Part shown: positions 1 to 64,000 of the stretch, piece after piece
How the letters are laid out: each line of letters opens with the position of its first letter
How positions within the stretch are numbered: position 1 is the stretch's first letter
Assembly (NCBI GenBank): GCA_947258655.1
Contig: CAMYJD010000005.1
Location: forward strand, 1 to 64,000
Direction: 5' to 3'
DNA: 64,000 bases
Source of the DNA: an uncultured Gammaproteobacteria bacterium
Lineage (GTDB): Bacteria > Pseudomonadota > Gammaproteobacteria > JAADHQ01
The notes under the pieces: model-generated
Database searches by the model: none
The model's input: the letters and a program-made list of their open reading frames with translations, nothing else
Told to the model about the DNA's origin: nothing
Translations under genes and position numbers: made by a program

Positions 1-52
1 TAAAAAGCTTATACCTGTTAAAGGCTGGCATAATAAAAGATAAAATGTGTAA

Positions 53-100
53 ACCATGTGCCCGGTTTATTTTGTAAATTATGTCCGGGTTGCACATGGT
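53..100. repeat. Inverted repeat downstream of the double-receiver gene
   Basis: The arm ACCATGTGCCCGG at 53-65 is mirrored at 85-100 by CCGGGTTGCACATGGT, with two extra bases in the right arm and a loop of about 19 nt. It lies just beyond the 3' end of the minus-strand response regulator. No clear T-run follows on the minus strand, so it may be a weak terminator or mRNA-end hairpin. Nothing else is recognisable in the first 119 bases. Confidence 0.45.
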
Positions 101-119
101 AGCACCGTTGTGCGCTATA

Positions 120-950
120 TTAGGCTTCCTGCTGTTGCTGATCTGTGTCCCGAATACGTTTGGATTGCAGGCATGACAGAATTCTGGATTTAAGGATCAG
201 GGCGTTGAATGGTTTGGTAATATAATCTTCTGCGCCAGCCTGTAGACACTCATCGATTGTTTCCTGATCATCAAGTGCCGAGATCATTATTACAGAAGCC
301 TGGCTGTCGCTGCCATCGCCCTTGATATGCCGCAAGACTTCGACACCACTCATTCCTGGCATCATGATATCCAGCAACACCAGATCGAAGTCCTGAGCAG
401 ATAGGCTCTGCAGCGCTGCATTGCCATCAGCAACGGAGACTGCGTTATAACCGGCCCGACTAACGCGTTTTTGCAACAGGTCACGACTCATGTCATCATC
501 TTCAACAATAAGTACCTCAGGAACCTGACCGGTTTGCCAGTTCAATTCACCACTTACATCTTCGCGAATGCGACGGTTTAACAGACAACGCGTAATTCGA
601 TTTCGCAGGACCACCATATCAAAAGGCTTGACCAGGTAATCATTCGCACCAAGCTCTATGCAATGAATGACATTGCTGGACTCATTATCGGCAGTCAACA
701 CAATCACCGGCAGATTACCCAGCTTAGGATCCATGCGCATCTTTTTCAGTACGTCGTAACCACTGACCGTAGGCATCAGGATATCCAGCAACAATAGATC
801 GAAGTCCTCGAGCGCCATCATATCCAGCGCCTGTTGACCGTCAGCGGCAGTGGCAACTGTGTAGCCCTGCTTCTCCAGGCGGCGCGATAATATATCCCTG
901 TTGGCCTCATTATCATCAGCGATCAATATTGAATTATGTGTTTGCGTCAT
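120..950 (-). CDS. Double-receiver response regulator without output domain
   Basis: This 276-residue protein is two CheY-like receiver domains in tandem with no DNA-binding or enzymatic output. REC1 covers about residues 7-120, with phospho-acceptor D56 in LLLLDILMP and conserved K108 in YLVKPF. REC2 covers about 145-262, with D194 in LVLLDIMMP and K246 in YITKPF. Both have the acidic pair near their N termini (ADDNE and VEDDD). Its start codon overlaps the stop of the upstream histidine kinase as ATGA, so the two are translationally coupled and the kinase is its probable phosphodonor. Such proteins usually act as phospho-relays or by protein-protein contact. It has no GGDEF motif, so it is not a PleD-type cyclase. 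The physiological output is unknown. Confidence 0.93.
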   Translation of the reverse strand: MTQTHNSILIADDNEANRDILSRRLEKQGYTVATAADGQQALDMMALEDFDLLLLDILMPTVSGYDVLKKMRMDPKLGNLPVIVLTADNESSNVIHCIELGANDYLVKPFDMVVLRNRITRCLLNRRIREDVSGELNWQTGQVPEVLIVEDDDMSRDLLQKRVSRAGYNAVSVADGNAALQSLSAQDFDLVLLDIMMPGMSGVEVLRHIKGDGSDSQASVIMISALDDQETIDECLQAGAEDYITKPFNALILKSRILSCLQSKRIRDTDQQQQEA

Positions 951-2242
951 ATTGTTTCACACTGTGTTTGTTGGCCCAGCTCCATGCCGGGCTTGCCATC
1001 GAGCGGCAATCTGACCTGGAAACATGAGCCACTGTGTGGCCGGCTGCTGTATGTCAAATCCCCACCCATCATTCTACAGTAACTACGACTGATAGATAGC
1101 CCCAAACCAGTACCACCAAACTCACGGGTGCTGGAATTATCCACCTGCGTAAACGGTAAAAACAGACTGTCCGACTGTTCCGCAGGTATGCCAATACCAT
1201 CATCCTTTACCTCGAAGATAACATAGTCTCCACTATCATTCGTTTCAGCACTTATCACCAGATCGATCCGTCCGTTTTCAGTGAACTTTGCCGCATTACC
1301 GAGTAAATTTATTAATATCTGTCTCAGTTTCAACTCATCGGCAATGAGTGTATCCGGGACGTCGTGATATTCAACCGTATATTCGTTACCACCATGCTCA
1401 ATCAGTGAACGCATCGTCGCTTCAACCTGGTGCACGATCTCCTTGATATCGATTTCCTTCATGGAAACACCCATCTTGCCTGCTTCGATCTTGGATAGGT
1501 CGAGCACATTGGATATCAACGACAACAAATGTTGTCCCGACGTATGTATTTTTTGCAAATCCTTGCGGAATTGCATCATCCCCATCTCTGTTGCATCCTC
1601 AACCAGCATATCACTGTAGCCGATGATTGCGTTCAATGGAGTGCGCAGCTCATGACTCATATTCGCCAGAAATGCAGACTTGGCCTGATTGGCTTCATCG
1701 GCCTCTCTTTTGGCAATATTGAGCTTCTTCAGCATCAAATCAATGTAAACAGGCAGTATCAGCAAACAGACAACAAGAAAAATGGCCTCGAAGGTCTTCT
1801 GTGACCAGTGTTGCTCGTAAATGATCACCGAGATAAAACCGAACAGACTGAGTGCCGCAGACAGATACAGATTAACCCTGCCGAAACGTACGGCCTGACT
1901 GACAAAGATCCACACGTACATGATATAAAGCGGGCTTGCGGCCCCACCGGTCAGGTGAATACTGAATGTAATCGCGCACAGATCAAGGAATAGCGTGACA
2001 TAAACCCTGTTTTTCCACTGTGGGTAGTATACGACATGCCAGAATGCGGCCAACAAATAGGTCAGAAACAAGGCCGCGAAGATAAAGTAGGTCTGTTTGG
2101 CAATCGGATAATAATTGGAATACGAGCCGAGACCGATATAGGTAATCCCGAACACAAAAAATACAGCCCGCACCATGGCCTGCTGGAACTCTGGATTGTT
2201 GCGATTGGCGCTGATTACATTTAATAATGACATTTCATACAT
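947..2242 (-). CDS. Membrane histidine kinase with RpfC-like N terminus
   Basis: The N-terminal ~175 residues form about six hydrophobic segments (near 25-40, 50-68, 80-97, 103-118, 124-142, 152-172). A HisKA domain follows with H197 in MSHELRTPLNAIIGY, then an HATPase domain with the N box (INLLGNAAKF), G1 (DDGIGIP) and G2 (GGTGLGLSIS). There is no attached receiver. The segment EFQQAMVRAV before the first membrane helix resembles the input region of RpfC-type sensors, which detect diffusible fatty-acid signals; that assignment is inference. The gene is followed by the double-receiver gene with an ATGA overlap and preceded by a CheY-like gene on the same strand, so the three form one signalling module. 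ATG at 2233 is an alternative start. Confidence 0.93.
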   Translation of the reverse strand: MYEMSLLNVISANRNNPEFQQAMVRAVFFVFGITYIGLGSYSNYYPIAKQTYFIFAALFLTYLLAAFWHVVYYPQWKNRVYVTLFLDLCAITFSIHLTGGAASPLYIMYVWIFVSQAVRFGRVNLYLSAALSLFGFISVIIYEQHWSQKTFEAIFLVVCLLILPVYIDLMLKKLNIAKREADEANQAKSAFLANMSHELRTPLNAIIGYSDMLVEDATEMGMMQFRKDLQKIHTSGQHLLSLISNVLDLSKIEAGKMGVSMKEIDIKEIVHQVEATMRSLIEHGGNEYTVEYHDVPDTLIADELKLRQILINLLGNAAKFTENGRIDLVISAETNDSGDYVIFEVKDDGIGIPAEQSDSLFLPFTQVDNSSTREFGGTGLGLSISRSYCRMMGGDLTYSSRPHSGSCFQVRLPLDGKPGMELGQQTQCETI

Positions 2243-2278
2243 CTACGCCTGGCATGCTGTCTGACATGCAGGGTACAG

Positions 2279-2641
2279 TTATCGTATCAAGGCCGTAATC
2301 TTATCGATTAACCGGGGCAGGTCAATCGGTTTGGTATCGTAATCATCACAGCCGGCCTCCAGTGCCTTTTCACGGTCTCCTGACATTGCATGTGCGGTCA
2401 GTGCTATTATCGGAATATGCGCAGTCTTTGCAGCGGCCTTGATCCGTTTCGTCGCTTCCCACCCGTCCAGAACCGGCAAACTCATATCCATCAGGATCAG
2501 ATCCGGTATCTCATTTGTTGATATCGCGATCCCTTCACTCCCATCCTTTGCAATAACAAGATCAAAGCCCTTACGTTCCAGTCGGCGACTGAGCATATCC
2601 CTGTTAAACTCATTATCTTCAACCAGCAGGATTTTTGCCAT
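2279..2641 (-). CDS. Single-domain CheY/DivK-like response regulator
   Basis: A stand-alone receiver domain of about 120 residues. The conserved features are VEDNEFNRD near the N terminus, the phospho-acceptor Asp in LILMDMSLP (residue 52 from this start), the T/S position in IIALTAHAM and the Lys in TKPID. The sequence type, with the DNEFNRDMLSRRLERKG stretch, is that of receivers partnered with hybrid or membrane kinases. It lies 36 bp upstream of the histidine kinase on the same strand and is probably cotranscribed. I chose the start MAKILL; an in-frame ATG four codons upstream at 2653 is also possible. There is no output domain, so it likely signals by protein contact or as a phosphate sink. 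Confidence 0.92.
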   Translation of the reverse strand: MAKILLVEDNEFNRDMLSRRLERKGFDLVIAKDGSEGIAISTNEIPDLILMDMSLPVLDGWEATKRIKAAAKTAHIPIIALTAHAMSGDREKALEAGCDDYDTKPIDLPRLIDKITALIR

Positions 2642-2712
2642 ATTTTTTCCCATCCGCTATAAGCCTTTCGGATTCAATACTTTCCAAATTTATCATACAC
2701 CTGGACTATAAC

Positions 2713-2754
2713 GGCGCCCATCCGGGAAATTTTAACCTCCCGGGCATTGGCGCC
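2713..2754 (-). other. GC-rich nested inverted repeat between dtd and the receiver gene
   Basis: GGCGCC at 2713-2718 pairs with GGCGCC at 2749-2754, and inside it CCGGGA at 2722-2727 pairs with TCCCGG at 2738-2743. The structure lies just after the dtd stop and before the receiver gene. No T-run follows on the minus strand, so a classical rho-independent terminator is unlikely. An mRNA-stabilising hairpin or protein site is possible. Confidence 0.4.
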
Positions 2755-2768
2755 CACGTAACCAGGAT

Positions 2769-3209
2769 TCAGGAACATTGCAAATAAAATGTTACGGGCC
2801 CATCATTGGTCAGATGCACCTGCATATCGGCAGAAAATTTTCCTTTTTTTACAGAAGGATAGAGCTCGAGCGCACGTTGATACAAGCTGGTAAAGACACG
2901 TTCACCCTGGGCCGGCGGGGCCGCCGCTGAAAAACCCGGACGCATTCCACGCGTGGTATCAGCGACCAGGGTAAATTGCGGGACCAGTAATAAATCACCG
3001 TGGATATCCTGCAGACCAAGGTTCATCTTGCCGTCACTGTCGGCAAAGATCCTGTAGCCGATAAGACGTTGTAGCATTCTGTCACACTGCGGCTGCCCAT
3101 CTTCCTTTTCAACGCCAATCAGAGCCAATATACCCTGACCTATCTGAGCGATGTTTTGATTATCGACCTCGACACGGGCTGAAGTCACCCGCTGGATAAC
3201 CGCGATCAT
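2769..3209 (-). CDS. dtd: D-aminoacyl-tRNA deacylase
   Basis: This cytoplasmic proofreading enzyme hydrolyses D-aminoacyl-tRNA (and Gly-tRNA-Ala), preventing D-amino acids from entering translation. The 146-residue length is typical of the bacterial DTD family. The two signature motifs of the active site are visible: VPQFTL (usually SQFTL) near residues 77-82, and the cross-dimer NDGPVTF near the C terminus, corresponding to the NxGPVT motif. The N terminus MIAVIQRVTSARVEVD is canonical. Its ATG overlaps the stop of the upstream pip gene as ATGA, so the two form an operon, a pairing known in several gammaproteobacteria. Confidence 0.97.
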   Translation of the reverse strand: MIAVIQRVTSARVEVDNQNIAQIGQGILALIGVEKEDGQPQCDRMLQRLIGYRIFADSDGKMNLGLQDIHGDLLLVPQFTLVADTTRGMRPGFSAAAPPAQGERVFTSLYQRALELYPSVKKGKFSADMQVHLTNDGPVTFYLQCS

Positions 3210-4156
3210 GCCAATGATGCGCCCAGTGACTGGGTGGCCGATAGCAGCGCATCTACAATCCCTGGTTCAAATGCAGAATGCCCGGCATCGGCAACCACGG
3301 TCAACACGGCATCCGGCCATGCATTCTTCAGATCAAAGGCCTGCTCGACCGGGCAGACCATATCATAGCGACCATGGATGATGGTGGCAGGTATATGACG
3401 AATCTGATCTATATTGTCGAGGATTTGATTGGGCTGCAAAAAGGAATCATGCATGAAATAGTGGCATTCTATACGCGCCATACTCAGGGCAGTATGCGGT
3501 TCCGACAGGTGTGAGACGAGATCGGCGCTCGGCTTCAGGCTGGCGCAACGTGCCTCCCATTTTGACCAGGCCTTGGCCGTGGCCATGCGTGCCAGTTCGT
3601 CATCTCCAGACAGGCGCTGATAATAGGCCTGCAACAGATTACCGCGTTCATCTGCAGGAATGGGTTCAATAAAGTCCTGCCAGTAGTCAGGAAAGACATG
3701 ACTTGCACCATCCTGATAAAACCAGTGAATGTCAGATGGGCGGCACAGGAATATCCCGCGCAATATAAGTCCCGACACTCTCTCGGGATGGGCCTGCGCA
3801 TACAACAGCCCCAGCGTGGAACCCCAGGAACCACCGAATACAGCCCAGCTTTCAATCTCGAGGTGCTCACGAATGCGCTCGATGTCGGCAATCAGTGCCT
3901 CGGTATTGTTACCTTCGAGGGCTGCATGCGGCCTGGAGCGGCCGCTGCCACGCTGATCAAACAGCACAATCCGGTATATTTCCGGGTCAAAGAAGCGACG
4001 ATGAGCAGGGTCACAACCGGCGCCCGGTCCACCATGCAGAAAAACAACCGGGATACCGGAAGGATTTCCGCATTCCTCGACATATAAAATGTGCGGTGCA
4101 TCTACTGCGAGACTGTGTGTCACATAGGGCTTGATCGCGGGATAGAGTTTTCTCAT
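3206..4156 (-). CDS. pip: Proline iminopeptidase
   Basis: This alpha/beta-hydrolase of family S33 removes N-terminal proline from peptides in the cytoplasm. The sequence shows the oxyanion-hole segment HGGPGAGC, the DQRGSGRS motif, the nucleophile elbow GGSWGSTL, and near the C terminus the acid and histidine region (HGRYDMVCP and DAGHSAFEPG). Its length of about 316 residues matches the family. I start it at ATG 4156 (MRKLYPAIKPY), preceded by AAGTGAG; a GTG three codons upstream is the alternative. It overlaps dtd by four bases and probably shares its mRNA. Confidence 0.96.
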   Translation of the reverse strand: MRKLYPAIKPYVTHSLAVDAPHILYVEECGNPSGIPVVFLHGGPGAGCDPAHRRFFDPEIYRIVLFDQRGSGRSRPHAALEGNNTEALIADIERIREHLEIESWAVFGGSWGSTLGLLYAQAHPERVSGLILRGIFLCRPSDIHWFYQDGASHVFPDYWQDFIEPIPADERGNLLQAYYQRLSGDDELARMATAKAWSKWEARCASLKPSADLVSHLSEPHTALSMARIECHYFMHDSFLQPNQILDNIDQIRHIPATIIHGRYDMVCPVEQAFDLKNAWPDAVLTVVADAGHSAFEPGIVDALLSATQSLGASLA

Positions 4157-4240
4157 GCAGCTCACTTTCGATTGTGAATGTCATATATCAATCTTTACCG
4201 ATATGCTAACCGTATACGCTGACTAACGCCAGCGCCACCC

Positions 4241-4798
4241 TCAATCCCTGACCGGTTCTGGCTGCAACCAGATCGCCGCCGCGAGTCCCATCAATAACAG
4301 GGCCAGTAACACAAACCAGGGGCCGAAATTGAGGAGCGTGCCGGCAAAACCGATATCAAACACACGCAGATACAGCATCCCCGAATGCAGCAATGCACCG
4401 AGAATAAAAAGCCAACTGATAATCTGTTTATACAACACCGGCGCTGCAAGAAAACATAATGTCAGGCCGGCAATGATATTGAGGACAGCCTCCAGATTCC
4501 CGTGTGCATGCGGCCCGCCCTTCATGTCATTAATCGGTGCGCGCGCATTGTCCAGCATACTCAGCGCGAGAATGCCACGGGTATTGGCCTGCGCGATCTG
4601 CTCTGCCGACATCGGATCCATGGTTTCCGGGTTTTCAAATTCTCCATCCGCCAACTGCTGTAAATAGCCGACATCCTTTTGTTTGATCTGCATTGCTCCA
4701 CCCATATCCGGGAACATGGTCTGTAACATGTACGGCCCCAGCGCCGCAGTAAACACCAGATAGATAAAACCAAATACGATATTCTTTTTACCAATCAT
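4241..4798 (-). CDS. Uncharacterised small membrane protein
   Basis: I do not recognise the family. From the ATG at 4798, which has GGAG eight bases upstream, the protein is 185 residues. An N-terminal hydrophobic helix (about residues 8-26) is followed by a hydrophilic loop of some 80 residues with DMGGAMQIKQKDVG and MDPMSAEQI. Three or four membrane segments make up the C-terminal half. A short histidine-containing stretch, KGGPHAHGNLEAVLNI, precedes the second hydrophobic segment. It stands alone, about 75 bp from pip. A farther upstream ATG at 4858 is possible but has no ribosome site. Confidence 0.8.
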   Translation of the reverse strand: MIGKKNIVFGFIYLVFTAALGPYMLQTMFPDMGGAMQIKQKDVGYLQQLADGEFENPETMDPMSAEQIAQANTRGILALSMLDNARAPINDMKGGPHAHGNLEAVLNIIAGLTLCFLAAPVLYKQIISWLFILGALLHSGMLYLRVFDIGFAGTLLNFGPWFVLLALLLMGLAAAIWLQPEPVRD

Positions 4799-4858
4799 AA
4801 TTTTCTCCACCCGTGTCGATATTTTTTTGAGCTGCAAATATGACATATAATGCAGCAA

Positions 4859-5013
4859 TTATATAGGGCTTTGCTGTACTGCTCCGAAGCCCTTTGTAAG
4901 AATCCCCCTACAACAACATCCGGGTTTCACCGACTTTAAATTTGCCGCAACTATGGCAGAATCAATGACATCAAAGTTAATTGCATGGATGGCAATTAAG
5001 CAAGGAGCATTCC
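4859..5013. other. Intergenic region upstream of the mini-ORF, with inverted repeat
   Basis: The stretch holds no protein gene. Its clearest structure is a perfect 8-bp inverted repeat, TTAATTGC at 4977-4984 and GCAATTAA at 4992-4999, separated by 7 nt. It ends two bases before the ribosome site of the 27-codon ORF at 5014. The position suggests an operator or a leader hairpin that could mask the ribosome site. I could not assign a convincing -35/-10 promoter. Confidence 0.4.
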
Positions 5014-5097
5014 ATGGTCTATGGACGGACGCCCATCACGGGATACGGATTTTCTATGATAGGCTCAATCACCTCTAGCCAGGTTTTGGCGCGATAG
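5014..5097 (+). CDS. Possible 27-residue mini-protein or leader peptide
   Basis: An ATG at 5014 is preceded by AAGGAG at 5002-5007 with a 6-nt spacer, a near-ideal ribosome site. The frame runs 27 codons, starting MVYGRTPITGYG and ending SSQVLAR, to TAG at 5095. The next base begins a strong rho-independent terminator. An 8-bp inverted repeat lies just upstream of the ribosome site. The product has no membrane segment and no cysteine and matches nothing I know; it is not a PqqA-like peptide, since it lacks the Glu and Tyr pair. It could encode a small protein, or the transcript could be a short regulatory RNA of which the ORF is incidental. Confidence 0.45.
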   Translation: MVYGRTPITGYGFSMIGSITSSQVLAR

Positions 5098-5123
5098 GCC
5101 CCGGTTTTCCGGGGCTTTTTTTT
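5098..5123 (+). terminator. Strong rho-independent terminator after the mini-ORF
   Basis: A perfect 7-bp GC stem, GCCCCGG at 5098-5104 and CCGGGGC at 5109-5115, has a TTTT loop and is followed by eight T residues (5116-5123). It abuts the TAG of the 27-codon ORF. Because no other plus-strand gene lies upstream for several kilobases, it must end a short transcript beginning in this intergenic region. Confidence 0.9.
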
Positions 5124-5383
5124 ATTGCGGATTAACAATCGATCATTTGAAAACGATATACATGGTGAGGCAAGAAGTGTGCTTGTTTCGGATTTATCCT
5201 ACAAAGATTAGAGATATTTACCGACTGTTCTTTATCTGCACTTCGACCATACTTACAGCGTAGGATGATTGAAGGATAGCAATCTCAATACGAATGGAAG
5301 ATTTCATATCCACGGACAGGAGATCAGTCAGGGACATGGAGAACTACTGATTGATCGCTGTAAAATACCCCCCTTTTTTTACA
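5124..5383. other. Non-coding stretch between two terminators
   Basis: About 260 bases without a credible gene. One frame beginning at a TTG near 5269 stays open through the following terminator, but it has no family resemblance I can name and reads like a decayed fragment. There is no tRNA or recognisable structured RNA. Confidence 0.5.
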
Positions 5384-5423
5384 GCAATAAAAAACCCGGC
5401 ATCGCGTCCGGGTTTTTTATTGC
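5384..5423. terminator. Bidirectional terminator downstream of typA
   Basis: A 16-bp perfect inverted repeat runs from GCAATAAAAAACCCGG at 5384-5399 to CCGGGTTTTTTATTGC at 5408-5423, with an 8-nt loop. The A/T flanks provide a T-run on both strands, so it can end typA transcripts on the minus strand and plus-strand transcripts from the intergenic region. Confidence 0.9.
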
Positions 5424-5477
5424 CTGATGGCGTCCACCTATATGACCGGCCAGGCCATTGACGCGATAGCAAACAAG

Positions 5478-7298
5478 CTAATCATTCGCGGCACGTGCCG
5501 CCTTTTTCCGCTCATGCTCGAGCAGATATTTCTTGCGTATACGGATAAAATGCGGCGTGACCTCGACCAGCTCATCATCATCGATGAATTCCAGGGCCTG
5601 TTCCAGCGACTGCTTGATCGGTGGCGTCAGGACCACATTTTCATCGGTCCCCGAGGCACGTACATTGGTCAGCTGTTTGCCCTTAAGTGGATTGACGACC
5701 AGGTCGTTATCACGCGAATGGATGCCAATCACCATGCCTTCGTACAGTTCATCACCGTGGCTGACAAACAGGCGTCCGCGCTCCTGCAAGCTGAACAGTG
5801 AATAACCAACAGCCTTACCGGCACCATTGGAAATCAGTACACCGTTGATGCGCTTGCCATAATCGCCCTTTTTCACCGGACCATAGTGATCAAACACGCT
5901 ATATAGCAAACCGGTGCCCTGGGTTGCGGTCATAAACTCGGTACGAAAACCGATCAGGCCACGGGCGGGCATGATGTAATCCAGGCGCACCCGGCCTTTA
6001 CCGTCCGGCATCATGTTCTTCAGGTCGCCGCCGCGAATGCCGAGCTTTTCCATGACCCCGCCCTGATGCTGTTCCTCGACATCCACGGTCAGCTGTTCAA
6101 AGGGCTCCTGCTTTTCGCCATCGACTTCCCTGACAATGACCTCGGGACGTGATACACCAAGTTCGTAGCCTTCACGACGCATGGTCTCGATCAGCACGGA
6201 CAGATGCAGTTCGCCTCGACCGGATACGCGGAACTTGTCCGGGTCATCGGTCTGTTCGACACGCAGCGCGACGTTATGCACCAGCTCACGTTCGAGTCGG
6301 TCCTTGATCTGACGGGAGGTGACAAATTTGCCGTCCTGGCCGGCCAGCGGCGACTTGTTGACCTGGAAGGTCATGCTGACCGTCGGCTCATCAACGCTCA
6401 GCGCCGGCAAGACCTCGACATGCTCGGGATCGCATAGCGTATCGGAGATATTCAGTTTTTCGATACCGGTAAACGCGATAATATCACCCGCCTGCGCCTG
6501 TTCCACTTCGACGCGCTCGAGGCCAAGAAAACCGAAAATCTGCAACATGCGCCCGTTACGGGAATTACCTTCCCTGTCGACGAGCGTGACACTGGCATTC
6601 TTGTTGACCCTGCCACGCTTGATACGACCGACACCGATGACGCCGACATAGCTGTTATAGTCCAAGCTCGTGACCTGCATCTGGAACGTACCCTCGGTAT
6701 CCACATCCGGCGCTTCCACCTCGTTGACGATGGTTTCGAACAACGGCGTCATATCGCCGTCACGGGTGTCACTGTCCAGCGATGCAAATCCCTGGATCGC
6801 CGACGCATAGACGATCGGGAAATCGAGTTGTTCATCGGTCGCACCGAGTTGATCGAACAGATCGAAGGTCTGGTCCACGACCCAGTCCGGGCGTGAACCG
6901 GTTTTGTCGACCTTGTTGACAACAACAATCGGTTTCAGACCCAGATCAAAGGCCTTTTGGGTAACAAAACGCGTCTGTGGCATCGGCCCCTCAACTGCAT
7001 CGACAAGCAGCAGCACGCTGTCGACCATCGACAATACGCGCTCCACCTCGCCACCGAAGTCGGCATGCCCAGGGGTATCGACGATATTGATATGGTAGCC
7101 ATTCCAGTCGATCGCGGTGTTCTTGGACAGGATCGTGATGCCGCGTTCCTTTTCCAGGTCGTTGGAATCCATCAGACGTTCGGTCGGCGCGGCACGCTCG
7201 TCGAGGGTACCGGACTGCTGCAGGAGTTTATCGACCAGCGTCGTCTTGCCATGGTCGACGTGGGCTATGATGGCTATATTTCTGAGTTTCTCGTTCAC
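5478..7298 (-). CDS. typA: Ribosome-associated translational GTPase BipA/TypA
   Basis: This elongation-factor-like GTPase assists 50S subunit assembly and stress and cold adaptation. The 606-residue length is standard. The GTPase domain shows G1 [10 protein letters not shown], switch I with RGITIL, G3 [15 protein letters not shown] and G4 NKVDK. EF-Tu domain-2, EF-G domain III/V-like regions ([29 protein letters not shown]) and the BipA-specific C-terminal domain ending in a basic tail follow. It is monocistronic, with the terminator at 5384-5423 downstream. Confidence 0.98.
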
Positions 7299-7420
7299 GG
7301 GATGCTACACAGTTGCATTAATAGGACGCGCATTGTACTAAAAAACGCGTATTAGCGGGGAATAATATTCAGACTATATGATTAGTCTTTAAAATACAGT
7401 AAGTTATATAATGATTGCTC

Positions 7421-7466
7421 GGTGACAAATGATAATCGCTTGTATTTCGATTTGTCACCGACCCCT
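7421..7466 (-). repeat. REP-like palindromic repeat, copy 1
   Basis: The arms GGTGACAAAT at 7421-7430 and ATTTGTCACC at 7450-7459 form a 10-bp hairpin, followed by GACCCC. About 43 bases match, with four mismatches, the reverse complement of a second copy at 16491-16549. The element begins two bases from the TAA of the rubredoxin oxidoreductase gene and can fold at the end of that operon's mRNA. Its size and palindromic form resemble REP/BIME elements mobilised by RAYT-type transposases; no transposase is in this window. Confidence 0.75.
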
Positions 7467-7468
7467 TA

Positions 7469-8866
7469 TTAGACAGCCGGGCTCATCATGCGTCTATATA
7501 ATGCTGGCCCATGCCGGGCATGTGATCCACTCAAGATAAAACCAAACTGGTCCGGCTTGCCGGCATATTCCATATGACACCCGTCTTCCGAGTGTTCTAT
7601 ATTTTTCCAGTGCGCTTGATCGGTATCAATGGGGTTGCAGATCGACAATGGCAACGTTGGTGTTTTAACGCGTATCAGTGGCGGCGTTGACATGAACGGA
7701 TCTTCGCCGCCCGAGATTGCCGCAGCGATAGCCCGTGCCTGGCGGTGTATCGGTTCAATATATGCATATATTCGCCCGTCAATAGAGGCACAATCACCAA
7801 GCGCATAAATATCCGGCGCAGACGTGCGCATATTGCTGTCCACAGCAATTCCATTAGTTACCGATATCCCAGCCTTATTCGCGAGAGCGGTATTGGCGAT
7901 CAGGCCGGCCGCGGACAATACCAGGTCCGTCTCGATCTGCTCCCCTGTTGATAATGTTGCAAGGAGTCCCGTTGCAGACTTTTGCAGTTGCTGCAGTTGC
8001 GCATGAAAATGCCAGCTTACACCCTTGCTCTGCAGGCGCGTGCGCAATTCTGACGATATTGAATCCGGGAGCAAGTTTATCAATGGTAAACTGGCTGGAT
8101 CGATGACGCTTACAGTGTAGCCTGCCGCTATCATGTCGTCGGCAAATTCACAACCGATCAGCCCTGCACCCAGGATCATGACACGGCTGATATCACCGTC
8201 GAGGGACTTGCGCAACTGACGGTAGGATGCCAGATCATTGACACGCATTATACTGCCCGCAGCATCCCCCGCTATCGTCAACGCCCGCTGATGTGCACCC
8301 GTGGCCAATACCAGTGTGTCGTATTCGATGCCGCCTTTGGAACTCGTAATACGTTTACGTAGCGGATCGATTTTTATTATGCGTGTCTCGGTACGAACAT
8401 CAATTCCCAGTTCCTCGGCACGTGTAATAGCGTTTTTTTCGACAATATCATCTGCCTGCCTTCCCTGGGCAAGGGCTATCGATAAAGCCGGCTTGGGATA
8501 GACGAGACCTTCGCAGGCAGTGACCAGCAGCACCGGTCTGTCGGGATCGGCCTTGCGCAGTTGTTCTGCTGCAGACCAGCCTGCGACGCCCGCGCCGATG
8601 ATGACAATGTAATCCGGACCGCCGCGACATTTATTTTTTGCAGCCACACTTTTCCTTGCTGTTCGCACAGAAACGCCTGCCGGGTTCGGCTCGGGCAATA
8701 ATCTTAAATCACTTTTACTAAGACCACACAATGGACATTGCCAGTCATCCGCTATGTCCTCGTAGCGGGTACCGGGCGCCAGACCGGAATCAGGATCGCC
8801 CAGTTTTTCATCATAGATAAAACCGCATGCATCACAAATCCAGCGCCTGTACGCTTGTCCGGACAT
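7469..8866 (-). CDS. Rubredoxin-fused FAD/NAD(P)H oxidoreductase
   Basis: The N-terminal ~52 residues are a rubredoxin with two iron-binding pairs, C11-x2-C14 (CDACGF) and C44-x2-C47 (CPLCGL). A class-I pyridine-nucleotide-disulfide-oxidoreductase fold follows: an FAD-binding GAGVAG, an NAD(P)H-binding GAGLIG and the C-terminal FAD motif YALGDCAS. It resembles rubredoxin reductase joined to its own electron acceptor, passing electrons from NAD(P)H via FAD to the iron site. I start it at ATG 8866, one base past the stop of the DUF302 gene, with GAGGG upstream; the longer frame from 8914 has a poor N terminus and overlaps that gene. It is last in the four-gene sigma54-type operon. The final acceptor is unknown; no AlkB or rubrerythrin is nearby. 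Confidence 0.94.
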
Positions 8867-8867
8867 A

Positions 8868-9248
8868 TCAGGAACCCTCGACGTGGGCGAGTATTTTTTC
8901 AAATACCCCGTCAAGCTCCTCGCCGACCTTCATCAGTTCGGCGGATTCATAAGGGGCAAAAACTGTAGTCGGCAGGCGACATGCGACACATGTTGCATCA
9001 TCACTTTCATAGACATGAATGCGTATCGGAATGTCTATTCCGGCCGGCTTGCAGGCCTGCCAGACACGAATGGCAAAATCGGGACGGAATATTTCCAGGA
9101 TCTGGTCCGCCGGCACTTCCTTGCCAATCATTTTGGCATTGGCCTGGCCATTAATATGCGTTACAACACGCATGCCTTCGGCCTCTACACCCGCCTTGAG
9201 TTTTTCCACTGCCTCATCGGCACCCATCGTCGTTGTAAATGTCTTCAT
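8868..9248 (-). CDS. DUF302 family protein
   Basis: This 126-residue cytoplasmic protein begins [20 protein letters not shown] and has the DUF302 pattern: an amphipathic helix, a beta strand with a variable histidine ([12 protein letters not shown]), then [14 protein letters not shown] and a strand like IRIHVYES. It has cysteines at VWQACKPAG and CVACRLP. No biochemical role is established for the family as far as I know. It sits between the acyl-CoA-dehydrogenase-like gene (25-bp gap) and the rubredoxin oxidoreductase (1-bp gap), so it is cotranscribed with redox enzymes. The CVAC pair could bind a metal or take part in thiol chemistry, which is speculation. Confidence 0.88.
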
Positions 9249-9273
9249 ACTTCTCCCGTTCAGATAATAGTGT

Positions 9274-10407
9274 TCAGGCGACCTCGTTCAGTCTCGCCAG
9301 CTCCTTACGTAAATGTTTGATCGCAGGCGTCACGATAGCCACGAAATAGGACTCGCGTAATTTGCGTTGTGCCGGGGCCTGGTTCAGATAGCCTTTCGCC
9401 CCGCTGTGCAGCATGGCCGATTGCGAAGCCCGTAGAGCCAATTCAGCAGCATTCAGTCGTACCTGCAGCACCTCACGGAAATAATCGTCCTCTGTTTCAA
9501 AAGGCTCTTCAGCCAATGCCATGACCGCATCTGTCGCATCATCCAGGTCCTGCTGGAGTTCATCTGGGCGATCATCCAGAAAGCAATTGACATGACCCAG
9601 TAACGGTTCAGCATCCAGCATCAGGTCAATACAGGACTGAATATTGCCGATGGCCATACCTGCCTGCAATAATACGATACCGGTGCGTGCGCGGCGTAAG
9701 AATGCGCCTCCATCATCATCGATAATCATGTCATCGGCAATAAATACGTCCTCGAAAATACAGGCAAAGGTTCGCGTTCCTTCGAGAGCAGTAAAATGGG
9801 CCGACTGCCTAAGGCTGAAACCCGGGGATGCACAGTCCACCAGTGCCATAACGGTATGCTTTTGCGTGCCCTCGAGCGAGAACAATGTGCCAAAAAAGTG
9901 ATCATCGCCCAGGTTCGAAACCCAGGGCAGGCTGCCATTGACGATATAACCGCCATCGACGCGCTTACCTTTCAGGCGCAGCTCTTCTATGCCTGCATAC
10001 GATTTCATCGGATTGGACATGCCAGTCCCTGCCAGCATCTCGGCATTGGCGATCCTGGGTAACCATGTTTCCCTGAGCGACGCATTCGCCGCATTCTGCA
10101 GATACCAGGCGCAGGTGTCCTGACACCACATTGCAAAACCTGTCGACATGCATTCATGCGAGACCGTACTCATCGCTTGAATGGCCGCACCCATATCATG
10201 GTCTTGCTCAGCACGGACTGCCGGGAGGTGCTGCATGAACGCACCAGCCCGACCCAGTTCTTGTAAAACCTGCTTCGGGTAATAACCTTCCAGGTCTATC
10301 TTGACCGTCAGCGGCTTTAATGAAGCGGCGACAATATCGGCTGTCTGCGCCAGCATGTCCTCCGCGGATCTTGATTCACCCGTCATCCGGGCAGCCAGAT
10401 CAGTCAT
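9274..10407 (-). CDS. Acyl-CoA-dehydrogenase-like flavoprotein
   Basis: This 377-residue protein has the three-part acyl-CoA dehydrogenase architecture: an N-terminal helical domain (to about 115), a central beta domain with LAGTGMSNPMKSY and VNGSLPWVSN, and a C-terminal four-helix domain ending GAKGYLNQAPAQRKLRES. The middle matches the FAD-contact region of the family, but I cannot point to the usual catalytic glutamate. No beta-oxidation or CoA gene is near. It may therefore belong to the DszC/SfnB-like branch, whose members can be flavin-dependent monooxygenases; this is inference. I chose ATG 10407 because AGGAG lies seven bases upstream. It follows osmC after 25 bp in the sigma54-type operon. 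Confidence 0.9.
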   Translation of the reverse strand: MTDLAARMTGESRSAEDMLAQTADIVAASLKPLTVKIDLEGYYPKQVLQELGRAGAFMQHLPAVRAEQDHDMGAAIQAMSTVSHECMSTGFAMWCQDTCAWYLQNAANASLRETWLPRIANAEMLAGTGMSNPMKSYAGIEELRLKGKRVDGGYIVNGSLPWVSNLGDDHFFGTLFSLEGTQKHTVMALVDCASPGFSLRQSAHFTALEGTRTFACIFEDVFIADDMIIDDDGGAFLRRARTGIVLLQAGMAIGNIQSCIDLMLDAEPLLGHVNCFLDDRPDELQQDLDDATDAVMALAEEPFETEDDYFREVLQVRLNAAELALRASQSAMLHSGAKGYLNQAPAQRKLRESYFVAIVTPAIKHLRKELARLNEVA

Positions 10408-10432
10408 AATCATACTCCTAATCATGGCCGCT

Positions 10433-10981
10433 TCAGGCCGGGGACACACTCACACCAACATTATTGCGCAGGGTATTGGCAACGGGAGACCAGACGTTGG
10501 AGTGCTTGATAATCTCATCCAGTTGCTCGCGCGGCGCGTCACCTTCTACATTGACCTTTACACGCACATCGGTAAAGCCCAACGGCTTGGCCGGATTCAG
10601 ATCGCCAGTGCCCCACACCGCGGTTACATTGATATCACCTTCCAGTTGTAATTCCAGTTTGGTCAGCTTGATGCCTTGCGCAGCTGCATTGGCGTGTACA
10701 CCCACGGCAAGGCAGGCACCGAGTGTTGCAAGCGCCGCCTCGGAGGGATTCGGCGCATTGTCTTCACCGAGCAGATGCGGCGGCTCATCGATCAGCATCG
10801 GTTCCAGATCACGGACATATGTCATATTGCGAAACTGTCCTTCACAGACTGTTTTGGCCTTGAGCGTTACGACCGAATCCGGATTGGCCTTGCCTTTCTC
10901 GCCCAGGGCCTTGAGCCCTTCGGTATCCAGCGGGCGCAGATAATCCACCGTGGTGGAAACAGTTTCAACAGTTGTACTCAT
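10433..10981 (-). CDS. OsmC-like protein lacking the second redox cysteine
   Basis: This 182-residue protein of the OsmC/Ohr superfamily has the first motif on the central helix, LGACLAVGVHANAAAQG, with one cysteine. The C-terminal motif of peroxidatic members, normally containing the partner cysteine before Pro-x-Ser/Thr, reads SNVWSPVANTLRNN here with Ser/Trp in its place. It may thus not act as a two-cysteine organic hydroperoxide reductase. It is the first gene of the four-gene operon. The ATG has AGGAG nine bases upstream, and the predicted sigma54 promoter at 11030-11045 gives a leader of about 40 nt. Confidence 0.92.
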   Translation of the reverse strand: MSTTVETVSTTVDYLRPLDTEGLKALGEKGKANPDSVVTLKAKTVCEGQFRNMTYVRDLEPMLIDEPPHLLGEDNAPNPSEAALATLGACLAVGVHANAAAQGIKLTKLELQLEGDINVTAVWGTGDLNPAKPLGFTDVRVKVNVEGDAPREQLDEIIKHSNVWSPVANTLRNNVGVSVSPA

Positions 10982-11029
10982 GCTTGTTCTCTCCTGTATT
11001 GTAAGTTGTCAAACATTCAGGAGATATAT

Positions 11030-11045
11030 TGCAATGCCTGTGCCA
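11030..11045 (-). promoter_or_regulatory. Sigma54 (-24/-12) promoter of the osmC operon
   Basis: On the minus strand the sequence reads TGGCAC, five bases, TTGCA (TGGCACAGGCATTGCA), an exact match to the RpoN consensus with GG and GC separated by 10 bases. The predicted transcription start is near 11019, about 38 bases before the osmC ATG. The operator-like palindrome at 11128-11139 lies about 115 bp upstream of that start. Confidence 0.88.
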
Positions 11046-11108
11046 CGCAGCAATATTGCAAAAATAACAACAAGTTAATTAAATCCGGCTGTGATAGACA
11101 CGGATGAC

Positions 11109-11139
11109 AGACATGTCTTTGTCCGATATTGTCGACAAT
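11109..11139. promoter_or_regulatory. Enhancer-like palindromes upstream of the osmC operon
   Basis: ATTGTCGACAAT at 11128-11139 is a perfect 12-bp palindrome and AGACATGTCT at 11109-11118 is a second, 10-bp one. The larger shares the core TTGTYGACAA with sites at 16063-16076 and 12826-12835. Its distance of about 115 bp from the sigma54 transcription start fits an upstream activating sequence, and the likely binder is the NifA-like regulator encoded next door. Confidence 0.7.
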
Positions 11140-11218
11140 GTCATCCTGCAATGGACAATTCCATCAATCGCTTGCCGGCACATAGATGGACGCGGGAATG
11201 CGTCAGAAACTGCAATGC

Positions 11219-12808
11219 TTAATATTGTATATTCAATTTCTGCATTCGATATCGCAGCTGTCTCGGTGTCAGCCCCAGACTTATTGCGGCACGGGTTTTA
11301 TTGCCATAATTCTTACGCAAGGCGTCTTCTATTTGTTCCGCCTCGTCATCCCTAACGCGCGCATAGGGACGAAAATTATCCGGCATCGATCCCGCAATCC
11401 CCGGCTTCAGGTACGCTACATTATTATTTTCAACAGACCCTTGCTCAACAATGCCATCCTCTTGCGCAAAAATCTGTTCTATCAGTAGACGCTGAATGAT
11501 ATTGTCCGTACTCATCAATACCGCACGTTTGACGACATTCTCCAGTTGACGAATATTGCCGTGCCACAGGTATGTCTCCATCAACTCCAGCGCCCCTGTA
11601 CCGAAGATTATATTACGGCCATACTCCTGATTTGCTGCGTTCAGAAAATGACGGGCAAGTATCGGAATATCGCCCTGCCGGGCACGAAGTGGAGGTAATT
11701 TAATCGGAAAGACATTGAGCCGATAGAACAGATCCAGCCTGAAACGGTTTTCGTTTACCGCTTCCTGCAGGTTCTTGTGCGTAGCCGCAACAATACGGAC
11801 ATCAAGCGGGATGTCCTTATGCCCCCCGACCCGCTGGATGACTCGCGACTCGAGCACCCTGAGCAACTTGGACTGCAAATCGATATCGAGATCACCGATT
11901 TCATCCAGGAACAAGGTCCCGCCCGAGGCCATTTCCATTTTTCCGCGCTTGCTTGTCGTTGCCCCGGTGAACGCACCCTTTTCATGCCCGAACAGTTCGG
12001 ACTCCATCAGGTTGGCAGGGATGGCGGCGCAATTGATACTGACGAACGGACCATCTGCACGCTTGCTGGCCATATGCTGCATTTTGGCAAAGCGCTCTTT
12101 ACCGGTACCTGATTCGCCCAGCAACAAAACCGTCGTTTCGGTTTCCGCCACCTGCAAGGCCTGTAACACAGCCTGCTGGATGGACTCGCTGTTACCGATA
12201 ATGCCATAACGGGCACCATGACTTTCCATCTTGTTTTTCAGTAGCCTGTTTTCCGACAACAAATCCGCTGTCCGCTCTGCAACCAGGTCCTGGATACGTA
12301 GAATCTGTCCGATAAAGGTCGCCACAACCTGTAACAGGGCAAGATCACGCTGAAACGGACGCTCGCGCTTGCGTAATCGATGCACGGCCAGCACACCGAT
12401 AGGTTTTTCTTCAAGGACAATGGGGACAGCCAGAAATGATACGGCCTCGTTCGGCAACGTCGAGCGATCGACTGCACGGGCAAGATAGGTCGGTTCGTCA
12501 TCGATATTCTGGATCAGGGCTATCTGCCCGGTCTGATATACCTTGCCGGTCACGCCTTCACCGATCGCATAACGTCCACGCAAGCGTTCTGCTTCGGTAA
12601 GACCATAGGCAAAACGGATGTCCAGCGTACCGGATGACGGGTCGGGCAATAACACCCTGCCGCGATTAAGCCCGAGCAATTGCGACATAATGCCAAGCAT
12701 GCCGTAAATGGCCGAGCCGGCGTTGTTGGAGCGGGTAATAAGGCGCGCCGCTTCCTGAACGACCAACAGCTCCGATTCGGGTGTACTGGCTATTTGACTG
12801 GTTTGCAT
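11219..12808 (-). CDS. NifA-like sigma54-dependent activator (GAF-AAA+-Fis)
   Basis: This bacterial enhancer binding protein has an N-terminal GAF sensory domain (about residues 20-170) and a central AAA+ domain with Walker A GESGTGKERF, the sigma54-contacting loop GAFTGA and Walker B LFLDEIGDL. The Fis-type helix-turn-helix at the end contains GLTPRQLRYRMQKLNI, closely NifA-like. The frame extends to a TTG at 12835, but the predicted sigma54 start near 12833 and the CAGG site favour ATG 12808 (MQTSQIAS), giving 529 residues. It sits between the ABC operon and the osmC operon, both with sigma54 promoters and a shared palindrome, so it is their probable activator. The GAF ligand is unknown, and there is no nif cluster here. 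Confidence 0.93.
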   Translation of the reverse strand: MQTSQIASTPESELLVVQEAARLITRSNNAGSAIYGMLGIMSQLLGLNRGRVLLPDPSSGTLDIRFAYGLTEAERLRGRYAIGEGVTGKVYQTGQIALIQNIDDEPTYLARAVDRSTLPNEAVSFLAVPIVLEEKPIGVLAVHRLRKRERPFQRDLALLQVVATFIGQILRIQDLVAERTADLLSENRLLKNKMESHGARYGIIGNSESIQQAVLQALQVAETETTVLLLGESGTGKERFAKMQHMASKRADGPFVSINCAAIPANLMESELFGHEKGAFTGATTSKRGKMEMASGGTLFLDEIGDLDIDLQSKLLRVLESRVIQRVGGHKDIPLDVRIVAATHKNLQEAVNENRFRLDLFYRLNVFPIKLPPLRARQGDIPILARHFLNAANQEYGRNIIFGTGALELMETYLWHGNIRQLENVVKRAVLMSTDNIIQRLLIEQIFAQEDGIVEQGSVENNNVAYLKPGIAGSMPDNFRPYARVRDDEAEQIEDALRKNYGNKTRAAISLGLTPRQLRYRMQKLNIQY

Positions 12809-12825
12809 GTCGATACCTGTTGCCA

Positions 12826-12835
12826 TTGTCGACAA
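12826..12835. promoter_or_regulatory. Palindrome TTGTCGACAA at the start of the activator gene
   Basis: This perfect 10-bp palindrome matches the core of the sites upstream of the osmC and ABC operons; the plus-strand context CATTGTCGACAA matches over 12 bases. It overlaps the predicted transcription start of the activator gene rather than lying upstream, a placement that would let the protein repress its own synthesis. Confidence 0.6.
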
Positions 12836-12843
12836 ACAACAAA

Positions 12844-12859
12844 TGCAATATCAGCGCCA
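12844..12859 (-). promoter_or_regulatory. Sigma54-type promoter of the activator gene
   Basis: On the minus strand TGGCGC, five bases, TTGCA (TGGCGCTGATATTGCA) keeps the GG-N10-GC spacing and differs from consensus only at the fifth base of the -24 box. The predicted start is near 12833, leaving a leader of about 25 nt to ATG 12808. Confidence 0.65.
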
Positions 12860-13012
12860 ATTACAGCCTGAGCAATCTAACTCACTGTACCCAAAGGGTT
12901 ATATACAATACTGTTCATATGCCTTAACCTGCATACAAACACAAGAATGCACGATAATGGGGCGCTATTGCGCCTGCATGCACACACATCGTCGCCTGTA
13001 TCTATTACGTTT

Positions 13013-13861
13013 TCAGCCCTGTTGATGCCAGCTGAAACGCTTGATCAATGAAACACAGACGCCGTCGAGAATAAATCCGATAATGCCGATAATCACGACA
13101 ATGGCTCCCAACGTATCGTATTCGAGGGTGTCGCGCGCATCATTGATTGCATAGCCAAGACCACTGGTAACACCCAGATATTCGGCCGGGACCAGGACAA
13201 TCCAGGCCACCCCGACCGCCAGGCGTATACCGGCAAATATATCCTGCCCAATCGCCGGCATAATGATTCGGCGCAGCATCTGCAAACCGTCGGCGCCGAG
13301 ATTACGCGCGACCTTGAACCACAACGGATCTATACGGCGTACACCTTGGGCAGTCGAGAACATAACCGGCCATACCGCGGCAATGGCAATCAGGAACACG
13401 ATTGCAGCGTCCCAGGTTGCGAATGCCAGCACCGCCACCGGCATCCATGCCAGTGGACTGATCATGCGCAGAAACTGGAATGGCACATGGGAAATTTCCC
13501 GCATACTGGCATTCAGACCAATGGCAACCCCGATCGGCACACCGGCGACGATGGCCCAGAGCAGGCCCATACCGATACGATACAGACTGGGACCGATCAT
13601 GTCCCACAGGCCGCCGGATGCGGCCATGTTCATCAAGGCCAGGAATGTAGGCTGTGGCGCGAATCCGGCGAATGAGGAAATATCCTCATCATTCTCGATG
13701 ACCCAGCCACCTAGCCACCATACGGCAAGCAATATGGAAATGCCCACGGCCGGATAACCGATAGTCGATAGAGCGAACTTCCTGAGCGCCGACCAACTGA
13801 TGCGCGAGGCAGCGGCGGCCCCGGTTTTACCCGGGTTATCCGCCATCTCAACTACATTCAT
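13013..13861 (-). CDS. ABC transporter permease, SsuC/NrtB type
   Basis: This 282-residue inner-membrane protein has about six membrane helices after a hydrophilic N terminus. The ATPase-coupling EAA-like loop reads GADGLQMLRRIIMPAIGQD and is followed by the family-typical FAGIRLAVGVAWIVLVPAE. The type is that of permeases for taurine, sulfonates, nitrate, bicarbonate or cyanate. Its ATG overlaps the stop of the binding-protein gene as ATGA, so it is the third gene of the transporter operon. The substrate cannot be told from the permease. Confidence 0.95.
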   Translation of the reverse strand: MNVVEMADNPGKTGAAAASRISWSALRKFALSTIGYPAVGISILLAVWWLGGWVIENDEDISSFAGFAPQPTFLALMNMAASGGLWDMIGPSLYRIGMGLLWAIVAGVPIGVAIGLNASMREISHVPFQFLRMISPLAWMPVAVLAFATWDAAIVFLIAIAAVWPVMFSTAQGVRRIDPLWFKVARNLGADGLQMLRRIIMPAIGQDIFAGIRLAVGVAWIVLVPAEYLGVTSGLGYAINDARDTLEYDTLGAIVVIIGIIGFILDGVCVSLIKRFSWHQQG

Positions 13862-15105
13862 ATCTTAACGATCTCGGTGCGCTCATACGGATTGGCCGGA
13901 TCGATGCCAGGGACCTTGGACCAGTCCATGAATTTCTCCATCGCGACCTTGACATGGTCGTAATTGACTAGGTCCTTGGTGACGAAGTCGGGATCGAGCT
14001 TGTCGAGGAAGGTCTTGTCGCCTCCGACCAGCGTATTGTTCATCTGCTCGACGATCATTTTGGTCGCCGATGGATAAGGCCAGGGCTGGAAGTCGATGCG
14101 CCCGTTACCCCATTCGGCCTTGTTCTGGATTGCGGCCGGCTCGGCATAGGTCGTTTCATCATACAGCGTCATTGCCCGCTTCACGACCTTGGACGGCATG
14201 GGCAGATAGCGCTTGCCGTTCTTGGACAGCATATGCGCGACCTCTTCTTTGTTTTCCTGCGCATAGATCTGCGCGCGCACGACGGCATTCATGACCTTTT
14301 GTGTCCAGGTCGGTTTGGCCGCCACTGTCTTTTCATTCATGCATACCACGCAGCACGGATGATTCTTCCAGATATCACCGGTAAAGCGCAGCATGGTACC
14401 GCCTGCCAGCAATTCACCCGCGGCATTAAATGGCTCCGCGACAATAAATGCATCGATCTTCTTCGAGGCCAGTGCCGGCGGCATATCCGGTGGCGGCATA
14501 ATCATCAGATTAACCTCGTCAGGGGCCAGCGTGGCCGTCTGTGGTTTGATCACAGGTTTGAGGCCAGCATCGCGCAGCGCCATTTGCAGGACGACATTAT
14601 GCATCGAGTACCAGTAAGGCACCGCGACCTGCTTGCCGCCAAGGTCCTTGAAGGTACTGGCCTTGATGTGTTTACCGACGACCAGGGCCGAGCCGTTAAG
14701 GTGCGCCCAGGACATGATTTTTACCGGAAAGTTGTTGTTATAACGCATCCATACCGGGATCGGCTTGAGTAAATGCACCAGATTGAACTTACCTGCGGCA
14801 AAGCCTTCAACCAGTGGCGACCAACCCCTGATTAATGTCGGCTTGGCCGCCTTCAGACCTTCCTCTTCGAAAAAACCCTTGGCATGCGCAACCAACAGCG
14901 CGGTTGCATCCAGAATCGGCAGGTAACCAATGCGCACAACTTCGTCTTCAGGTGGCTCGGCCAGTTTGGCCATGGCCTGACCCGGCAATGTCATGCCAGC
15001 CGCGAGACCTCCCATTGCGAGTGAATCCAGCAGAAAATCCCGCCGACTCATTTCGTGTTCAAAGATATAATCCAGATCTTCATCTTTCGATTTACTCATG
15101 CTCAT
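13858..15105 (-). CDS. Tat-exported ABC substrate-binding protein, NitT/TauT family
   Basis: The N terminus carries a twin-arginine export motif, SRRDFLLDSL at about residues 20-29, before a hydrophobic stretch ending in AMA, so the folded protein is sent to the periplasm. The mature part starts with the NrtA/SsuA-type pattern VRIGYLPILDATALLVAHA and KGFFEEEGL, and continues with two-lobed periplasmic binding features such as GKFNLVHLL and DAFIVAEPFNAAGE. At 415 residues it is longer than SsuA and nearer NrtA/CmpA. It lies 33 bp downstream of the ATPase gene and overlaps the permease gene. Tat export suggests a cofactor, metal or early folding. Candidate ligands are small anions or sulfonates; the true one is unknown. 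Confidence 0.94.
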   Translation of the reverse strand: MSMSKSKDEDLDYIFEHEMSRRDFLLDSLAMGGLAAGMTLPGQAMAKLAEPPEDEVVRIGYLPILDATALLVAHAKGFFEEEGLKAAKPTLIRGWSPLVEGFAAGKFNLVHLLKPIPVWMRYNNNFPVKIMSWAHLNGSALVVGKHIKASTFKDLGGKQVAVPYWYSMHNVVLQMALRDAGLKPVIKPQTATLAPDEVNLMIMPPPDMPPALASKKIDAFIVAEPFNAAGELLAGGTMLRFTGDIWKNHPCCVVCMNEKTVAAKPTWTQKVMNAVVRAQIYAQENKEEVAHMLSKNGKRYLPMPSKVVKRAMTLYDETTYAEPAAIQNKAEWGNGRIDFQPWPYPSATKMIVEQMNNTLVGGDKTFLDKLDPDFVTKDLVNYDHVKVAMEKFMDWSKVPGIDPANPYERTEIVKI

Positions 15106-15138
15106 TCACCACCATGTTTTAACGTTGACCCAATATTG

Positions 15139-15942
15139 TTATGCTGCTGCGAATGATGCTGCAGAATCATCTATTTGACCGGATGATTCCGGGGATGCAT
15201 CATCTCCCACCAGTTTTTCGAATTTATTCATCAATTCTGTACGTTTGTCGCTGAACTCCCTTGCACCGCGATTACGCGGAAATGGAAGATTGATTGTCAG
15301 CTCGCCAATCAGACGGCCGGGATTTGCATCCATAATAAGAACGCGGTCAGCCATGGCCACGGCCTCCTCGATATCATGCGTGACGATAACCATGGTCAGG
15401 TCCTCGCTGCCGACGATACGGGAAACCTCGTCCTGCAAATCGGAACGCGTGAATGCATCCAATGCTGAAAACGGCTCGTCGAGTAACAGGACTTCAGGAG
15501 AGGTTGCCAGAGACCGTGCCAGCGCAACGCGTTGCTGCTGACCACCGGACAGACTTTGCACACTGACATCGGCCTTGTCTGACAGGCCTACCATGGCCAG
15601 GAGCCTGTCCACCTTGTCGGGATCTTTTTTACCCGCGAACAGCAGGCCCAGCTCAGCGTTCTGGCGCACCGTCATCCACGGGTAGAGTGAAGGCTTCTGG
15701 AACATCATGTTATATTTGGCACTGGGACGCGTTAGCGTATGTCCATGAATACGCACACAACCCTCGCTCGGAAGCATCAGCCCGGCCAGCATGTGCAACA
15801 GCGTCGACTTTCCGCAACCGCTGCGGCCGATCAGGGCAACTCTCTCTGCTGGTTTTATCGTCAAGTCAATGTCCTTCAGGGTTGGCTCGGCCTGCCCCTT
15901 GAAGGTATGCGAAATATAATCGATATTGATTCCTGCACTCAT
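15139..15942 (-). CDS. ABC transporter ATPase, SsuB/NrtD type
   Basis: This 267-residue nucleotide-binding protein has Walker A GRSGCGKSTL, a Q loop in FQKPSLYPWMT, signature LSGGQQQRVALARSLA, Walker B VLLLDEPFSALD and the switch histidine in VIVTHDIEEA. It energises uptake with the permease and binding protein encoded directly downstream. It is the first gene of the operon: AGGA precedes the ATG by six bases, and a sigma54-type promoter lies at 15976-15992. The C-terminal tail (about residues 240-267) is acidic and serine-rich and looks non-conserved. Confidence 0.96.
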   Translation of the reverse strand: MSAGINIDYISHTFKGQAEPTLKDIDLTIKPAERVALIGRSGCGKSTLLHMLAGLMLPSEGCVRIHGHTLTRPSAKYNMMFQKPSLYPWMTVRQNAELGLLFAGKKDPDKVDRLLAMVGLSDKADVSVQSLSGGQQQRVALARSLATSPEVLLLDEPFSALDAFTRSDLQDEVSRIVGSEDLTMVIVTHDIEEAVAMADRVLIMDANPGRLIGELTINLPFPRNRGAREFSDKRTELMNKFEKLVGDDASPESSGQIDDSAASFAAA

Positions 15943-15975
15943 GGTTTATCCTGCTATGAAACCTGCCAGTATGTG

Positions 15976-15992
15976 TTGCAGATATCATGCCA
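15976..15992 (-). promoter_or_regulatory. Sigma54-type promoter of the ABC transporter operon
   Basis: On the minus strand TGGCATGATATCTGCAA keeps GG and GC ten bases apart, with TGGCAT for the -24 and CTGCA for the -12 element, a near-consensus RpoN promoter. The predicted start is near 15966, about 24 bases before the ATPase ATG. The palindrome at 16063-16076 is about 104 bp upstream of it. Confidence 0.75.
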
Positions 15993-16062
15993 TTCGGGCT
16001 ATATGTGCATTATTAAATGCTTACAGCGATATAGGCTGCACCTATAGCGATGCTACAGATGT

Positions 16063-16084
16063 CATTGTTGACAATGTCAGACAT
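16063..16084. promoter_or_regulatory. Enhancer-like palindrome upstream of the ABC operon
   Basis: CATTGTTGACAATG at 16063-16076 is a 14-bp palindrome apart from its central pair; ATGTCAGACAT at 16074-16084 overlaps it as a second palindrome with an odd centre. Over 16 bases the site matches that upstream of osmC with one difference (minus strand TGACATTGTC-R-ACAAT). It is placed as an upstream activating sequence for the NifA-like regulator. Confidence 0.68.
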
Positions 16085-16490
16085 TCTCGAATTTTTTCTG
16101 CCTACATGGGTGGAAAAGGTTGCGATACCGGGTATTAATACTGACTATTAGCCGAGAGAGACCATAAGTGTTCCGGGTAATCGAAGTCGAAAACTGGTCG
16201 TGAGTATTTCGTCTGTTATAAACAGTGCACCAGCGCAGGGCCATGTAATACCTTTTTGCGGATCCAATGCACAATCTGATCATATAGCTCGTATCGACCC
16301 TGGACAGCCAATCATGAATGCACGTCAGATTTCTTAGAATCTGATTAGCATTGTCATCGCGAGACGTGGATTTTTACGCCGCGGCGAGCTGTTAAGTTTT
16401 ATGTCCGACTTCATTGTTGATTGTGATACAGGGTTCTGTAGATTGCTTCGCACAGATAAAAGCGATAAAAGGCGATAAAAGGGGTCCGAT
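16085..16490. other. Non-coding stretch with short direct repeats
   Basis: I find no credible gene here. Toward its right end the octamer GATAAAAG occurs four times (starting at 16455, 16464, 16474 and 16488), two of them followed by GGGGTC, leading directly into the palindromic repeat at 16491. The pattern looks like partial or repeated copies of the element's end. Confidence 0.5.
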
Positions 16491-16563
16491 AAAAGGGGTC
16501 GGTGACATATGGAAATACAAATGATTATCATTTGTCACCGACCCCTTTTTAACCCTGACCCCA
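16491..16563 (+). repeat. REP-like palindromic repeat, copy 2, with GGGGTCAGGG tail
   Basis: AAAAGGGGTCGGTGACA at 16491-16507 and its exact complement at 16533-16549 form a 17-bp stem with a 25-nt loop. The core matches the copy at 7421-7466 in reverse orientation with four mismatches over about 43 bases. On the right it continues as CCCTGACCCC (GGGGTCAGGG on the minus strand), a second short motif sharing GGGGTC with the arm. It is joined directly to the 3' end of the adjacent minus-strand gene. Confidence 0.78.
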
Positions 16564-16924
16564 AATTTATTTCGATCAACTGGCGCAATGCGGCGATGTC
16601 CTTACAGCGGTTGATTGCATCGTTCGGTATCAGCACGCTTATGTTGTCGCCATCATGCCTGAGAATGGCGGGGTAGCTAGTCTTTATGTCACGATACTGC
16701 TGTTCGAATTCATCCCGGTGCAGGAACACGACCGGCACACCAAGCTGCTCGATGAATTCACGCCATTCCTTTTTTTCGCTCAATAGACCATGGCTGATCG
16801 CGCACAGATTGCAGGAATAGGTCGATGGCGACAGCATCTTGTGGGCGATGTCGGTCATCGTATTGAACAGGCCGCTATCGGCATTGTAGACAAATATCAA
16901 TGTGCTGTGTTTATCACGACTCAT
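16535..16924 (-). CDS. Uncharacterised conserved protein, C terminus replaced by repeat
   Basis: The core begins MSRDKHSTLIFVYNADSGLFNTMTD and has the look of a family I have seen but whose function I do not know. Notable are a CNLC cysteine pair in TYSCNLCAISHGL, a conserved EWREFIEQLGVPVVFLHRDEF stretch and an alpha/beta pattern. The last residues, LGSGLKRGR, and the TGA come from the REP-like repeat, so the original end has been lost or extended. I start at ATG 16924; a GTG at 16939 with GAGGG six bases upstream is equally possible, and the open frame continues to 17077 through a repeated low-complexity sequence that is probably not coding. Confidence 0.7.
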   Translation of the reverse strand: MSRDKHSTLIFVYNADSGLFNTMTDIAHKMLSPSTYSCNLCAISHGLLSEKKEWREFIEQLGVPVVFLHRDEFEQQYRDIKTSYPAILRHDGDNISVLIPNDAINRCKDIAALRQLIEINLGSGLKRGR

Positions 16925-16988
16925 GCAGGGTATGACCACTGATAGCCCTCTAAATTCCATGCTGTTCGAAGGCAAGATAACAGGCCAA

Positions 16989-17059
16989 AGTCGCTCTCGG
17001 CCTTCACTTATGGCACGTATTAATAGCGATAAGTTCTGTGAGAGTCGCTCTCGGCCTTC
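16989..17059. repeat. Direct repeat pair AGTCGCTCTCGGCCTTC
   Basis: The 17-bp sequence occurs at 16989-17005 and again at 17043-17059, exactly 54 bases apart. The second copy is part of a small hairpin, GAGAG-TCG-CTCTC. They lie upstream of the hypothetical gene; the 54-base period keeps the same frame open, which explains the spurious N-terminal extension of that ORF. Confidence 0.7.
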
Positions 17060-17131
17060 CTTGGCCTCCGCGACCATAGTGCCAATCCCCAGAAAAAATT
17101 AAGATAAACGGCAATAAGGCCGTCCTTGGCC

Positions 17132-17166
17132 AAAAAAAAAGCCGATGTCGGTGACATCGGCTTTTT
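17132..17166. terminator. Terminator downstream of the 67-residue protein gene
   Basis: A 9-bp stem, GCCGATGTC at 17141-17149 and GACATCGGC at 17153-17161, with a 3-nt loop, is flanked by nine A on the left and five T on the right. It works as a rho-independent terminator on the minus strand just after the small gene, and could work in the other direction too. Confidence 0.9.
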
Positions 17167-17184
17167 CAACGGCATTATCCGGGC

Positions 17185-17388
17185 TTAACGGTGAGAACCG
17201 GCCTCAGAGTGCGCAATATCAACGACCTTGTTAGCCAGATCATTGTATTCCTTGCGGTATCCATCCAGGGGATGACCTTCGCCAGGAGTATAATAATCGA
17301 AACCGTTAACGCCGTTTTCATGTTCGAACTCGACAAACTTCTTCTGCAGTTCGAGCATGCGCTTGATCAGATCTTGCTTTTCGCTCAT
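17185..17388 (-). CDS. Small conserved-looking protein, 67 residues
   Basis: The frame has a clear ATG with GGAGGC-type ribosome site a few bases upstream and ends 20 bases before a strong terminator, so it is a genuine single-gene unit. The N-terminal half is a predicted amphipathic or coiled helix (KQDLIKRMLELQKKFVEFEHENG). A central GFDYYTPGEGHPLDGYRKEY segment and a C-terminal helix follow. There are no cysteines, signal peptide or membrane segment. I do not know its function. A short soluble protein of this kind may be a stress or regulatory factor, which is a guess. Confidence 0.85.
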   Translation of the reverse strand: MSEKQDLIKRMLELQKKFVEFEHENGVNGFDYYTPGEGHPLDGYRKEYNDLANKVVDIAHSEAGSHR

Positions 17389-17805
17389 TGTAATGCCTCC
17401 AAATACTGTTCTCTAATGAGTCTAAAATTCGAGAGAACGCGACTATAACACTGCTTATGCCGCGAGCCCAGTAAAAATTCTATAGATAGATATACTATCC
17501 GGATCGGCGCAGGACAACATCAACCCTATGCACCCATTATCTAACCATTATATACAGGCATGCATCATTAATATATTAGTTTTTGATAATATATTTTAAT
17601 GGACAGATCAAAAACCGTCCCGTAATGCACATCAACGACATGCATATCATTATAAGCTATTGTTTATAATATAATTAGTGAAATCGCTGCAGTCCAGGTC
17701 ATAAAATTATTTTATCATCCTGAATAAGCGAGTCATTTACTATACAATACCCAGCGCGGCGATAAACGCCCGTCGGACAACTATCAGCGGGTAATCCAGA
17801 TCAAT
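17389..17805. other. AT-rich divergent intergenic region
   Basis: About 417 bases between the small minus-strand gene and the plus-strand group at 17806. It is markedly AT-rich around 17560-17750 and should hold promoters for both sides, but I cannot assign -35/-10 boxes with confidence. No gene, RNA or repeat is evident. Confidence 0.5.
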
Positions 17806-18195
17806 ATGCCATTGCTACTTTCCATCATCGAAATCGGCGGTTATCCGGATTTCACGCCGCTGTACCATGAACTCGGCTACCAGACGCAGACAGCCGCTTC
17901 GGTACGCAAGGCGATCTCGGGCATGAAAAAGCAGGCCCCCGACGTGATCGTCGCGGAGTTCAATTTCCAGTCGGATTTCAGGGACCGCACCAGCAACCTG
18001 GAGACCCTGCTGGCCACGGTGCGGGCACAATACCCACACTGCAAGGTCATCGCCCTGTACGAGGTCGAATTCGCACCGGCGTTTGCACGTTTGCAACAGA
18101 GCTACCCGATCGATTGGGCGCTGCGTTTTCCGGTCAGTCATGGCGATATGCGTACGGCACTGACCGGGCTGGCACAACAGGGAAGCAGCGAATGA
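17806..18195 (+). CDS. Receiver-like protein of unknown function
   Basis: This 129-residue protein looks like a degenerate response-regulator receiver. A beta strand LLSIIEIGG begins it, a helix follows, then DVIVAEFNFQSDF occupies the phospho-acceptor position, with Glu in place of Asp. CKVIALYEVEF and WALRFPVSH sit where the Thr and Lys strands would be. The usual acidic pocket and Lys are missing, so phosphorylation is doubtful. It overlaps the methyltransferase gene by four bases and begins a plus-strand group with a methyltransferase, a nitroreductase and a cupin. The family is unknown to me. Confidence 0.78.
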   Translation: MPLLLSIIEIGGYPDFTPLYHELGYQTQTAASVRKAISGMKKQAPDVIVAEFNFQSDFRDRTSNLETLLATVRAQYPHCKVIALYEVEFAPAFARLQQSYPIDWALRFPVSHGDMRTALTGLAQQGSSE

Positions 18196-19022
18196 CCGAT
18201 AAACAACAGATCAAGCAGAAGGTCACTGCGGTGTTCGACCTGGTCGCGTCCGGCTACGACCACCCGTCCCTACGTTTTTTCCCTTCTTGCGCCGACGCCC
18301 TGATCCATTTCCTGCGTCCGCAACCCGGCAGCAAGATCCTCGATGTAGCAACCGGCACCGGTGCCGCGGCCGTGGCCGCGGCCCGGTGCATCGGCCCGAC
18401 GGGTCGCGTACAGGCCATCGATCTGGCCGAGGACATGATCGAAGAAGCAATAAAGAATGTCGACAAGATGGCATTGGCCAATGTCGATTTTCATGTCATG
18501 GATGCCGAGCAGGTGGAATTTAAAAACAATTACTTCGATGCAGCCATGTGCGCGTTCGGTATTTTCTTCCTGCCCGACATGGATAAGGCATTAAAAAACT
18601 GGCTGCGCGTCCTCAAACCCGGCGGCCAGTTGGCGTTCACAACATTCGCTGGCAATGCATTCCAGCCTATGGCTGAACTGTTTCGTACACGCATGGAAAA
18701 ATTCGGCATCGTGTTTGAAAACAGCGCATGGCAAAGGCTGGATCAGCAAGACGATTGCAGGCTGTTACTCGAAAACGCCGGCGCCACGGACATTCGTGTT
18801 GTCGAAAAACAAATGGGCTACCATTTAAACACTACCGATGACTGGTGGGCCGTGCTATGGAACAGCGGCTTTCGTGGCTACCTGGAACAACTGGATGCGC
18901 AGCAACTGGCGGATTTCCGAGCCCAACATCTACAGGAAATCGCAGAACTGCTCACCGACAAGGGATTGTGGATGGACGTTGATGTTATATTTGCCGGCGG
19001 CCACAAACACTACAACAATTGA
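18192..19022 (+). CDS. Class I SAM-dependent methyltransferase
   Basis: The 276-residue protein has the Rossmann methyltransferase motif I ILDVATGTGAAAVAAA (residues 49-64), an acidic post-I strand VQAIDLAEDM, motif II-like FDAAMCAFGIFFLPDM and post-motif VLKPGGQLAFTTF. This is the pattern of UbiE/COQ5-like small-molecule methyltransferases, but it lies apart from ubi genes and its substrate is unknown. I place the start at ATG 18192, which overlaps the preceding stop as ATGA; the frame is open farther upstream inside that gene. It is followed after 25 bp by the nitroreductase gene. Confidence 0.92.
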   Translation: MTDKQQIKQKVTAVFDLVASGYDHPSLRFFPSCADALIHFLRPQPGSKILDVATGTGAAAVAAARCIGPTGRVQAIDLAEDMIEEAIKNVDKMALANVDFHVMDAEQVEFKNNYFDAAMCAFGIFFLPDMDKALKNWLRVLKPGGQLAFTTFAGNAFQPMAELFRTRMEKFGIVFENSAWQRLDQQDDCRLLLENAGATDIRVVEKQMGYHLNTTDDWWAVLWNSGFRGYLEQLDAQQLADFRAQHLQEIAELLTDKGLWMDVDVIFAGGHKHYNN

Positions 19023-19047
19023 ATACACTTTTATCTGGAGAAACACC

Positions 19048-19638
19048 GTGACAAAGGCTTTATCTGAACAGGCATTGGACACACTCTTTAACAAGGCCCG
19101 TAGCCACAACGGCTGGCAGGACACTGAGGTCAGCGATGCACAACTGCATCAGATCTATGAACTGATGAAAATGGGGCCGACCGGCGCCAATTGCTGTCCT
19201 GCGAGAATACACTTTGTCCGCAGCGCCGAGGCCAGAGAACGCCTGATCGCGTGCGTCAGCGAAGGCAATGTCGAAAAATGCCGCACCGCCCCGGTCGTTG
19301 CCGTGATCGGCATGGACATGGAGTTTTATGAGCAACTACCCAAGTTGTTCCCGCACACCGATGCCCGCTCCTGGTATGTCGGCAATGATGAAGCGATCTA
19401 CAACACCGCGTTTCGCAACAGCACGTTGCAGGCCGCCTACTTCATGATGGCCACCCGCAGCCTCGGCCTCGACTGTGGCCCGATGAGCGGCTTTGATGCC
19501 GATAAAATGAACGCGACGTTCTTCCCGGATGGCAAGATCAGGATAAACATGATCTGCGCCATCGGCAAAGGCGACCCGGACAAGCTGTTCCCGCGCCATC
19601 CGCGTCTTGAGTTTGATGAAGCCTGCAAGATTTTGTAA
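19048..19638 (+). CDS. Nitroreductase-family flavoprotein, RutE/HadB-like
   Basis: This 196-residue protein matches the FMN-dependent nitroreductase group containing RutE (malonic semialdehyde reductase). Visible are the N-terminal helix ALDTLFNKARSHNGW, the FMN-binding region MKMGPTGANCCPARIHFV and the C-terminal SLGLDCGPMSGFD with INMICAIGKGD. RutE-type enzymes reduce 3-oxopropionate, but no rut genes are present here, so the substrate is open. The start is a GTG at 19048 with TGGAG upstream; the longer frame from 18838 reads through the methyltransferase gene. Confidence 0.93.
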   Translation: MTKALSEQALDTLFNKARSHNGWQDTEVSDAQLHQIYELMKMGPTGANCCPARIHFVRSAEARERLIACVSEGNVEKCRTAPVVAVIGMDMEFYEQLPKLFPHTDARSWYVGNDEAIYNTAFRNSTLQAAYFMMATRSLGLDCGPMSGFDADKMNATFFPDGKIRINMICAIGKGDPDKLFPRHPRLEFDEACKIL

Positions 19639-19701
19639 GCAGGCGATCAAACCACTTCCCCACACCAACAAGCATTCAACTAATAATAACGGAATCCAAC
19701 C

Positions 19702-20103
19702 ATGCCTGACGAATCAACAAAAGAAGTGACAAGCGAGACCAGCAAGATCTGGCAAAATCACGTAGCTGTTCCTGACACACCCGAAGGCTTCTCGGTCAGA
19801 ACGACCTGGCCTGGCAATCCGGATGGCGCCGAAGTCATGCTTGAATGCTGGGAAGCGGGTAGCGAAGAGCCGCCCCACTCGCACCCGGGTGATGATATGA
19901 CCGTGGTCATCGAAGGCAAGATGGCGATCCAGTTTTTTATAAAGACAGCCGATGGACTGGTTGCCGATGGTGAGCCGCTGGTCCTAAGCAAAGGTGATAG
20001 CGGCTATATCAAGGCCAACAGGATACATGACGCCAAATACATAGAACCGTGTAAGTTGGTGTATGTTCACGACAAGGCATTCGGCTTCACGGCTGAATCG
20101 TGA
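19702..20103 (+). CDS. Cupin-domain protein
   Basis: A 133-residue single-cupin protein. The first cupin motif is visible as PPHSHPGDDMTVVIEGKM with two histidines and acidic ligands; the second is weaker, around GDSGYIKANRIHDAKY with one histidine. Such proteins bind a metal and can be small dioxygenases, isomerases or sensors. It lies 63 bp downstream of the nitroreductase gene, probably in the same transcript. A broken MFS transporter gene starts just after it. No function can be assigned. Confidence 0.88.
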   Translation: MPDESTKEVTSETSKIWQNHVAVPDTPEGFSVRTTWPGNPDGAEVMLECWEAGSEEPPHSHPGDDMTVVIEGKMAIQFFIKTADGLVADGEPLVLSKGDSGYIKANRIHDAKYIEPCKLVYVHDKAFGFTAES

Positions 20104-20142
20104 TCATCTGCAATTGCAGGCCAACAGGCCTGCGAGATCACT

Positions 20143-20310
20143 GAGTTGATAACGCTGCAAAGCAGTTTCCGGCGCAATGTCACGATCCTGTCCCTGTGCC
20201 AGGCGCTGTTCATGAGCGCTACATCACTGGTCGTCGCGACCTCGACACTGGTGGGATTTTCCCTGGCCAGCGACAAGACCTATGCCAGACTGCCTTTCCA
20301 GCACAACTAA
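20143..20310 (+). pseudogene. Remnant of an MFS transporter N terminus
   Basis: Immediately after the cupin stop, and in the same frame, the sequence translates to a typical first segment of a major-facilitator transporter: FRRNVTILSLCQALFMSAT, then SLVVATSTLVGFSLASDK. A stop (TAA 20308-20310) comes after about 55 codons, whereas the family needs around 400. No start ATG precedes the similarity, though a TTG at 20146 could serve. It is therefore the surviving 5' piece of a deleted transporter gene once at the end of this group. Confidence 0.75.
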
Positions 20311-20378
20311 CCCTCGGCGGCATCATATCGATTACTTACAATCAGATTTTAGATATATACAGGAAAGGAAAATGAAAT

Positions 20379-20425
20379 ATGGGGCGACCATGAATTATCA
20401 TTCAGGATAATAACAATCGCCCCAT
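20379..20425 (-). terminator. Hairpin downstream of the porin gene
   Basis: ATGGGGCGA at 20379-20387 pairs with TCGCCCCAT at 20417-20425, and TTATC/GATAA arms inside the loop can extend the fold. It lies 31 bases past the porin stop on the minus strand. The following T-run is weak and interrupted, so the terminator call is moderate. Confidence 0.5.
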
Positions 20426-20455
20426 GTTTACTTTCTATACAGACTTGATTGCCTG

Positions 20456-21658
20456 TCAGAATTTGGCACCTGCCCACAACCAGAGTTTGTCGGTATCTAC
20501 TTTACCCGCAGCCGCATCACCCGCCGAGTATGCGGCATATTTGATACCTGCACTGTAGTTTTTGCCATATTTTTTGGCATATACCAGATCGAGCTCACTA
20601 CCCAGATCATCTACAGTAGCGCTGGATTCATCGGCCTTGAAATCATGATAGACGACCTTCCAGGTGCCACCGAGGGCCTTGCCATTAACGGATACATAGG
20701 TATCGATCAGGCCTTGCGCCGGCGTTCCCAGGAACTGGTCTGCCCAGCCGTTGAACTTGTGCAGCGTAGCCAGAGGTGTCGCGAAGCCATAACTGCCATT
20801 ATCCGAACCGAGCACCTCGTAACCCAACTTCGCTGTTATGCCACCAAACACCAGGCCGCCCTCGAGGAAATAGTAGTCGGCGTCAAATTCGCTCGCTCCG
20901 CTTTTTGATTCCTGGCTAGCATATTCGGCCGCATACAAGACTTTCATCGAATCCATCTTCGTGGATCCCGTCAGGCTGATGCCATAGGTATCCAGACCGT
21001 TACTGGTATTGTTATCCACTTCGAGCAGATAGGCATAACCGGCAAGCTTACCGATCGGTGTCTTGTAGGATGCATTGAACAGATGGTCTTTTGAATCAAC
21101 ATCTGCCGCCTCGGCAAAAATACGGTTACGTTGATCAAGATAACTATAGCTTAATGCCAGTCCATCAGCCGGCGCAGCCGTCAGTTTCAAAGCATCGAAG
21201 GTTTGCCTGTCCTGACGCCAGCCAACATGGCCGATATGACGATGGCCATCATAGGTAATGACCTGGCGACCCAGTTTAGCGGTCAGCATCTTATTCTTGT
21301 ATTTGATAAAACCCTGCTCGACTTCGGTTGTTTCCGGATCACCGATGACCGAGAACTGACCGAGCTTGTACCCTGTCGGGCCCACTGTGTAGTCGCTGAC
21401 ACCCCCGACAATACGAACGTCTTCAACTTCCAGCATCCCTGAAAAACCCATATAGTCTCCAGTTGTGTAGCCCAGCCGCGTGCGTAAAGTCATGGCGTCG
21501 GCATCTGCAAGCGCGTTGTCCTGCTCGACCATCTCATATCGCAGGCGTAAATCGGCACTGACTTTTCCCTTTGTAAATGCTTCGGTAATGCTTTCAGCGG
21601 CAAATGAACTACTGCATGCTGTCATCGTGACGAACAGGCTAACTACTTTCTTATTCAT
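20456..21658 (-). CDS. Outer-membrane porin
   Basis: The protein begins MNKKVVSLFVTMTACSSSFA, a signal peptide cut before AES; the start at 21658 has GGAG ten bases upstream, while the frame open to 21712 is an unneeded extension. The mature part of about 380 residues is made of alternating strands with aromatic girdles (LRLRYEMVEQ, LGYTTGDYMGFSGML, GLALSYSYLDQRN), ends in tryptophan-rich LWLWAGAKF and so terminates with the C-terminal Phe used by the BAM machinery. It resembles Opr-type porins that form 16-18-stranded barrels; specificity is unknown. It is monocistronic, with a long AT-rich upstream region. Confidence 0.9.
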   Translation of the reverse strand: MNKKVVSLFVTMTACSSSFAAESITEAFTKGKVSADLRLRYEMVEQDNALADADAMTLRTRLGYTTGDYMGFSGMLEVEDVRIVGGVSDYTVGPTGYKLGQFSVIGDPETTEVEQGFIKYKNKMLTAKLGRQVITYDGHRHIGHVGWRQDRQTFDALKLTAAPADGLALSYSYLDQRNRIFAEAADVDSKDHLFNASYKTPIGKLAGYAYLLEVDNNTSNGLDTYGISLTGSTKMDSMKVLYAAEYASQESKSGASEFDADYYFLEGGLVFGGITAKLGYEVLGSDNGSYGFATPLATLHKFNGWADQFLGTPAQGLIDTYVSVNGKALGGTWKVVYHDFKADESSATVDDLGSELDLVYAKKYGKNYSAGIKYAAYSAGDAAAGKVDTDKLWLWAGAKF

Positions 21659-22101
21659 ACTAATTGATCTCCAGTTTGCAAATAAATTCTTGTTGGAGAT
21701 AATACTAGGCAAGATATATACCAGTAATTCAGCAAGCGCTATTCTGAATCAATATTTCTTGAATTGTAATAAAAAGGTGCACATAACGCTGAATCAGCTC
21801 CCGATCTTCAGTGAGCATAGTATCCTTAAGCCGTACAGTGCGAAGCTGGTGCATGACACGCGACCAGGCGCACCATGTTTGATTTTCGTCTCTGCACTTT
21901 TATTACACATATATGACATATGACAGTGCATGTAATAAACGGTATGCTTGGAAACAGGATCGATCGGATTGTTTGTCATGACAGCAATTTCTGCAACAAT
22001 ATTAATCACTGATCTATCCATATGAAGTAATCAGTAGTTCTTGAAATGTTCACAGATAACGGGATACAACCCAGCTTGTAACATTTCCTAAATCGGGATC
22101 A
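21659..22101. other. Divergent intergenic region between porin and sixA
   Basis: About 443 bases. The porin-proximal part is AT-rich and should contain its promoter, but no box is certain. There is no convincing gene; a 75-codon frame on the minus strand (21794-22021) has no ribosome site or resemblance to anything known. Confidence 0.5.
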
Positions 22102-22617
22102 ATGATGACACACCAGCTCTGGCTATTCAGACATGCAAAATCGGACTGGGATACGACAAGCTCGGATCGCAAACGGCCTTTGTCCAAACGTGGCAGGAAA
22201 AACAGCATTCGCATGGGCCAATGGATGACTGAAAATCGTCTGGTACCCGACCGGATAATAAGTTCGCCTGCGGAGCGTGCCTTCCAGACCTGTGAGTTTC
22301 TGCTGCAGGGATTTCAGGGCGAAATCAATGTCCCGGTCTGGGATGATCGTCTTTATCTGGCCGACCGCAATACGCTGCTGGAGGTAATCAAGGAGCAGGG
22401 AAATAATATCGAAAAATTAATGTTGGTTGGTCATAATCCTGGGCTGGATAATTTATTACTGTACTTATGTGATGAGGAGCCGCCCCGGACCGACAAGGAA
22501 AAACTGATGACCACGTCAACACTGGCGATCATTGAGCTATCTGACGGCTGGGACAATATCAAGGCGGCAAATAACCACCTGGTACAGATATCCCGGCCCA
22601 AGGAAATTTTTAACTGA
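22102..22617 (+). CDS. sixA: Phosphohistidine phosphatase SixA
   Basis: This histidine-phosphatase-superfamily protein of about 170 residues dephosphorylates phosphohistidine on Hpt domains or PTS proteins. The catalytic RHG-type motif is RHAKSDWDT near residue 10, with the SixA-specific Lys-Ser-Asp after the histidine. The second histidine lies in LVGHNPGLDNL, and the substrate-pocket region is SSPAERAFQTCEFL. Two adjacent ATG codons (22102, 22105) are possible starts. It stands alone on the plus strand; the two-component module at 1-2700 is a conceivable but unproven target. Confidence 0.93.
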   Translation: MMTHQLWLFRHAKSDWDTTSSDRKRPLSKRGRKNSIRMGQWMTENRLVPDRIISSPAERAFQTCEFLLQGFQGEINVPVWDDRLYLADRNTLLEVIKEQGNNIEKLMLVGHNPGLDNLLLYLCDEEPPRTDKEKLMTTSTLAIIELSDGWDNIKAANNHLVQISRPKEIFN

Positions 22618-22781
22618 CACTATACACCTAACCAGACATTTGCTGCGGCCAATACATTCGACCTGAACAGTAAAAAGGAATATATGGTCGGGTATAACGG
22701 CATAACCTCTGCATTGATCTATACTAGAACCAGTACAACAGTCATGACACTGGGTTCATTATCAATGAGGACAACACATAT

Positions 22782-23381
22782 ATGACACGGATTCTTGCAA
22801 TCAATGGATCTTACCGCGACGATGGCATTACCGATCAGGTCGTAGAGGCGATTGCCAGGGCCGCTGTAGCTGCGGGCGCCGAGGTCGAACATATACTGCT
22901 GCGCGACTACCCGATCGAGTTCTGTCTCAATTGTCGGGAATGCACACAACATGCCGGCACAACACCAGGCAAATGCGTACAGAATGACAGCATGCACGAA
23001 CTGATCGACAAGATTGAACGAGCCGATGCATACATCCTCGCTTCACCCACCAATTTTGGCAGTGTCACGGCATTGTTCAAACGCTTCATGGAACGCCTAA
23101 TCGTTTATGCCTACTGGCCATGGGGCATGAAGGCCCCGCAGTTTCGAAAGAGCGCTGACACAACCAGGAAAAAGGCGATCCTGGTTTCCTCTTGTGCAGC
23201 GCCCGGCTTTATCGGCCGTCTGTTCTATCATGCAGGCAAGCAATTAAAGATGACGGCCAAGGCCATAGGTGCTGACACGAGCGCAATATTGTTTACCGGT
23301 CTGGTTTCAATGCAGCCACATCCACAATTACCACAACGCATACAGACAAAAGCAAGGGCCTTGGCTGACAAACTGTTATAA
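22782..23381 (+). CDS. Flavodoxin-like NAD(P)H:FMN oxidoreductase with cysteine cluster
   Basis: This 199-residue flavodoxin-fold protein has the FMN-phosphate loop INGSYRDDGITD and the ASPTNFGSVTALFKRFMER segment of the NADPH-dependent FMN reductase family. After the first domain elements come four cysteines, C48-x2-C51-x2-C54-x10-C65, close to the compact cysteine motif of iron-sulfur flavoproteins, so it could bind a [4Fe-4S] cluster; the last spacing is longer than the classic motif. The electron partner is unknown. It is monocistronic, between sixA and a small hypothetical gene. Confidence 0.88.
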   Translation: MTRILAINGSYRDDGITDQVVEAIARAAVAAGAEVEHILLRDYPIEFCLNCRECTQHAGTTPGKCVQNDSMHELIDKIERADAYILASPTNFGSVTALFKRFMERLIVYAYWPWGMKAPQFRKSADTTRKKAILVSSCAAPGFIGRLFYHAGKQLKMTAKAIGADTSAILFTGLVSMQPHPQLPQRIQTKARALADKLL

Positions 23382-23504
23382 TTTTATATATTGCGAATGC
23401 AATCTTCCGGAATCTGTATTCGCCCTCATTTAGATATCAGACTTTATTCTTGCCATGCCATAATATCGAACCATGAGAACCTGTACATTGGAAACACTAT
23501 TTAT

Positions 23505-23849
23505 ATGATTCGTTTACCAAAAGCCCTGCATGCATGGGGCAGCGATCTGTTTTCACAAACCCTGAAACAGGAAATACAGCAACTGGATACAGCACTGTTG
23601 CCATTACAGCAGGGACTCAGCCATGGAAATGTTGCCAGCGATGAAAACCTGACTGTGATGATCCTGAATATCAACGAAGACGCGGACAATATTCACGCGA
23701 AAACGGGGATATTCTATACCGGCATTATCAGTGGCTGTAATTGTGCCGACGACCCCAGCCCCACCAATGAGCATCCGGAATACTGCGAAGTGATTTTCAC
23801 CATTAACAAGCAAACAGCAGAAACAACATTACACCTGTTGCCTGACTAG
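23505..23849 (+). CDS. Hypothetical protein, 114 residues
   Basis: The conserved-looking part starts at ATG 23505 with MIRLPKALHAWGSDLFSQTL; the longer frame from 23391 has no good ribosome site. The C-terminal half is a predicted beta-rich region (NLTVMILNINEDADNIHAK, GIFYTGIISGCNCADD, YCEVIFTINK) with CNC and a further cysteine. The pattern hints at a small alpha/beta protein with a metal- or disulfide-forming cysteine group. I do not recognise the family. It converges with ubiA. Confidence 0.7.
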   Translation: MIRLPKALHAWGSDLFSQTLKQEIQQLDTALLPLQQGLSHGNVASDENLTVMILNINEDADNIHAKTGIFYTGIISGCNCADDPSPTNEHPEYCEVIFTINKQTAETTLHLLPD

Positions 23850-23878
23850 CTCCCCGACGATGCAATACAGGCAAGGCT

Positions 23879-24781
23879 TTACATGTAATCGAGTACCACC
23901 CCGGCAAATATCGCCAGGCCGAACCAGTGATTATTCAGGAACGCCTGCAAACAGGCCTCGCGTTTGCGCGCACGAATCAGATACTGCTGGTAGCCTGTCA
24001 GTGCAGCGGCCAGTGCCAGGCCGCTATAATAAAACAAGCCCAGCTCCTGACTTTGCCCAAGCATGATCAACGCAGCGAATATCATCGCCTGGATAATCGC
24101 GATGATGACTCGGTCAAGGTCACCAAAAAGGATTGCCGTTGACTTGACACCAATGCGGATGTCATCGTCGCGGTCGACCATCGCATACATCGTGTCATAG
24201 GCCGTGGCCCATAACACCGTGGCAAGAAACAGGACCCACGCATCTGCGGGCACGGCATTGCTCTGTGCCGCAAACGCCATCGGTATCGCCCAGGCAAACG
24301 CGGCGCCGAGGAACACCTGCGGCAGATAGGTATAACGCTTCATAAAAGGGTATATCGCGGCCAGGAGTACACCGCCGAAGGACAGGTAAATCGTCAGCCT
24401 GTTCATCAGCAATACCAATATGAACGCCAACAGGCACAGGACTGCAAACAGGATGACGGCCTCGCGTGGCGTTACCTTGCCGGTAGCCAGGGGGCGGGCG
24501 GCGGTTCTTTTGACATGCGGATCGATCTTGCGATCGGCAAAATCATTAATAACGCATCCGGCCGAACGCATCAATACGACGCCGAGCACAAACACGAACA
24601 ACACATCCAGATCCGGTATGCCTTGCGCGGCGATCCATAGTGCCACCAGTGTAGGCCATAGCAGCAGGTATATGCCAATAGGCCGGTCCAGTCTTGTTAA
24701 CTGGATATATAGCGTCAATTTTTCGCGCCAGACTGGCGCGACAGCTGATGGAGGTCTGTTAGGTTTACTCATAAGAGTCAT
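23879..24781 (-). CDS. ubiA: 4-hydroxybenzoate octaprenyltransferase
   Basis: This inner-membrane prenyltransferase attaches the polyprenyl chain to 4-hydroxybenzoate, the second step of ubiquinone synthesis. At 300 residues it has eight or nine hydrophobic helices and both Asp-rich motifs: [20 protein letters not shown] in the first conserved loop and [20 protein letters not shown] in the second. It follows ubiC on the same strand, its substrate supplier, separated by about 43 bp. Start codons at 24781 or 24772 (MSKPNR) are both possible. Confidence 0.97.
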
Positions 24782-24824
24782 ATTCTAGACTGCCGATGCC
24801 GGACTGACGAGACCTGGCGTCGAC

Positions 24825-25397
24825 TTAGCATGCCTGCCTGGCATTGATCGCCGGCAGGAAGATCTCGTTGACCAGCAAGGGTTTACCAGACAGATAAAAT
24901 ACCGAACGTCGCCCCCAGATCGCACGCGGTTTGTTACGCAGGCCGCGGGTAGCCTGCCGGTAAAGAAAATTTCCACGCTCGATAGCTGCGACCTCGAGCC
25001 CTCCTCTGCGCATGCTTTTATCCGCAAACAGCACTGCACCGAGCGGTCTCGTGCCCAACAGCGCCAGGCGGCGCACCGGCCCTGTCAGCGTGCTATAGGG
25101 TATTGCGGTACGCGCGAATACCCATGGGACGCCATCACATAACAGCCTGACTTGCCTGATCCGCGCTATGCTCGCTGCGTTCATGCCCAGCCGTCTTCTT
25201 TCACTCGGGGCAGGCCTGGCCCACGCCTCATCAATAACCTGCACCCGGAATTTACCCGGACAACTTGCGAGCAGACGCTGTGTCAACGAATGCGGGTCCA
25301 GCAACCATGATAAGGCGGCTTCAGGAATATCATTGAAATTCAAACGACTATAGGGCTTCCAGGTGGCCTCGGCCGCGTTGCCAGATGCGTACATCAA
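24825..25397 (-). CDS. ubiC: Chorismate pyruvate-lyase
   Basis: UbiC converts chorismate to 4-hydroxybenzoate and pyruvate, the entry to ubiquinone. The 190-residue protein shows the family pattern: an N-terminal WLLDPHSLTQRL segment, the core VRLLCDGVPWVFARTAIPY with the catalytic arginine, LGTRPLGAVLF, and the C-terminal glutamate-containing LLVNEIFLPA. It precedes ubiA on the same strand, so both enzymes are probably made from one transcript. Confidence 0.96.
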   Translation of the reverse strand: MMYASGNAAEATWKPYSRLNFNDIPEAALSWLLDPHSLTQRLLASCPGKFRVQVIDEAWARPAPSERRRLGMNAASIARIRQVRLLCDGVPWVFARTAIPYSTLTGPVRRLALLGTRPLGAVLFADKSMRRGGLEVAAIERGNFLYRQATRGLRNKPRAIWGRRSVFYLSGKPLLVNEIFLPAINARQAC

Positions 25398-25489
25398 TAG
25401 GTCTGTCCAAACAATATATCGAGCACCGCATCATATAGGAAAAAGACGCAGAAAGGTACTTGGCGTCAGTGGGCAAGCGACGACCGCCA

Positions 25490-27604
25490 TCAGACCTTGC
25501 CGTAGTGGATATTCTGACCCAGCCAGCGTTGTACGAGCACAGGTACGACTTGCGGACAGGTATGCAGAAGTTTCTCTGCGACGATATGCACGGATGGCAT
25601 CAATGCCTGATCGCGCACGATATCGGCAATACGCATTTGCACGACACCGGTCTGACGCGTACCCAGCACTTCACCTGGCCCCCTCAGTTCCAGATCGCGC
25701 TGGGCGATGACAAAGCCATCGTTACTGTCACGCATCGCAGCCAGACGCGCGCGCGCCATTTGTGACAGCTTGCCCTGATAGATCAGCACACAACTGCTTT
25801 CCTTGCCTCCCCTGCCGACACGGCCGCGTAACTGGTGCAGCTGCGACAGTCCCAGACGCTCGGCATTTTCGATAATCATCAGATTGGCATTGGGTACGTC
25901 TACGCCGACCTCGATGACCGTGGTCGCGACGAGCAGATCGATCTCGGCGCCCTTGAAAGCAGACATCACTGCTTCCTTTTGCTCCGACTTCAGGCGCCCA
26001 TGCACCAGACCGACGTGCAAATCGGGCAAGGCCTGCTGCAATAATTCTGCGGTATCGGATGCCGCCTGACACTGCAAGGATTCAGACTCCTCGATCAGGG
26101 TACAGACCCAGTAAGCCTGACTGCCCTGGCGGCAGGCGCTCATGACCCGCTGCAGGACCTCGTCACGACGATTGTCCGGGATCACGACTGTAGTGACCGG
26201 TATACGCCCCGGCGGTAATTCGTCGATCACCGATACATCCAGGTCGGCATAGGCGGTCATCGCCAGGGTGCGCGGGATCGGTGTGGCCGTCATAATCAAC
26301 TGGTGGGCAACAGCGCCATCGATACTGCCCTTTTCGCGCAAGGCCAGGCGTTGATGTACACCGAAACGATGCTGCTCATCGATAATGACCAAGGCCAGCC
26401 GGGTAAAACTGACGTCATCCTGAAACAGGGCATGGGTACCGATGACCAATTGCGCCTGCCCACTGGCAATTTGTTCGAGCGCCTGACGGCGTGCCTGCAC
26501 CTTAAGCTTGCCCGACAGCCATACCACCTGTATACCCAGCGGCTCCAGCCAGGCGCGGAAATTCTGCAAATGCTGCTCCGCCAGGATTTCCGTTGGCGCC
26601 ATCAGCGCGACCTGAAAACCCGAATCAATAGCAGCCAACGCTGCAGCGGCGGCGACAATGGTTTTTCCCGAACCGACATCACCCTGGACCAGGCGCATCA
26701 TCGGTACCGTTTGCTGGATGTCACGCAGGATCTCGTCAATGACACGCTGCTGCGCCGTCGTCAGCGTAAACGCTAAATTACCCTGAAAGGCTTCCCAACG
26801 TGGTGGTTGTTGGTGGAGAGCTTGTGCGGTATGGCTCTGCATCCTGATACGCAACTGACGCAGGCTAAGATAATGCGCGAGCAGTTCTTCGAATGCGAGA
26901 CGCTGCTGTGCCGGGTGTTGACCCTGTTGCAGGGCACTGAGTGATATATCGGCCGTCGGTTGATGCAGCACCCTGACCGCGTCGGCCAATGCCGACAAGC
27001 GATACTGCGTGCGTATCTCGTCCGGCAAACATTCACTGAGTGCGTCCGGGTGTTGTAATAATCGCTGTAAGGCCTGCTGTACCAGGTCGCGCATCTTCAG
27101 TTGATGTACGCCCTCGGTGGTCGGATACAAGGGCGTCAGCGTCTCCTCGACGCTGGCCACTTCATCTGCAGACAGGCGCTTGTACTCGGGATGCACCATT
27201 TCCAGGAATTTTTTCCCGGCCCTGACCTCGCCGAAACAACGCAACCGGGTACCCCGGGCCAGAGCCTCTTTCTGCGCATTACTGAAATGAAAAAAACGCA
27301 ACAGCAATGCTCCGGTACCGTCACTGATATGACACAACAACATACGGCGCCTGCCAAAACCGATCTCGGTCAATTCAATCGTACCTTCAACGACAACCTG
27401 CTCGCCCACCCGCAGTGACCCCATTGGTTGCACGCGGGTCCGGTCCTGATAGCGCAAGGGTAGATGGAACAGCAGGTCCTGCACCGAATACAGCCCAATG
27501 CGATTGAGCTTTTGTTCAAGGGCCGGACCCACCCCGTGCAAACTGGTCAGTGCCTGTTCGTTTAACGGAGTTACGTGTCCAGACGAAGGTGTTGGTTCCG
27601 GCAT
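25490..27604 (-). CDS. recG: ATP-dependent DNA helicase RecG
   Basis: This replication-fork remodelling helicase unwinds Holliday junctions and R-loops. The 704-residue length is typical. An N-terminal wedge (OB-fold) domain occupies about residues 55-170. The SF2 motor domain has Walker A GDVGSGKTIVAAA, the RecG-type DEQH box VIIDEQHRFGVHQ, TATPIPRTLAM and the motif VI QLRGRVGRGGKES. The C terminus has the conserved RDLELRGPGEVLGTRQTG. The gene is 21 bp downstream of ridA in a minus-strand line with spoT. Confidence 0.98.
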   Translation of the reverse strand: MPEPTPSSGHVTPLNEQALTSLHGVGPALEQKLNRIGLYSVQDLLFHLPLRYQDRTRVQPMGSLRVGEQVVVEGTIELTEIGFGRRRMLLCHISDGTGALLLRFFHFSNAQKEALARGTRLRCFGEVRAGKKFLEMVHPEYKRLSADEVASVEETLTPLYPTTEGVHQLKMRDLVQQALQRLLQHPDALSECLPDEIRTQYRLSALADAVRVLHQPTADISLSALQQGQHPAQQRLAFEELLAHYLSLRQLRIRMQSHTAQALHQQPPRWEAFQGNLAFTLTTAQQRVIDEILRDIQQTVPMMRLVQGDVGSGKTIVAAAAALAAIDSGFQVALMAPTEILAEQHLQNFRAWLEPLGIQVVWLSGKLKVQARRQALEQIASGQAQLVIGTHALFQDDVSFTRLALVIIDEQHRFGVHQRLALREKGSIDGAVAHQLIMTATPIPRTLAMTAYADLDVSVIDELPPGRIPVTTVVIPDNRRDEVLQRVMSACRQGSQAYWVCTLIEESESLQCQAASDTAELLQQALPDLHVGLVHGRLKSEQKEAVMSAFKGAEIDLLVATTVIEVGVDVPNANLMIIENAERLGLSQLHQLRGRVGRGGKESSCVLIYQGKLSQMARARLAAMRDSNDGFVIAQRDLELRGPGEVLGTRQTGVVQMRIADIVRDQALMPSVHIVAEKLLHTCPQVVPVLVQRWLGQNIHYGKV

Positions 27605-27625
27605 GCTCAGACGGGATCCGGGTTA

Positions 27626-28006
27626 CTACAGTTCCAGCACTGCATCCATCTCGACTGCGGCGCCTTTTGGCAATGCCGCAACACCAATCGCGGCACGTGC
27701 GGGATAGGGTTGGACGAAATATTCAGCCATAATCTCATTAACAACCGGAAAATTGCCCAGATCGGTCAGAAAGACATTCAGTTTGGCGACATCCGCCAGA
27801 CTACCTCCCGCTGCCGCCGCCACCGCATCGAGGTTGTCGAACACGCGCCTGATCTGCGCGCCGATATCACCCTCGACCAGTTCCATCGTTTCCGGCACCA
27901 GCGGTATCTGCCCCGACATATACACCGTAGAGTTGACCTTGACCGCCTGCGAATAAGTACCGATGGCCTGTGGCGCCTTGTCGGTACTGATAATCTCACG
28001 TGACAT
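27626..28006 (-). CDS. ridA: RidA family enamine/imine deaminase
   Basis: RidA hydrolyses reactive 2-aminoacrylate and other enamines formed by PLP enzymes. The 126-residue length and motif set match: [17 protein letters not shown], the VFLTDLGNF strand, and the signature [20 protein letters not shown] with the substrate-binding arginine. It lies between spoT and recG on the same strand, a common gammaproteobacterial order. Confidence 0.97.
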
Positions 28007-28060
28007 TATTTTTTCCTTTATTACTCATATAAAATATAAATAAGGTTTTTCTCATTCCAC

Positions 28061-28095
28061 TTTTATCTTGTATCTTTTATCTTTTATCTTTTATC
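28061..28095. repeat. Heptanucleotide tandem repeat between ridA and spoT
   Basis: Five contiguous 7-mers, TTTTATC with one TTGTATC variant, run from 28061 to 28095 in the gap between spoT and ridA. Read on the minus strand the unit is GATAAAA, close to the GATAAAAG octamers next to the repeat at 16491. Number variation by slippage could change the spacing between the two genes. Confidence 0.8.
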
Positions 28096-28111
28096 TTTTC
28101 CCTGATCTTAA

Positions 28112-30244
28112 TCAACTCTTCTTCCGACTGATACGCATAACATTATTGACACCCTTGGCGCGACGCATAATATTCGCCAGGTGATCACGGTTATTGACGG
28201 TCAGGGTAAAATTAATCCTGGTAGTCATACCATCACGTTCCTCGATATCGACATTCTCGATATTGGAATCCATATCGGAGATAATCGCAGCCAACGTTGC
28301 CAACACGCCGCGCTGATTAGCCACATCCACGCGCATCTCGGCCACAAAGTCACCCTTGATATCAGCGGACCATTCGACATCGATCCACTTTTCCGGGAGC
28401 TTGCGATAGTCGGCGATATTATTGCAATGCTGGGTATGGACAACGATGCCGCGTCCGGCACTGACAAAACCGACAATAGGATCACCCGGGATCGGATGAC
28501 AACACTTGGCAAAACTGACGACCATGCCCTCGGTACCCTTGATCACCAGCGGTTGCGTCTGCTCCTCGGCCTGACCATCGCTAACCAATAACTGGCGCGC
28601 GACCAGCATAGCAAGGCGCCCACCCAGGCCGATATCCTCGAACAGTGAATCCAGGTCTGCCAGATTACTAATCTTGAGCAGGTCATTCATCTGTTCTGCC
28701 GACACATGGGCGAGTGAAGAGCCCAGACCGATCAATGCCTTGTCTAGCATGCGCTTGCCGAGTTCAATGGCATCCTCGCGCTGCAGTTGCTTCAGGTAAT
28801 GACGAATGTTGGTACGCGCCTTGGCGGTAACAACAAAACTCAGCCAGGAAGGATTGGGATTGGCGCCACTGGCGGTAATGACCTCGACGGTCTGGCCGTT
28901 ATAAAGCTGCGTACGTAATGGCACCAGGCGCCGATCCACGCGTGCCGCAACACAGGTATTTCCGATATCAGAGTGCACGGCATAGGCAAAGTCGACCACC
29001 GATGCTCCGCGTGGCATCTCCATGATTTCACCACGTGGCGTAAACACATAGACCTCGTCCGGGAACAGGTCGATCTTGACGTTCTCGATGAATTCGAGCG
29101 AATTACCGGCGTTTTTCTGCAGCTCCAGCAGGTTGCGCAGCCACTCGCGCGCGCGCGTACCGGAATGCGAGTTATTCTCACCAGTCTTGTATAGCCAGTG
29201 CGCCGCCACGCCGGACTCGGCCACTTCGTCCATGTCCTGAGTGCGTATCTGTACTTCTATCGGCACGCCATAAGGCCCGAATAACACGGTATGCAGGGAC
29301 TGGTAACCATTCGCCTTGGGGATGGCAATGTAGTCCTTGAACTTCCCCGGCACTGGCTTGTACAGGCTATGCATGACACCGAGCACACGGTAACACTGGT
29401 CAACGGAATCAACAACGATACGAAAGGCATACATATCGAACACCTCTCGAAATGACAGGCCCTTGTTGACCATCTTGTTATAGATGCTGTACAGATGTTT
29501 TTCGCGCCCGATCACGTCGCCATTCAGGTTTTCCTGACGCAGGCGACGCTTAATCGAAGTCTCGATCTTGTTGAGGATTTCCTTGCGATTTCCGCGCGCC
29601 TTGATAACGGCTTCCTTCAGTACCCGGTATCGCTGCGGATACAATGCCGCCAGGCCCAGGTCTTCGAGTTCGAGCCTGACCTTGTTCATACCCAGACGAG
29701 TGGCTATCGGCGCATAGATCTCCAGGGTCTCGCGGGCAATGCGACGGCGCTTGTCGGGGCGCATGACCCCAAGGGTTCGCATATTATGCAGGCGATCGGC
29801 GAGCTTGATCATGATGACGCGGATATCCTTGACCATCGCCAGCATCATCTTGCGGAAATTCTCTGCCTGGGCCTCGGCCTTGGAGGCGAAGTCCATTTGC
29901 GTGATCTTGCTGACACCGTCGACCAGTTCAGCCACTTCGCTGCTGAATTCTGTCGCTATCTGCTCCTTGGCGGTGGGGGTGTCTTCGATAACATCATGCA
30001 GAATGGCGGCGATAATGCCTTGATAATCCATGCGCATCTGGGCAAGGATTCTGGCCACAGCCAGCGGATGGGTGATATAGGGCTCACCGGACATGCGCTG
30101 TTGACCTTCGTGTGCCTCGGCACCGAATAAGTAGGCACGGTAAACATGGCGGACCTGTTCGGGCTCAAGATAACCCTCCAGCAACTCACTCAGATGACTG
30201 ACTCTGAATATTTCATCCTGCGCTGGTAAGGTATCTACACTCAA
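28112..30244 (-). CDS. spoT: Bifunctional (p)ppGpp synthetase/hydrolase SpoT
   Basis: This is the 710-residue stringent-response enzyme. The hydrolase domain has an intact HD motif (AAILHDVIEDT), so degradation of (p)ppGpp is expected. The synthetase domain includes KHLYSIYNKM and MYAFRIVV. A TGS domain around residues 400-460 (FTPRGEIMEMPRGASVVDFAYAVHSDIGN) and a C-terminal ACT domain follow. It is SpoT rather than RelA because the HD residues are present and because of the neighbouring rpoZ and gmk genes. Confidence 0.97.
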   Translation of the reverse strand: MSVDTLPAQDEIFRVSHLSELLEGYLEPEQVRHVYRAYLFGAEAHEGQQRMSGEPYITHPLAVARILAQMRMDYQGIIAAILHDVIEDTPTAKEQIATEFSSEVAELVDGVSKITQMDFASKAEAQAENFRKMMLAMVKDIRVIMIKLADRLHNMRTLGVMRPDKRRRIARETLEIYAPIATRLGMNKVRLELEDLGLAALYPQRYRVLKEAVIKARGNRKEILNKIETSIKRRLRQENLNGDVIGREKHLYSIYNKMVNKGLSFREVFDMYAFRIVVDSVDQCYRVLGVMHSLYKPVPGKFKDYIAIPKANGYQSLHTVLFGPYGVPIEVQIRTQDMDEVAESGVAAHWLYKTGENNSHSGTRAREWLRNLLELQKNAGNSLEFIENVKIDLFPDEVYVFTPRGEIMEMPRGASVVDFAYAVHSDIGNTCVAARVDRRLVPLRTQLYNGQTVEVITASGANPNPSWLSFVVTAKARTNIRHYLKQLQREDAIELGKRMLDKALIGLGSSLAHVSAEQMNDLLKISNLADLDSLFEDIGLGGRLAMLVARQLLVSDGQAEEQTQPLVIKGTEGMVVSFAKCCHPIPGDPIVGFVSAGRGIVVHTQHCNNIADYRKLPEKWIDVEWSADIKGDFVAEMRVDVANQRGVLATLAAIISDMDSNIENVDIEERDGMTTRINFTLTVNNRDHLANIMRRAKGVNNVMRISRKKS

Positions 30245-30306
30245 GCCTGCTCACACTCACAGTATCTGTCCGCCAGGCTACCCGTGTGGGCAGCCATAAC
30301 AGGAAT

Positions 30307-30645
30307 TTATTCAGCCGCTGTATCCGGGCCCTCGACATTGCTGTCGCTAGCGGCTGCAGGCAGGGCCTGGGACAACTCATCGACGACTTCCTGCATCCTC
30401 GCCTCGGAAATCTCAAACGCTTCTTCAGCACTTTCCTGCTTGCTCAGGTCTTCATCCAGTATGGATGCATCGACATGGGCTTCGGCAATTTCGCGCAGCG
30501 CCATAACCGTGGGCTTGTCATTTTCCCACGGCAGGTGGGGCTCTGCGCCGTTACTTAATTGTCGTGCACGCTTTGCAGCGACCAGCACCAGCTGGAAACG
30601 GGTATCAACTTTACTAAGGCAATCTTCTACCGTGACTCGGGCCAT
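30307..30645 (-). CDS. rpoZ: RNA polymerase omega subunit
   Basis: The omega subunit helps fold and assemble the beta-prime subunit and forms part of a ppGpp site. The N terminus [20 protein letters not shown] and the RARQLSNG segment are canonical. The 112-residue length, with an acidic non-conserved C-terminal half ([13 protein letters not shown]), is slightly above the usual 80-90. It lies directly upstream of spoT and downstream of gmk, the standard order. Confidence 0.97.
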
Positions 30646-30781
30646 GGTTATACTCCAGATATAAAAAATAATTCGCTAACGGGTCCTGTCGGGTTATTGA
30701 TCCTGCATATGCCCGGTATCACCGTCCAGGGGATTAACCCAAATGATTCAACAGACGAGCATTTTATAAGGTATCTGCTAT

Positions 30782-31549
<768 letters not shown>

Positions 31550-32416
31550 TCATTCAATATTCTGTATCTGTTCGCGCATCTGCTCGATCAACACCTTCAG
31601 GTCAACGGATGCCCCGGTTGATTCAAGTGCCACGGATTTCGAACCGAGGGTATTGGCCTCGCGATTCAGCTCCTGCATCAGGAAGTCCAGGCGCCGTCCG
31701 ACTGGCTCATTCCTGTCGAGCACACCAAGCACCTCGCCAACATGGGTATGTAACCGGTCCAGCTCCTCGTCCACATCCATTTTCTGCAATTGCAACACCA
31801 GCTCCTGCTCCACACGCGCAGCATCGACGTCGATATCAATGTCCTGCAAACGGCTGTACAGGCGCTCACGCAGTCTGGCGCGAATAGCGGGGAGACGTGT
31901 GCGCATATCGTCGACGATAGCACTGATGGCACTGCAGCGGGCCTGCACGATGGTCTTCATGCTTTGCCCCTCGCGTGCACGATTGTCGACCAATTGCGCC
32001 AGCGCCTGCTGCAGTAATTGCATAGCCAACACCTTGATAGGCTCCAGATCGGATTCGACCTCCTCGACGACACCGGGCCAACGCAACAGATCCATTGCCC
32101 GCAGGCTACTGGAATCATTGGTCATTTCCTTGGCCTGGCGGTGCAACTGCAGAAATCGCTCGGCCTGCTCGGCATTCATTCGGGTTTCGCACAGGGCGCC
32201 CGGGTGGCGACTGAAACGCAAACTGCATTCTACCTTGCCACGGCTCAGATACTGGCCAATCTGTTCCCGTACTGTAGTTTCGAGCATACGCAACTCTTCC
32301 GGCAACCTGAGGCCGAGTTCCAGGTAACGGTGATTCAGCGACCTGAGCTCCCAGACCAGGCTGCCCCAAGGCTGCTGGCTATCCATGCGGGCGAAGCCCG
32401 TCATACTCTTTATCAT
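31550..32416 (-). CDS. yicC: YicC-family endoribonuclease
   Basis: YicC proteins are ring-forming endoribonucleases implicated in RNA turnover. At 288 residues it begins with the invariant MIKSMTGFARM. It has the central helical region with long charged helices and ends in the conserved C-terminal pattern DRNEPVGRRLDFLMQELNREANTLGSKS. It is adjacent to gmk on the same strand and faces the kinase gene in divergent orientation. Confidence 0.96.
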   Translation of the reverse strand: MIKSMTGFARMDSQQPWGSLVWELRSLNHRYLELGLRLPEELRMLETTVREQIGQYLSRGKVECSLRFSRHPGALCETRMNAEQAERFLQLHRQAKEMTNDSSSLRAMDLLRWPGVVEEVESDLEPIKVLAMQLLQQALAQLVDNRAREGQSMKTIVQARCSAISAIVDDMRTRLPAIRARLRERLYSRLQDIDIDVDAARVEQELVLQLQKMDVDEELDRLHTHVGEVLGVLDRNEPVGRRLDFLMQELNREANTLGSKSVALESTGASVDLKVLIEQMREQIQNIE

Positions 32417-32527
32417 ATCAAGTTACCCTTCAACTGGACGATATATAGATCCAACTACATTGATTTTAATAGAAAATAGGGCCATATAGAAGTGTCACCG
32501 TCGACGTTTCAGTGATAGCACGCATAT

Positions 32528-33469
32528 ATGACAGGCCAGAACAAACAATTACCTGCCGGCACGGTGCTGGAAAATTTCCGTATCCAGCGTACGCTGGGTG
32601 GCGGTGGCTTCAGTATCGTATATCTGGCTGAAGAGCTCGATAGCGGGCGCAAATTTGTCATCAAGGAATATTTACCCTCGCGCCTGGCAACACGCGCCTC
32701 TGACAGAAGCGTCATGCCCCTTGCCGACAACACCGTCGTTGCCTTCCAGAAGGGGCGCATGATGTTCTTCCAGGAGGCCAGCACGCTGGCCACATTGCAG
32801 CATGACAATATCGTCAATGTACGCAGTTTTTTCCGCGCCAACAATACCGTCTATATGGCGCTGTACTACGATGCCGGAGTTGATCTGCAGAATTATATCA
32901 CCAGGCATAACGGCACACTGAGCGAGAAATTCATCCTGACCGTGTTTCCTCCGCTGATCGATGCACTGCAGATGATCCATGAAAAAGGCTATCTACACCT
33001 GGATATCAAACCCGGCAATATCCATATCCGCAGTGGCGGCAGGCCATTGTTACTGGATTTCGGCGCCATCCACCAGCGCCAGCTGAGCCGCCAGAACCAG
33101 GTAGGACACGTCAGCTCACTGGGGTACTCGCCCATCGAACAATACAATCGCAATGGTTACATGGGCCCGTGGACAGACATTTATGCACTCGGGGCGACGC
33201 TGTACACGTGCATGAACGGAAAACCTCCGCCGGCCGCCAACAAACGCCATGAAAGTGATACAATGCGTCCGGCCGTCAACGCATTTCGCAAACAGTATTC
33301 AAAAAATCTACTCAAGGCAGTAGACTGGGCGCTTGAAGTTGACCCTGAATTACGCCCGCAAAGCCTGGAAGACTTTCAGCAGGCATTACAACCAGTAGAA
33401 AGTAAAGATAAATCAATGACAGCAAGCATATGGGACCGGATTAACCCACGACTAAGCCGGACACGATAA
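32528..33469 (+). CDS. Serine/threonine protein kinase (PknB/Stk type)
   Basis: A 313-residue soluble Hanks-type kinase. It has the glycine-rich loop LGGGGFSIVYLAEE, catalytic lysine in FVIKEYLPSRLA, the catalytic loop HLDIKPGNIHI (with Leu in place of the Arg of HRD), LLDFGAI for DFG and the activation-segment end SLGYSPIEQY. No membrane helix or PASTA domain is present. Four bases separate it from a PP2C phosphatase gene, so the two form a reversible phosphorylation pair. The Arg-to-Leu change suggests activation-loop phosphorylation is not essential. Its targets are unknown. Confidence 0.94.
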   Translation: MTGQNKQLPAGTVLENFRIQRTLGGGGFSIVYLAEELDSGRKFVIKEYLPSRLATRASDRSVMPLADNTVVAFQKGRMMFFQEASTLATLQHDNIVNVRSFFRANNTVYMALYYDAGVDLQNYITRHNGTLSEKFILTVFPPLIDALQMIHEKGYLHLDIKPGNIHIRSGGRPLLLDFGAIHQRQLSRQNQVGHVSSLGYSPIEQYNRNGYMGPWTDIYALGATLYTCMNGKPPPAANKRHESDTMRPAVNAFRKQYSKNLLKAVDWALEVDPELRPQSLEDFQQALQPVESKDKSMTASIWDRINPRLSRTR

Positions 33470-33473
33470 CTAC

Positions 33474-34238
33474 ATGATTCAATACGATAAAGGCGTGGCC
33501 AGCCGAGTTGGCAACCGGGCCATGAACCAGGATCGCGGATGTATCATTGAGCATGATCAAAGCCTGCTGATTTTCGTCGCCGACGGCATGGGCGGGCACC
33601 AGGGTGGCGAGATAGCAGCCCAGGAAGCGATGAATTGTTTTGTTGACAACCTGAAAAGGCAACAGACGCCGATAGAAGACCCGGCCGGTTTCCTCGAAAT
33701 GAGTATGCTCGAGTCACACAGAAACATCGCCCACCTCGGCGATACCGAGGATCCGCCCTTTTACCCGCGCACGACCTGTGTCGCCTGCCTGATACAACAA
33801 AACCAGGCCTGGTGGATTCATCTGGGTGACAGCCGTCTGTATTTACTCCGCGATGGCAATATCCTCGATCGCACTCGTGACCACACCTATATCGAGGAAC
33901 TCTATCAGAACGAGGTCATTACCGAAGAGGAAATGCTGACCCACCCGATGCGCAATTATGTAACCTACTGTTTGGGTGGTCCGAATGATATGCCGCCGGT
34001 CAGCCGCGGTCATTATGATACCTTACAGGCGGGCGATATGATCATGCTGTGCAGCGATGGACTATGGGGTGCAATCAATGTGGAAGACATCGCGAAATTA
34101 AATGGTATCGCCATGGATACCGCAGTCAACCGTATGGCCGAGGAGGCCGAACGTAATTGTCACCCGCACAGCGATAATGTCACCCTCGTTGGTATCAGGA
34201 TACTCGAGGCCGATGGCGTGGCAGATGCCAATCCATAG
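33474..34238 (+). CDS. PP2C-family Ser/Thr phosphatase
   Basis: This 254-residue metal-dependent phosphatase reverses phosphorylation by the upstream kinase. Motifs: RVGNRAMNQDRG near the N terminus, the metal-binding VADGMGGHQGGEIAA, WWIHLGDSRLYLL, SDGLWGAI and the final DNVTLVGI. All metal-coordinating aspartates are visible. There is no membrane segment. It is cotranscribed with the kinase and lies between yicC and rph, a position likely shared with other gammaproteobacteria. Confidence 0.95.
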   Translation: MIQYDKGVASRVGNRAMNQDRGCIIEHDQSLLIFVADGMGGHQGGEIAAQEAMNCFVDNLKRQQTPIEDPAGFLEMSMLESHRNIAHLGDTEDPPFYPRTTCVACLIQQNQAWWIHLGDSRLYLLRDGNILDRTRDHTYIEELYQNEVITEEEMLTHPMRNYVTYCLGGPNDMPPVSRGHYDTLQAGDMIMLCSDGLWGAINVEDIAKLNGIAMDTAVNRMAEEAERNCHPHSDNVTLVGIRILEADGVADANP

Positions 34239-34317
34239 CGGACGCGCACATCCCCACAAGCAGGATTGTGTATAGTCCCTAATTTAATAAGTGCTTTTTA
34301 GCCGGCACTCGAACCGT

Positions 34318-34323
34318 TATAAT
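34318..34323 (+). promoter_or_regulatory. Possible -10 box (TATAAT) of the rph-rdgB-trhP group
   Basis: A perfect TATAAT stands 51 bases before the rph ATG. The -35 candidate 17 bases upstream (TTTTTA) is poor, so the promoter call rests on the -10 and its position. The stretch 34239-34373 has no other feature. Confidence 0.45.
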
Positions 34324-34373
34324 CGCACTCCCTTAACCTCTTATTAACCGCACAACCAAGAAGGAATACCCTT

Positions 34374-35090
34374 ATGCGACCCAGTGGACGTGCCCAGGAT
34401 CAGATGCGAGAGATCCGCATTACACGCAATTTTACTAAACATGCCGAAGGCTCGGTCCTGGTTGAGTTTGGTGACACCAAAGTCATTTGTACCGCATCGA
34501 TCGAGGAACGCGTACCGGGTTTCCTGCGTGGACAGGGACAGGGCTGGGTCACGGCCGAGTATGGCATGCTGCCGCGCTCAACCGGTTCGCGCATGGGCCG
34601 TGAAGCCGCACGCGGCAAACAAGGTGGTCGGACCATGGAAATCCAGCGCCTGATCGGGCGTTCCCTGCGTGCCGTGATAGATCTCGCGGCATTGGGCGAG
34701 CGCAGTATTGCGATCGACTGCGATGTCATCCAGGCCGATGGCGGTACGCGTACCGCCTCGATTACTGGTGGCTATGTCGCGCTGGCCGATGCAATTCAGC
34801 ACCTGGTAGACAGGAAACTGTTGAAAACAAGCCCGCTGCTGGGCCAGGTCGCCTCGGTTTCGGTCGGTATCTATAATGACCTGCCGGTTCTGGATCTCGA
34901 TTACAGCGAGGATTCCAATGCCGAGACCGACATGAACGTCGTCATGAACGATCTCGGTCAGTTTATCGAGGTCCAGGGCACGGCCGAAGGTCATGCCTTT
35001 AGCCAGGAGGAACTGAATACGATGCTCGATTATGCTAGAAAAGGTATTGTCGAACTGATCCAGCACCAGAAAGAGGCCTTACAGGCCTGA
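34374..35090 (+). CDS. rph: Ribonuclease PH
   Basis: RNase PH is a phosphorolytic 3'-5' exoribonuclease that trims tRNA 3' ends and degrades rRNA. The sequence is canonical over 238 residues: [52 protein letters not shown], and [24 protein letters not shown] precedes the ATG. It is followed after 59 bases by rdgB, the usual partner. Confidence 0.98.
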
Positions 35091-35149
35091 TTGCCACACA
35101 CTGCGGGTGCCATAGCGCCGTTATTGCGATATTATTTTATACTATAGTT

Positions 35150-35743
35150 ATGAAAAAAATTGTCTTGGCCAGTAATAATGCCGGCAAGGTACGTGAGTTC
35201 AACCAGCTGCTGGCCGGTCTCGATTACGAGGTCGTGCCCCAGGCCGAGCTGGGCGTGGAGGAAATAGAGGAAACCGGACTCAGTTTCGTCGAGAATGCAA
35301 TCCTGAAGGCCAGAAATGCAGCACAACATACCGGCCTGGCAGCGATTGCCGATGATTCGGGTATCGAGGTGGACGCCCTTAATGGCTCTCCCGGTATCTA
35401 TTCCGCCCGCTATGCCGGCGACGGCGCCAGCGATAAGGACAATGTGCGCAAACTGTTACAGGTACTGCAGGGCGTGGACGAAAAGCAACGCCGTGCACGT
35501 TTCCAGTGCTTGCTCGTTTATATGCGCCATGCGTTGGACCCTACGCCACTGATCTGCCAGGGTACCTGGGAAGGCCGGATCCTACATGAGCCTCGCGGTG
35601 ACAGCGGTTTCGGTTATGATCCACTATTCTATGTTGTCGAGGAAAACTGCTCGGCGGCCGAATTGGCGCCAGCCACCAAGAACCGCCTCAGCCATCGTGG
35701 CCAGGCATTACAGAAACTCGTGCACGCACTGCAATCATCATGA
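35150..35743 (+). CDS. rdgB: XTP/dITP diphosphatase
   Basis: RdgB (Ham1) hydrolyses non-canonical purine nucleotides such as dITP and XTP to keep them out of DNA and RNA. The motif set is complete: KIVLASNNAGKVREF, ADDSGIEVDALNGSPGIYSARYAG, GDSGFGYDPLFYV and LSHRGQALQKL, in 197 residues. It overlaps the next gene as ATGA. Confidence 0.98.
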   Translation: MKKIVLASNNAGKVREFNQLLAGLDYEVVPQAELGVEEIEETGLSFVENAILKARNAAQHTGLAAIADDSGIEVDALNGSPGIYSARYAGDGASDKDNVRKLLQVLQGVDEKQRRARFQCLLVYMRHALDPTPLICQGTWEGRILHEPRGDSGFGYDPLFYVVEENCSAAELAPATKNRLSHRGQALQKLVHALQSS

Positions 35744-37119
35744 ACAACAAGATTGAACTATTATCACCTGCGGGCAGCCTGCAAAGTATGGAGCACGCCT
35801 TTGCGTTTGGCGCCGATGCCGTATATGCCGGCCAGCCGCGTTATAGCCTGCGCGTGCGTAATAATGAGTTCACGCTGGACAACCTGGAAAAAGGCATCAA
35901 TACAGCGCATCAACTTGGAAAAAAGCTGTTCGTCGCCAGCAACCTGCTGCCACACAACCGCAAGGTTGATACCTATCTCGGTGACATTGAGCCAGTGATT
36001 GCAATGCGCCCGGATGCATTGATCATGGCTGACCCCGGGCTGATTATGCTGGTACGCGAACGTTGGCCGGAGATACCGATACACCTGTCGGTACAGGCCA
36101 ATACGATGAATTATGCGGCGGTCAATTTCTGGAAATCCATCGGCATTTCCCGCATTATCCTGTCACGCGAACTGTCGCTGGATGAAATCGATGATATCCG
36201 CCAGCGCTGTCCGGATATGGAGCTGGAGGTGTTCGTCCACGGGGCGCTGTGCATCGCCTACTCCGGGCGCTGTCTGCTGTCGGGCTATTTCAATCACCGC
36301 GACCCGAACCAGGGCACCTGCACCAATGCCTGTCGCTGGGAATATTACCTGTCCCCGGCTGAAGAAGATGCCAGCGGCGACATCCGCGCCATCCATCAGG
36401 AGCACACGGATGAATCCATGTTGTCGCAATGTGGCGAGCTGCAACGCCATCCGTCGGCCAATCAGGTCTACCTGCTCGAGGAAGGCCAGCGTCGCGGTGA
36501 CATGATGCCAATCATGGAAGATGAACTCGGCACTTACATTATGAATTCCAAGGACCTGCGTGCCGTTGAGCATGTCCAGCGTCTGGTTGCGATCGGCGTT
36601 GACTCACTGAAGATCGAGGGACGCACCAAATCACATTATTATGTTGCCCGCACTGCGCAGATCTACCGCCAGGCCATCGATGACGCCCTCGCAGGCAAGC
36701 CCTTTGATGAGCATTTGCTCGGAGCGCTGGAAGGTCTGGCCAATCGCGGCTACACCGATGGCTTTTATCAGCGCCACCACACCCAGGAACACCAGAATTA
36801 CCTCGAAAACGTGTCCAAACAATACAGGCAACAGTTCGTCGGCGAAATCAGTGCCTATGACAGCGACAGCGGCCTGGCGGAGGTCATCGTCAAGAACCGA
36901 TTTGCGGTCGGTGACTCAGTGGAATTGATACAACCCGAGGGTAACCGCCATTTTATCGTTACCGGCATGCAGGACCTGCATGGCCAGACGATGCAGGCAG
37001 CGCCTGGCAGTGGATATCAGGTGCGCATCCCGCTACCGGTCAATCCGGGTACCCCGGCCCTGTTGGCGAGAAATATTCAAGCGCCGATTGATGCGCTTGC
37101 ATTAAAAAAGGGGCCGTAA
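35740..37119 (+). CDS. trhP: U32 peptidase-family tRNA hydroxylation protein TrhP (YegQ)
   Basis: TrhP (YegQ) is needed for prephenate-dependent hydroxylation of uridine 34 in some tRNAs. The 459-residue protein shows ELLSPAGSLQSMEHAFAFGADAVYAG, the cysteine pattern FVHGALCIAYSGRCLLSGY with CTNACRWEY (four cysteines for an iron-sulfur cluster), and KIEGRTKSHYYVA. It overlaps rdgB by four bases. Its stop codon lies inside a terminator hairpin for the convergent gene. Confidence 0.95.
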   Translation: MNNKIELLSPAGSLQSMEHAFAFGADAVYAGQPRYSLRVRNNEFTLDNLEKGINTAHQLGKKLFVASNLLPHNRKVDTYLGDIEPVIAMRPDALIMADPGLIMLVRERWPEIPIHLSVQANTMNYAAVNFWKSIGISRIILSRELSLDEIDDIRQRCPDMELEVFVHGALCIAYSGRCLLSGYFNHRDPNQGTCTNACRWEYYLSPAEEDASGDIRAIHQEHTDESMLSQCGELQRHPSANQVYLLEEGQRRGDMMPIMEDELGTYIMNSKDLRAVEHVQRLVAIGVDSLKIEGRTKSHYYVARTAQIYRQAIDDALAGKPFDEHLLGALEGLANRGYTDGFYQRHHTQEHQNYLENVSKQYRQQFVGEISAYDSDSGLAEVIVKNRFAVGDSVELIQPEGNRHFIVTGMQDLHGQTMQAAPGSGYQVRIPLPVNPGTPALLARNIQAPIDALALKKGP

Positions 37120-37127
37120 ACGGCCCC
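37104..37127 (-). terminator. Terminator for the convergent BTAD regulator gene, inside the trhP end
   Basis: GGGGCCGT at 37110-37117 and ACGGCCCC at 37120-37127 form an 8-bp stem with a 2-nt loop. On the minus strand a run of six T follows (37104-37109 are A on the plus strand), making a rho-independent terminator for transcripts from the 37313-40540 gene. The trhP stop codon TAA at 37117-37119 overlaps the first arm and loop. The stretch 37128-37312 holds no other feature. Confidence 0.78.
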
Positions 37128-37312
37128 TAGTATACCAGGAAATAAATCTCAATTTATCAAGAGCTTGGCAGTATATGGCCCCAAATCTTGTGTATCCATT
37201 CACACCCCATAACCATGCCTGCCGGCATCCGCTGCCCTCGAGTCCTGGAGTGGATAGATTAACCAATTCACCTTACAGACCACTTACAAATCGTAACAAA
37301 ACGTAAAATTAT

Positions 37313-40300
37313 TTACTGCTGGATGGATTGATAGATCTTCAATGTGGCCCTGGATGGCGAGATTCCGAGTATATTGGACAAATTCTTGCGGCAGCGCTGG
37401 AACAGCAGGACCGCATCGCTGTTGCGCCCGACGCCACAATAACTGTTCATCAGCGCCTGATAGAATTCCTCGGCCACCGGATCGATTTCAAGGGCGCGCT
37501 CATAGCAGCGGATACAACGCTCCGCCTGGCCCAGTTGTTGCCAGTAGTGGCCAATGGCCTCGGTCAGCTTGAGGAAACGCAAATGCAGCTTCTCCTGCAT
37601 CGGTGTATAGGCAAAATGTTTTTCGCCGGCACCGAGGAAATCCCCCTGATAAAGATGAAAGAATTGCTCACTCAGACGCTGCACCAGATCCTGATCCTGG
37701 TTCTCATGAGTCGCCAGAAGCTCCTGTAGTCTGCCGGCAATGCGTAAAAATGCGAGATTATCAACCCATATATAACGCGCATCCAGGGACAGGCGTCCAT
37801 CCTCCATAACTACGCCCGCATCTGATAATAACTTGCGCAGGCGATGGGTGGTTGTATACAGCGACTGTATCGCCGCATCGCCTTCGGAATCAGGCCACAG
37901 AATCTCGATCAGGGCCTCCTGGCTGACCTGTCGACCACCCTGGGCAATCAACACTTTCAATAATTCCAGTGGTTTCTTGCTCGACTTGGCAGTAACCGGC
38001 AGGGGTTCGCCATAACGGGTGACCGTGAACCTGCCCAAGGTATAGATGCGTACCGGCCATTCCCAGTTATCGAGATGCAGAGGCGCCGAGGTCGGAATCA
38101 ATGCGTGACTACGGACCAGTTCGCGAACGAAGGTTTCCTCCTGCCCCTGCTCGAGCGCCTGGACACAATTGTCGGCCAGGCTCATGTCCCACCAGTAGCC
38201 ATGATAGACCCTGCCGAGGTCACGCTCATATGCATAGGCCTCTTGCAGAAACCTGACCCCGCGTTCGATTTCCTGACAGGAGAAAGCGGCTTCACTGGCT
38301 ACCAGCCGGTTCAGATACCTGAGACTATGGCTCTGGATCCGCTCGGCCAGATCAACGATTCGACTGAGATGGAACACGACCTCGCTCAGTTTCCCCTGCT
38401 TGATCATGCATAAGGCCATTATCAATCGTGCTAGACATTCAGGGTACAGGGCGCCGGATTTATGCCCGGCCTCCAGCGCAGTCTCGGCATACTCCCGCGC
38501 CATACCCAACTCATCACGGATTATGGCCAGGCCGGCAGCCAGATAATGGTAATGCACGACATCGACGAGACGATTGTGGTTTAGTCGGGCCTCCATCTGT
38601 TGCAGGTATTTTTCGGCTTGCTCCAGCTTGTTTTGTGCACACGAGGCATACACACCACTGGCCAGCAACAACACATCAAACACATGCACATCGAAATCGG
38701 TGGCGACTTCCAGACCTTTCTTGACTGCCTTGATCGATGCCTCTGCCTCACCGGTCTTCCATAAAAAAGTGGCCTCAGTCGAATGCCACAGAATCTTTGA
38801 CAGTGGATCCATGGCTTCCGGCTGAATGGATTGCTGCAATACCTGGCGTAATACCTTGGCCTTGGGCAGCTCGCCGGTCCACACGGTATAGTACAGCAAC
38901 AACTGACTGCCGAGACTGAGACGCTGGGTTGCCCTGGGCGAGTTAAAAATAATTTCGCGCACTTTGTCTTCCCAATAGGAAATCTGCTTGTGGTCGGGCT
39001 GGCGATACATCAGCGCGCTGAACATGGCAATGGCAACGCGCGCATTGATCTGGGCATGCATTGAATCCTGATCCTGCTCGTACAACGCTTCCATAACCGC
39101 TATCCAGTGATCCAGTTCGGTGAAGCATGCGAGGTCATGCACATAGGTCTCGATCACACCCGACCATGACAACAACTGCCCTGCACGCTCGCCCTGAGTG
39201 TTAAAATTCTCGAAGGCACGAACAAAATGATTGCGGCTGTCACGCGTACTGACCGGTTGCAGGCTCATTGCCAACCAGTATTCCATCCACGGGTCCTTGT
39301 CGAGATATTCCATCGGGAACGACTGCAACCAGCCACGTAACAGCTTGTGCCTGCCCTGCTGCATCAGCGCTGCACCGTGTGACTTTACCAGGATCGCAAT
39401 CTTACTCCACTCCTTGGCCTGATGATAAAGCACCGCTGCTTCAGCAAGCCAGTCCAGCTCAAGCAGCAGGTCACCGGCATAGGCCTGAATCCGGTGCAGT
39501 TCCCTGGCATTGAAAAATGTCTCCAGCCGGCTGAGCAGAAATTCACGAAATAACGGATGATATTCATAGGCATCTGCAGTAGATGCACTGCGATAGGTGA
39601 AATAGTTGCGCTGGGTAAGATTCTGCAGGATAAGACCGGCGTCGATGTTACGGGTTAATGACTCGGCCATATCCACGGTAAAAAACGGCAGCAATGCCGT
39701 CTTCAATAGAAATTCGCGCGTTTCGGCTGTTTCACCCTGGAATATTTCGCCGGCAAAATAATCGAATATCAGATTGTGATTCTCCTGGCGGGCATAATCA
39801 TGCGGGATATCCATCCTGTCTGATTGTTCCAGCATCAGCACCAGGCCTGCTGCCCAGCCACGGGTAAACTGATGGATCTCGGCCGCAATGTGCCGCTTCT
39901 CTTTTTTTGTCATTGCCTGCAGGCGCGCCTGACACAGTTCATTGCTCTCCTGTTCGGTCAGGGCAATATCCTGCCAGTCGAGCACGGCAATACTGCCATT
40001 GGCACGGTAGCGCAGATAGTCCTGTACCGGTTCGCTGCGACTGAGGACCAGCAGGTTTACGCCCGGTGGAATCTCGGCAATAAATTGCTTGATAACCTGG
40101 TGTGTATCGGAGTGCGCTGACAGGTCCTGGAAGTTATCCAGCACCAGGAAACCGCCTTCACCCAGATATTGATACAAATTACGACTGTAATTGCGCGAGA
40201 AGGCCGCTATGCCATGGCTGTATTCGGGCGTAAACACCGGCAAATTACCTGCTCGACCACCTTCATGACCCTGTAATGCATTTTCCAGAAAACCGAAAAA

Positions 40301-40540
40301 CGCGGCCGGATCGTTGTCACCTTCATCGACCTGGTACCAGATAAAATCCCGTTTGCTCTGCTGTAGATAACTGGCTGCAAGCACGGTCTTTCCCGAACCT
40401 CCTGGTGCCGAAATCCAGATGACCGGAAATGTAGTCAGCTCATCGAGTTTGTCAAAAAGGCGCTCCCTGAGCAGGACATTTTGCATGCGTGGCGGGCTCA
40501 GTTTGGCAAGATTGACATGTGTAATATTTTTTTTCGCCAT
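37313..40540 (-). CDS. Giant NTPase-TPR transcriptional regulator with wHTH and BTAD domains
   Basis: This 1075-residue protein has an N-terminal STAND-type NTPase domain with Walker A APGGSGKTVLAASYL (about residues 45-59), and a long helical TPR-like middle of about 500 residues. Near residue 825 comes an OmpR/SARP-like winged helix (IYTLGRFTVTRYGEPLPV, KPLELLKVLIAQGGRQVSQE). A BTAD domain follows, ending RCRKNLSNILGISPSRATL. It resembles MalT/AfsR-like regulators in layout. The inducer is unknown; STAND regulators oligomerise on ligand binding. It stands alone between trhP and hemW. Confidence 0.92.
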   Translation of the reverse strand: MAKKNITHVNLAKLSPPRMQNVLLRERLFDKLDELTTFPVIWISAPGGSGKTVLAASYLQQSKRDFIWYQVDEGDNDPAAFFGFLENALQGHEGGRAGNLPVFTPEYSHGIAAFSRNYSRNLYQYLGEGGFLVLDNFQDLSAHSDTHQVIKQFIAEIPPGVNLLVLSRSEPVQDYLRYRANGSIAVLDWQDIALTEQESNELCQARLQAMTKKEKRHIAAEIHQFTRGWAAGLVLMLEQSDRMDIPHDYARQENHNLIFDYFAGEIFQGETAETREFLLKTALLPFFTVDMAESLTRNIDAGLILQNLTQRNYFTYRSASTADAYEYHPLFREFLLSRLETFFNARELHRIQAYAGDLLLELDWLAEAAVLYHQAKEWSKIAILVKSHGAALMQQGRHKLLRGWLQSFPMEYLDKDPWMEYWLAMSLQPVSTRDSRNHFVRAFENFNTQGERAGQLLSWSGVIETYVHDLACFTELDHWIAVMEALYEQDQDSMHAQINARVAIAMFSALMYRQPDHKQISYWEDKVREIIFNSPRATQRLSLGSQLLLYYTVWTGELPKAKVLRQVLQQSIQPEAMDPLSKILWHSTEATFLWKTGEAEASIKAVKKGLEVATDFDVHVFDVLLLASGVYASCAQNKLEQAEKYLQQMEARLNHNRLVDVVHYHYLAAGLAIIRDELGMAREYAETALEAGHKSGALYPECLARLIMALCMIKQGKLSEVVFHLSRIVDLAERIQSHSLRYLNRLVASEAAFSCQEIERGVRFLQEAYAYERDLGRVYHGYWWDMSLADNCVQALEQGQEETFVRELVRSHALIPTSAPLHLDNWEWPVRIYTLGRFTVTRYGEPLPVTAKSSKKPLELLKVLIAQGGRQVSQEALIEILWPDSEGDAAIQSLYTTTHRLRKLLSDAGVVMEDGRLSLDARYIWVDNLAFLRIAGRLQELLATHENQDQDLVQRLSEQFFHLYQGDFLGAGEKHFAYTPMQEKLHLRFLKLTEAIGHYWQQLGQAERCIRCYERALEIDPVAEEFYQALMNSYCGVGRNSDAVLLFQRCRKNLSNILGISPSRATLKIYQSIQQ

Positions 40541-40640
40541 GCTACAGGACTATTGAATGAACGGGGTCGATGAAATGATATAATGACAATATCATTAAAT
40601 TTACACAGTCTTTGCATATATTCAAGCCGATTCAACGCCG

Positions 40641-41819
40641 ATGCCCCCTCTTTCCAATCTTTCATTACCCGCCTTACCACCACTGGGATTGTATATCCAT
40701 ATTCCCTGGTGTGTACGTAAATGTCCTTATTGTGACTTCAACTCGCATGAAATGCGCACAAATATCCCCGAAAAAGCATATATCGATGCATTGCTGGCAG
40801 ACCTGGAGCATGACCTGGACAATGTTCACGGGCGCCATATCGACAGTATCTTTATCGGTGGCGGCACACCCAGCCTGTTTTCCGCGGATGGCCTCGAGGC
40901 CCTGCTGAGCGGCCTGAAGACAAAACTGACCTTCAGCAATGATTGTGAAATCACACTGGAGGCCAATCCGGGCACCGTCGAACAGCAAAAATTTGTCGAC
41001 TACCGCGCTGCCGGTATCAACCGTCTGTCTATCGGTGTACAGAGCTTCAATGATGACCTGCTGTCCAGGCTTGGTCGGATCCATGATCGCAGTGCAGCGA
41101 TCAAGGCAGTAGAGGCTGCACATTATGCCGGCTTTGAACGTATTAACCTGGATCTGATGTTTGCGCTACCGGGACAGGACCTGAAGCAGGCGATGAAAGA
41201 CCTGGAGTATGCCATCGCACTGCAACCCGGGCATATTTCCTGGTACCAGCTGACACTGGAACCGAACACGCTGTTCTACCAGCAACCACCGACATTACCC
41301 GGACACGATTTGGTCTGGCAGATACAGGAGCAGGGGCAACACTTTCTGGCAGAGCAACTGTACCCACAATATGAAATATCGGCCTATAGCCGCGATCATG
41401 CCTGCAGACATAATCTGAATTACTGGCAGTTTGGCGATTATCTCGGGATCGGCGCCGGTGCACATGCAAAACTCAGTACAGCGGATATGGGTACGATCAT
41501 GCGCCGACAGCGCTGCCGTCATCCGCAGGACTATATCAGCAATGCCTCCAGCCAGCAGGTCATCAGCCAGCATCGCGTGCTGGAAACAAGTGACCGGGTG
41601 CTCGAGTTCATGATGAATGCCCTGCGCCTGAATGCCGGCGTCGGTATGGCGGATTTCCGCTCACGTACCGGACTCGATGCTGATTGTATCCGTGCACCGA
41701 TGGAGGCAGGCATACAAAACGGCTTGCTGCTGCGCGCCGATGATCGCATACAGGCCAGCGCACGTGGACAGCGTTACCTGAATGATTTATTGACACTGTT
41801 TATGGATATTCAGGCATGA
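40641..41819 (+). CDS. hemW: Radical SAM heme chaperone HemW
   Basis: HemW delivers heme to respiratory proteins and is often misnamed as a coproporphyrinogen dehydrogenase. The radical-SAM motif is CVRKCPYC (C-x3-C-x2-C) in HIPWCVRKCPYCDFNSH. The glycine-rich SAM motif is FIGGGTPSLF. The HemW-typical HNLNYWQFGDYLGIGAGAHA contains the heme-related HNxxYW-like stretch, and the 392-residue length matches HemW rather than HemN (about 450). It overlaps rof by ATGA. Confidence 0.95.
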   Translation: MPPLSNLSLPALPPLGLYIHIPWCVRKCPYCDFNSHEMRTNIPEKAYIDALLADLEHDLDNVHGRHIDSIFIGGGTPSLFSADGLEALLSGLKTKLTFSNDCEITLEANPGTVEQQKFVDYRAAGINRLSIGVQSFNDDLLSRLGRIHDRSAAIKAVEAAHYAGFERINLDLMFALPGQDLKQAMKDLEYAIALQPGHISWYQLTLEPNTLFYQQPPTLPGHDLVWQIQEQGQHFLAEQLYPQYEISAYSRDHACRHNLNYWQFGDYLGIGAGAHAKLSTADMGTIMRRQRCRHPQDYISNASSQQVISQHRVLETSDRVLEFMMNALRLNAGVGMADFRSRTGLDADCIRAPMEAGIQNGLLLRADDRIQASARGQRYLNDLLTLFMDIQA

Positions 41820-42052
41820 AGCCCTATCGCCCCATCAGTTGCGAGATCCACAGTCGCTATGAGTTACTGGTCATACGGCACAGCAAGATTACGCTAGACT
41901 ATATGGATGCCGGCAATTCCCAACAACATGCAACGGGTACAGCGATCGACCTGTATACCCGCAACGGTGAAGAGTTCATTGACATACAGATAGATGCGGA
42001 AACTAGCCTGGCAATCAGACTGGATCGAATTATCAGCTGCAAATCCTGCTAG
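41816..42052 (+). CDS. rof: Rho-binding antiterminator Rof
   Basis: This 78-residue protein matches the Rof/YaeO fold: MKPYRPISCEIHSRYELLVIRH, then two strands with IDLYTRNGEEFIDIQ and the C-terminal RLDRIISCKSC. Rof binds Rho and inhibits termination. Rof in E. coli is a little longer (84). Its ATG overlaps the hemW stop. Identity is by short motifs only; other small beta-barrel proteins could look similar. Confidence 0.75.
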   Translation: MKPYRPISCEIHSRYELLVIRHSKITLDYMDAGNSQQHATGTAIDLYTRNGEEFIDIQIDAETSLAIRLDRIISCKSC

Positions 42053-42303
42053 GCGGGGAGAAGCAACGCGAACGACCCAGTGTTATAATTTAATTGACAT
42101 TAGTTAGCAAAAAATATCATTATACGCTTTGCAAGCCACCATAAATCAATAACTTAGCTAATAGGGCCTACTTGCATTTTATATATATAACAAAGACTTA
42201 TAAAAAATTACCCCCACATGCGTCAAAATGTGATAAGTTACTCATAACTTCGGCAGTAAGGGAATCAGAATAGTATTGAGGTTCCTGACAAGGTGACAAG
42301 GTA

Positions 42304-42660
42304 ATGACTAATACGGTAAAGAAAAATCCGTTTGATTTCAGTGAATGGTCAAGTCTGGCAGACACCGACCCCAAGGCCTTCGAACTCAGACGTGAACAGG
42401 TAATTGAGTCTGTTATCCAGTCGATGCCGGATGCCAAGCAGGATCGCATGCGACGCCTGCAGTGGCGAATCGACCAGGAACGCCGTCTGGCCAAGTCACC
42501 GATGGCGGCCTGTATACGTCTGTCCAATATGATGTGGGAAAATGTGCTCGGCAAAAACGGCCTGCTCGATAACCTGCAGCACATGGACCAACAGCGCCTC
42601 AAGCGGCGCAGTTTAGCCACTAATGCCAATGTCTTGCGCTTCCCGGGCAAGGATAGTTAA
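42304..42660 (+). CDS. DUF3135 family protein
   Basis: A 118-residue soluble protein with the DUF3135 pattern: FDFSEWSSLADTDPKAFELRRE, then IESVIQSMPDAKQDRMRRLQWRID and KSPMAACIRLSNMMWENVLG. The composition is helical with many charged residues. The family is unassigned in function; it may be a small nucleic-acid or regulatory protein. It has a short upstream region and lies 108 bp before rpmE. Confidence 0.85.
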   Translation: MTNTVKKNPFDFSEWSSLADTDPKAFELRREQVIESVIQSMPDAKQDRMRRLQWRIDQERRLAKSPMAACIRLSNMMWENVLGKNGLLDNLQHMDQQRLKRRSLATNANVLRFPGKDS

Positions 42661-42768
42661 GAAAAGCGCCCGTCAGCGCCAAAATAGACTTGCCGTCAGT
42701 CACGTTTCCGCGTAATATACTCGGCCCTGCCAGGCAGGCATGTGAAATATTTTTCGAGGTCTAAACCG

Positions 42769-42972
42769 ATGAAGCCGGACATACATCCAAGTTATTCTGA
42801 AATTACTGTATCCTGCAGTTGCGGCGAGAACTTCCAAACACGCTCCACGCTGGGTAAGGACCTGCATATCGACGTATGTTCCAAGTGCCATCCGTTCTAT
42901 ACCGGCACCCAGAAAATAATGGATACCGCAGGCCGTGTAGACAAGTTCAACCGTAAATACGGAAGCAAATAA
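42769..42972 (+). CDS. rpmE: Ribosomal protein L31, zinc-binding type
   Basis: The 67-residue 50S protein has four cysteines, C16, C18, C37 and C40 (CSCGENF and [10 protein letters not shown]), the zinc-binding (C+) form; L31 of this type is replaced by the zinc-free paralogue under zinc starvation. I start it at ATG 42769 ([12 protein letters not shown]). It is monocistronic, with a strong terminator at 43009. Confidence 0.97.
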
Positions 42973-43008
42973 GCATAACGTGCTTGTCGGCACATAATGC
43001 TTGATCAA

Positions 43009-43037
43009 GGGCGCCTGCCAACAGGCGCCCTTTTTTT
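43009..43037 (+). terminator. Rho-independent terminator of rpmE
   Basis: A 9-bp stem, GGGCGCCTG at 43009-43017 and CAGGCGCCC at 43022-43030, with a 4-nt loop, is followed by seven T (43031-43037). It is 36 bases past the rpmE stop. Confidence 0.95.
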
Positions 43038-43069
43038 CGATTCGCGCTTCATTCTATGGACGGAATATC

Positions 43070-43831
43070 ATGACACGTATAGCGGCATTACTGTCTGTGC
43101 TGAGCGTAAATGTATTTTTATGCATCGATACGTTCGCCAGTTGTGCGCCGCGGCATATCGATCTTGAGGCGACAGTAGCCAGGGTGCTGGATGGCGATAC
43201 CCTGGAGCTGACCGATCACACCCGCATCCGCATAATCGGCATCAATGCACCCGAAATCAATCACCGCGCACGGTCTACACAGGCCTTTGCTGCCGAGGCC
43301 AGGACTGCCCTGACTGCCCTCCTGGGCCAATCCACCCATCGTGTTGCCTTGCAATATGGCAGTGACAGACTGGACCGCTATGGGCGCACGCTGGCCCATG
43401 TGTTTTTGCCTGACGGGACCAATCTGGCGCAGCAAATGCTCATCAAAGGCCTGGCTGCCAGGATCGCTTTTCCACCCAATATGTGGGCGCAGGACTGTTA
43501 TCGTCATGGCGAAAACCGCGCCCGCGAACAGCAACGAGGCTTGTGGCAGCATATCGTCAAGGCATCCACAGACCTGGCGCCCGACAGCAGCGGCTTTCAT
43601 ATCATTGAGGGCAGAGTTACCCGCGTCGGCCTCAGCAAGAAATCCGTGTGGTTGAATTTCAGTGGCCATTTTGGTGCACGCATTGCGTACAGTGATCTGA
43701 AACATTTCGCTGATATTGACTTTAATCAGCTAAGCGGGCGCACGCTGCAAGTCAGAGGCTGGATATACGCCAAGAAAGACAGGCGCATGATGCGCCTGAG
43801 GCATTCCTCTATGCTCGATATCATGAAATAA
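43070..43831 (+). CDS. Secreted thermonuclease (SNase)-family protein
   Basis: The protein begins with a signal sequence, MTRIAALLSVLSVNVFLCID, cut after FAS, so it is exported. A staphylococcal-nuclease-like domain follows with VLDGDTLELTDHTRIRIIGI, APEINHRARS and the catalytic DRYGRTLAHVFLPDGTNLA, where the Arg and Asp/Glu residues align with SNase R35/E43/R87-type positions. The C-terminal part (about residues 165-253) is an additional beta domain of unknown role. It degrades DNA or RNA outside the cytoplasm, probably for defence or nutrition. It is 28 bp upstream of the malic enzyme gene. Confidence 0.9.
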   Translation: MTRIAALLSVLSVNVFLCIDTFASCAPRHIDLEATVARVLDGDTLELTDHTRIRIIGINAPEINHRARSTQAFAAEARTALTALLGQSTHRVALQYGSDRLDRYGRTLAHVFLPDGTNLAQQMLIKGLAARIAFPPNMWAQDCYRHGENRAREQQRGLWQHIVKASTDLAPDSSGFHIIEGRVTRVGLSKKSVWLNFSGHFGARIAYSDLKHFADIDFNQLSGRTLQVRGWIYAKKDRRMMRLRHSSMLDIMK

Positions 43832-43858
43832 TACAGTCTCTCTATCCGGAATTATATT

Positions 43859-45115
43859 ATGACTAAAGACTTCAAGCAGGCTGCGCTCGACTATCACGCA
43901 AGTCCCACACCGGGCAAGGTCGCCATACAGGTAAGCAAACCTTGCGAAACGCAACAGGAATTATCACTCGCCTACACGCCCGGTGTAGCCGAACCGGTAC
44001 GCGAAATTGCCAGGGATCCTGATGCCGCCTACCTGTATACATCCAAGGCCAACCTGGTAGCAGTGATTACCGACGGTTCAGCGGTACTCGGCCTCGGCAA
44101 TGTCGGCGCACTAGCCGGTAAACCGGTAATGGAAGGCAAGGGAGTGCTGTTCAAACGCTTTGCCAATATTGACGTCTTTGATATCGAGGTCGATGCCGAA
44201 GATTCACAGGCGTTTATCGATACGGTAACGCGGATTGCCAGCACCTTTGGTGGCATCAACCTCGAGGACATCAAGGCACCGGAATGTTTTGAGATCGAAA
44301 AAACACTGATCGAAAAACTCGATATCCCCGTCTTTCACGATGACCAGCACGGTACCGCCATCATTATCTGTGCCGGCCTGCTGAATGCCCTGGATATTGC
44401 CAACAAGAACATTGCCGATGCCCAAATCGTCTGCCTCGGGGCCGGCGCCGCCGGAGTTGCATCAATGCGCTTGTTGCTGGCACTCGGCGCCGCCAAGCAG
44501 AATATCTACATGATCGACCGCAACGGCGTTATTCACAGCGGTCGTGATGACCTCAATCCGTATAAACAGGAGTTTGCACTGGACACCGACAAGCGCAGCC
44601 TCAATGATGCCATGCAGGGTGCTGATGTGTTTATCGGTGTATCCGGACCGGACCTGGTCAGCGAGGAAATGATTGCATCGATGGCGGCAAATCCGGTTGT
44701 ATTTGCGTTGTCTAATCCGGATCCGGAAATCAGTCCGGAGCGGGCGCACAAGGTCCGTGATGACCTGATCATGGCTACAGGGCGTAGTGATTATCCCAAC
44801 CAGATCAATAACGTCCTCGGCTTCCCGTTCATCTTCAGGGGCGCCCTTGATGTACATGCTCGCCGCATCAGTGAAGCCATGTTGCTGGCAGCCGTGCACG
44901 CCCTGAAGGATCTGGCCAGGCAGGCCGTTCCGCAGTCTGTACTGGATGCCTATGGTCGCGAGCAATTGCAGTTTGGCCCGGATTACATCATCCCCAAACC
45001 CTTTGATCCGCGCCTGATCGACGTCATTCCGCCAGCTATCGCCAGGGCGGCCGTGGATTCAGGGGCGGCACGGAAACCTTATCCACCACATTACCCGAAA
45101 CCGGGTGCCGACTGA
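43859..45115 (+). CDS. maeB: Malic enzyme (malate dehydrogenase, oxaloacetate-decarboxylating)
   Basis: This enzyme makes pyruvate, CO2 and NAD(P)H from malate. The 418-residue protein has the catalytic Tyr in [10 protein letters not shown], the Lys in [12 protein letters not shown], a malate/metal site [26 protein letters not shown], and the dinucleotide fold [21 protein letters not shown]. It matches the catalytic part of MaeB but lacks the C-terminal phosphotransacetylase-like domain of the 759-residue E. coli protein, as is common in other bacteria. Confidence 0.94.
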
Positions 45116-45146
45116 AGCAATACAGCGTCGGGTTGCAGAACCTCCT

Positions 45147-45758
45147 TTACTGCGTATCGGCCTGCAACAGACGCTCTACTGCCTTGATATCCGCGCGTAC
45201 CATCGGTTTGCCATCAAGCGTGCTGTTCGGCGCCCGGCGGATAGCCTCCACCGGAAACACGACCAGCTCGATCGCAACATCATCGGCCAGAAACATATAA
45301 ATCGGTATGAATTCATAGCGATCACCGTCGTAGGTAATACGCCTCTGTTTTTGCGTATACGGGATCTTCTCCTGCATCAGGAACAAACCAACCTTTTCCG
45401 TATAGTCGGCAAACAGGTGTAGCTCAAGCCGCGAATGCTCTGTGGCGCTGCCATCGAGTACGTCTCCGGCCAGGCGTGGGTTAAACTGCTGGAAAAATTG
45501 CATCGCCTGCACGGCCGTCTCGCGCATATGACGTAATTGCTGCGGTTGTTGTTCGGATTTGAACAGGGACTGGTATTCAAACAATGCATCCTTTATTTCC
45601 TGATTACTGGGCAGATTGCGTCTATCAACGACCCCCAATTTCTGGCAGGCCTTGCGTTTTGCCAGCTGATAATCGCTGACGCCCGAATCCGACATATGCT
45701 TGGCTGCTTCCATGGCAATACGCAAACGTTGTTGCTCCTGCTGTCGAGAAATACCCAT
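45147..45758 (-). CDS. Conserved hypothetical protein
   Basis: The 203-residue protein from ATG 45758 (MGISRQQEQQRLRIAMEAAK), which has AGGTAG six bases upstream, has a helical N-terminal half with KRKACQKLGVVDRRNLPSNQE and a beta-rich C-terminal part: DVLDGSATEHSRLELHLFADYTEKVG, then YEFIPIYMFLADDVAIELVVFP. The Asp and Glu pattern in the second half resembles nucleotidyltransferase folds, but I cannot confirm that. It is 34 bases downstream of mrcA and converges with maeB. The frame upstream to 45926 overlaps mrcA and is not needed. Confidence 0.8.
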   Translation of the reverse strand: MGISRQQEQQRLRIAMEAAKHMSDSGVSDYQLAKRKACQKLGVVDRRNLPSNQEIKDALFEYQSLFKSEQQPQQLRHMRETAVQAMQFFQQFNPRLAGDVLDGSATEHSRLELHLFADYTEKVGLFLMQEKIPYTQKQRRITYDGDRYEFIPIYMFLADDVAIELVVFPVEAIRRAPNSTLDGKPMVRADIKAVERLLQADTQ

Positions 45759-45792
45759 GTTATCTACCTGTAAAAACCGCCGCGGCCCACTA

Positions 45793-48282
45793 TCAAAATA
45801 TACTGTCCGGCTGGCCGTCGCTGCCATGCGCTTCACCATCCCCGGCCTGCTGTATTGACTCAGCGCTCCTGTCCGGCACCTTGTCGGCCGGAAAGGTTTC
45901 AAAAATCGCATTACCCGTACCGGCATTGGCCAGCAATCCGGTTTGCGGATCTATCCTGACGGTCACGAGCCCATCGGGCTGCTTCAATGATTTTTCTGCT
46001 ATATCCTGTAACACCACACGCATGAAATCCACCCACATCGGTAGCGCCGCATGCCCGCCCGTCTCGCGGTTGCCGAGGGGTTGTACCCTGTCAAATCCAA
46101 CCCAGGCCGTGGCAACAATGTCACTGTTAAATCCGGAAAACCAGGCATCGCGCTGATCATTGGTCGTACCGGTCTTACCGGCCAGGTCAGTGCGACCCAG
46201 TTTCAGCGCCCCACGACCCGTGCCACGACGGATGACATCACGCATAATCGAGTGGATCAGATAGGCATTCTGCGGCGTCAGTGTACGTTCGGCCAGAATG
46301 AGTGGTTTTTCTTCTATTTCTGTTTCTGCTTCTGTTTCAGTTTTTTCTCCGCTACCTTCAACATCGACGAGGTCTTTTTGCAGCTGGGTAGGCTCGGTCA
46401 CTTGCTGCGCCTCGGGTTTCTGCCCTTCGCACTCAAGGCAGGCGATAGCCGGATTGCTTTCAAATAACACTTCACCGTCATCATCCTCAATAAGCTTAAT
46501 GATATACGGCTCGACACGGAAACCACCGTTCGAAATCACGGCAAACGCACTCGCCAGTTGCAATGGCGTAATCGAGCCGCTACCCAGGGCCATGGACAGA
46601 TCCTTCTGGATCATGTCATTGGTAATGCCGAAGCGGCGCAAATACCGCGATGCGTAGCCAATCCCCATTTCAGCCAGCAAGCGGATTGAAACCAGATTAC
46701 GCGAATGCACCAGTGCCTCGCGCAGGCGGGTGGGGCCATAGAACTTGCCGGAATAGTTTTCCGGGCGCCAGGCACTTTCCAGGGCCGGATCATCAAATAC
46801 GACCGGGGCGTCATTGATGATGGAAGCAGGGGTAAAGTCTTTGGCCAGTGCCGCTGCATAGATGAAGGGCTTCATACTCGAGCCTGGCTGTCGCCGTGCC
46901 TGCACAACACGATTGAATTTGCTATGAAAATAATCAAAGCCCCCGGCCAAAGACAGTATACCGCCATCCTTTGAAGACAGGGCTACCAGGGCCCCGGAGA
47001 CATTAGGCACCTGCGCCAGGCGCCACTTGTCTTGTTCGTATTGCTGCACCCTGACCAGGTCCCCGCGCTTGAGAATGTCAGCCGCCAGTTTTAACGCCGG
47101 GCCACGTTGGTTTTCATTGATATAGGGGCGCGCCCATTCAAGTGCAGCCCAGTCAAGGATGACCTGCTGGCCACCGGACAGATAGACCTGCACCTGCTTG
47201 TCCTCGACGACTTCGACAATGGCCGGCACCAGCCCTCCGACCGTGGGGATGTCATCCAGGACCTGCTCAAGTTGCTCCGTGCCAAGCTCGACCGCGTCAA
47301 CGAAATTCTGTTCGGCGCCACGGTAGCCATGGCGCCGATCATAGTTGACCAGGGCCTTGCGCAAGGCATCGTTGGCTGCGATCTGGGCCTGGCTGTCTAT
47401 ACTTGAATAGACGCGATATCCCATCGTGTAGACTTCCTTGCCATAACGTTTGACCATTTCGGCACGCACCATTTCGGCTACATAGGGTGCCTCGACCTGT
47501 ACGCGCACACCATGCAGACTGGCCGTGACCGAGCTTGCCTTCGCAGCCTGATAATCCTGCTCAGAAATAAAATCCAGCGAACGCATCCTGCCGAGGACAT
47601 AATCGCGCCGGCTCAGCGCACGCTGTGGATTAACGATCGGGTTGTAGGTAGAAGGTGCCTTGGGCAACCCGGCAATCATCGCGATTTCCGCCAGGCTCAG
47701 TTCATGGACGTTTTTACCGTAATAGACCTGCGCCGCTGCCTGCACGCCATATGAGCGGTGTCCCAGATAGATGACATTCAGATACAGCTCGAGGATCTCT
47801 GCCTTCGATAATTCCCTCTCAATCTTTAAGGAAAGAAATATCTCATTGATTTTTCTCAAATATGTCTTTTCTCTGCTCAGAAAGAAATTCCTCGCCACCT
47901 GCATTGTGATTGTGCTGCCACCCTGGCCTTTCTGGCCGGTCATGATCAGGTGAACAGCGGCACGAATAAGGCCTTGATAATCGACACCCGGATGGGAGAA
48001 GAAACGATCATCTTCGGCGGCAAGAAATGCCTTGATCATTAAGTCAGGAACGTTACTATAGCGTATGGGAGTTCGACGCTCCTCACCGAATTCAGCGATC
48101 AATGCACCATCGCGGGCATAAACACGCAGGGGCAGCTTGAGCTTAACGTCCTTCAGGGTTTCAATGTCAGGCAGGTCTGGCGCAACATAAAAATAAGTAG
48201 CGGCCAACACAATGATACCAGCCGTAATCGATATGGCCAGCGTCGCTGCAGTGTAACGTAAGACTTTGATAAACTTACTCAT
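45793..48282 (-). CDS. mrcA: Penicillin-binding protein 1A
   Basis: This bifunctional cell-wall synthase of 829 residues is anchored by an N-terminal helix (about residues 10-32). Its glycosyltransferase domain shows EDDRFFSHPGVDYQGL, GQGGSTITMQVARN and LNVIYLGHRSYGVQAAAQVYYGK. An OB-like insert and the transpeptidase domain follow, with active-site serine in RQPGSSMKPFIYAA, SRN in VHSRNLVSI and KTGTTNDQRDAWF. It is divergent from pilMNOPQ, the usual arrangement in gammaproteobacteria. A low-complexity acidic segment (about residues 630-650) lies before the KTGT region. Confidence 0.97.
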   Translation of the reverse strand: MSKFIKVLRYTAATLAISITAGIIVLAATYFYVAPDLPDIETLKDVKLKLPLRVYARDGALIAEFGEERRTPIRYSNVPDLMIKAFLAAEDDRFFSHPGVDYQGLIRAAVHLIMTGQKGQGGSTITMQVARNFFLSREKTYLRKINEIFLSLKIERELSKAEILELYLNVIYLGHRSYGVQAAAQVYYGKNVHELSLAEIAMIAGLPKAPSTYNPIVNPQRALSRRDYVLGRMRSLDFISEQDYQAAKASSVTASLHGVRVQVEAPYVAEMVRAEMVKRYGKEVYTMGYRVYSSIDSQAQIAANDALRKALVNYDRRHGYRGAEQNFVDAVELGTEQLEQVLDDIPTVGGLVPAIVEVVEDKQVQVYLSGGQQVILDWAALEWARPYINENQRGPALKLAADILKRGDLVRVQQYEQDKWRLAQVPNVSGALVALSSKDGGILSLAGGFDYFHSKFNRVVQARRQPGSSMKPFIYAAALAKDFTPASIINDAPVVFDDPALESAWRPENYSGKFYGPTRLREALVHSRNLVSIRLLAEMGIGYASRYLRRFGITNDMIQKDLSMALGSGSITPLQLASAFAVISNGGFRVEPYIIKLIEDDDGEVLFESNPAIACLECEGQKPEAQQVTEPTQLQKDLVDVEGSGEKTETEAETEIEEKPLILAERTLTPQNAYLIHSIMRDVIRRGTGRGALKLGRTDLAGKTGTTNDQRDAWFSGFNSDIVATAWVGFDRVQPLGNRETGGHAALPMWVDFMRVVLQDIAEKSLKQPDGLVTVRIDPQTGLLANAGTGNAIFETFPADKVPDRSAESIQQAGDGEAHGSDGQPDSIF

Positions 48283-49710
<1,428 letters not shown>

Positions 49711-49711
49711 T

Positions 49712-50281
49712 ATGGCACGTATCAACCTATTACCGTGGCGCGATGAACTGCGCAAGGAAAAACAAACCAATTTTATCATCGCTCTTCTGGTCATGCTTGC
49801 CATTACCGGCCTGGCCATGAGTGGTGTACATTATTATTACGTTGACCGCATTGACTACCAGAAAACACGTAATGCCTATCTGAACAAGGAAATCAAAAAG
49901 CTCGATATACAGATAAGCAAGATAAAGACATTCGAGGCGGAAAAGAAGAAACTCCAGGCCCATCTGGATATCATCCAGCGCCTGCAAAGCAGCCGCTCGG
50001 AAATAGTACACCTGTTTGACGAGGCTGTGCGCACGCTACCTGAAGGTGTTTATCTGCAATCACTGACCCAGAAAGGCAACAAACTGGTTATCAAAGGCAT
50101 TGCCCAGTCCAATGCGCGCGTATCCAGCTATATGTGGAACATTGAGAAATCGGATTGGCTGACGAATCCGAAGCTTGACGTTATCTCTACTACCAGGAAA
50201 GGCAGGGAAAGGCTCAGTAACTTTACCCTGCAGGTAGTACAGGCTAGCAAAAAGGCAAAAGAGACGGAGAAAAAAGAATGA
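49712..50281 (+). CDS. pilN: Type IV pilus inner-membrane protein PilN
   Basis: PilN has the short cytoplasmic INLLPWRDELR motif that binds PilM, one membrane helix (about residues 20-41), a coiled coil and a ferredoxin-like periplasmic domain (PEGVYLQSLTQKGNKLVIKG). I start at ATG 49712, two bases past the pilM stop. It overlaps pilO as ATGA. Confidence 0.96.
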   Translation: MARINLLPWRDELRKEKQTNFIIALLVMLAITGLAMSGVHYYYVDRIDYQKTRNAYLNKEIKKLDIQISKIKTFEAEKKKLQAHLDIIQRLQSSRSEIVHLFDEAVRTLPEGVYLQSLTQKGNKLVIKGIAQSNARVSSYMWNIEKSDWLTNPKLDVISTTRKGRERLSNFTLQVVQASKKAKETEKKE

Positions 50282-50877
50282 GTAGTCTCGCAGATTTGAA
50301 GGACCTGGATCTTGACCTGAACAATATTGGCAACTGGCCTGTAGTGCTGAAGGCCATTGTTATTGCCCTGGTCTGTGCGCTGGTGGTCGCGGGTGTACTT
50401 TACCTTGATACATTCGATCAACAAGCTGCACTGGAAAAAGTACAGAAAGAAGAGGAAACCCTGAAGAACCGGTTGAAGATCCGCGCTGCGAAGGCGGCCA
50501 TACTCGATGAACTGAAGGCACAGCTTGATGAAATGCGCAGTGACTTCAAGAAACTGAGCCGCCAGTTGCCGAATCAGACCGAGGTCCCCGAATTACTGGT
50601 CGATATTTCACAGACCGGTCTGGCTAGCGGACTCGAATTCAATCTGTTCAAACCGAATCCGGAACAACCCAAGGACTTTTATGCAGAACTGCCAATACAG
50701 ATCACGGTCACCGGCAAATACCATGAATTCGGCACCTTTGCCAGCGGTATTGCCTCTCTGCCACGTATCGTCACGCTGCATGATATAGCCCTTTCCAGAG
50801 GCTCAAAGGATAATATGGTTATGAAAGCCACTGCGAAGACATACCGTTATCTTGACGAAGAAGAGGGGGGTAAATAG
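50278..50877 (+). CDS. pilO: Type IV pilus inner-membrane protein PilO
   Basis: PilO pairs with PilN to form the periplasmic inner-membrane platform. The 199-residue protein has a cytoplasmic NNIGNWPVVLKAIVI stretch with one membrane helix, a coiled coil (KEEETLKNRLKIRAAKAA), and a periplasmic domain containing LLVDISQTGLASGLEFNLF and YHEFGTFASGIASLPRIVTLHD, all canonical. Its TAG overlaps by one base the pilP GTG. Confidence 0.96.
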   Translation: MSSLADLKDLDLDLNNIGNWPVVLKAIVIALVCALVVAGVLYLDTFDQQAALEKVQKEEETLKNRLKIRAAKAAILDELKAQLDEMRSDFKKLSRQLPNQTEVPELLVDISQTGLASGLEFNLFKPNPEQPKDFYAELPIQITVTGKYHEFGTFASGIASLPRIVTLHDIALSRGSKDNMVMKATAKTYRYLDEEEGGK

Positions 50878-51449
50878 TGAAAAACGCGTCATTCCCCCTA
50901 CTGAGAAAGAATAACAAGATCATGGCCATCATGCTGGCCATGGGCCTGAGTGCATGTAGCACCGATATTAGCGATCTGCGTACCTTTGTGGAAGAGACCA
51001 AGAAATCCCAGAAAGCCAAGATCAACCCGTTACCGGAAATTAAGCCTTATGAAACCTTCCGTTATGCGGCCAACCATCTGCGCGATCCTTTTGAGCCATT
51101 CGCGCCGGCACAGCCGGCCAGAACCGTCAAAGTAGGCGGTAAAAAAGGCACCGGCCCGAAACCGATCGAGGGCAGACCACGTGAGGCGCTTGAAGCTTTC
51201 CCGCTGGATGTACTGCGCATGGTCGGTATTCTGGAGCAGAGCAATATCATGTGGGCACTACTGAAAGGCAGTGACGGCACGATACATCGCGTCAAGGCCG
51301 GTAACTACGTAGGACAGAACCACGGCAAGATAACCGGCATTAGCGAAGACAAGATCAGTTTAACAGAAATTATACCAGACGGACTCGGTGGCTGGATTGA
51401 ACGCCCAGCATCACTCGCACTGGCTGGAAGCCCGAATGAGGGGAAATAA
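50877..51449 (+). CDS. pilP: Type IV pilus lipoprotein PilP
   Basis: PilP connects the inner platform to the secretin. The 190-residue protein has a lipoprotein signal with lipobox LSAC (C after MLAMGLSA), a disordered linker, then the beta domain with LDVLRMVGILEQSNIMWALLKG and VKAGNYVGQNHGKITGI, typical of PilP. The start is GTG with GGGGGG upstream. It is followed by pilQ after a few bases. Confidence 0.96.
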   Translation: MKNASFPLLRKNNKIMAIMLAMGLSACSTDISDLRTFVEETKKSQKAKINPLPEIKPYETFRYAANHLRDPFEPFAPAQPARTVKVGGKKGTGPKPIEGRPREALEAFPLDVLRMVGILEQSNIMWALLKGSDGTIHRVKAGNYVGQNHGKITGISEDKISLTEIIPDGLGGWIERPASLALAGSPNEGK

Positions 51450-51452
51450 GTG

Positions 51453-53591
51453 ATGAGTTTAAAAATAAGCACCAGGAATATACCCATGAGCAGAGAAAAT
51501 GTTTCACATCAGAAAAATGGTATGTACACAACCACCCGAAATCTGTTTCTGGCTGTTTGTCTCTGGCTAATGGGGGCAAGCAGCTTTGCTGCGCAAAACA
51601 GCTTGCAGGATATCAGCATCGCATCCATGCCTGGCGATCGTGTGCAAGTCACACTGAAGTTGTCGGGACCAGCCTCCAATCCACTCAGTTTCACGATTGA
51701 CAATCCGGCGCGTATTGCCCTGGATCTCGCCGACACCGAAAACAAGCTCAGTAAGCGCAACATTCCTATCGGTATCGGCATGGCCAAGAGCATCAACTCG
51801 ATCGAGGCTCGGGGGCGTACGCGGGTCGTCATCAACCTGTCACAACTGGTCTCCTACCAGACCCAGGTCAGCGGCAATGACATCATCATCAGTCTCGACG
51901 GAGGCCCCGGTGGCAGTACAGTAGCAGCCGCAGCGCCGACAACGAAAACCGTCAGCACCAGCAAACACGAGTTTATTACCGATGCCAGACATGAAATCAA
52001 GAACATTGATTTCCGCCGCGGCGAAAAGGGTGAAGGACGCGTCATTATAACGTTATCAGACGCTGCTACCGGCATCGACATGCGCCAGGAAGGCGGCAAA
52101 ATAATTGTCGATTTCGTCAATAGCCAAATTGCCAGAGAACTGATCAGACGTCTTGATGTAATCGATTTTGCCACGCCGGTTAAAACTATCGACACCATGA
52201 GCCGTGGTGATGACACGCAGATGGTCATAACACCGGTTAATGACAATTATGACCACCTGGCCTACCAGACCGAGAATGTCTACACCATTGAAGTCAAACC
52301 CCTGACCAAGGAGCAGGTGCAGGCCGCGAAGAAGAAACGCTTTGGTTATACGGGTGAGCGCCTGTCACTGACATTCCAGGACATCGAGGTACGTGCTGTA
52401 CTGCAATTACTGGCTGACTTCACCGGCCTGAACATGGTCGTTAGCGACAACGTATCTGGCAACATCAGCCTGCGCCTGAAAAATGTACCATGGGACCAGG
52501 CCATGGATATCATCCTCAAGACCAAGGGACTGGGCATGCGCAAGACCGGCAACGTCGTCCTGATTGCACCCAGCGCCGAGATTGCGGCACGTGAAAAACT
52601 CGAACTGGAATCACAGAAACAGATCGAGGAGCTGGCGCCATTACGTACCGAATGGTTCCAGATAAACTATGCCAAGGGTTCCGAGATCGCGACCCTGCTG
52701 AAGAGCACCGAAAACAACCTGTTATCACCCCGCGGAAGCATCACCATCGATGAACGCACGAATACACTACTGATTCAGGATACTTCTGACAAGCTTGCAC
52801 AGATACGCGCGGTAATCACCAAGCTGGATATCCCGGTGCGTCAGGTCCTGATCGAATCGCGTGTCGTTGTCGCCAATCGTGATTTTACCCGCAATATCGG
52901 TGTCCGTTTCGGCGCTGCCGGACGCAATATCAATGGCCAGTACACGACCACTGTCGGCGGTGGCGGTGTCTCGGGTACGACACCTAACACAGGTACCGGC
53001 GATCTGATAGTCGATCTGCCTGCAGGCGGCTCAGCCGGCACGATAGGCCTGGCCATAGCCAAGGCCAGCAGTGCCGTTGTCCAGCTGGAACTGTCGGCAT
53101 TACAGATCGAGGGTGAAGGCGAAATCATTTCCAGCCCCCGTGTTATCACTGCCAACCAGAAATCGGCAACGATAAAATCGGGTGTTGAAATCCCGTACCA
53201 GGAGGCCTCATCCAGTGGTGCGACATCGGTATCATTCAAGACCGCGGCACTGAGCCTGACCGTCACACCCCAGATTACCCCGGATGACCAGGTCATCCTC
53301 GACCTGAACGTCAACAAGGACAGCGTTGGTGAGGTATTCAATGGAGTCCCGAGTATCGATACACGTACTATCAGTACGCAGGTACTGGTATCCAATGGTG
53401 AGACGGTTGTCCTCGGTGGCATCTATGAAGAAAACAAGATAGACACCAATACCCGTGTGCCTTTCTTCGCCGACATCCCTGTACTCGGAAAACTGTTTGA
53501 GAGAAACGAGAAAAGGAATGATCGTTCGGAACTGTTGATATTCGTTACTCCGAAAATCGTCAAAGATGAACTGAGAGCCGCTATCAAGTAG
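51453..53591 (+). CDS. pilQ: Type IV pilus secretin PilQ
   Basis: The outer-membrane pore for the pilus. The 712-residue protein has a signal peptide (around residues 25-47, ending FAAQ), AMIN domains (NSLQDISIASMPGDRVQVTL; EIKNIDFRRGEKGEGRVIITL), N0/N1 domains (LSLTFQDIEVRAVLQLLADF) and the secretin domain (IEGEGEIISSPRVITANQKSA, VVLGGIYEE, LPVLGKLF-like PVLGKLFERN). I start at ATG 51453; GTG 51450 is an alternative. The signal may be read from MSRENVSHQ farther in. Confidence 0.97.
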   Translation: MSLKISTRNIPMSRENVSHQKNGMYTTTRNLFLAVCLWLMGASSFAAQNSLQDISIASMPGDRVQVTLKLSGPASNPLSFTIDNPARIALDLADTENKLSKRNIPIGIGMAKSINSIEARGRTRVVINLSQLVSYQTQVSGNDIIISLDGGPGGSTVAAAAPTTKTVSTSKHEFITDARHEIKNIDFRRGEKGEGRVIITLSDAATGIDMRQEGGKIIVDFVNSQIARELIRRLDVIDFATPVKTIDTMSRGDDTQMVITPVNDNYDHLAYQTENVYTIEVKPLTKEQVQAAKKKRFGYTGERLSLTFQDIEVRAVLQLLADFTGLNMVVSDNVSGNISLRLKNVPWDQAMDIILKTKGLGMRKTGNVVLIAPSAEIAAREKLELESQKQIEELAPLRTEWFQINYAKGSEIATLLKSTENNLLSPRGSITIDERTNTLLIQDTSDKLAQIRAVITKLDIPVRQVLIESRVVVANRDFTRNIGVRFGAAGRNINGQYTTTVGGGGVSGTTPNTGTGDLIVDLPAGGSAGTIGLAIAKASSAVVQLELSALQIEGEGEIISSPRVITANQKSATIKSGVEIPYQEASSSGATSVSFKTAALSLTVTPQITPDDQVILDLNVNKDSVGEVFNGVPSIDTRTISTQVLVSNGETVVLGGIYEENKIDTNTRVPFFADIPVLGKLFERNEKRNDRSELLIFVTPKIVKDELRAAIK

Positions 53592-53616
53592 ACCGGCAGG
53601 GACATGGCCGCAGCAA

Positions 53617-53650
53617 CCCTCCGGTTGCTGCGGCTTTTTTGTGCCTGCCA
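53617..53650 (+). terminator. Terminator after pilQ
   Basis: A 12-bp perfect stem, GCCGCAGCAACC at 53617-53628 and GGTTGCTGCGGC at 53633-53644, with a 4-nt loop, is followed by six T. It lies 26 bases after the pilQ stop and separates the pil operon from aroK. Confidence 0.95.
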
Positions 53651-53736
53651 TATCGCTGAACATATGGAGCTTGTGACCGAGAAGATATAAACTATAATGC
53701 ATCATCAACCCGGGATGCGGGTCACAGCCCAACAAT

Positions 53737-54276
53737 ATGACGACACCATTCAACATCTTCCTGGTCGGCCCGATGGGAGCAGGTAAATCAACCATCGGCA
53801 AGCGCCTGGCCCATCTACTCGGGGCGGAATTTGTTGATAGCGACCGCGAGATCGAACAGCATACCGGCGCCAGTATCCCGCTGATATTCGAACTCGAAGG
53901 CGAATCCGGTTTTCGCCAGCGCGAATCACAGATTCTTGACGAACTGACACAGCGCTCGAATATCGTGCTTGCCACCGGTGGCGGCTCCGTACTGGTACCA
54001 CAGAATCAGGAAATGCTGAAAAAACGCGGAAAAGTGATTTATCTGTATACCACCGTCGCCCAGCAGCTACAGCGTACCCGACGCGATCAGAACCGCCCGT
54101 TGTTGCAAACCGATAATCCCGAGCAGAAACTACAGGAACTTTTTGATATAAGAGATCCTATTTATCGCCAACTGGCAACACTGATTATCGATACGGATGG
54201 CAGAAGCATTTATTCGGTCAGCCAGGAGATCGTCAGGCGCCTGAAGTTAAGCACTATCAAAAAAGGTGGGCACTGA
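53737..54276 (+). CDS. aroK: Shikimate kinase
   Basis: AroK phosphorylates shikimate at the 3-hydroxyl with ATP. The 179-residue protein has P-loop GPMGAGKSTIGKRLA, the substrate-binding DSDREIE and FRQRESQIL region, a GGGSVL Walker-like loop, and the RxxR lid RTRRDQNRPLLQ. It begins the aroK-aroB pair, separated from aroB by 420 bases. Confidence 0.97.
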   Translation: MTTPFNIFLVGPMGAGKSTIGKRLAHLLGAEFVDSDREIEQHTGASIPLIFELEGESGFRQRESQILDELTQRSNIVLATGGGSVLVPQNQEMLKKRGKVIYLYTTVAQQLQRTRRDQNRPLLQTDNPEQKLQELFDIRDPIYRQLATLIIDTDGRSIYSVSQEIVRRLKLSTIKKGGH

Positions 54277-54696
54277 TAACATCAGGACATTAACTGTATT
54301 AGTTTGGACATTCGTACACATTGGATATGTTTTTTGATTGCTCATATTCACCACGAAGACACGAAGGCACCAAGAAAAACAAATATATTTTGAAAATCTG
54401 ACGCTGAATTGGAGCCACCCAGGTCAGATCCAGGTAAGACATATAAATATAGTTTAATCAATTACATACACGGACTTTCTATGTGTAAGAGACTGCTGCA
54501 TATGGCTTTGTATGGTAATACCAATAGCGTAGATAGATTAAAAAATCTTGTGTCTTTGGGCCTTCGTGATCATTGCCCTCGTAAGATCAAACCATCGTGA
54601 CTACTACAAACTAGCAGATATCAGGGACTATAAAAATGCGTTATAGCTACCTGATTGTGCTACAGTTTACCTGCATTTCAGTATAAAATAGCGCCA
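54277..54696. other. Intergenic region between aroK and aroB with CACGAAG repeat
   Basis: About 420 bases without a credible gene; a 63-codon frame (54409-54600) lacks a ribosome site and resemblance to anything known. At 54349-54374 the heptamer CACGAAG occurs twice in a short stretch (CCACGAAGACACGAAGGCAC), a motif seen as a small dispersed repeat in various genomes. Confidence 0.55.
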
Positions 54697-55800
54697 ATGA
54701 AAACACTACACGTAGAACTCGGCGAGCGCAGTTACCCTATATTTATTAATGATAAGCTGCTGGGTCAGGCCGACCTGATTACACCCTATATACCCGGTAA
54801 GCAGGTCCTGGTTGTGACCAATGAGACCGTCGCGCCGTTATATCTGGACAAAGTGCTAACGTCGATCGCCGATTTCGAGCATGAACATATCATCCTACCC
54901 GATGGCGAACAGTACAAGACCCTGGAAATCACACAACGCATCTTTGATCGGCTACTGCAAACACATTTTAATCGTAGCGCAACCCTGATCGCACTGGGTG
55001 GTGGTGTCATCGGTGATATGACTGGTTTTGCCGCAGCCTGCTATCAGCGTGGTATCGCTTTTATCCAGATCCCGACAACCTTGCTGGCCCAGGTAGACTC
55101 CTCTGTTGGTGGCAAGACCGGCGTCAATCACCCTTTGGGAAAAAATATGATTGGTGCTTTCCATCAACCCCGTTGTGTCATTGCAGACACAAGCACACTC
55201 AACACACTCGATGACCGGCAACTCAGCGCAGGTATCGCCGAGGTCATCAAGTATGGACTGATCAGGGATGTGGACTTCTTTTACTGGCTGGAAAGTAATG
55301 TTGACAAGCTTATACAACGTGACAGCGAGGCGCTCGCCTATGCCATCGAACGCTCCTGTATCAACAAGGCTGAGGTTGTGGCTGCAGATGAACGCGAAGG
55401 CGGCCAGCGCGCACTGTTGAATCTCGGCCATACCTTCGGCCACGCCATCGAAACAGGCTCGGGTTATGGCACCTGGTTGCATGGCGAAGCCGTGGCCACT
55501 GGCATGTACATGGCTGCAGATCTATCGCACAGACTCGGATGGCTGTCGGCGGATAGCCTCGAACGCATCAAGTCACTACTACAAAAAGCCAGACTGCCGG
55601 TTGATGCACCGATCGAGGTATCGTCGCAACGGTTCCTGGAACTGATGGCTGTCGATAAAAAGGTGCTGGCTGGAAAACTTCGTTTCGTGTTATTACATGC
55701 GATAGGTCAATCCCTGGTAACAGAAGATTTTGACCATAAACATCTGCATGCAATGCTGGACGAGATCCCGCGCATCGACAGCAAGAGCCTCGCTTCATGA
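54697..55800 (+). CDS. aroB: 3-dehydroquinate synthase
   Basis: AroB makes 3-dehydroquinate from DAHP, using NAD and zinc. From ATG 54697 ([14 protein letters not shown]) it is 367 residues. It has [50 protein letters not shown] and the zinc ligands in [11 protein letters not shown] and [10 protein letters not shown]. The frame is open upstream but has no better start. Its stop overlaps the dgt start as ATGA. Confidence 0.97.
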
Positions 55801-56951
55801 CATCTACGCTGGCCCGTTATGCTGCAAGTGATGCAACATCACGCGGCCGGCGCTATCAGGAGGCATCGCCCCGGCATCGGAGCGAATACCAGCGAGACCG
55901 TGACCGTATTATTCACTGTGCTGCATTCCGCAGGCTTGAATATAAAACCCAGGTATTTGTGAATCACGAAGGTGACCTTTACCGGACGCGTCTGACGCAT
56001 TCCATCGAAGTTGCCCAGGTTGCACGCTCGATTGCCAGGGCTCTGAGCCTGAATGAAGATCTGACAGAAGCTATTGCCCTCGCTCATGATCTCGGCCACA
56101 CTCCATTCGGGCATGCAGGCCAGGATGCCCTGAATGAAAAAATGCGTGATTATGGTGGTTTTGAACATAATCTGCAGTCACTGCGGGTCGTGGATGAACT
56201 TGAGGAGCGCTATGCCGAGTTCCCGGGCCTCAACCTGACCTTCGAGAGTCGCGAGGGTATCCTTAAACATTGCTCGATCCCAAATGCCAAAAACCTCGGA
56301 GAACTGGGTCAGCGCTTTATCGAGAATACCCAGCCCAGTCTCGAGGCACAGCTAACCAATCTTGCTGATGAGATTGCCTATAACAGTCATGATGTCGATG
56401 ACGGGCTGCGTTCCGGCCTGATAGAGATTGAACAACTTCAGCATATTGAACTGTTCTCGGCCCCCTACAATACCGTGATCGAACAGTATCCGCACCTGAA
56501 CGAAAGACGAACCATATACGAGGTCGTACGCCGCATTATTGGCCAGCAGGTTAACGACCTGATCGAAACCACGTCAGATATACTACAGGAGCAACAGACT
56601 GCTGATATCGATGCGGTACGTCATAGCACCAAACCACTGGTCATGTTCAGCAAGCGCATGTGTGAAATGAATCTGGAACTAAAGCGTTTTTTGCGCAACA
56701 ACCTGTACCGGCACTATCGCGTACACCGGATGTCGGCCAAGGCCTTCACGATAATAAACGAATTATTTGACGCCTTCATACATGATATCCGCCTGTTACC
56801 ACCGGACACGGCAGCAAGGTCCAGGATACTTGAGAATGAACAGGGTATCAGCGGCAAGGCGCGTGCCGTTGCTGACTATATCGCCGGGATGACAGATCGT
56901 TATGCGATTCGTGAATACCAACGTGTATTCCACCCTTTGGAGCCGACCTGA
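55797..56951 (+). CDS. dgt: dGTP triphosphohydrolase
   Basis: This HD-domain deoxynucleotide hydrolase degrades dNTPs to deoxynucleosides and tripolyphosphate. The 384-residue protein is of the shorter type common outside Enterobacteria. Motifs include [31 protein letters not shown], the HD pair [13 protein letters not shown] and [16 protein letters not shown]. It overlaps aroB by ATGA, so the two are coupled; the pairing of aroB and dgt is common in gammaproteobacteria. Confidence 0.96.
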
Positions 56952-57059
56952 GCCTGGGCCTGATCAACAAGCCATGATGTACAGCATAACACGCTGAAAT
57001 TACTTTACATTTATCCTGAACCACCCATAAAATCCATACCAGGCTTTAACGGAAATACT

Positions 57060-57314
57060 ATGCGGATATACATGCAAACAGCACAGATGGGCGATAAACC
57101 GCCGCGCTTCTACCATCTGCACCTGCAGGAGGACCTGCTCGAAGGCTGGACACTGGTCAAGGAAACAGGTTATCAGGGAGCTGCAGGAAAAGTGACAAAA
57201 GAGTACTATAGTAATCGTGACGATGCCCTGGATGCGTTAATCACAACCAGGGACAAACAAGTCAAGCGTGGTTATCGTATCGTCTTCGCACAAGGTGAGC
57301 ATATTGCAGAATAA
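57060..57314 (+). CDS. Stand-alone WGR-domain protein
   Basis: An 84-residue protein made of one WGR domain: RFYHLHLQEDLLEGWTLVKE, with the hallmark short W, then GYQGAAGKVTKEYYS and AL-rich helix, ending GYRIVFAQ. The WGR domain is found in PARP and DNA-ligase-like proteins and binds nucleic acid. A free single domain is of unknown function. GGAAAT precedes the ATG. Its last codons overlap the TTG start I suggest for the next gene. Confidence 0.85.
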   Translation: MRIYMQTAQMGDKPPRFYHLHLQEDLLEGWTLVKETGYQGAAGKVTKEYYSNRDDALDALITTRDKQVKRGYRIVFAQGEHIAE

Positions 57315-58926
57315 GCCAGAACAAGCCAGTGAAACAATCACCGATTTGTCGCCGGAAGCGGACGCTACACCCTACCTTGAAGCGCTCAAGATCCCAACAT
57401 ACCCCTTTGCTGTCGAAATTGAGCAGTCATCCTTTTATCTGGATGCTGCGCGTGAAAAACTGCTGAACCAGTTATTGCATCTTGCCCAGTCCAGTGGTCT
57501 ACTGCTGGTCGTATCCGCCGAAGATGGTTGCGGCAAGACAACCCTGCTGTCACAGTTCATGCAGCGCGCAGGTTCAGCACTCAGGTGCTGTCCGATCAGT
57601 GCCGGGCCATCGATGACTGAACAACAGTTATTGGCAAAAATGGGAGCATGCCTTGAACTGCCCGAAAACCTGAACAAGACAGCGGCCCTGAAGCTGCTTG
57701 AGGACCAGGCCTTCATCCTGCAGCGAAATGATCTGTTGCCGGTAATGCTGATAGATGATGCACATACACTTCCCGCTGACACACTGGCATTACTGCTGCA
57801 ATTGCAACGTAGTGATAATACCGATGAAAATAGCGCCGACAGTCCCTGGAAGATAGTCCTGTTCACGCATCCGGGCTTGACCGCGGAACTGATGCAGCTA
57901 AATGCACGTATGCATTTTATTCATCTGCCGGCCATGGATGAACAACAAACTGCAAAATATCTTTTACACAGACTGCGCATGGCCGGATTTAAACAGGAGT
58001 CGCCATTCACTGATAGGGATATAGCATTCATTCATAAACATGCACAGGGCAATCTGGCCCAGGTACATCAACTCGCCCACCAGGTATTATTGAAAAAACA
58101 CACAAGGATACGGAAACCGATGGAGCAGAAACAAATGGACAAACCAGGACTGAAAATCAAGCCTGGCGTATGGCTTTCAATCATCGCTGTAATCATCCTC
58201 TCCATGATTCTTTTTTTTCAGGAGCGCATCAACAAGGTCGTCGATAGTGCAAATACAACGGAGCTGGCTTTACCACAAGATAGCCTGGAAATACCGACCG
58301 CACAGGAGTACATACTGAAAAAAATACCTGATCCGGAACCAAAACTGGTCGACATCACCGGCACGGCAAAGGACAAGGCCATGGCCGATAGTGAAGACAA
58401 GAGCATTGAACAGCCAGCCACTGCAACCACCATCGAACAGCAACATACCGAAGCCAGGCCGAAGCAGTTAGCTGCCAAAGAGGAAACGACGGAAAAATCG
58501 CTACCTACTACCGACACTGTGACTACAACCGTTGCTATCCAGCCACCCGAGCAAAGTAAACCTGCACCTGTCACTAAAAACAAGGCTGCGGCGAAGCTCG
58601 AGACCATGCTCCAACGTCATCGGATCCATGACAAGTCATGGATCATGCAGCAATCCCCTGCGACATTCACCGCACAATTGATAGGCTCATCCACAGCCGA
58701 GACCTTGTACAGACTGGCAAAAAATCCCGCCATGGGGGACAAAGCGGCCATTTATCATGTCCTCAGAAACGGCAAGGACTGGTATGTGCTGATCTATGGA
58801 AACTACCCTGACAAGGAAACCATCAGAAAAGCAGTGGCCAAACTCCCCGCCAGCCTGCGTAAGGGCGGACCATGGTTGCGCAACTTCGAGGCTGTGCAAG
58901 CAGAAATCAGGGCCGGTAAAAAATAA
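57304..58926 (+). CDS. AAA+ ATPase with SPOR domain (DamX-like)
   Basis: This protein of about 540 residues has an ExeA-like AAA domain with Walker A SAEDGCGKTTLLSQF and Walker B VMLIDDAHTLP. A membrane helix follows near residue 280 (VWLSIIAVIILSMILFF), a Thr/Glu-rich linker, and a C-terminal SPOR domain (FTAQLIGSSTAETLYRLA, DWYVLIYGNYPDKETIRKAV) that binds denuded septal peptidoglycan. The likely start is TTG 57304, preceded by AAGGTGA six bases upstream and overlapping the WGR gene; the ATG at 57268 lies inside that gene. It fits the DamX position next to aroB, though dam itself is absent here. Confidence 0.87.
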   Translation: MQNKPEQASETITDLSPEADATPYLEALKIPTYPFAVEIEQSSFYLDAAREKLLNQLLHLAQSSGLLLVVSAEDGCGKTTLLSQFMQRAGSALRCCPISAGPSMTEQQLLAKMGACLELPENLNKTAALKLLEDQAFILQRNDLLPVMLIDDAHTLPADTLALLLQLQRSDNTDENSADSPWKIVLFTHPGLTAELMQLNARMHFIHLPAMDEQQTAKYLLHRLRMAGFKQESPFTDRDIAFIHKHAQGNLAQVHQLAHQVLLKKHTRIRKPMEQKQMDKPGLKIKPGVWLSIIAVIILSMILFFQERINKVVDSANTTELALPQDSLEIPTAQEYILKKIPDPEPKLVDITGTAKDKAMADSEDKSIEQPATATTIEQQHTEARPKQLAAKEETTEKSLPTTDTVTTTVAIQPPEQSKPAPVTKNKAAAKLETMLQRHRIHDKSWIMQQSPATFTAQLIGSSTAETLYRLAKNPAMGDKAAIYHVLRNGKDWYVLIYGNYPDKETIRKAVAKLPASLRKGGPWLRNFEAVQAEIRAGKK

Positions 58927-59015
58927 CCGCTTAAGCATCCGGGATATGCTTGGATCTCACTTGCGGGATTTACGGGTCCTTACAGGCATATCCACCAATC
59001 ACTGCCCACAATTTT

Positions 59016-59190
59016 AGCCATGGATGGCTTTATTGCCATTTATTTTATTTTTTAATGGTTTGGCACGATGGTCGCGAAGCACAAGGAAGTGCGTGAGCGG
59101 CGTTAGCCATGGATGGCTTTATTGCCATTTATTTTATTTTTTTAATGGTTTGGCACGATGGCCGCGAAGCACAGGGAAGTGCGTGAGCAG
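59016..59190. repeat. Tandem duplication of an 89-bp palindrome-rich unit
   Basis: Two almost identical units, 59016-59104 and 59105-about 59190, lie between the SPOR protein gene and hemE. Each starts AGCCATGGATGGC, contains a T-rich run and then TTTGGCACGATGG, and ends GTGCGTGAGC. The second differs by a T insertion and a few substitutions. A related unit lies at 60887-60970. The rest of this gap (58927-59015, 59191-59274) holds no gene. Confidence 0.85.
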
Positions 59191-59274
59191 TAAAATTGAT
59201 CGGCAGGCATCCAGCCGTTATACTGCTCGCTGGTTATTTTATCGTGTCGAATACAGGCACACGCCGGAACAAAT

Positions 59275-60348
59275 ATGAGTACAGTACCACTGAAGAACGA
59301 CCGCCTGATCAAAGCGCTGTTACGCCAGCCAGTTGACCGGACACCCATCTGGGTAATGCGTCAGGCAGGTCGCTATCTGCCCGAGTATCGTGCCACCCGT
59401 GCGAAGGCGGGAGATTTCCTCACTTTGTGCAAGACACCCGAGCTGGCCTGTGAAGTCACGCTGCAACCGCTAGACCGTTTCCCACTTGATGCGGCAATCC
59501 TGTTCTCAGATATCCTGACGATCCCGGATGCCATGGGCCTGGGCCTGTACTTCAGTGAAGGCGAGGGTCCGCGCTTTGAGCGTCCCATCAAGACAGAGCA
59601 GGACATCAGCAAACTTGCCATACCTGACCCCGAGCAGGAACTGGGGTATGTCATGGATGCAGTCAGACTTATTCGCCAGGAGTTGCATGGCAGGGTACCA
59701 TTGATCGGCTTTTCCGGCAGTCCATGGACACTGGCCACATACATGGTTGAAGGCGGCAGCGCCAAGGTTTTCGCCAACACCAAGGCGCTGATGTTCGACC
59801 GCCCGGATTTGATGCATCAGTTGCTTGACAAGATCAGTCAATCGGTCACTCAATATGTCAATGCGCAAATTGCAGCAGGCGCCCAGGCCATCATGATATT
59901 TGATACCTGGGGAGGTGCGTTAAACACACAGAACTATCTTGAATTCTCATTGGCATATATGAAACAGATCGTCGATAACATCACACGTGAACATGCCGGA
60001 CAACATATCCCGGTAACACTGTTTACCAAGGGTGGCAGCCAATGGATTGAGGCCATTGCAGATACGGGTTGTGATGCGGTTGGCCTGGACTGGACGATAG
60101 AAATCGGTGAAGCGCGCAAGCGGGTCGGGGAACGTGTGGCACTACAGGGTAATATGGATCCTTGTGTATTATATGCATCGCCTGACAGAATCAGACAGGA
60201 AGTCGCGCATATACTCGAGAGTTTTGGCAAGGGTAACGGACATGTGTTCAACCTTGGCCATGGCATCCATCCTACTATAGATCCGGAGCATACGGCTGCA
60301 CTGGTTAATGCGGTGCATGAACTCAGCGCCCGCTACCACGAAGATTAA
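59275..60348 (+). CDS. hemE: Uroporphyrinogen decarboxylase
   Basis: HemE converts uroporphyrinogen III to coproporphyrinogen III in heme synthesis. The 357-residue length and motifs are standard: [16 protein letters not shown]-type [44 protein letters not shown], and the [17 protein letters not shown] and [14 protein letters not shown] patterns. It is separated from its upstream neighbour by the tandem repeat unit. Confidence 0.98.
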
Positions 60349-60364
60349 GCGCCATCAGCCTCCT

Positions 60365-60814
60365 CTATTGACCGGCCTCGGTGTAGTCAAGTTTGTTAGT
60401 GGATAGCACACGCCCGCTCTCATCCACTACATTGACATAAATCTCGCCAATCCAGGAAGGCAGTAAGGTCTTGCGCGACCATACCCGCCAACGCTGTCCA
60501 GCCACATCAAATTTCACCTCGGCCAGCACTTCGTCATTATAGATCCAGCGATGGGTCACCGTGTGGCCGGCGAACCCCCTGAGTTCAGTGAAAAAATAGA
60601 CTGTTGCCTCCACGTTGGACAGGCTGAGCAAATTGTCTACAGGCTCGTGCTCATGAATGCCACTGGTAAAATTTGCACGTCGTACAGTCCCGCTTGACTG
60701 TCTGTCCGCCGGCGTCGACTGGACGTCAGGGGCTTCCTGTGTAGTCACTGCTGGATCAGCGGCCATTGCGACAAAACTGCCCAACAAGATTGCCAGATAT
60801 ACGATTAATTTCAT
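60365..60814 (-). CDS. DUF2914 family exported protein
   Basis: A 149-residue protein with a signal peptide (MKLIVYLAILLGSFVAMA, cut after A). Its C-terminal domain matches DUF2914: VRRANFTSGIHEHEPVDNL, VYFFTELRGFAGHTVTHRWIYN, then VAGQRWRVWSRKTLLP and GEIYVNVVDESGRVL. The role is unknown; the domain often occurs in membrane or secreted proteins. It converges with hemE, with 16 bases between the stops. Confidence 0.85.
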   Translation of the reverse strand: MKLIVYLAILLGSFVAMAADPAVTTQEAPDVQSTPADRQSSGTVRRANFTSGIHEHEPVDNLLSLSNVEATVYFFTELRGFAGHTVTHRWIYNDEVLAEVKFDVAGQRWRVWSRKTLLPSWIGEIYVNVVDESGRVLSTNKLDYTEAGQ

Positions 60815-60886
60815 CTACATGCTCCCTGTCAATCTATAAAATTATAGTACAGGCGCCCCTACCCGGAAGAGACCTGCATCGCAGTT

Positions 60887-61028
60887 TCGCCATGGACGGC
60901 GTTATTGCCATTTATTTAATTTTTACAATGGATTGGCACGATGGCCGCATAGCACAAGGAAGTGCGAGAGCTGCTTTCGCCATGGACGGCGTTATGCCAC
61001 GAAGCACAGGACGTGCAGGAGCGGCTTT
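60887..61028. repeat. Third and fourth copies of the 89-bp repeat, diverged and shortened
   Basis: The unit from 60887 to about 60970 matches the tandem repeat at 59016 (CGCCATGGACGGCG, then TTATTGCCATTTATT and TTGGCACGATGGCCGC). A second, internally deleted unit runs 60977-61028 (CGCCATGGACGGCGTTATG, then GAAGCACAGG). They lie between the DUF2914 gene and the 2-hydroxyacid dehydrogenase gene. Copies on both sides of hemE indicate a local repeat family. Confidence 0.78.
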
Positions 61029-61040
61029 CGCCATTACAGA

Positions 61041-62000
61041 CTATTCCAATACCCTGTTACGTACCTCTCCTGACTGAAATGCTGCAATATTATCGACAAC
61101 CTCGTCCAGCAGACGTTGCCTTGCCTCACGGCTGGCCCAGGCGATGTGGGGTGTAACAATCAGGTTTGCGTCGGTGCATTCGAGCAAGGCATTGCCATGG
61201 ATCGGTGGTTCCTCCTGCAATACATCAATCCCTGCCGCAGCGATTTGACCGCTCTGCAGGGCCTGTAACAAATCGTCTTCGTTAACGATCCCGCCTCGCG
61301 CTGTATTGATTAATACTGCATGCACGGGCATTAATTCGAAACTACGTTTATCAATAAGATTTCTGGTGTTATCTGCCAGCGGGCAATGCAGGGATAATAC
61401 ATCGACCCGCGCCAACATATCATCGACAGGTATTCGACCAGATTGTGCTTTATCCGTACCGGGACGCTGGGCGATCAGCACCCTCATACCGAAGGCCCTG
61501 GCCACAGCGGCCACGGCCCGCCCCAGTTCTCCGTAACCGATAATACCCATGGTCTTGCCGGCCAACTCACTAATCGGTTTATCGATAAAACAGAATTGCT
61601 TACTGTTCATCCAACGACCATCCACTGACGCCAGTTGATAATCATTCAGATTACGATAGAGGCTTGTTAACAGCGTAAATACATGTTCGACAACTGATGC
61701 AGTCGCATAGGCCCTGGCGTTGCTAACGACGATATTGCTTTGATACGCTGCCTTCAGATCGACATTATTGGTACCCGTCGCGGCCACACAGACCAGTTTC
61801 AGCGAGGATGCAGCCGACAATATTTCGCGGTCCAGTACGACCTTGTTGGTAATAACAATATTCGCACCTTGAATACGCTCCAATACTTGCGCCGGTTCGG
61901 TATTGTCATAGCTCTGCCAACCAGGGGCGATACGATCGAGTCCGGAATAATCGATATCACCATTGTCCATTGAGGCCTGATCGAGAAATACTGTATACAT
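61041..62000 (-). CDS. D-2-hydroxyacid dehydrogenase (hydroxypyruvate reductase/glycerate dehydrogenase type)
   Basis: This 319-residue NAD(P)-dependent enzyme has the Rossmann motif GIIGYGELGRAVAAVARAFG and the catalytic set: NTARGGIVNEDDLLQAL with the Arg, DVLQEEPPIHGNAL with the Glu, and the His in VTPHIAWASREARQRL. The pattern fits glycerate dehydrogenase/hydroxypyruvate reductase (HprA-like). GGAG precedes the ATG. A perfect FNR-type box lies about 108 bp upstream (62102-62115), with a TATTAG -10 at the class II distance, so the gene may respond to oxygen. Confidence 0.93.
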   Translation of the reverse strand: MYTVFLDQASMDNGDIDYSGLDRIAPGWQSYDNTEPAQVLERIQGANIVITNKVVLDREILSAASSLKLVCVAATGTNNVDLKAAYQSNIVVSNARAYATASVVEHVFTLLTSLYRNLNDYQLASVDGRWMNSKQFCFIDKPISELAGKTMGIIGYGELGRAVAAVARAFGMRVLIAQRPGTDKAQSGRIPVDDMLARVDVLSLHCPLADNTRNLIDKRSFELMPVHAVLINTARGGIVNEDDLLQALQSGQIAAAGIDVLQEEPPIHGNALLECTDANLIVTPHIAWASREARQRLLDEVVDNIAAFQSGEVRNRVLE

Positions 62001-62101
62001 AGGTTAGATACTCCCGCTTATAAAAAACATGAGCGCCCATACAAATGACTGATTGGCGTAGTTAATATTTACCCTCTAATAGGCATCTGTACTATAACTG
62101 C

Positions 62102-62115
62102 TTGATGCTGATCAA
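62102..62115. promoter_or_regulatory. FNR/Anr box between the dehydrogenase and MscS genes
   Basis: TTGAT-GCTG-ATCAA at 62102-62115 is an exact match to the FNR/Anr consensus TTGAT-N4-ATCAA. On the minus side, a TATTAG at 62076-62081 is centred 30 bases away, as for a class II activated promoter; on the plus side TATATT at 62139-62144 is centred 33 bases away. Which gene it serves is unclear. The rest of 62001-62350 shows no gene; a 66-codon minus frame is unconvincing. Confidence 0.75.
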
Positions 62116-62350
62116 GTCTCCAATTTCGTTATCTTGCATATATTTGCATACAAAAGACCACGGACATTAACCTGGGGAAAATCCCGAAATGCAACATTCG
62201 CTGCTAATGGCTCTGCACGTCTCGTCCTTCCGTGTAACATCGGCAATGTTGTTGTGCGCTCACTCCGGCGCCACCCATGAATAAAATTGCAATGAATGCT
62301 ACGCGCGGGCATTATAAATGAAACATCATTTCGGATTCACAGGAGTTAGT

Positions 62351-63169
62351 ATGGAAAATATTGATATCAGCAATATCATCGATACCTATGTCCTTCCCTG
62401 GGGTATCAATACCGCACTGGCCATTACGATAATCTTTATCGGTTTGTTCGTCGTCAAACTAATTACCAGGCTTGTCACAAGGCTGCTGAACAAAACCGAT
62501 ATGGATGCCATCCTGGTCAATTTTATCACTTCGATCCTGCGTACACTTTTGCTGCTGTTTGTCGTTATTGCGGCGATGGACCAGCTTGGCGTCAACACGA
62601 CTTCACTGGTGGCCTTGATTGGTGCCGCGGGTCTCGCCATTGGCCTGGCCTTGCAGGGGTCCTTACAGAATTTTGCCTCGGGCGTCATGCTGATCATATT
62701 CAGGCCTTTCGATGCCGGCGACTTTATCGAGGCGGCAGAAATATCGGGCGTGGTTGAAAGGATCAGCATCTTCAGTACCACACTCAGAACCGGGGACAAT
62801 CGCGAAGTCATCGTTCCGAACGGCTCGATTTACAGTGGCGTGATCACGAATTATTCGGCGCGCGAGACCCGTCGTATTGATATGGTGATCGGTATCGGTT
62901 ATGAAAGCGATATCAGGCTAGCACGCGATACCCTGCGTTCAATCATCGATGCCGATGAACGCATCCTCGATGATCCGGAAACATTGATTGCCGTTTCCGA
63001 ATTGGCCGACAACAGTGTAAATTTCGTCGTCAGACCATGGGTCAAGGCATCTGACTACTGGCCCGTAAAGTTCGATCTGAACGAAAATATCAAGCTCGCA
63101 TTTGATGACAAAGGCATTTCCATCCCGTATCCACAGATGGAAATTCATGTACAAAAATTGGCCTCGTAG
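62351..63169 (+). CDS. Small-conductance mechanosensitive channel MscS
   Basis: This 272-residue channel opens on membrane tension to release solutes during osmotic down-shock. From ATG 62351 (MENIDISNIIDTYV), which follows AGGAG TTAGT. It has three membrane helices: about residues 18-40, 60-82 and the pore-lining helix VALIGAAGLAIGLALQGSLQNFASGVMLI-type region near 90-115. The MscS cytoplasmic domain follows, with DFIEAAEISGVVERISIFSTTLR and RRIDMVIGIGYESDIRLAR. It is short like E. coli MscS (286). Confidence 0.95.
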   Translation: MENIDISNIIDTYVLPWGINTALAITIIFIGLFVVKLITRLVTRLLNKTDMDAILVNFITSILRTLLLLFVVIAAMDQLGVNTTSLVALIGAAGLAIGLALQGSLQNFASGVMLIIFRPFDAGDFIEAAEISGVVERISIFSTTLRTGDNREVIVPNGSIYSGVITNYSARETRRIDMVIGIGYESDIRLARDTLRSIIDADERILDDPETLIAVSELADNSVNFVVRPWVKASDYWPVKFDLNENIKLAFDDKGISIPYPQMEIHVQKLAS

Positions 63170-63330
63170 GCACTGCGGCAACTGGTCTGCCCTGTTGCCA
63201 TCAAGTCTTGCCAACCACCTGAAATATCAGGAAATAGCGTATTACATCAGGACAGATAAAATGTTAGACTGCATATATTATTTCAGAATAAAGGTCCGGA
63301 ATATTCCGGCATTTCAGGTAATCAATCCAT

Positions 63331-64000
63331 ATGATGAAAATTCTTCTATGCCTGGCACTCGTCTTCGTTTCCGGCAATATTTCCGCAAAAACGTTCAAAA
63401 GTGAACTTAATATTAGTATTGATCTGGATAATGACTGGCTTGCACTGGGCAAGCAGCAGGTCAACAAAAAAAACAAACAGGCCAGCCTTGATGCATTGAA
63501 AAAAATCAATGTCAGCGATAAAAAGGCCAACGCTATCATTGGCCGTATCAACACTGCCAATGTCGAATACATATTCGACAGGAAAGGTGCAGATGCCGAG
63601 TTCAATAACAATATCAGCCTACAACGTGGCGCAGGCACTACTGCACGCACATCGGAACAGGCCGAGGCTTCGTGCAAGACCCTGCAACCGGAACTGCAGA
63701 AATTATATAAAGAAAAGATCAGCATTACCCAATGCGGCATAATCACTATCGACGGTTACTCCTTCATGTCGTATGAATACAAGGATGCCATCCCCGGTGT
63801 CACGACGATCCAGCACGAGTTTCAGATCACGCCTAACCTGACATTTATCACAATTGGCGGCAGCAAGCAGGATGCAGTGACACGCATACGTGATACGCAG
63901 AAGAAAATAGCCCGCGCTATTATCAAATACATCAAATCATCACCGGACTTTTTCAAGGTTTCCGACAAAGTCGCCAAGGCAATAGAGCAGGAAAAGTATG
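63331..64000 (+). CDS. Hypothetical exported protein, cut by the window end
   Basis: An ATG at 63331 (and 63334) opens a frame that runs to the last base of the window without a stop, at least 223 residues. It begins with a clear signal peptide, MMKILLCLALVFVSGNISA. The mature part is predicted to be mixed alpha/beta: LNISIDLDNDWLALGKQQVN, then IGRINTANVEYIFDRKGAD, and ends in helical DTQKKIARAIIKYIK. Two cysteines, in EASCKTLQPEL and ITQCGIITIDG, may form a disulfide. I do not recognise the family. Confidence 0.72.
   Translation, partial: MMKILLCLALVFVSGNISAKTFKSELNISIDLDNDWLALGKQQVNKKNKQASLDALKKINVSDKKANAIIGRINTANVEYIFDRKGADAEFNNNISLQRGAGTTARTSEQAEASCKTLQPELQKLYKEKISITQCGIITIDGYSFMSYEYKDAIPGVTTIQHEFQITPNLTFITIGGSKQDAVTRIRDTQKKIARAIIKYIKSSPDFFKVSDKVAKAIEQEKY

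Follow-up and report, generated by a model that had tools for sequence, protein, structure and literature searches.

A predicted GacA-controlled CsrA-sponge RNA gene beside typA in an uncultured gammaproteobacterium

Sequence similarity among the Csr/Rsm sponge RNAs is so slight that they are difficult to find. The consensus for GacA/UvrY is given as TGTAAG-N6-CTTACA in passages of PMC4682653 and PMC4950607, and in Pseudomonas tandem copies of rsmX are known, one of which was found by a similar box search (from passages of PMC7911923). McaS of Escherichia coli, which is reported to combine CsrA binding with base pairing, is named as a dual-function RNA in PMC9788540. The locus considered here lies in a window, the whole stretch of DNA that was analysed, of 64,000 nucleotides from an uncultured gammaproteobacterium, and a preliminary description took it for a 27-codon mini-gene with its own ribosome site, inverted repeat, and terminator. 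Judged from sequence, the feature is a real functional unit that was misread, an RNA gene and not a mini-gene; it is very probably a GacA-activated non-coding RNA gene of about 155 nt, similar to RsmY/Z or CsrB, the product of which would sequester CsrA. The features on which this assignment is based are collected in Table 1.

Table 1. Predicted features of the typA-linked locus (positions in the window; "." denotes a feature not assigned to a strand)
Feature	Position	Strand	Evidence
GacA/UvrY-type palindrome TGTAAG-AATCCC-CCTACA, first RNA	4895..4912	.	12/12, conserved in relatives
Candidate promoter region: CNGAC element, TGGCA..AT -10-like region	4932..4963	+	conserved columns, 11-sequence alignment
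First CsrA-sponge RNA gene (predicted)	4970..5123	+	6 GGA, 5 ANGGA, conserved fold
5' hairpin (the inverted repeat), loop GGA at 4987-4989	4977..4999	+	double-sided pair changes, three genomes
AAGGAG, GGA motif	5002..5007	+	sequence; kept in G003, AGGAAG in G001
Invariant 3' block CACCTCTAGCCAGGTTTTGGC	5070..5090	+	CACCTC-N-AGCCA in 13 genomes, 8 families
Intrinsic terminator, first RNA	5096..5123	+	terminator scan; CCCCGG/CCGGGG stem conserved
Degenerate GacA-type box TTTCGG-ATTTAT-CCTACA, second RNA	5186..5203	.	10/12
Second, tandem CsrA-sponge RNA gene (predicted)	5260..5420 (about)	+	7 GGA, own terminator; also in G003

Every element named in the preliminary description is present in the sequence at its given place. 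The arms of the inverted repeat are TTAATTGC (4977-4984) and GCAATTAA (4992-4999), the ATG at 5014 opens a frame of 27 codons that is closed by TAG at 5095-5097, and the TAG is followed by a GC-rich stem from 5098 and then by eight T, a region in which the terminator scan places 9 pairs (7 of them G-C) at 5096-5117. The 147-nt stretch folds modestly better than its shuffles (z −2.18; 5 of 200 shuffles equal it). A short ATG open reading frame with a purine-rich stretch upstream is by itself unremarkable; what does stand above chance is a pair of features that the first reading did not name, a cluster of ANGGA motifs and a perfect GacA-type palindrome.

Comparison with relatives separates the RNA from the reading frame. 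A DNA search within the genus matched G003 with 79% identity across nearly the whole query and G001 with 76% identity, and gave no match in G002, a genome that is 79% complete. At the position of the ATG, these two relatives, the ones that have the locus, read AAA/AAG, both have a 1-nt indel inside the 27-codon frame, and in G003 the frame leading into the stop contains a TAA. By comparison, GGCTCAATCACCTCTAGCCAG is base-for-base identical across the three genomes, and the conserved 3' block in G047 contains one inserted base. Given this identity and the loss of the ATG and the frame in the relatives, it is therefore the RNA that is conserved and not the frame, the very outcome that the preliminary description had named as refuting its reading. 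The alternative, a gene for a small protein of 27 codons that has an operator and a terminator to itself, draws on the ATG, the suitably spaced AAGGAG, and the abutting terminator, but it is hardly credible in the light of these changes and was dropped on the frame loss; as far as conservation is concerned, the sequence comparison already refutes it. The other possibility raised at the outset, a small RNA with an incidental open reading frame, is the one favored, and the AAGGAG is better taken as one of the six GGA motifs of the RNA than as a ribosome site. This may serve as a warning for first-pass scans of sequence, in which mini-genes can be apparent because the GGA motifs of sponge RNAs mimic ribosome binding sites.

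The five ANGGA motifs of the first RNA fall within 65 nt, and none of 2000 dinucleotide-shuffled versions of the RNA attains five; the plain count of six GGA is less striking, being reached by 120 of 2000. For the RNA of G003, 487 of 2000 shuffles reached the GGA count and 108 the ANGGA count. The structure examined on the three-genome alignment consists of the 5' hairpin, two further hairpins with GGA, a GCCA/UGGC hairpin, and the terminator; 96.7% of its cells are paired and four pairs are changed on both sides, whereas versions of the structure slid along the alignment reach at most 48.9% pairing and at most one double-sided change, and values as high as those observed came up in 12 of 500 shuffles. 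RNAalifold recovers the same helices unprompted, and the consensus fold places GGA motifs in hairpin loops. By eye, each of six RNAs (four of the first kind and two of the second) can be drawn with a 5' hairpin that has a loop GGA; this hairpin is absent from the minimum-energy fold computed for the window RNA alone. The probability that GGA is unpaired is 0.48 in the window RNA against an average of 0.46, only a slight excess; it is above average in 12 of the 13 members of the family described below and below average in G183.

Three of the four pairs changed on both sides belong to the 5' hairpin, and it pairs in the same register in all three genomes. The inverted repeat, proposed as an operator or translational switch, is better taken as a putative 5' CsrA-binding hairpin. 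The reading as a DNA operator or attenuator was set aside on two grounds: the compensatory changes in the paired arms together with the GGA in the loop, and the absence, from the list of open reading frames, of any gene of at least 60 amino acids on the + strand between the RNA and the convergent typA (5478-7298, − strand; TypA above cut-off). The same absence makes a role as a leader unlikely. On its other side, the RNA is flanked by a divergent open reading frame of 205 amino acids (4241-4858, − strand), which has no match in Pfam or NCBIfam, and it stands alone on the + strand between these two genes. In several families the 205-residue open reading frame keeps its place, with the RNA on one side and pip on the other.

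The 18-bp palindrome at 4895-4912 sits about 75 bp upstream of the first RNA and is the sole 12/12 match to TGTRRG-N6-CYTACA within the 64-kb window. Its counterparts are TGTAAG-AATCAT-CCTACA in G003 and TGTAGG-ATAATT-CCTACA in G001, and, as a positive control, the same scan finds the box of E. coli csrB as a 12/12 match at −191. Conserved columns mark a candidate promoter region between the palindrome and the RNA, in which a sigma-70 scan detected no promoter-like site; transcription would start near 4970. The genome encodes CsrA (119 bits, cut-off 73) and a regulator of the UvrY/SirA/GacA family (309 bits, cut-off 280) that is 57% identical to UvrY of E. coli across 211 residues. For a hybrid kinase the best model is BarA, with a score of 628 bits that is below that model's cut-off of 890, and the protein is described here as BarA-like. 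A second, weaker CsrA-family protein of 69 amino acids, with a longer middle part, is encoded at C4:188283-188489 (L022) of the same genome and is also found in G001, G003, and G047; it scores 48 bits with Pfam CsrA and is below the NCBIfam CsrA cut-offs.

These components suggest a mechanism in which phosphorylated UvrY/GacA would bind the palindrome and turn on transcription from about 4970, to end at the terminator. The RNA would offer GGA motifs, held in the loops of hairpins and in unpaired linkers, to dimers of CsrA, which would be drawn off the leaders of mRNAs so that CsrA-repressed genes are freed. A divergent second RNA gene, equipped with a separate box and terminator, follows immediately downstream and would increase the dose.

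This second RNA has five ANGGA motifs, a number that 18 of 2000 shuffles equal or exceed, and its terminator, at about 5388-5420, may double as that of the convergent typA. Both RNAs are present in G003, where the box of the second reads TTTCGG-ATTAAT-CCTACA at the same place; in G001 there is no second RNA, and the end of typA is within about 60 bases of the first terminator. Only three stretches in the 64 kb, both strands considered, have five ANGGA in 155 nt, and two of these are the tandem RNAs. The third of them (58015-58139) lies inside a 552-codon open reading frame and was rejected as an RNA. Over 60 simulated windows, the mean number of such clusters was 1.28 per window; that of clusters accompanied by a box scoring 10/12 or better was 0.05, and none of the latter had a T-run in addition.

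In the whole genome there are four exact boxes of the GacA type, and the search for them led to a third predicted Rsm-like RNA, which follows the exact palindrome TGTAGG-AATATT-CCTACA at C39:10200. This RNA, at about 10370-10465 of C39 in the genome of the window (G000; L054, 1660-1775), has a terminator as well as nine GGA and seven ANGGA in 160 nt, and adjoins fdxA (FdxA 171 bits, cut-off 135). The third RNA and its counterpart in G001 (L028) fold far better than their shuffles (z −5.1 and −5.0; 0 of 200 in each case). Near the counterpart, at L028:2393-2519, there is a match to the TwoAYGGAY motif, which shares an Rfam clan with CsrC, at 40.4 bits with a cut-off of 43. The two remaining exact palindromes (C16:20648 and C16:23152) lie 2.5 kb apart, have no ANGGA cluster after either, and are possibly other GacA targets or repeats.

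To follow the first RNA across the class, a model (R1) was built from three RNAs, which account for three of the 13 members finally recognized, and was run against 369 genomes of the class. It gave 38 matches in 35 genomes at E ≤ 0.01, of which 30 were inspected; the eight left out include second matches in G003 and G183, two genomes retained on their first matches. Twelve of the 35 genomes carry the 3' block and were kept, and the other 18 inspected loci, without the block, were counted as chance. A looser pattern of block plus terminator found 17 of the 369 genomes, from which 12 were kept and five (G303, G322, G248, G355, and G337) dropped, having no T-run, a best box of at most 9/12, and at most four GGA; the reversed pattern, as a control, hit two genomes. 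A search with the exact block was too strict, with two stretches in genome contigs and three of the 369 class genomes. The two main searches together give 13 genomes in eight families (f1: G000, G001, and G003; f2: G004, G161, and G271; f41: G043; f45: G047 and G187; f67: G069; f138: G140; f165: G183; f179: G347), with G004 found by the model only and G347 by the pattern only.

All 13 members have a box scoring 9-12 out of 12, 5-16 GGA, and a T-run, and all are near at least one of typA, the prolyl aminopeptidase gene pip, and the D-aminoacyl-tRNA deacylase gene dtd. These neighbors score above NCBIfam cut-offs in the window (typA, pip, and dtd) and, for dtd, in G043, G183, and G347; those of the other members were identified by eye from their likeness to the ones named by NCBIfam. 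Two members, G140 with 16 GGA and G347 with 13, are long and resemble CsrB. Another kind of small RNA, trans-acting or a cis-acting leader, in which the GGA motifs are incidental, would account for the conserved non-GGA block and the strong terminator, and the GGA counts are weak on their own; it is nevertheless very unlikely in view of the GacA-type box in every member, the ANGGA clusters, the GGA in hairpin loops, and the two CsrB-like members.

In a search of Rfam 15, no family reached its gathering score and there were no matches in the window, so that membership of RsmX, RsmY, RsmZ, CsrB, or CsrC is not indicated; the best score for a sponge-type family was 19 bits for rsmX (cut-off 56). 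Weak matches to ncr1015, STnc370, rimP, and others resemble terminator matches or chance and were set aside. A sponge RNA linked to typA or dtd was not found in the literature covered, mostly the openings of abstracts together with passages of PMC2375449, PMC4682653, PMC4950607, PMC4353343, PMC5568370, PMC11882849, PMC7911923, PMC12889724, and PMC9788540. Within the compass of Rfam and this partial literature, the typA/pip/dtd-linked family, the tandem pair, and the invariant block appear to be new.

In all 13 members CACCUC-N-AGCCA lies directly before the terminator. It should be recognized that the constancy of the block is partly a product of selection, because the pattern required the block and the matches of the model were sorted by it; the independent part of the observation is the fixed position of the block among members in which box, GGA cluster, and neighbors are likewise present. 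Neither the tandem partner nor the third RNA contains CACCTC, and in csrB it occurs solely within a GGA hairpin. That a protein sponge should keep a short element without GGA unchanged is a puzzle. The block may act as a seed directed at ribosome binding sites, or it may mark a site of protein binding or of processing.

If it were a seed, the RNA would have a dual function, with GGA hairpins that sequester CsrA and a block, complementary to Shine-Dalgarno sequences, that base-pairs with mRNAs. No other part of the RNA is as well conserved as the block, which is not a GGA site, and AUCACCUCC, present in several members, is shared with the 16S rRNA 3' end of E. coli; a pattern for the 16S 3' end found nothing in four genomes, and the E. 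coli 16S was therefore used for comparison. The mean unpaired probability of the block is above 0.5 in seven of the 13 members, but the block is mostly paired in five (0.24-0.44) and stands at 0.50 in one, and a role in protein binding or processing is a possible alternative. The dual function is accordingly a possible, if doubtful, extension of the sponge assignment. The broader proposition, that there is a GacA-controlled sponge family linked to typA, pip, or dtd, of an age to span at least eight gammaproteobacterial families, all its members having an invariant tail block complementary to Shine-Dalgarno sequences, we regard as unlikely; if true, one and the same RNA would release mRNAs from CsrA and also target ribosome binding sites directly. 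The combination of a fixed gene neighborhood, a GacA box, and a short invariant 3' block offers a handle on sponge RNAs in lineages known mostly from metagenomes.

The window RNA is like RsmX, RsmY, and RsmZ of Pseudomonas in its size, in having several GGA in loops, a GacA palindrome upstream, and an intrinsic terminator, and in the presence of multiple copies per genome, with the tandem arrangement known for rsmX. It differs from them in its location beside typA, pip, or dtd, in having CACCUC-N-AGCCA, and in having no Rfam match at gathering score. With CsrB and CsrC of E. coli it shares a UvrY palindrome upstream and many GGA, and the RNAs of G140 and G347 are equally rich in GGA; the window RNA, with about 155 nt and 6 GGA, is shorter and has fewer GGA than csrB, with 369 nt and 22 GGA. 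The third RNA, as distinct from the window RNA, adjoins fdxA in the arrangement of Pseudomonas fdxA-rsmZ and Alcanivorax fdx-CsrR2, whereas CsrR1 of Alcanivorax comes from the 5' untranslated region of hfq, unlike the typA-region RNA of the window. Should the conserved block prove to be a seed, McaS would be the model for the window RNA.
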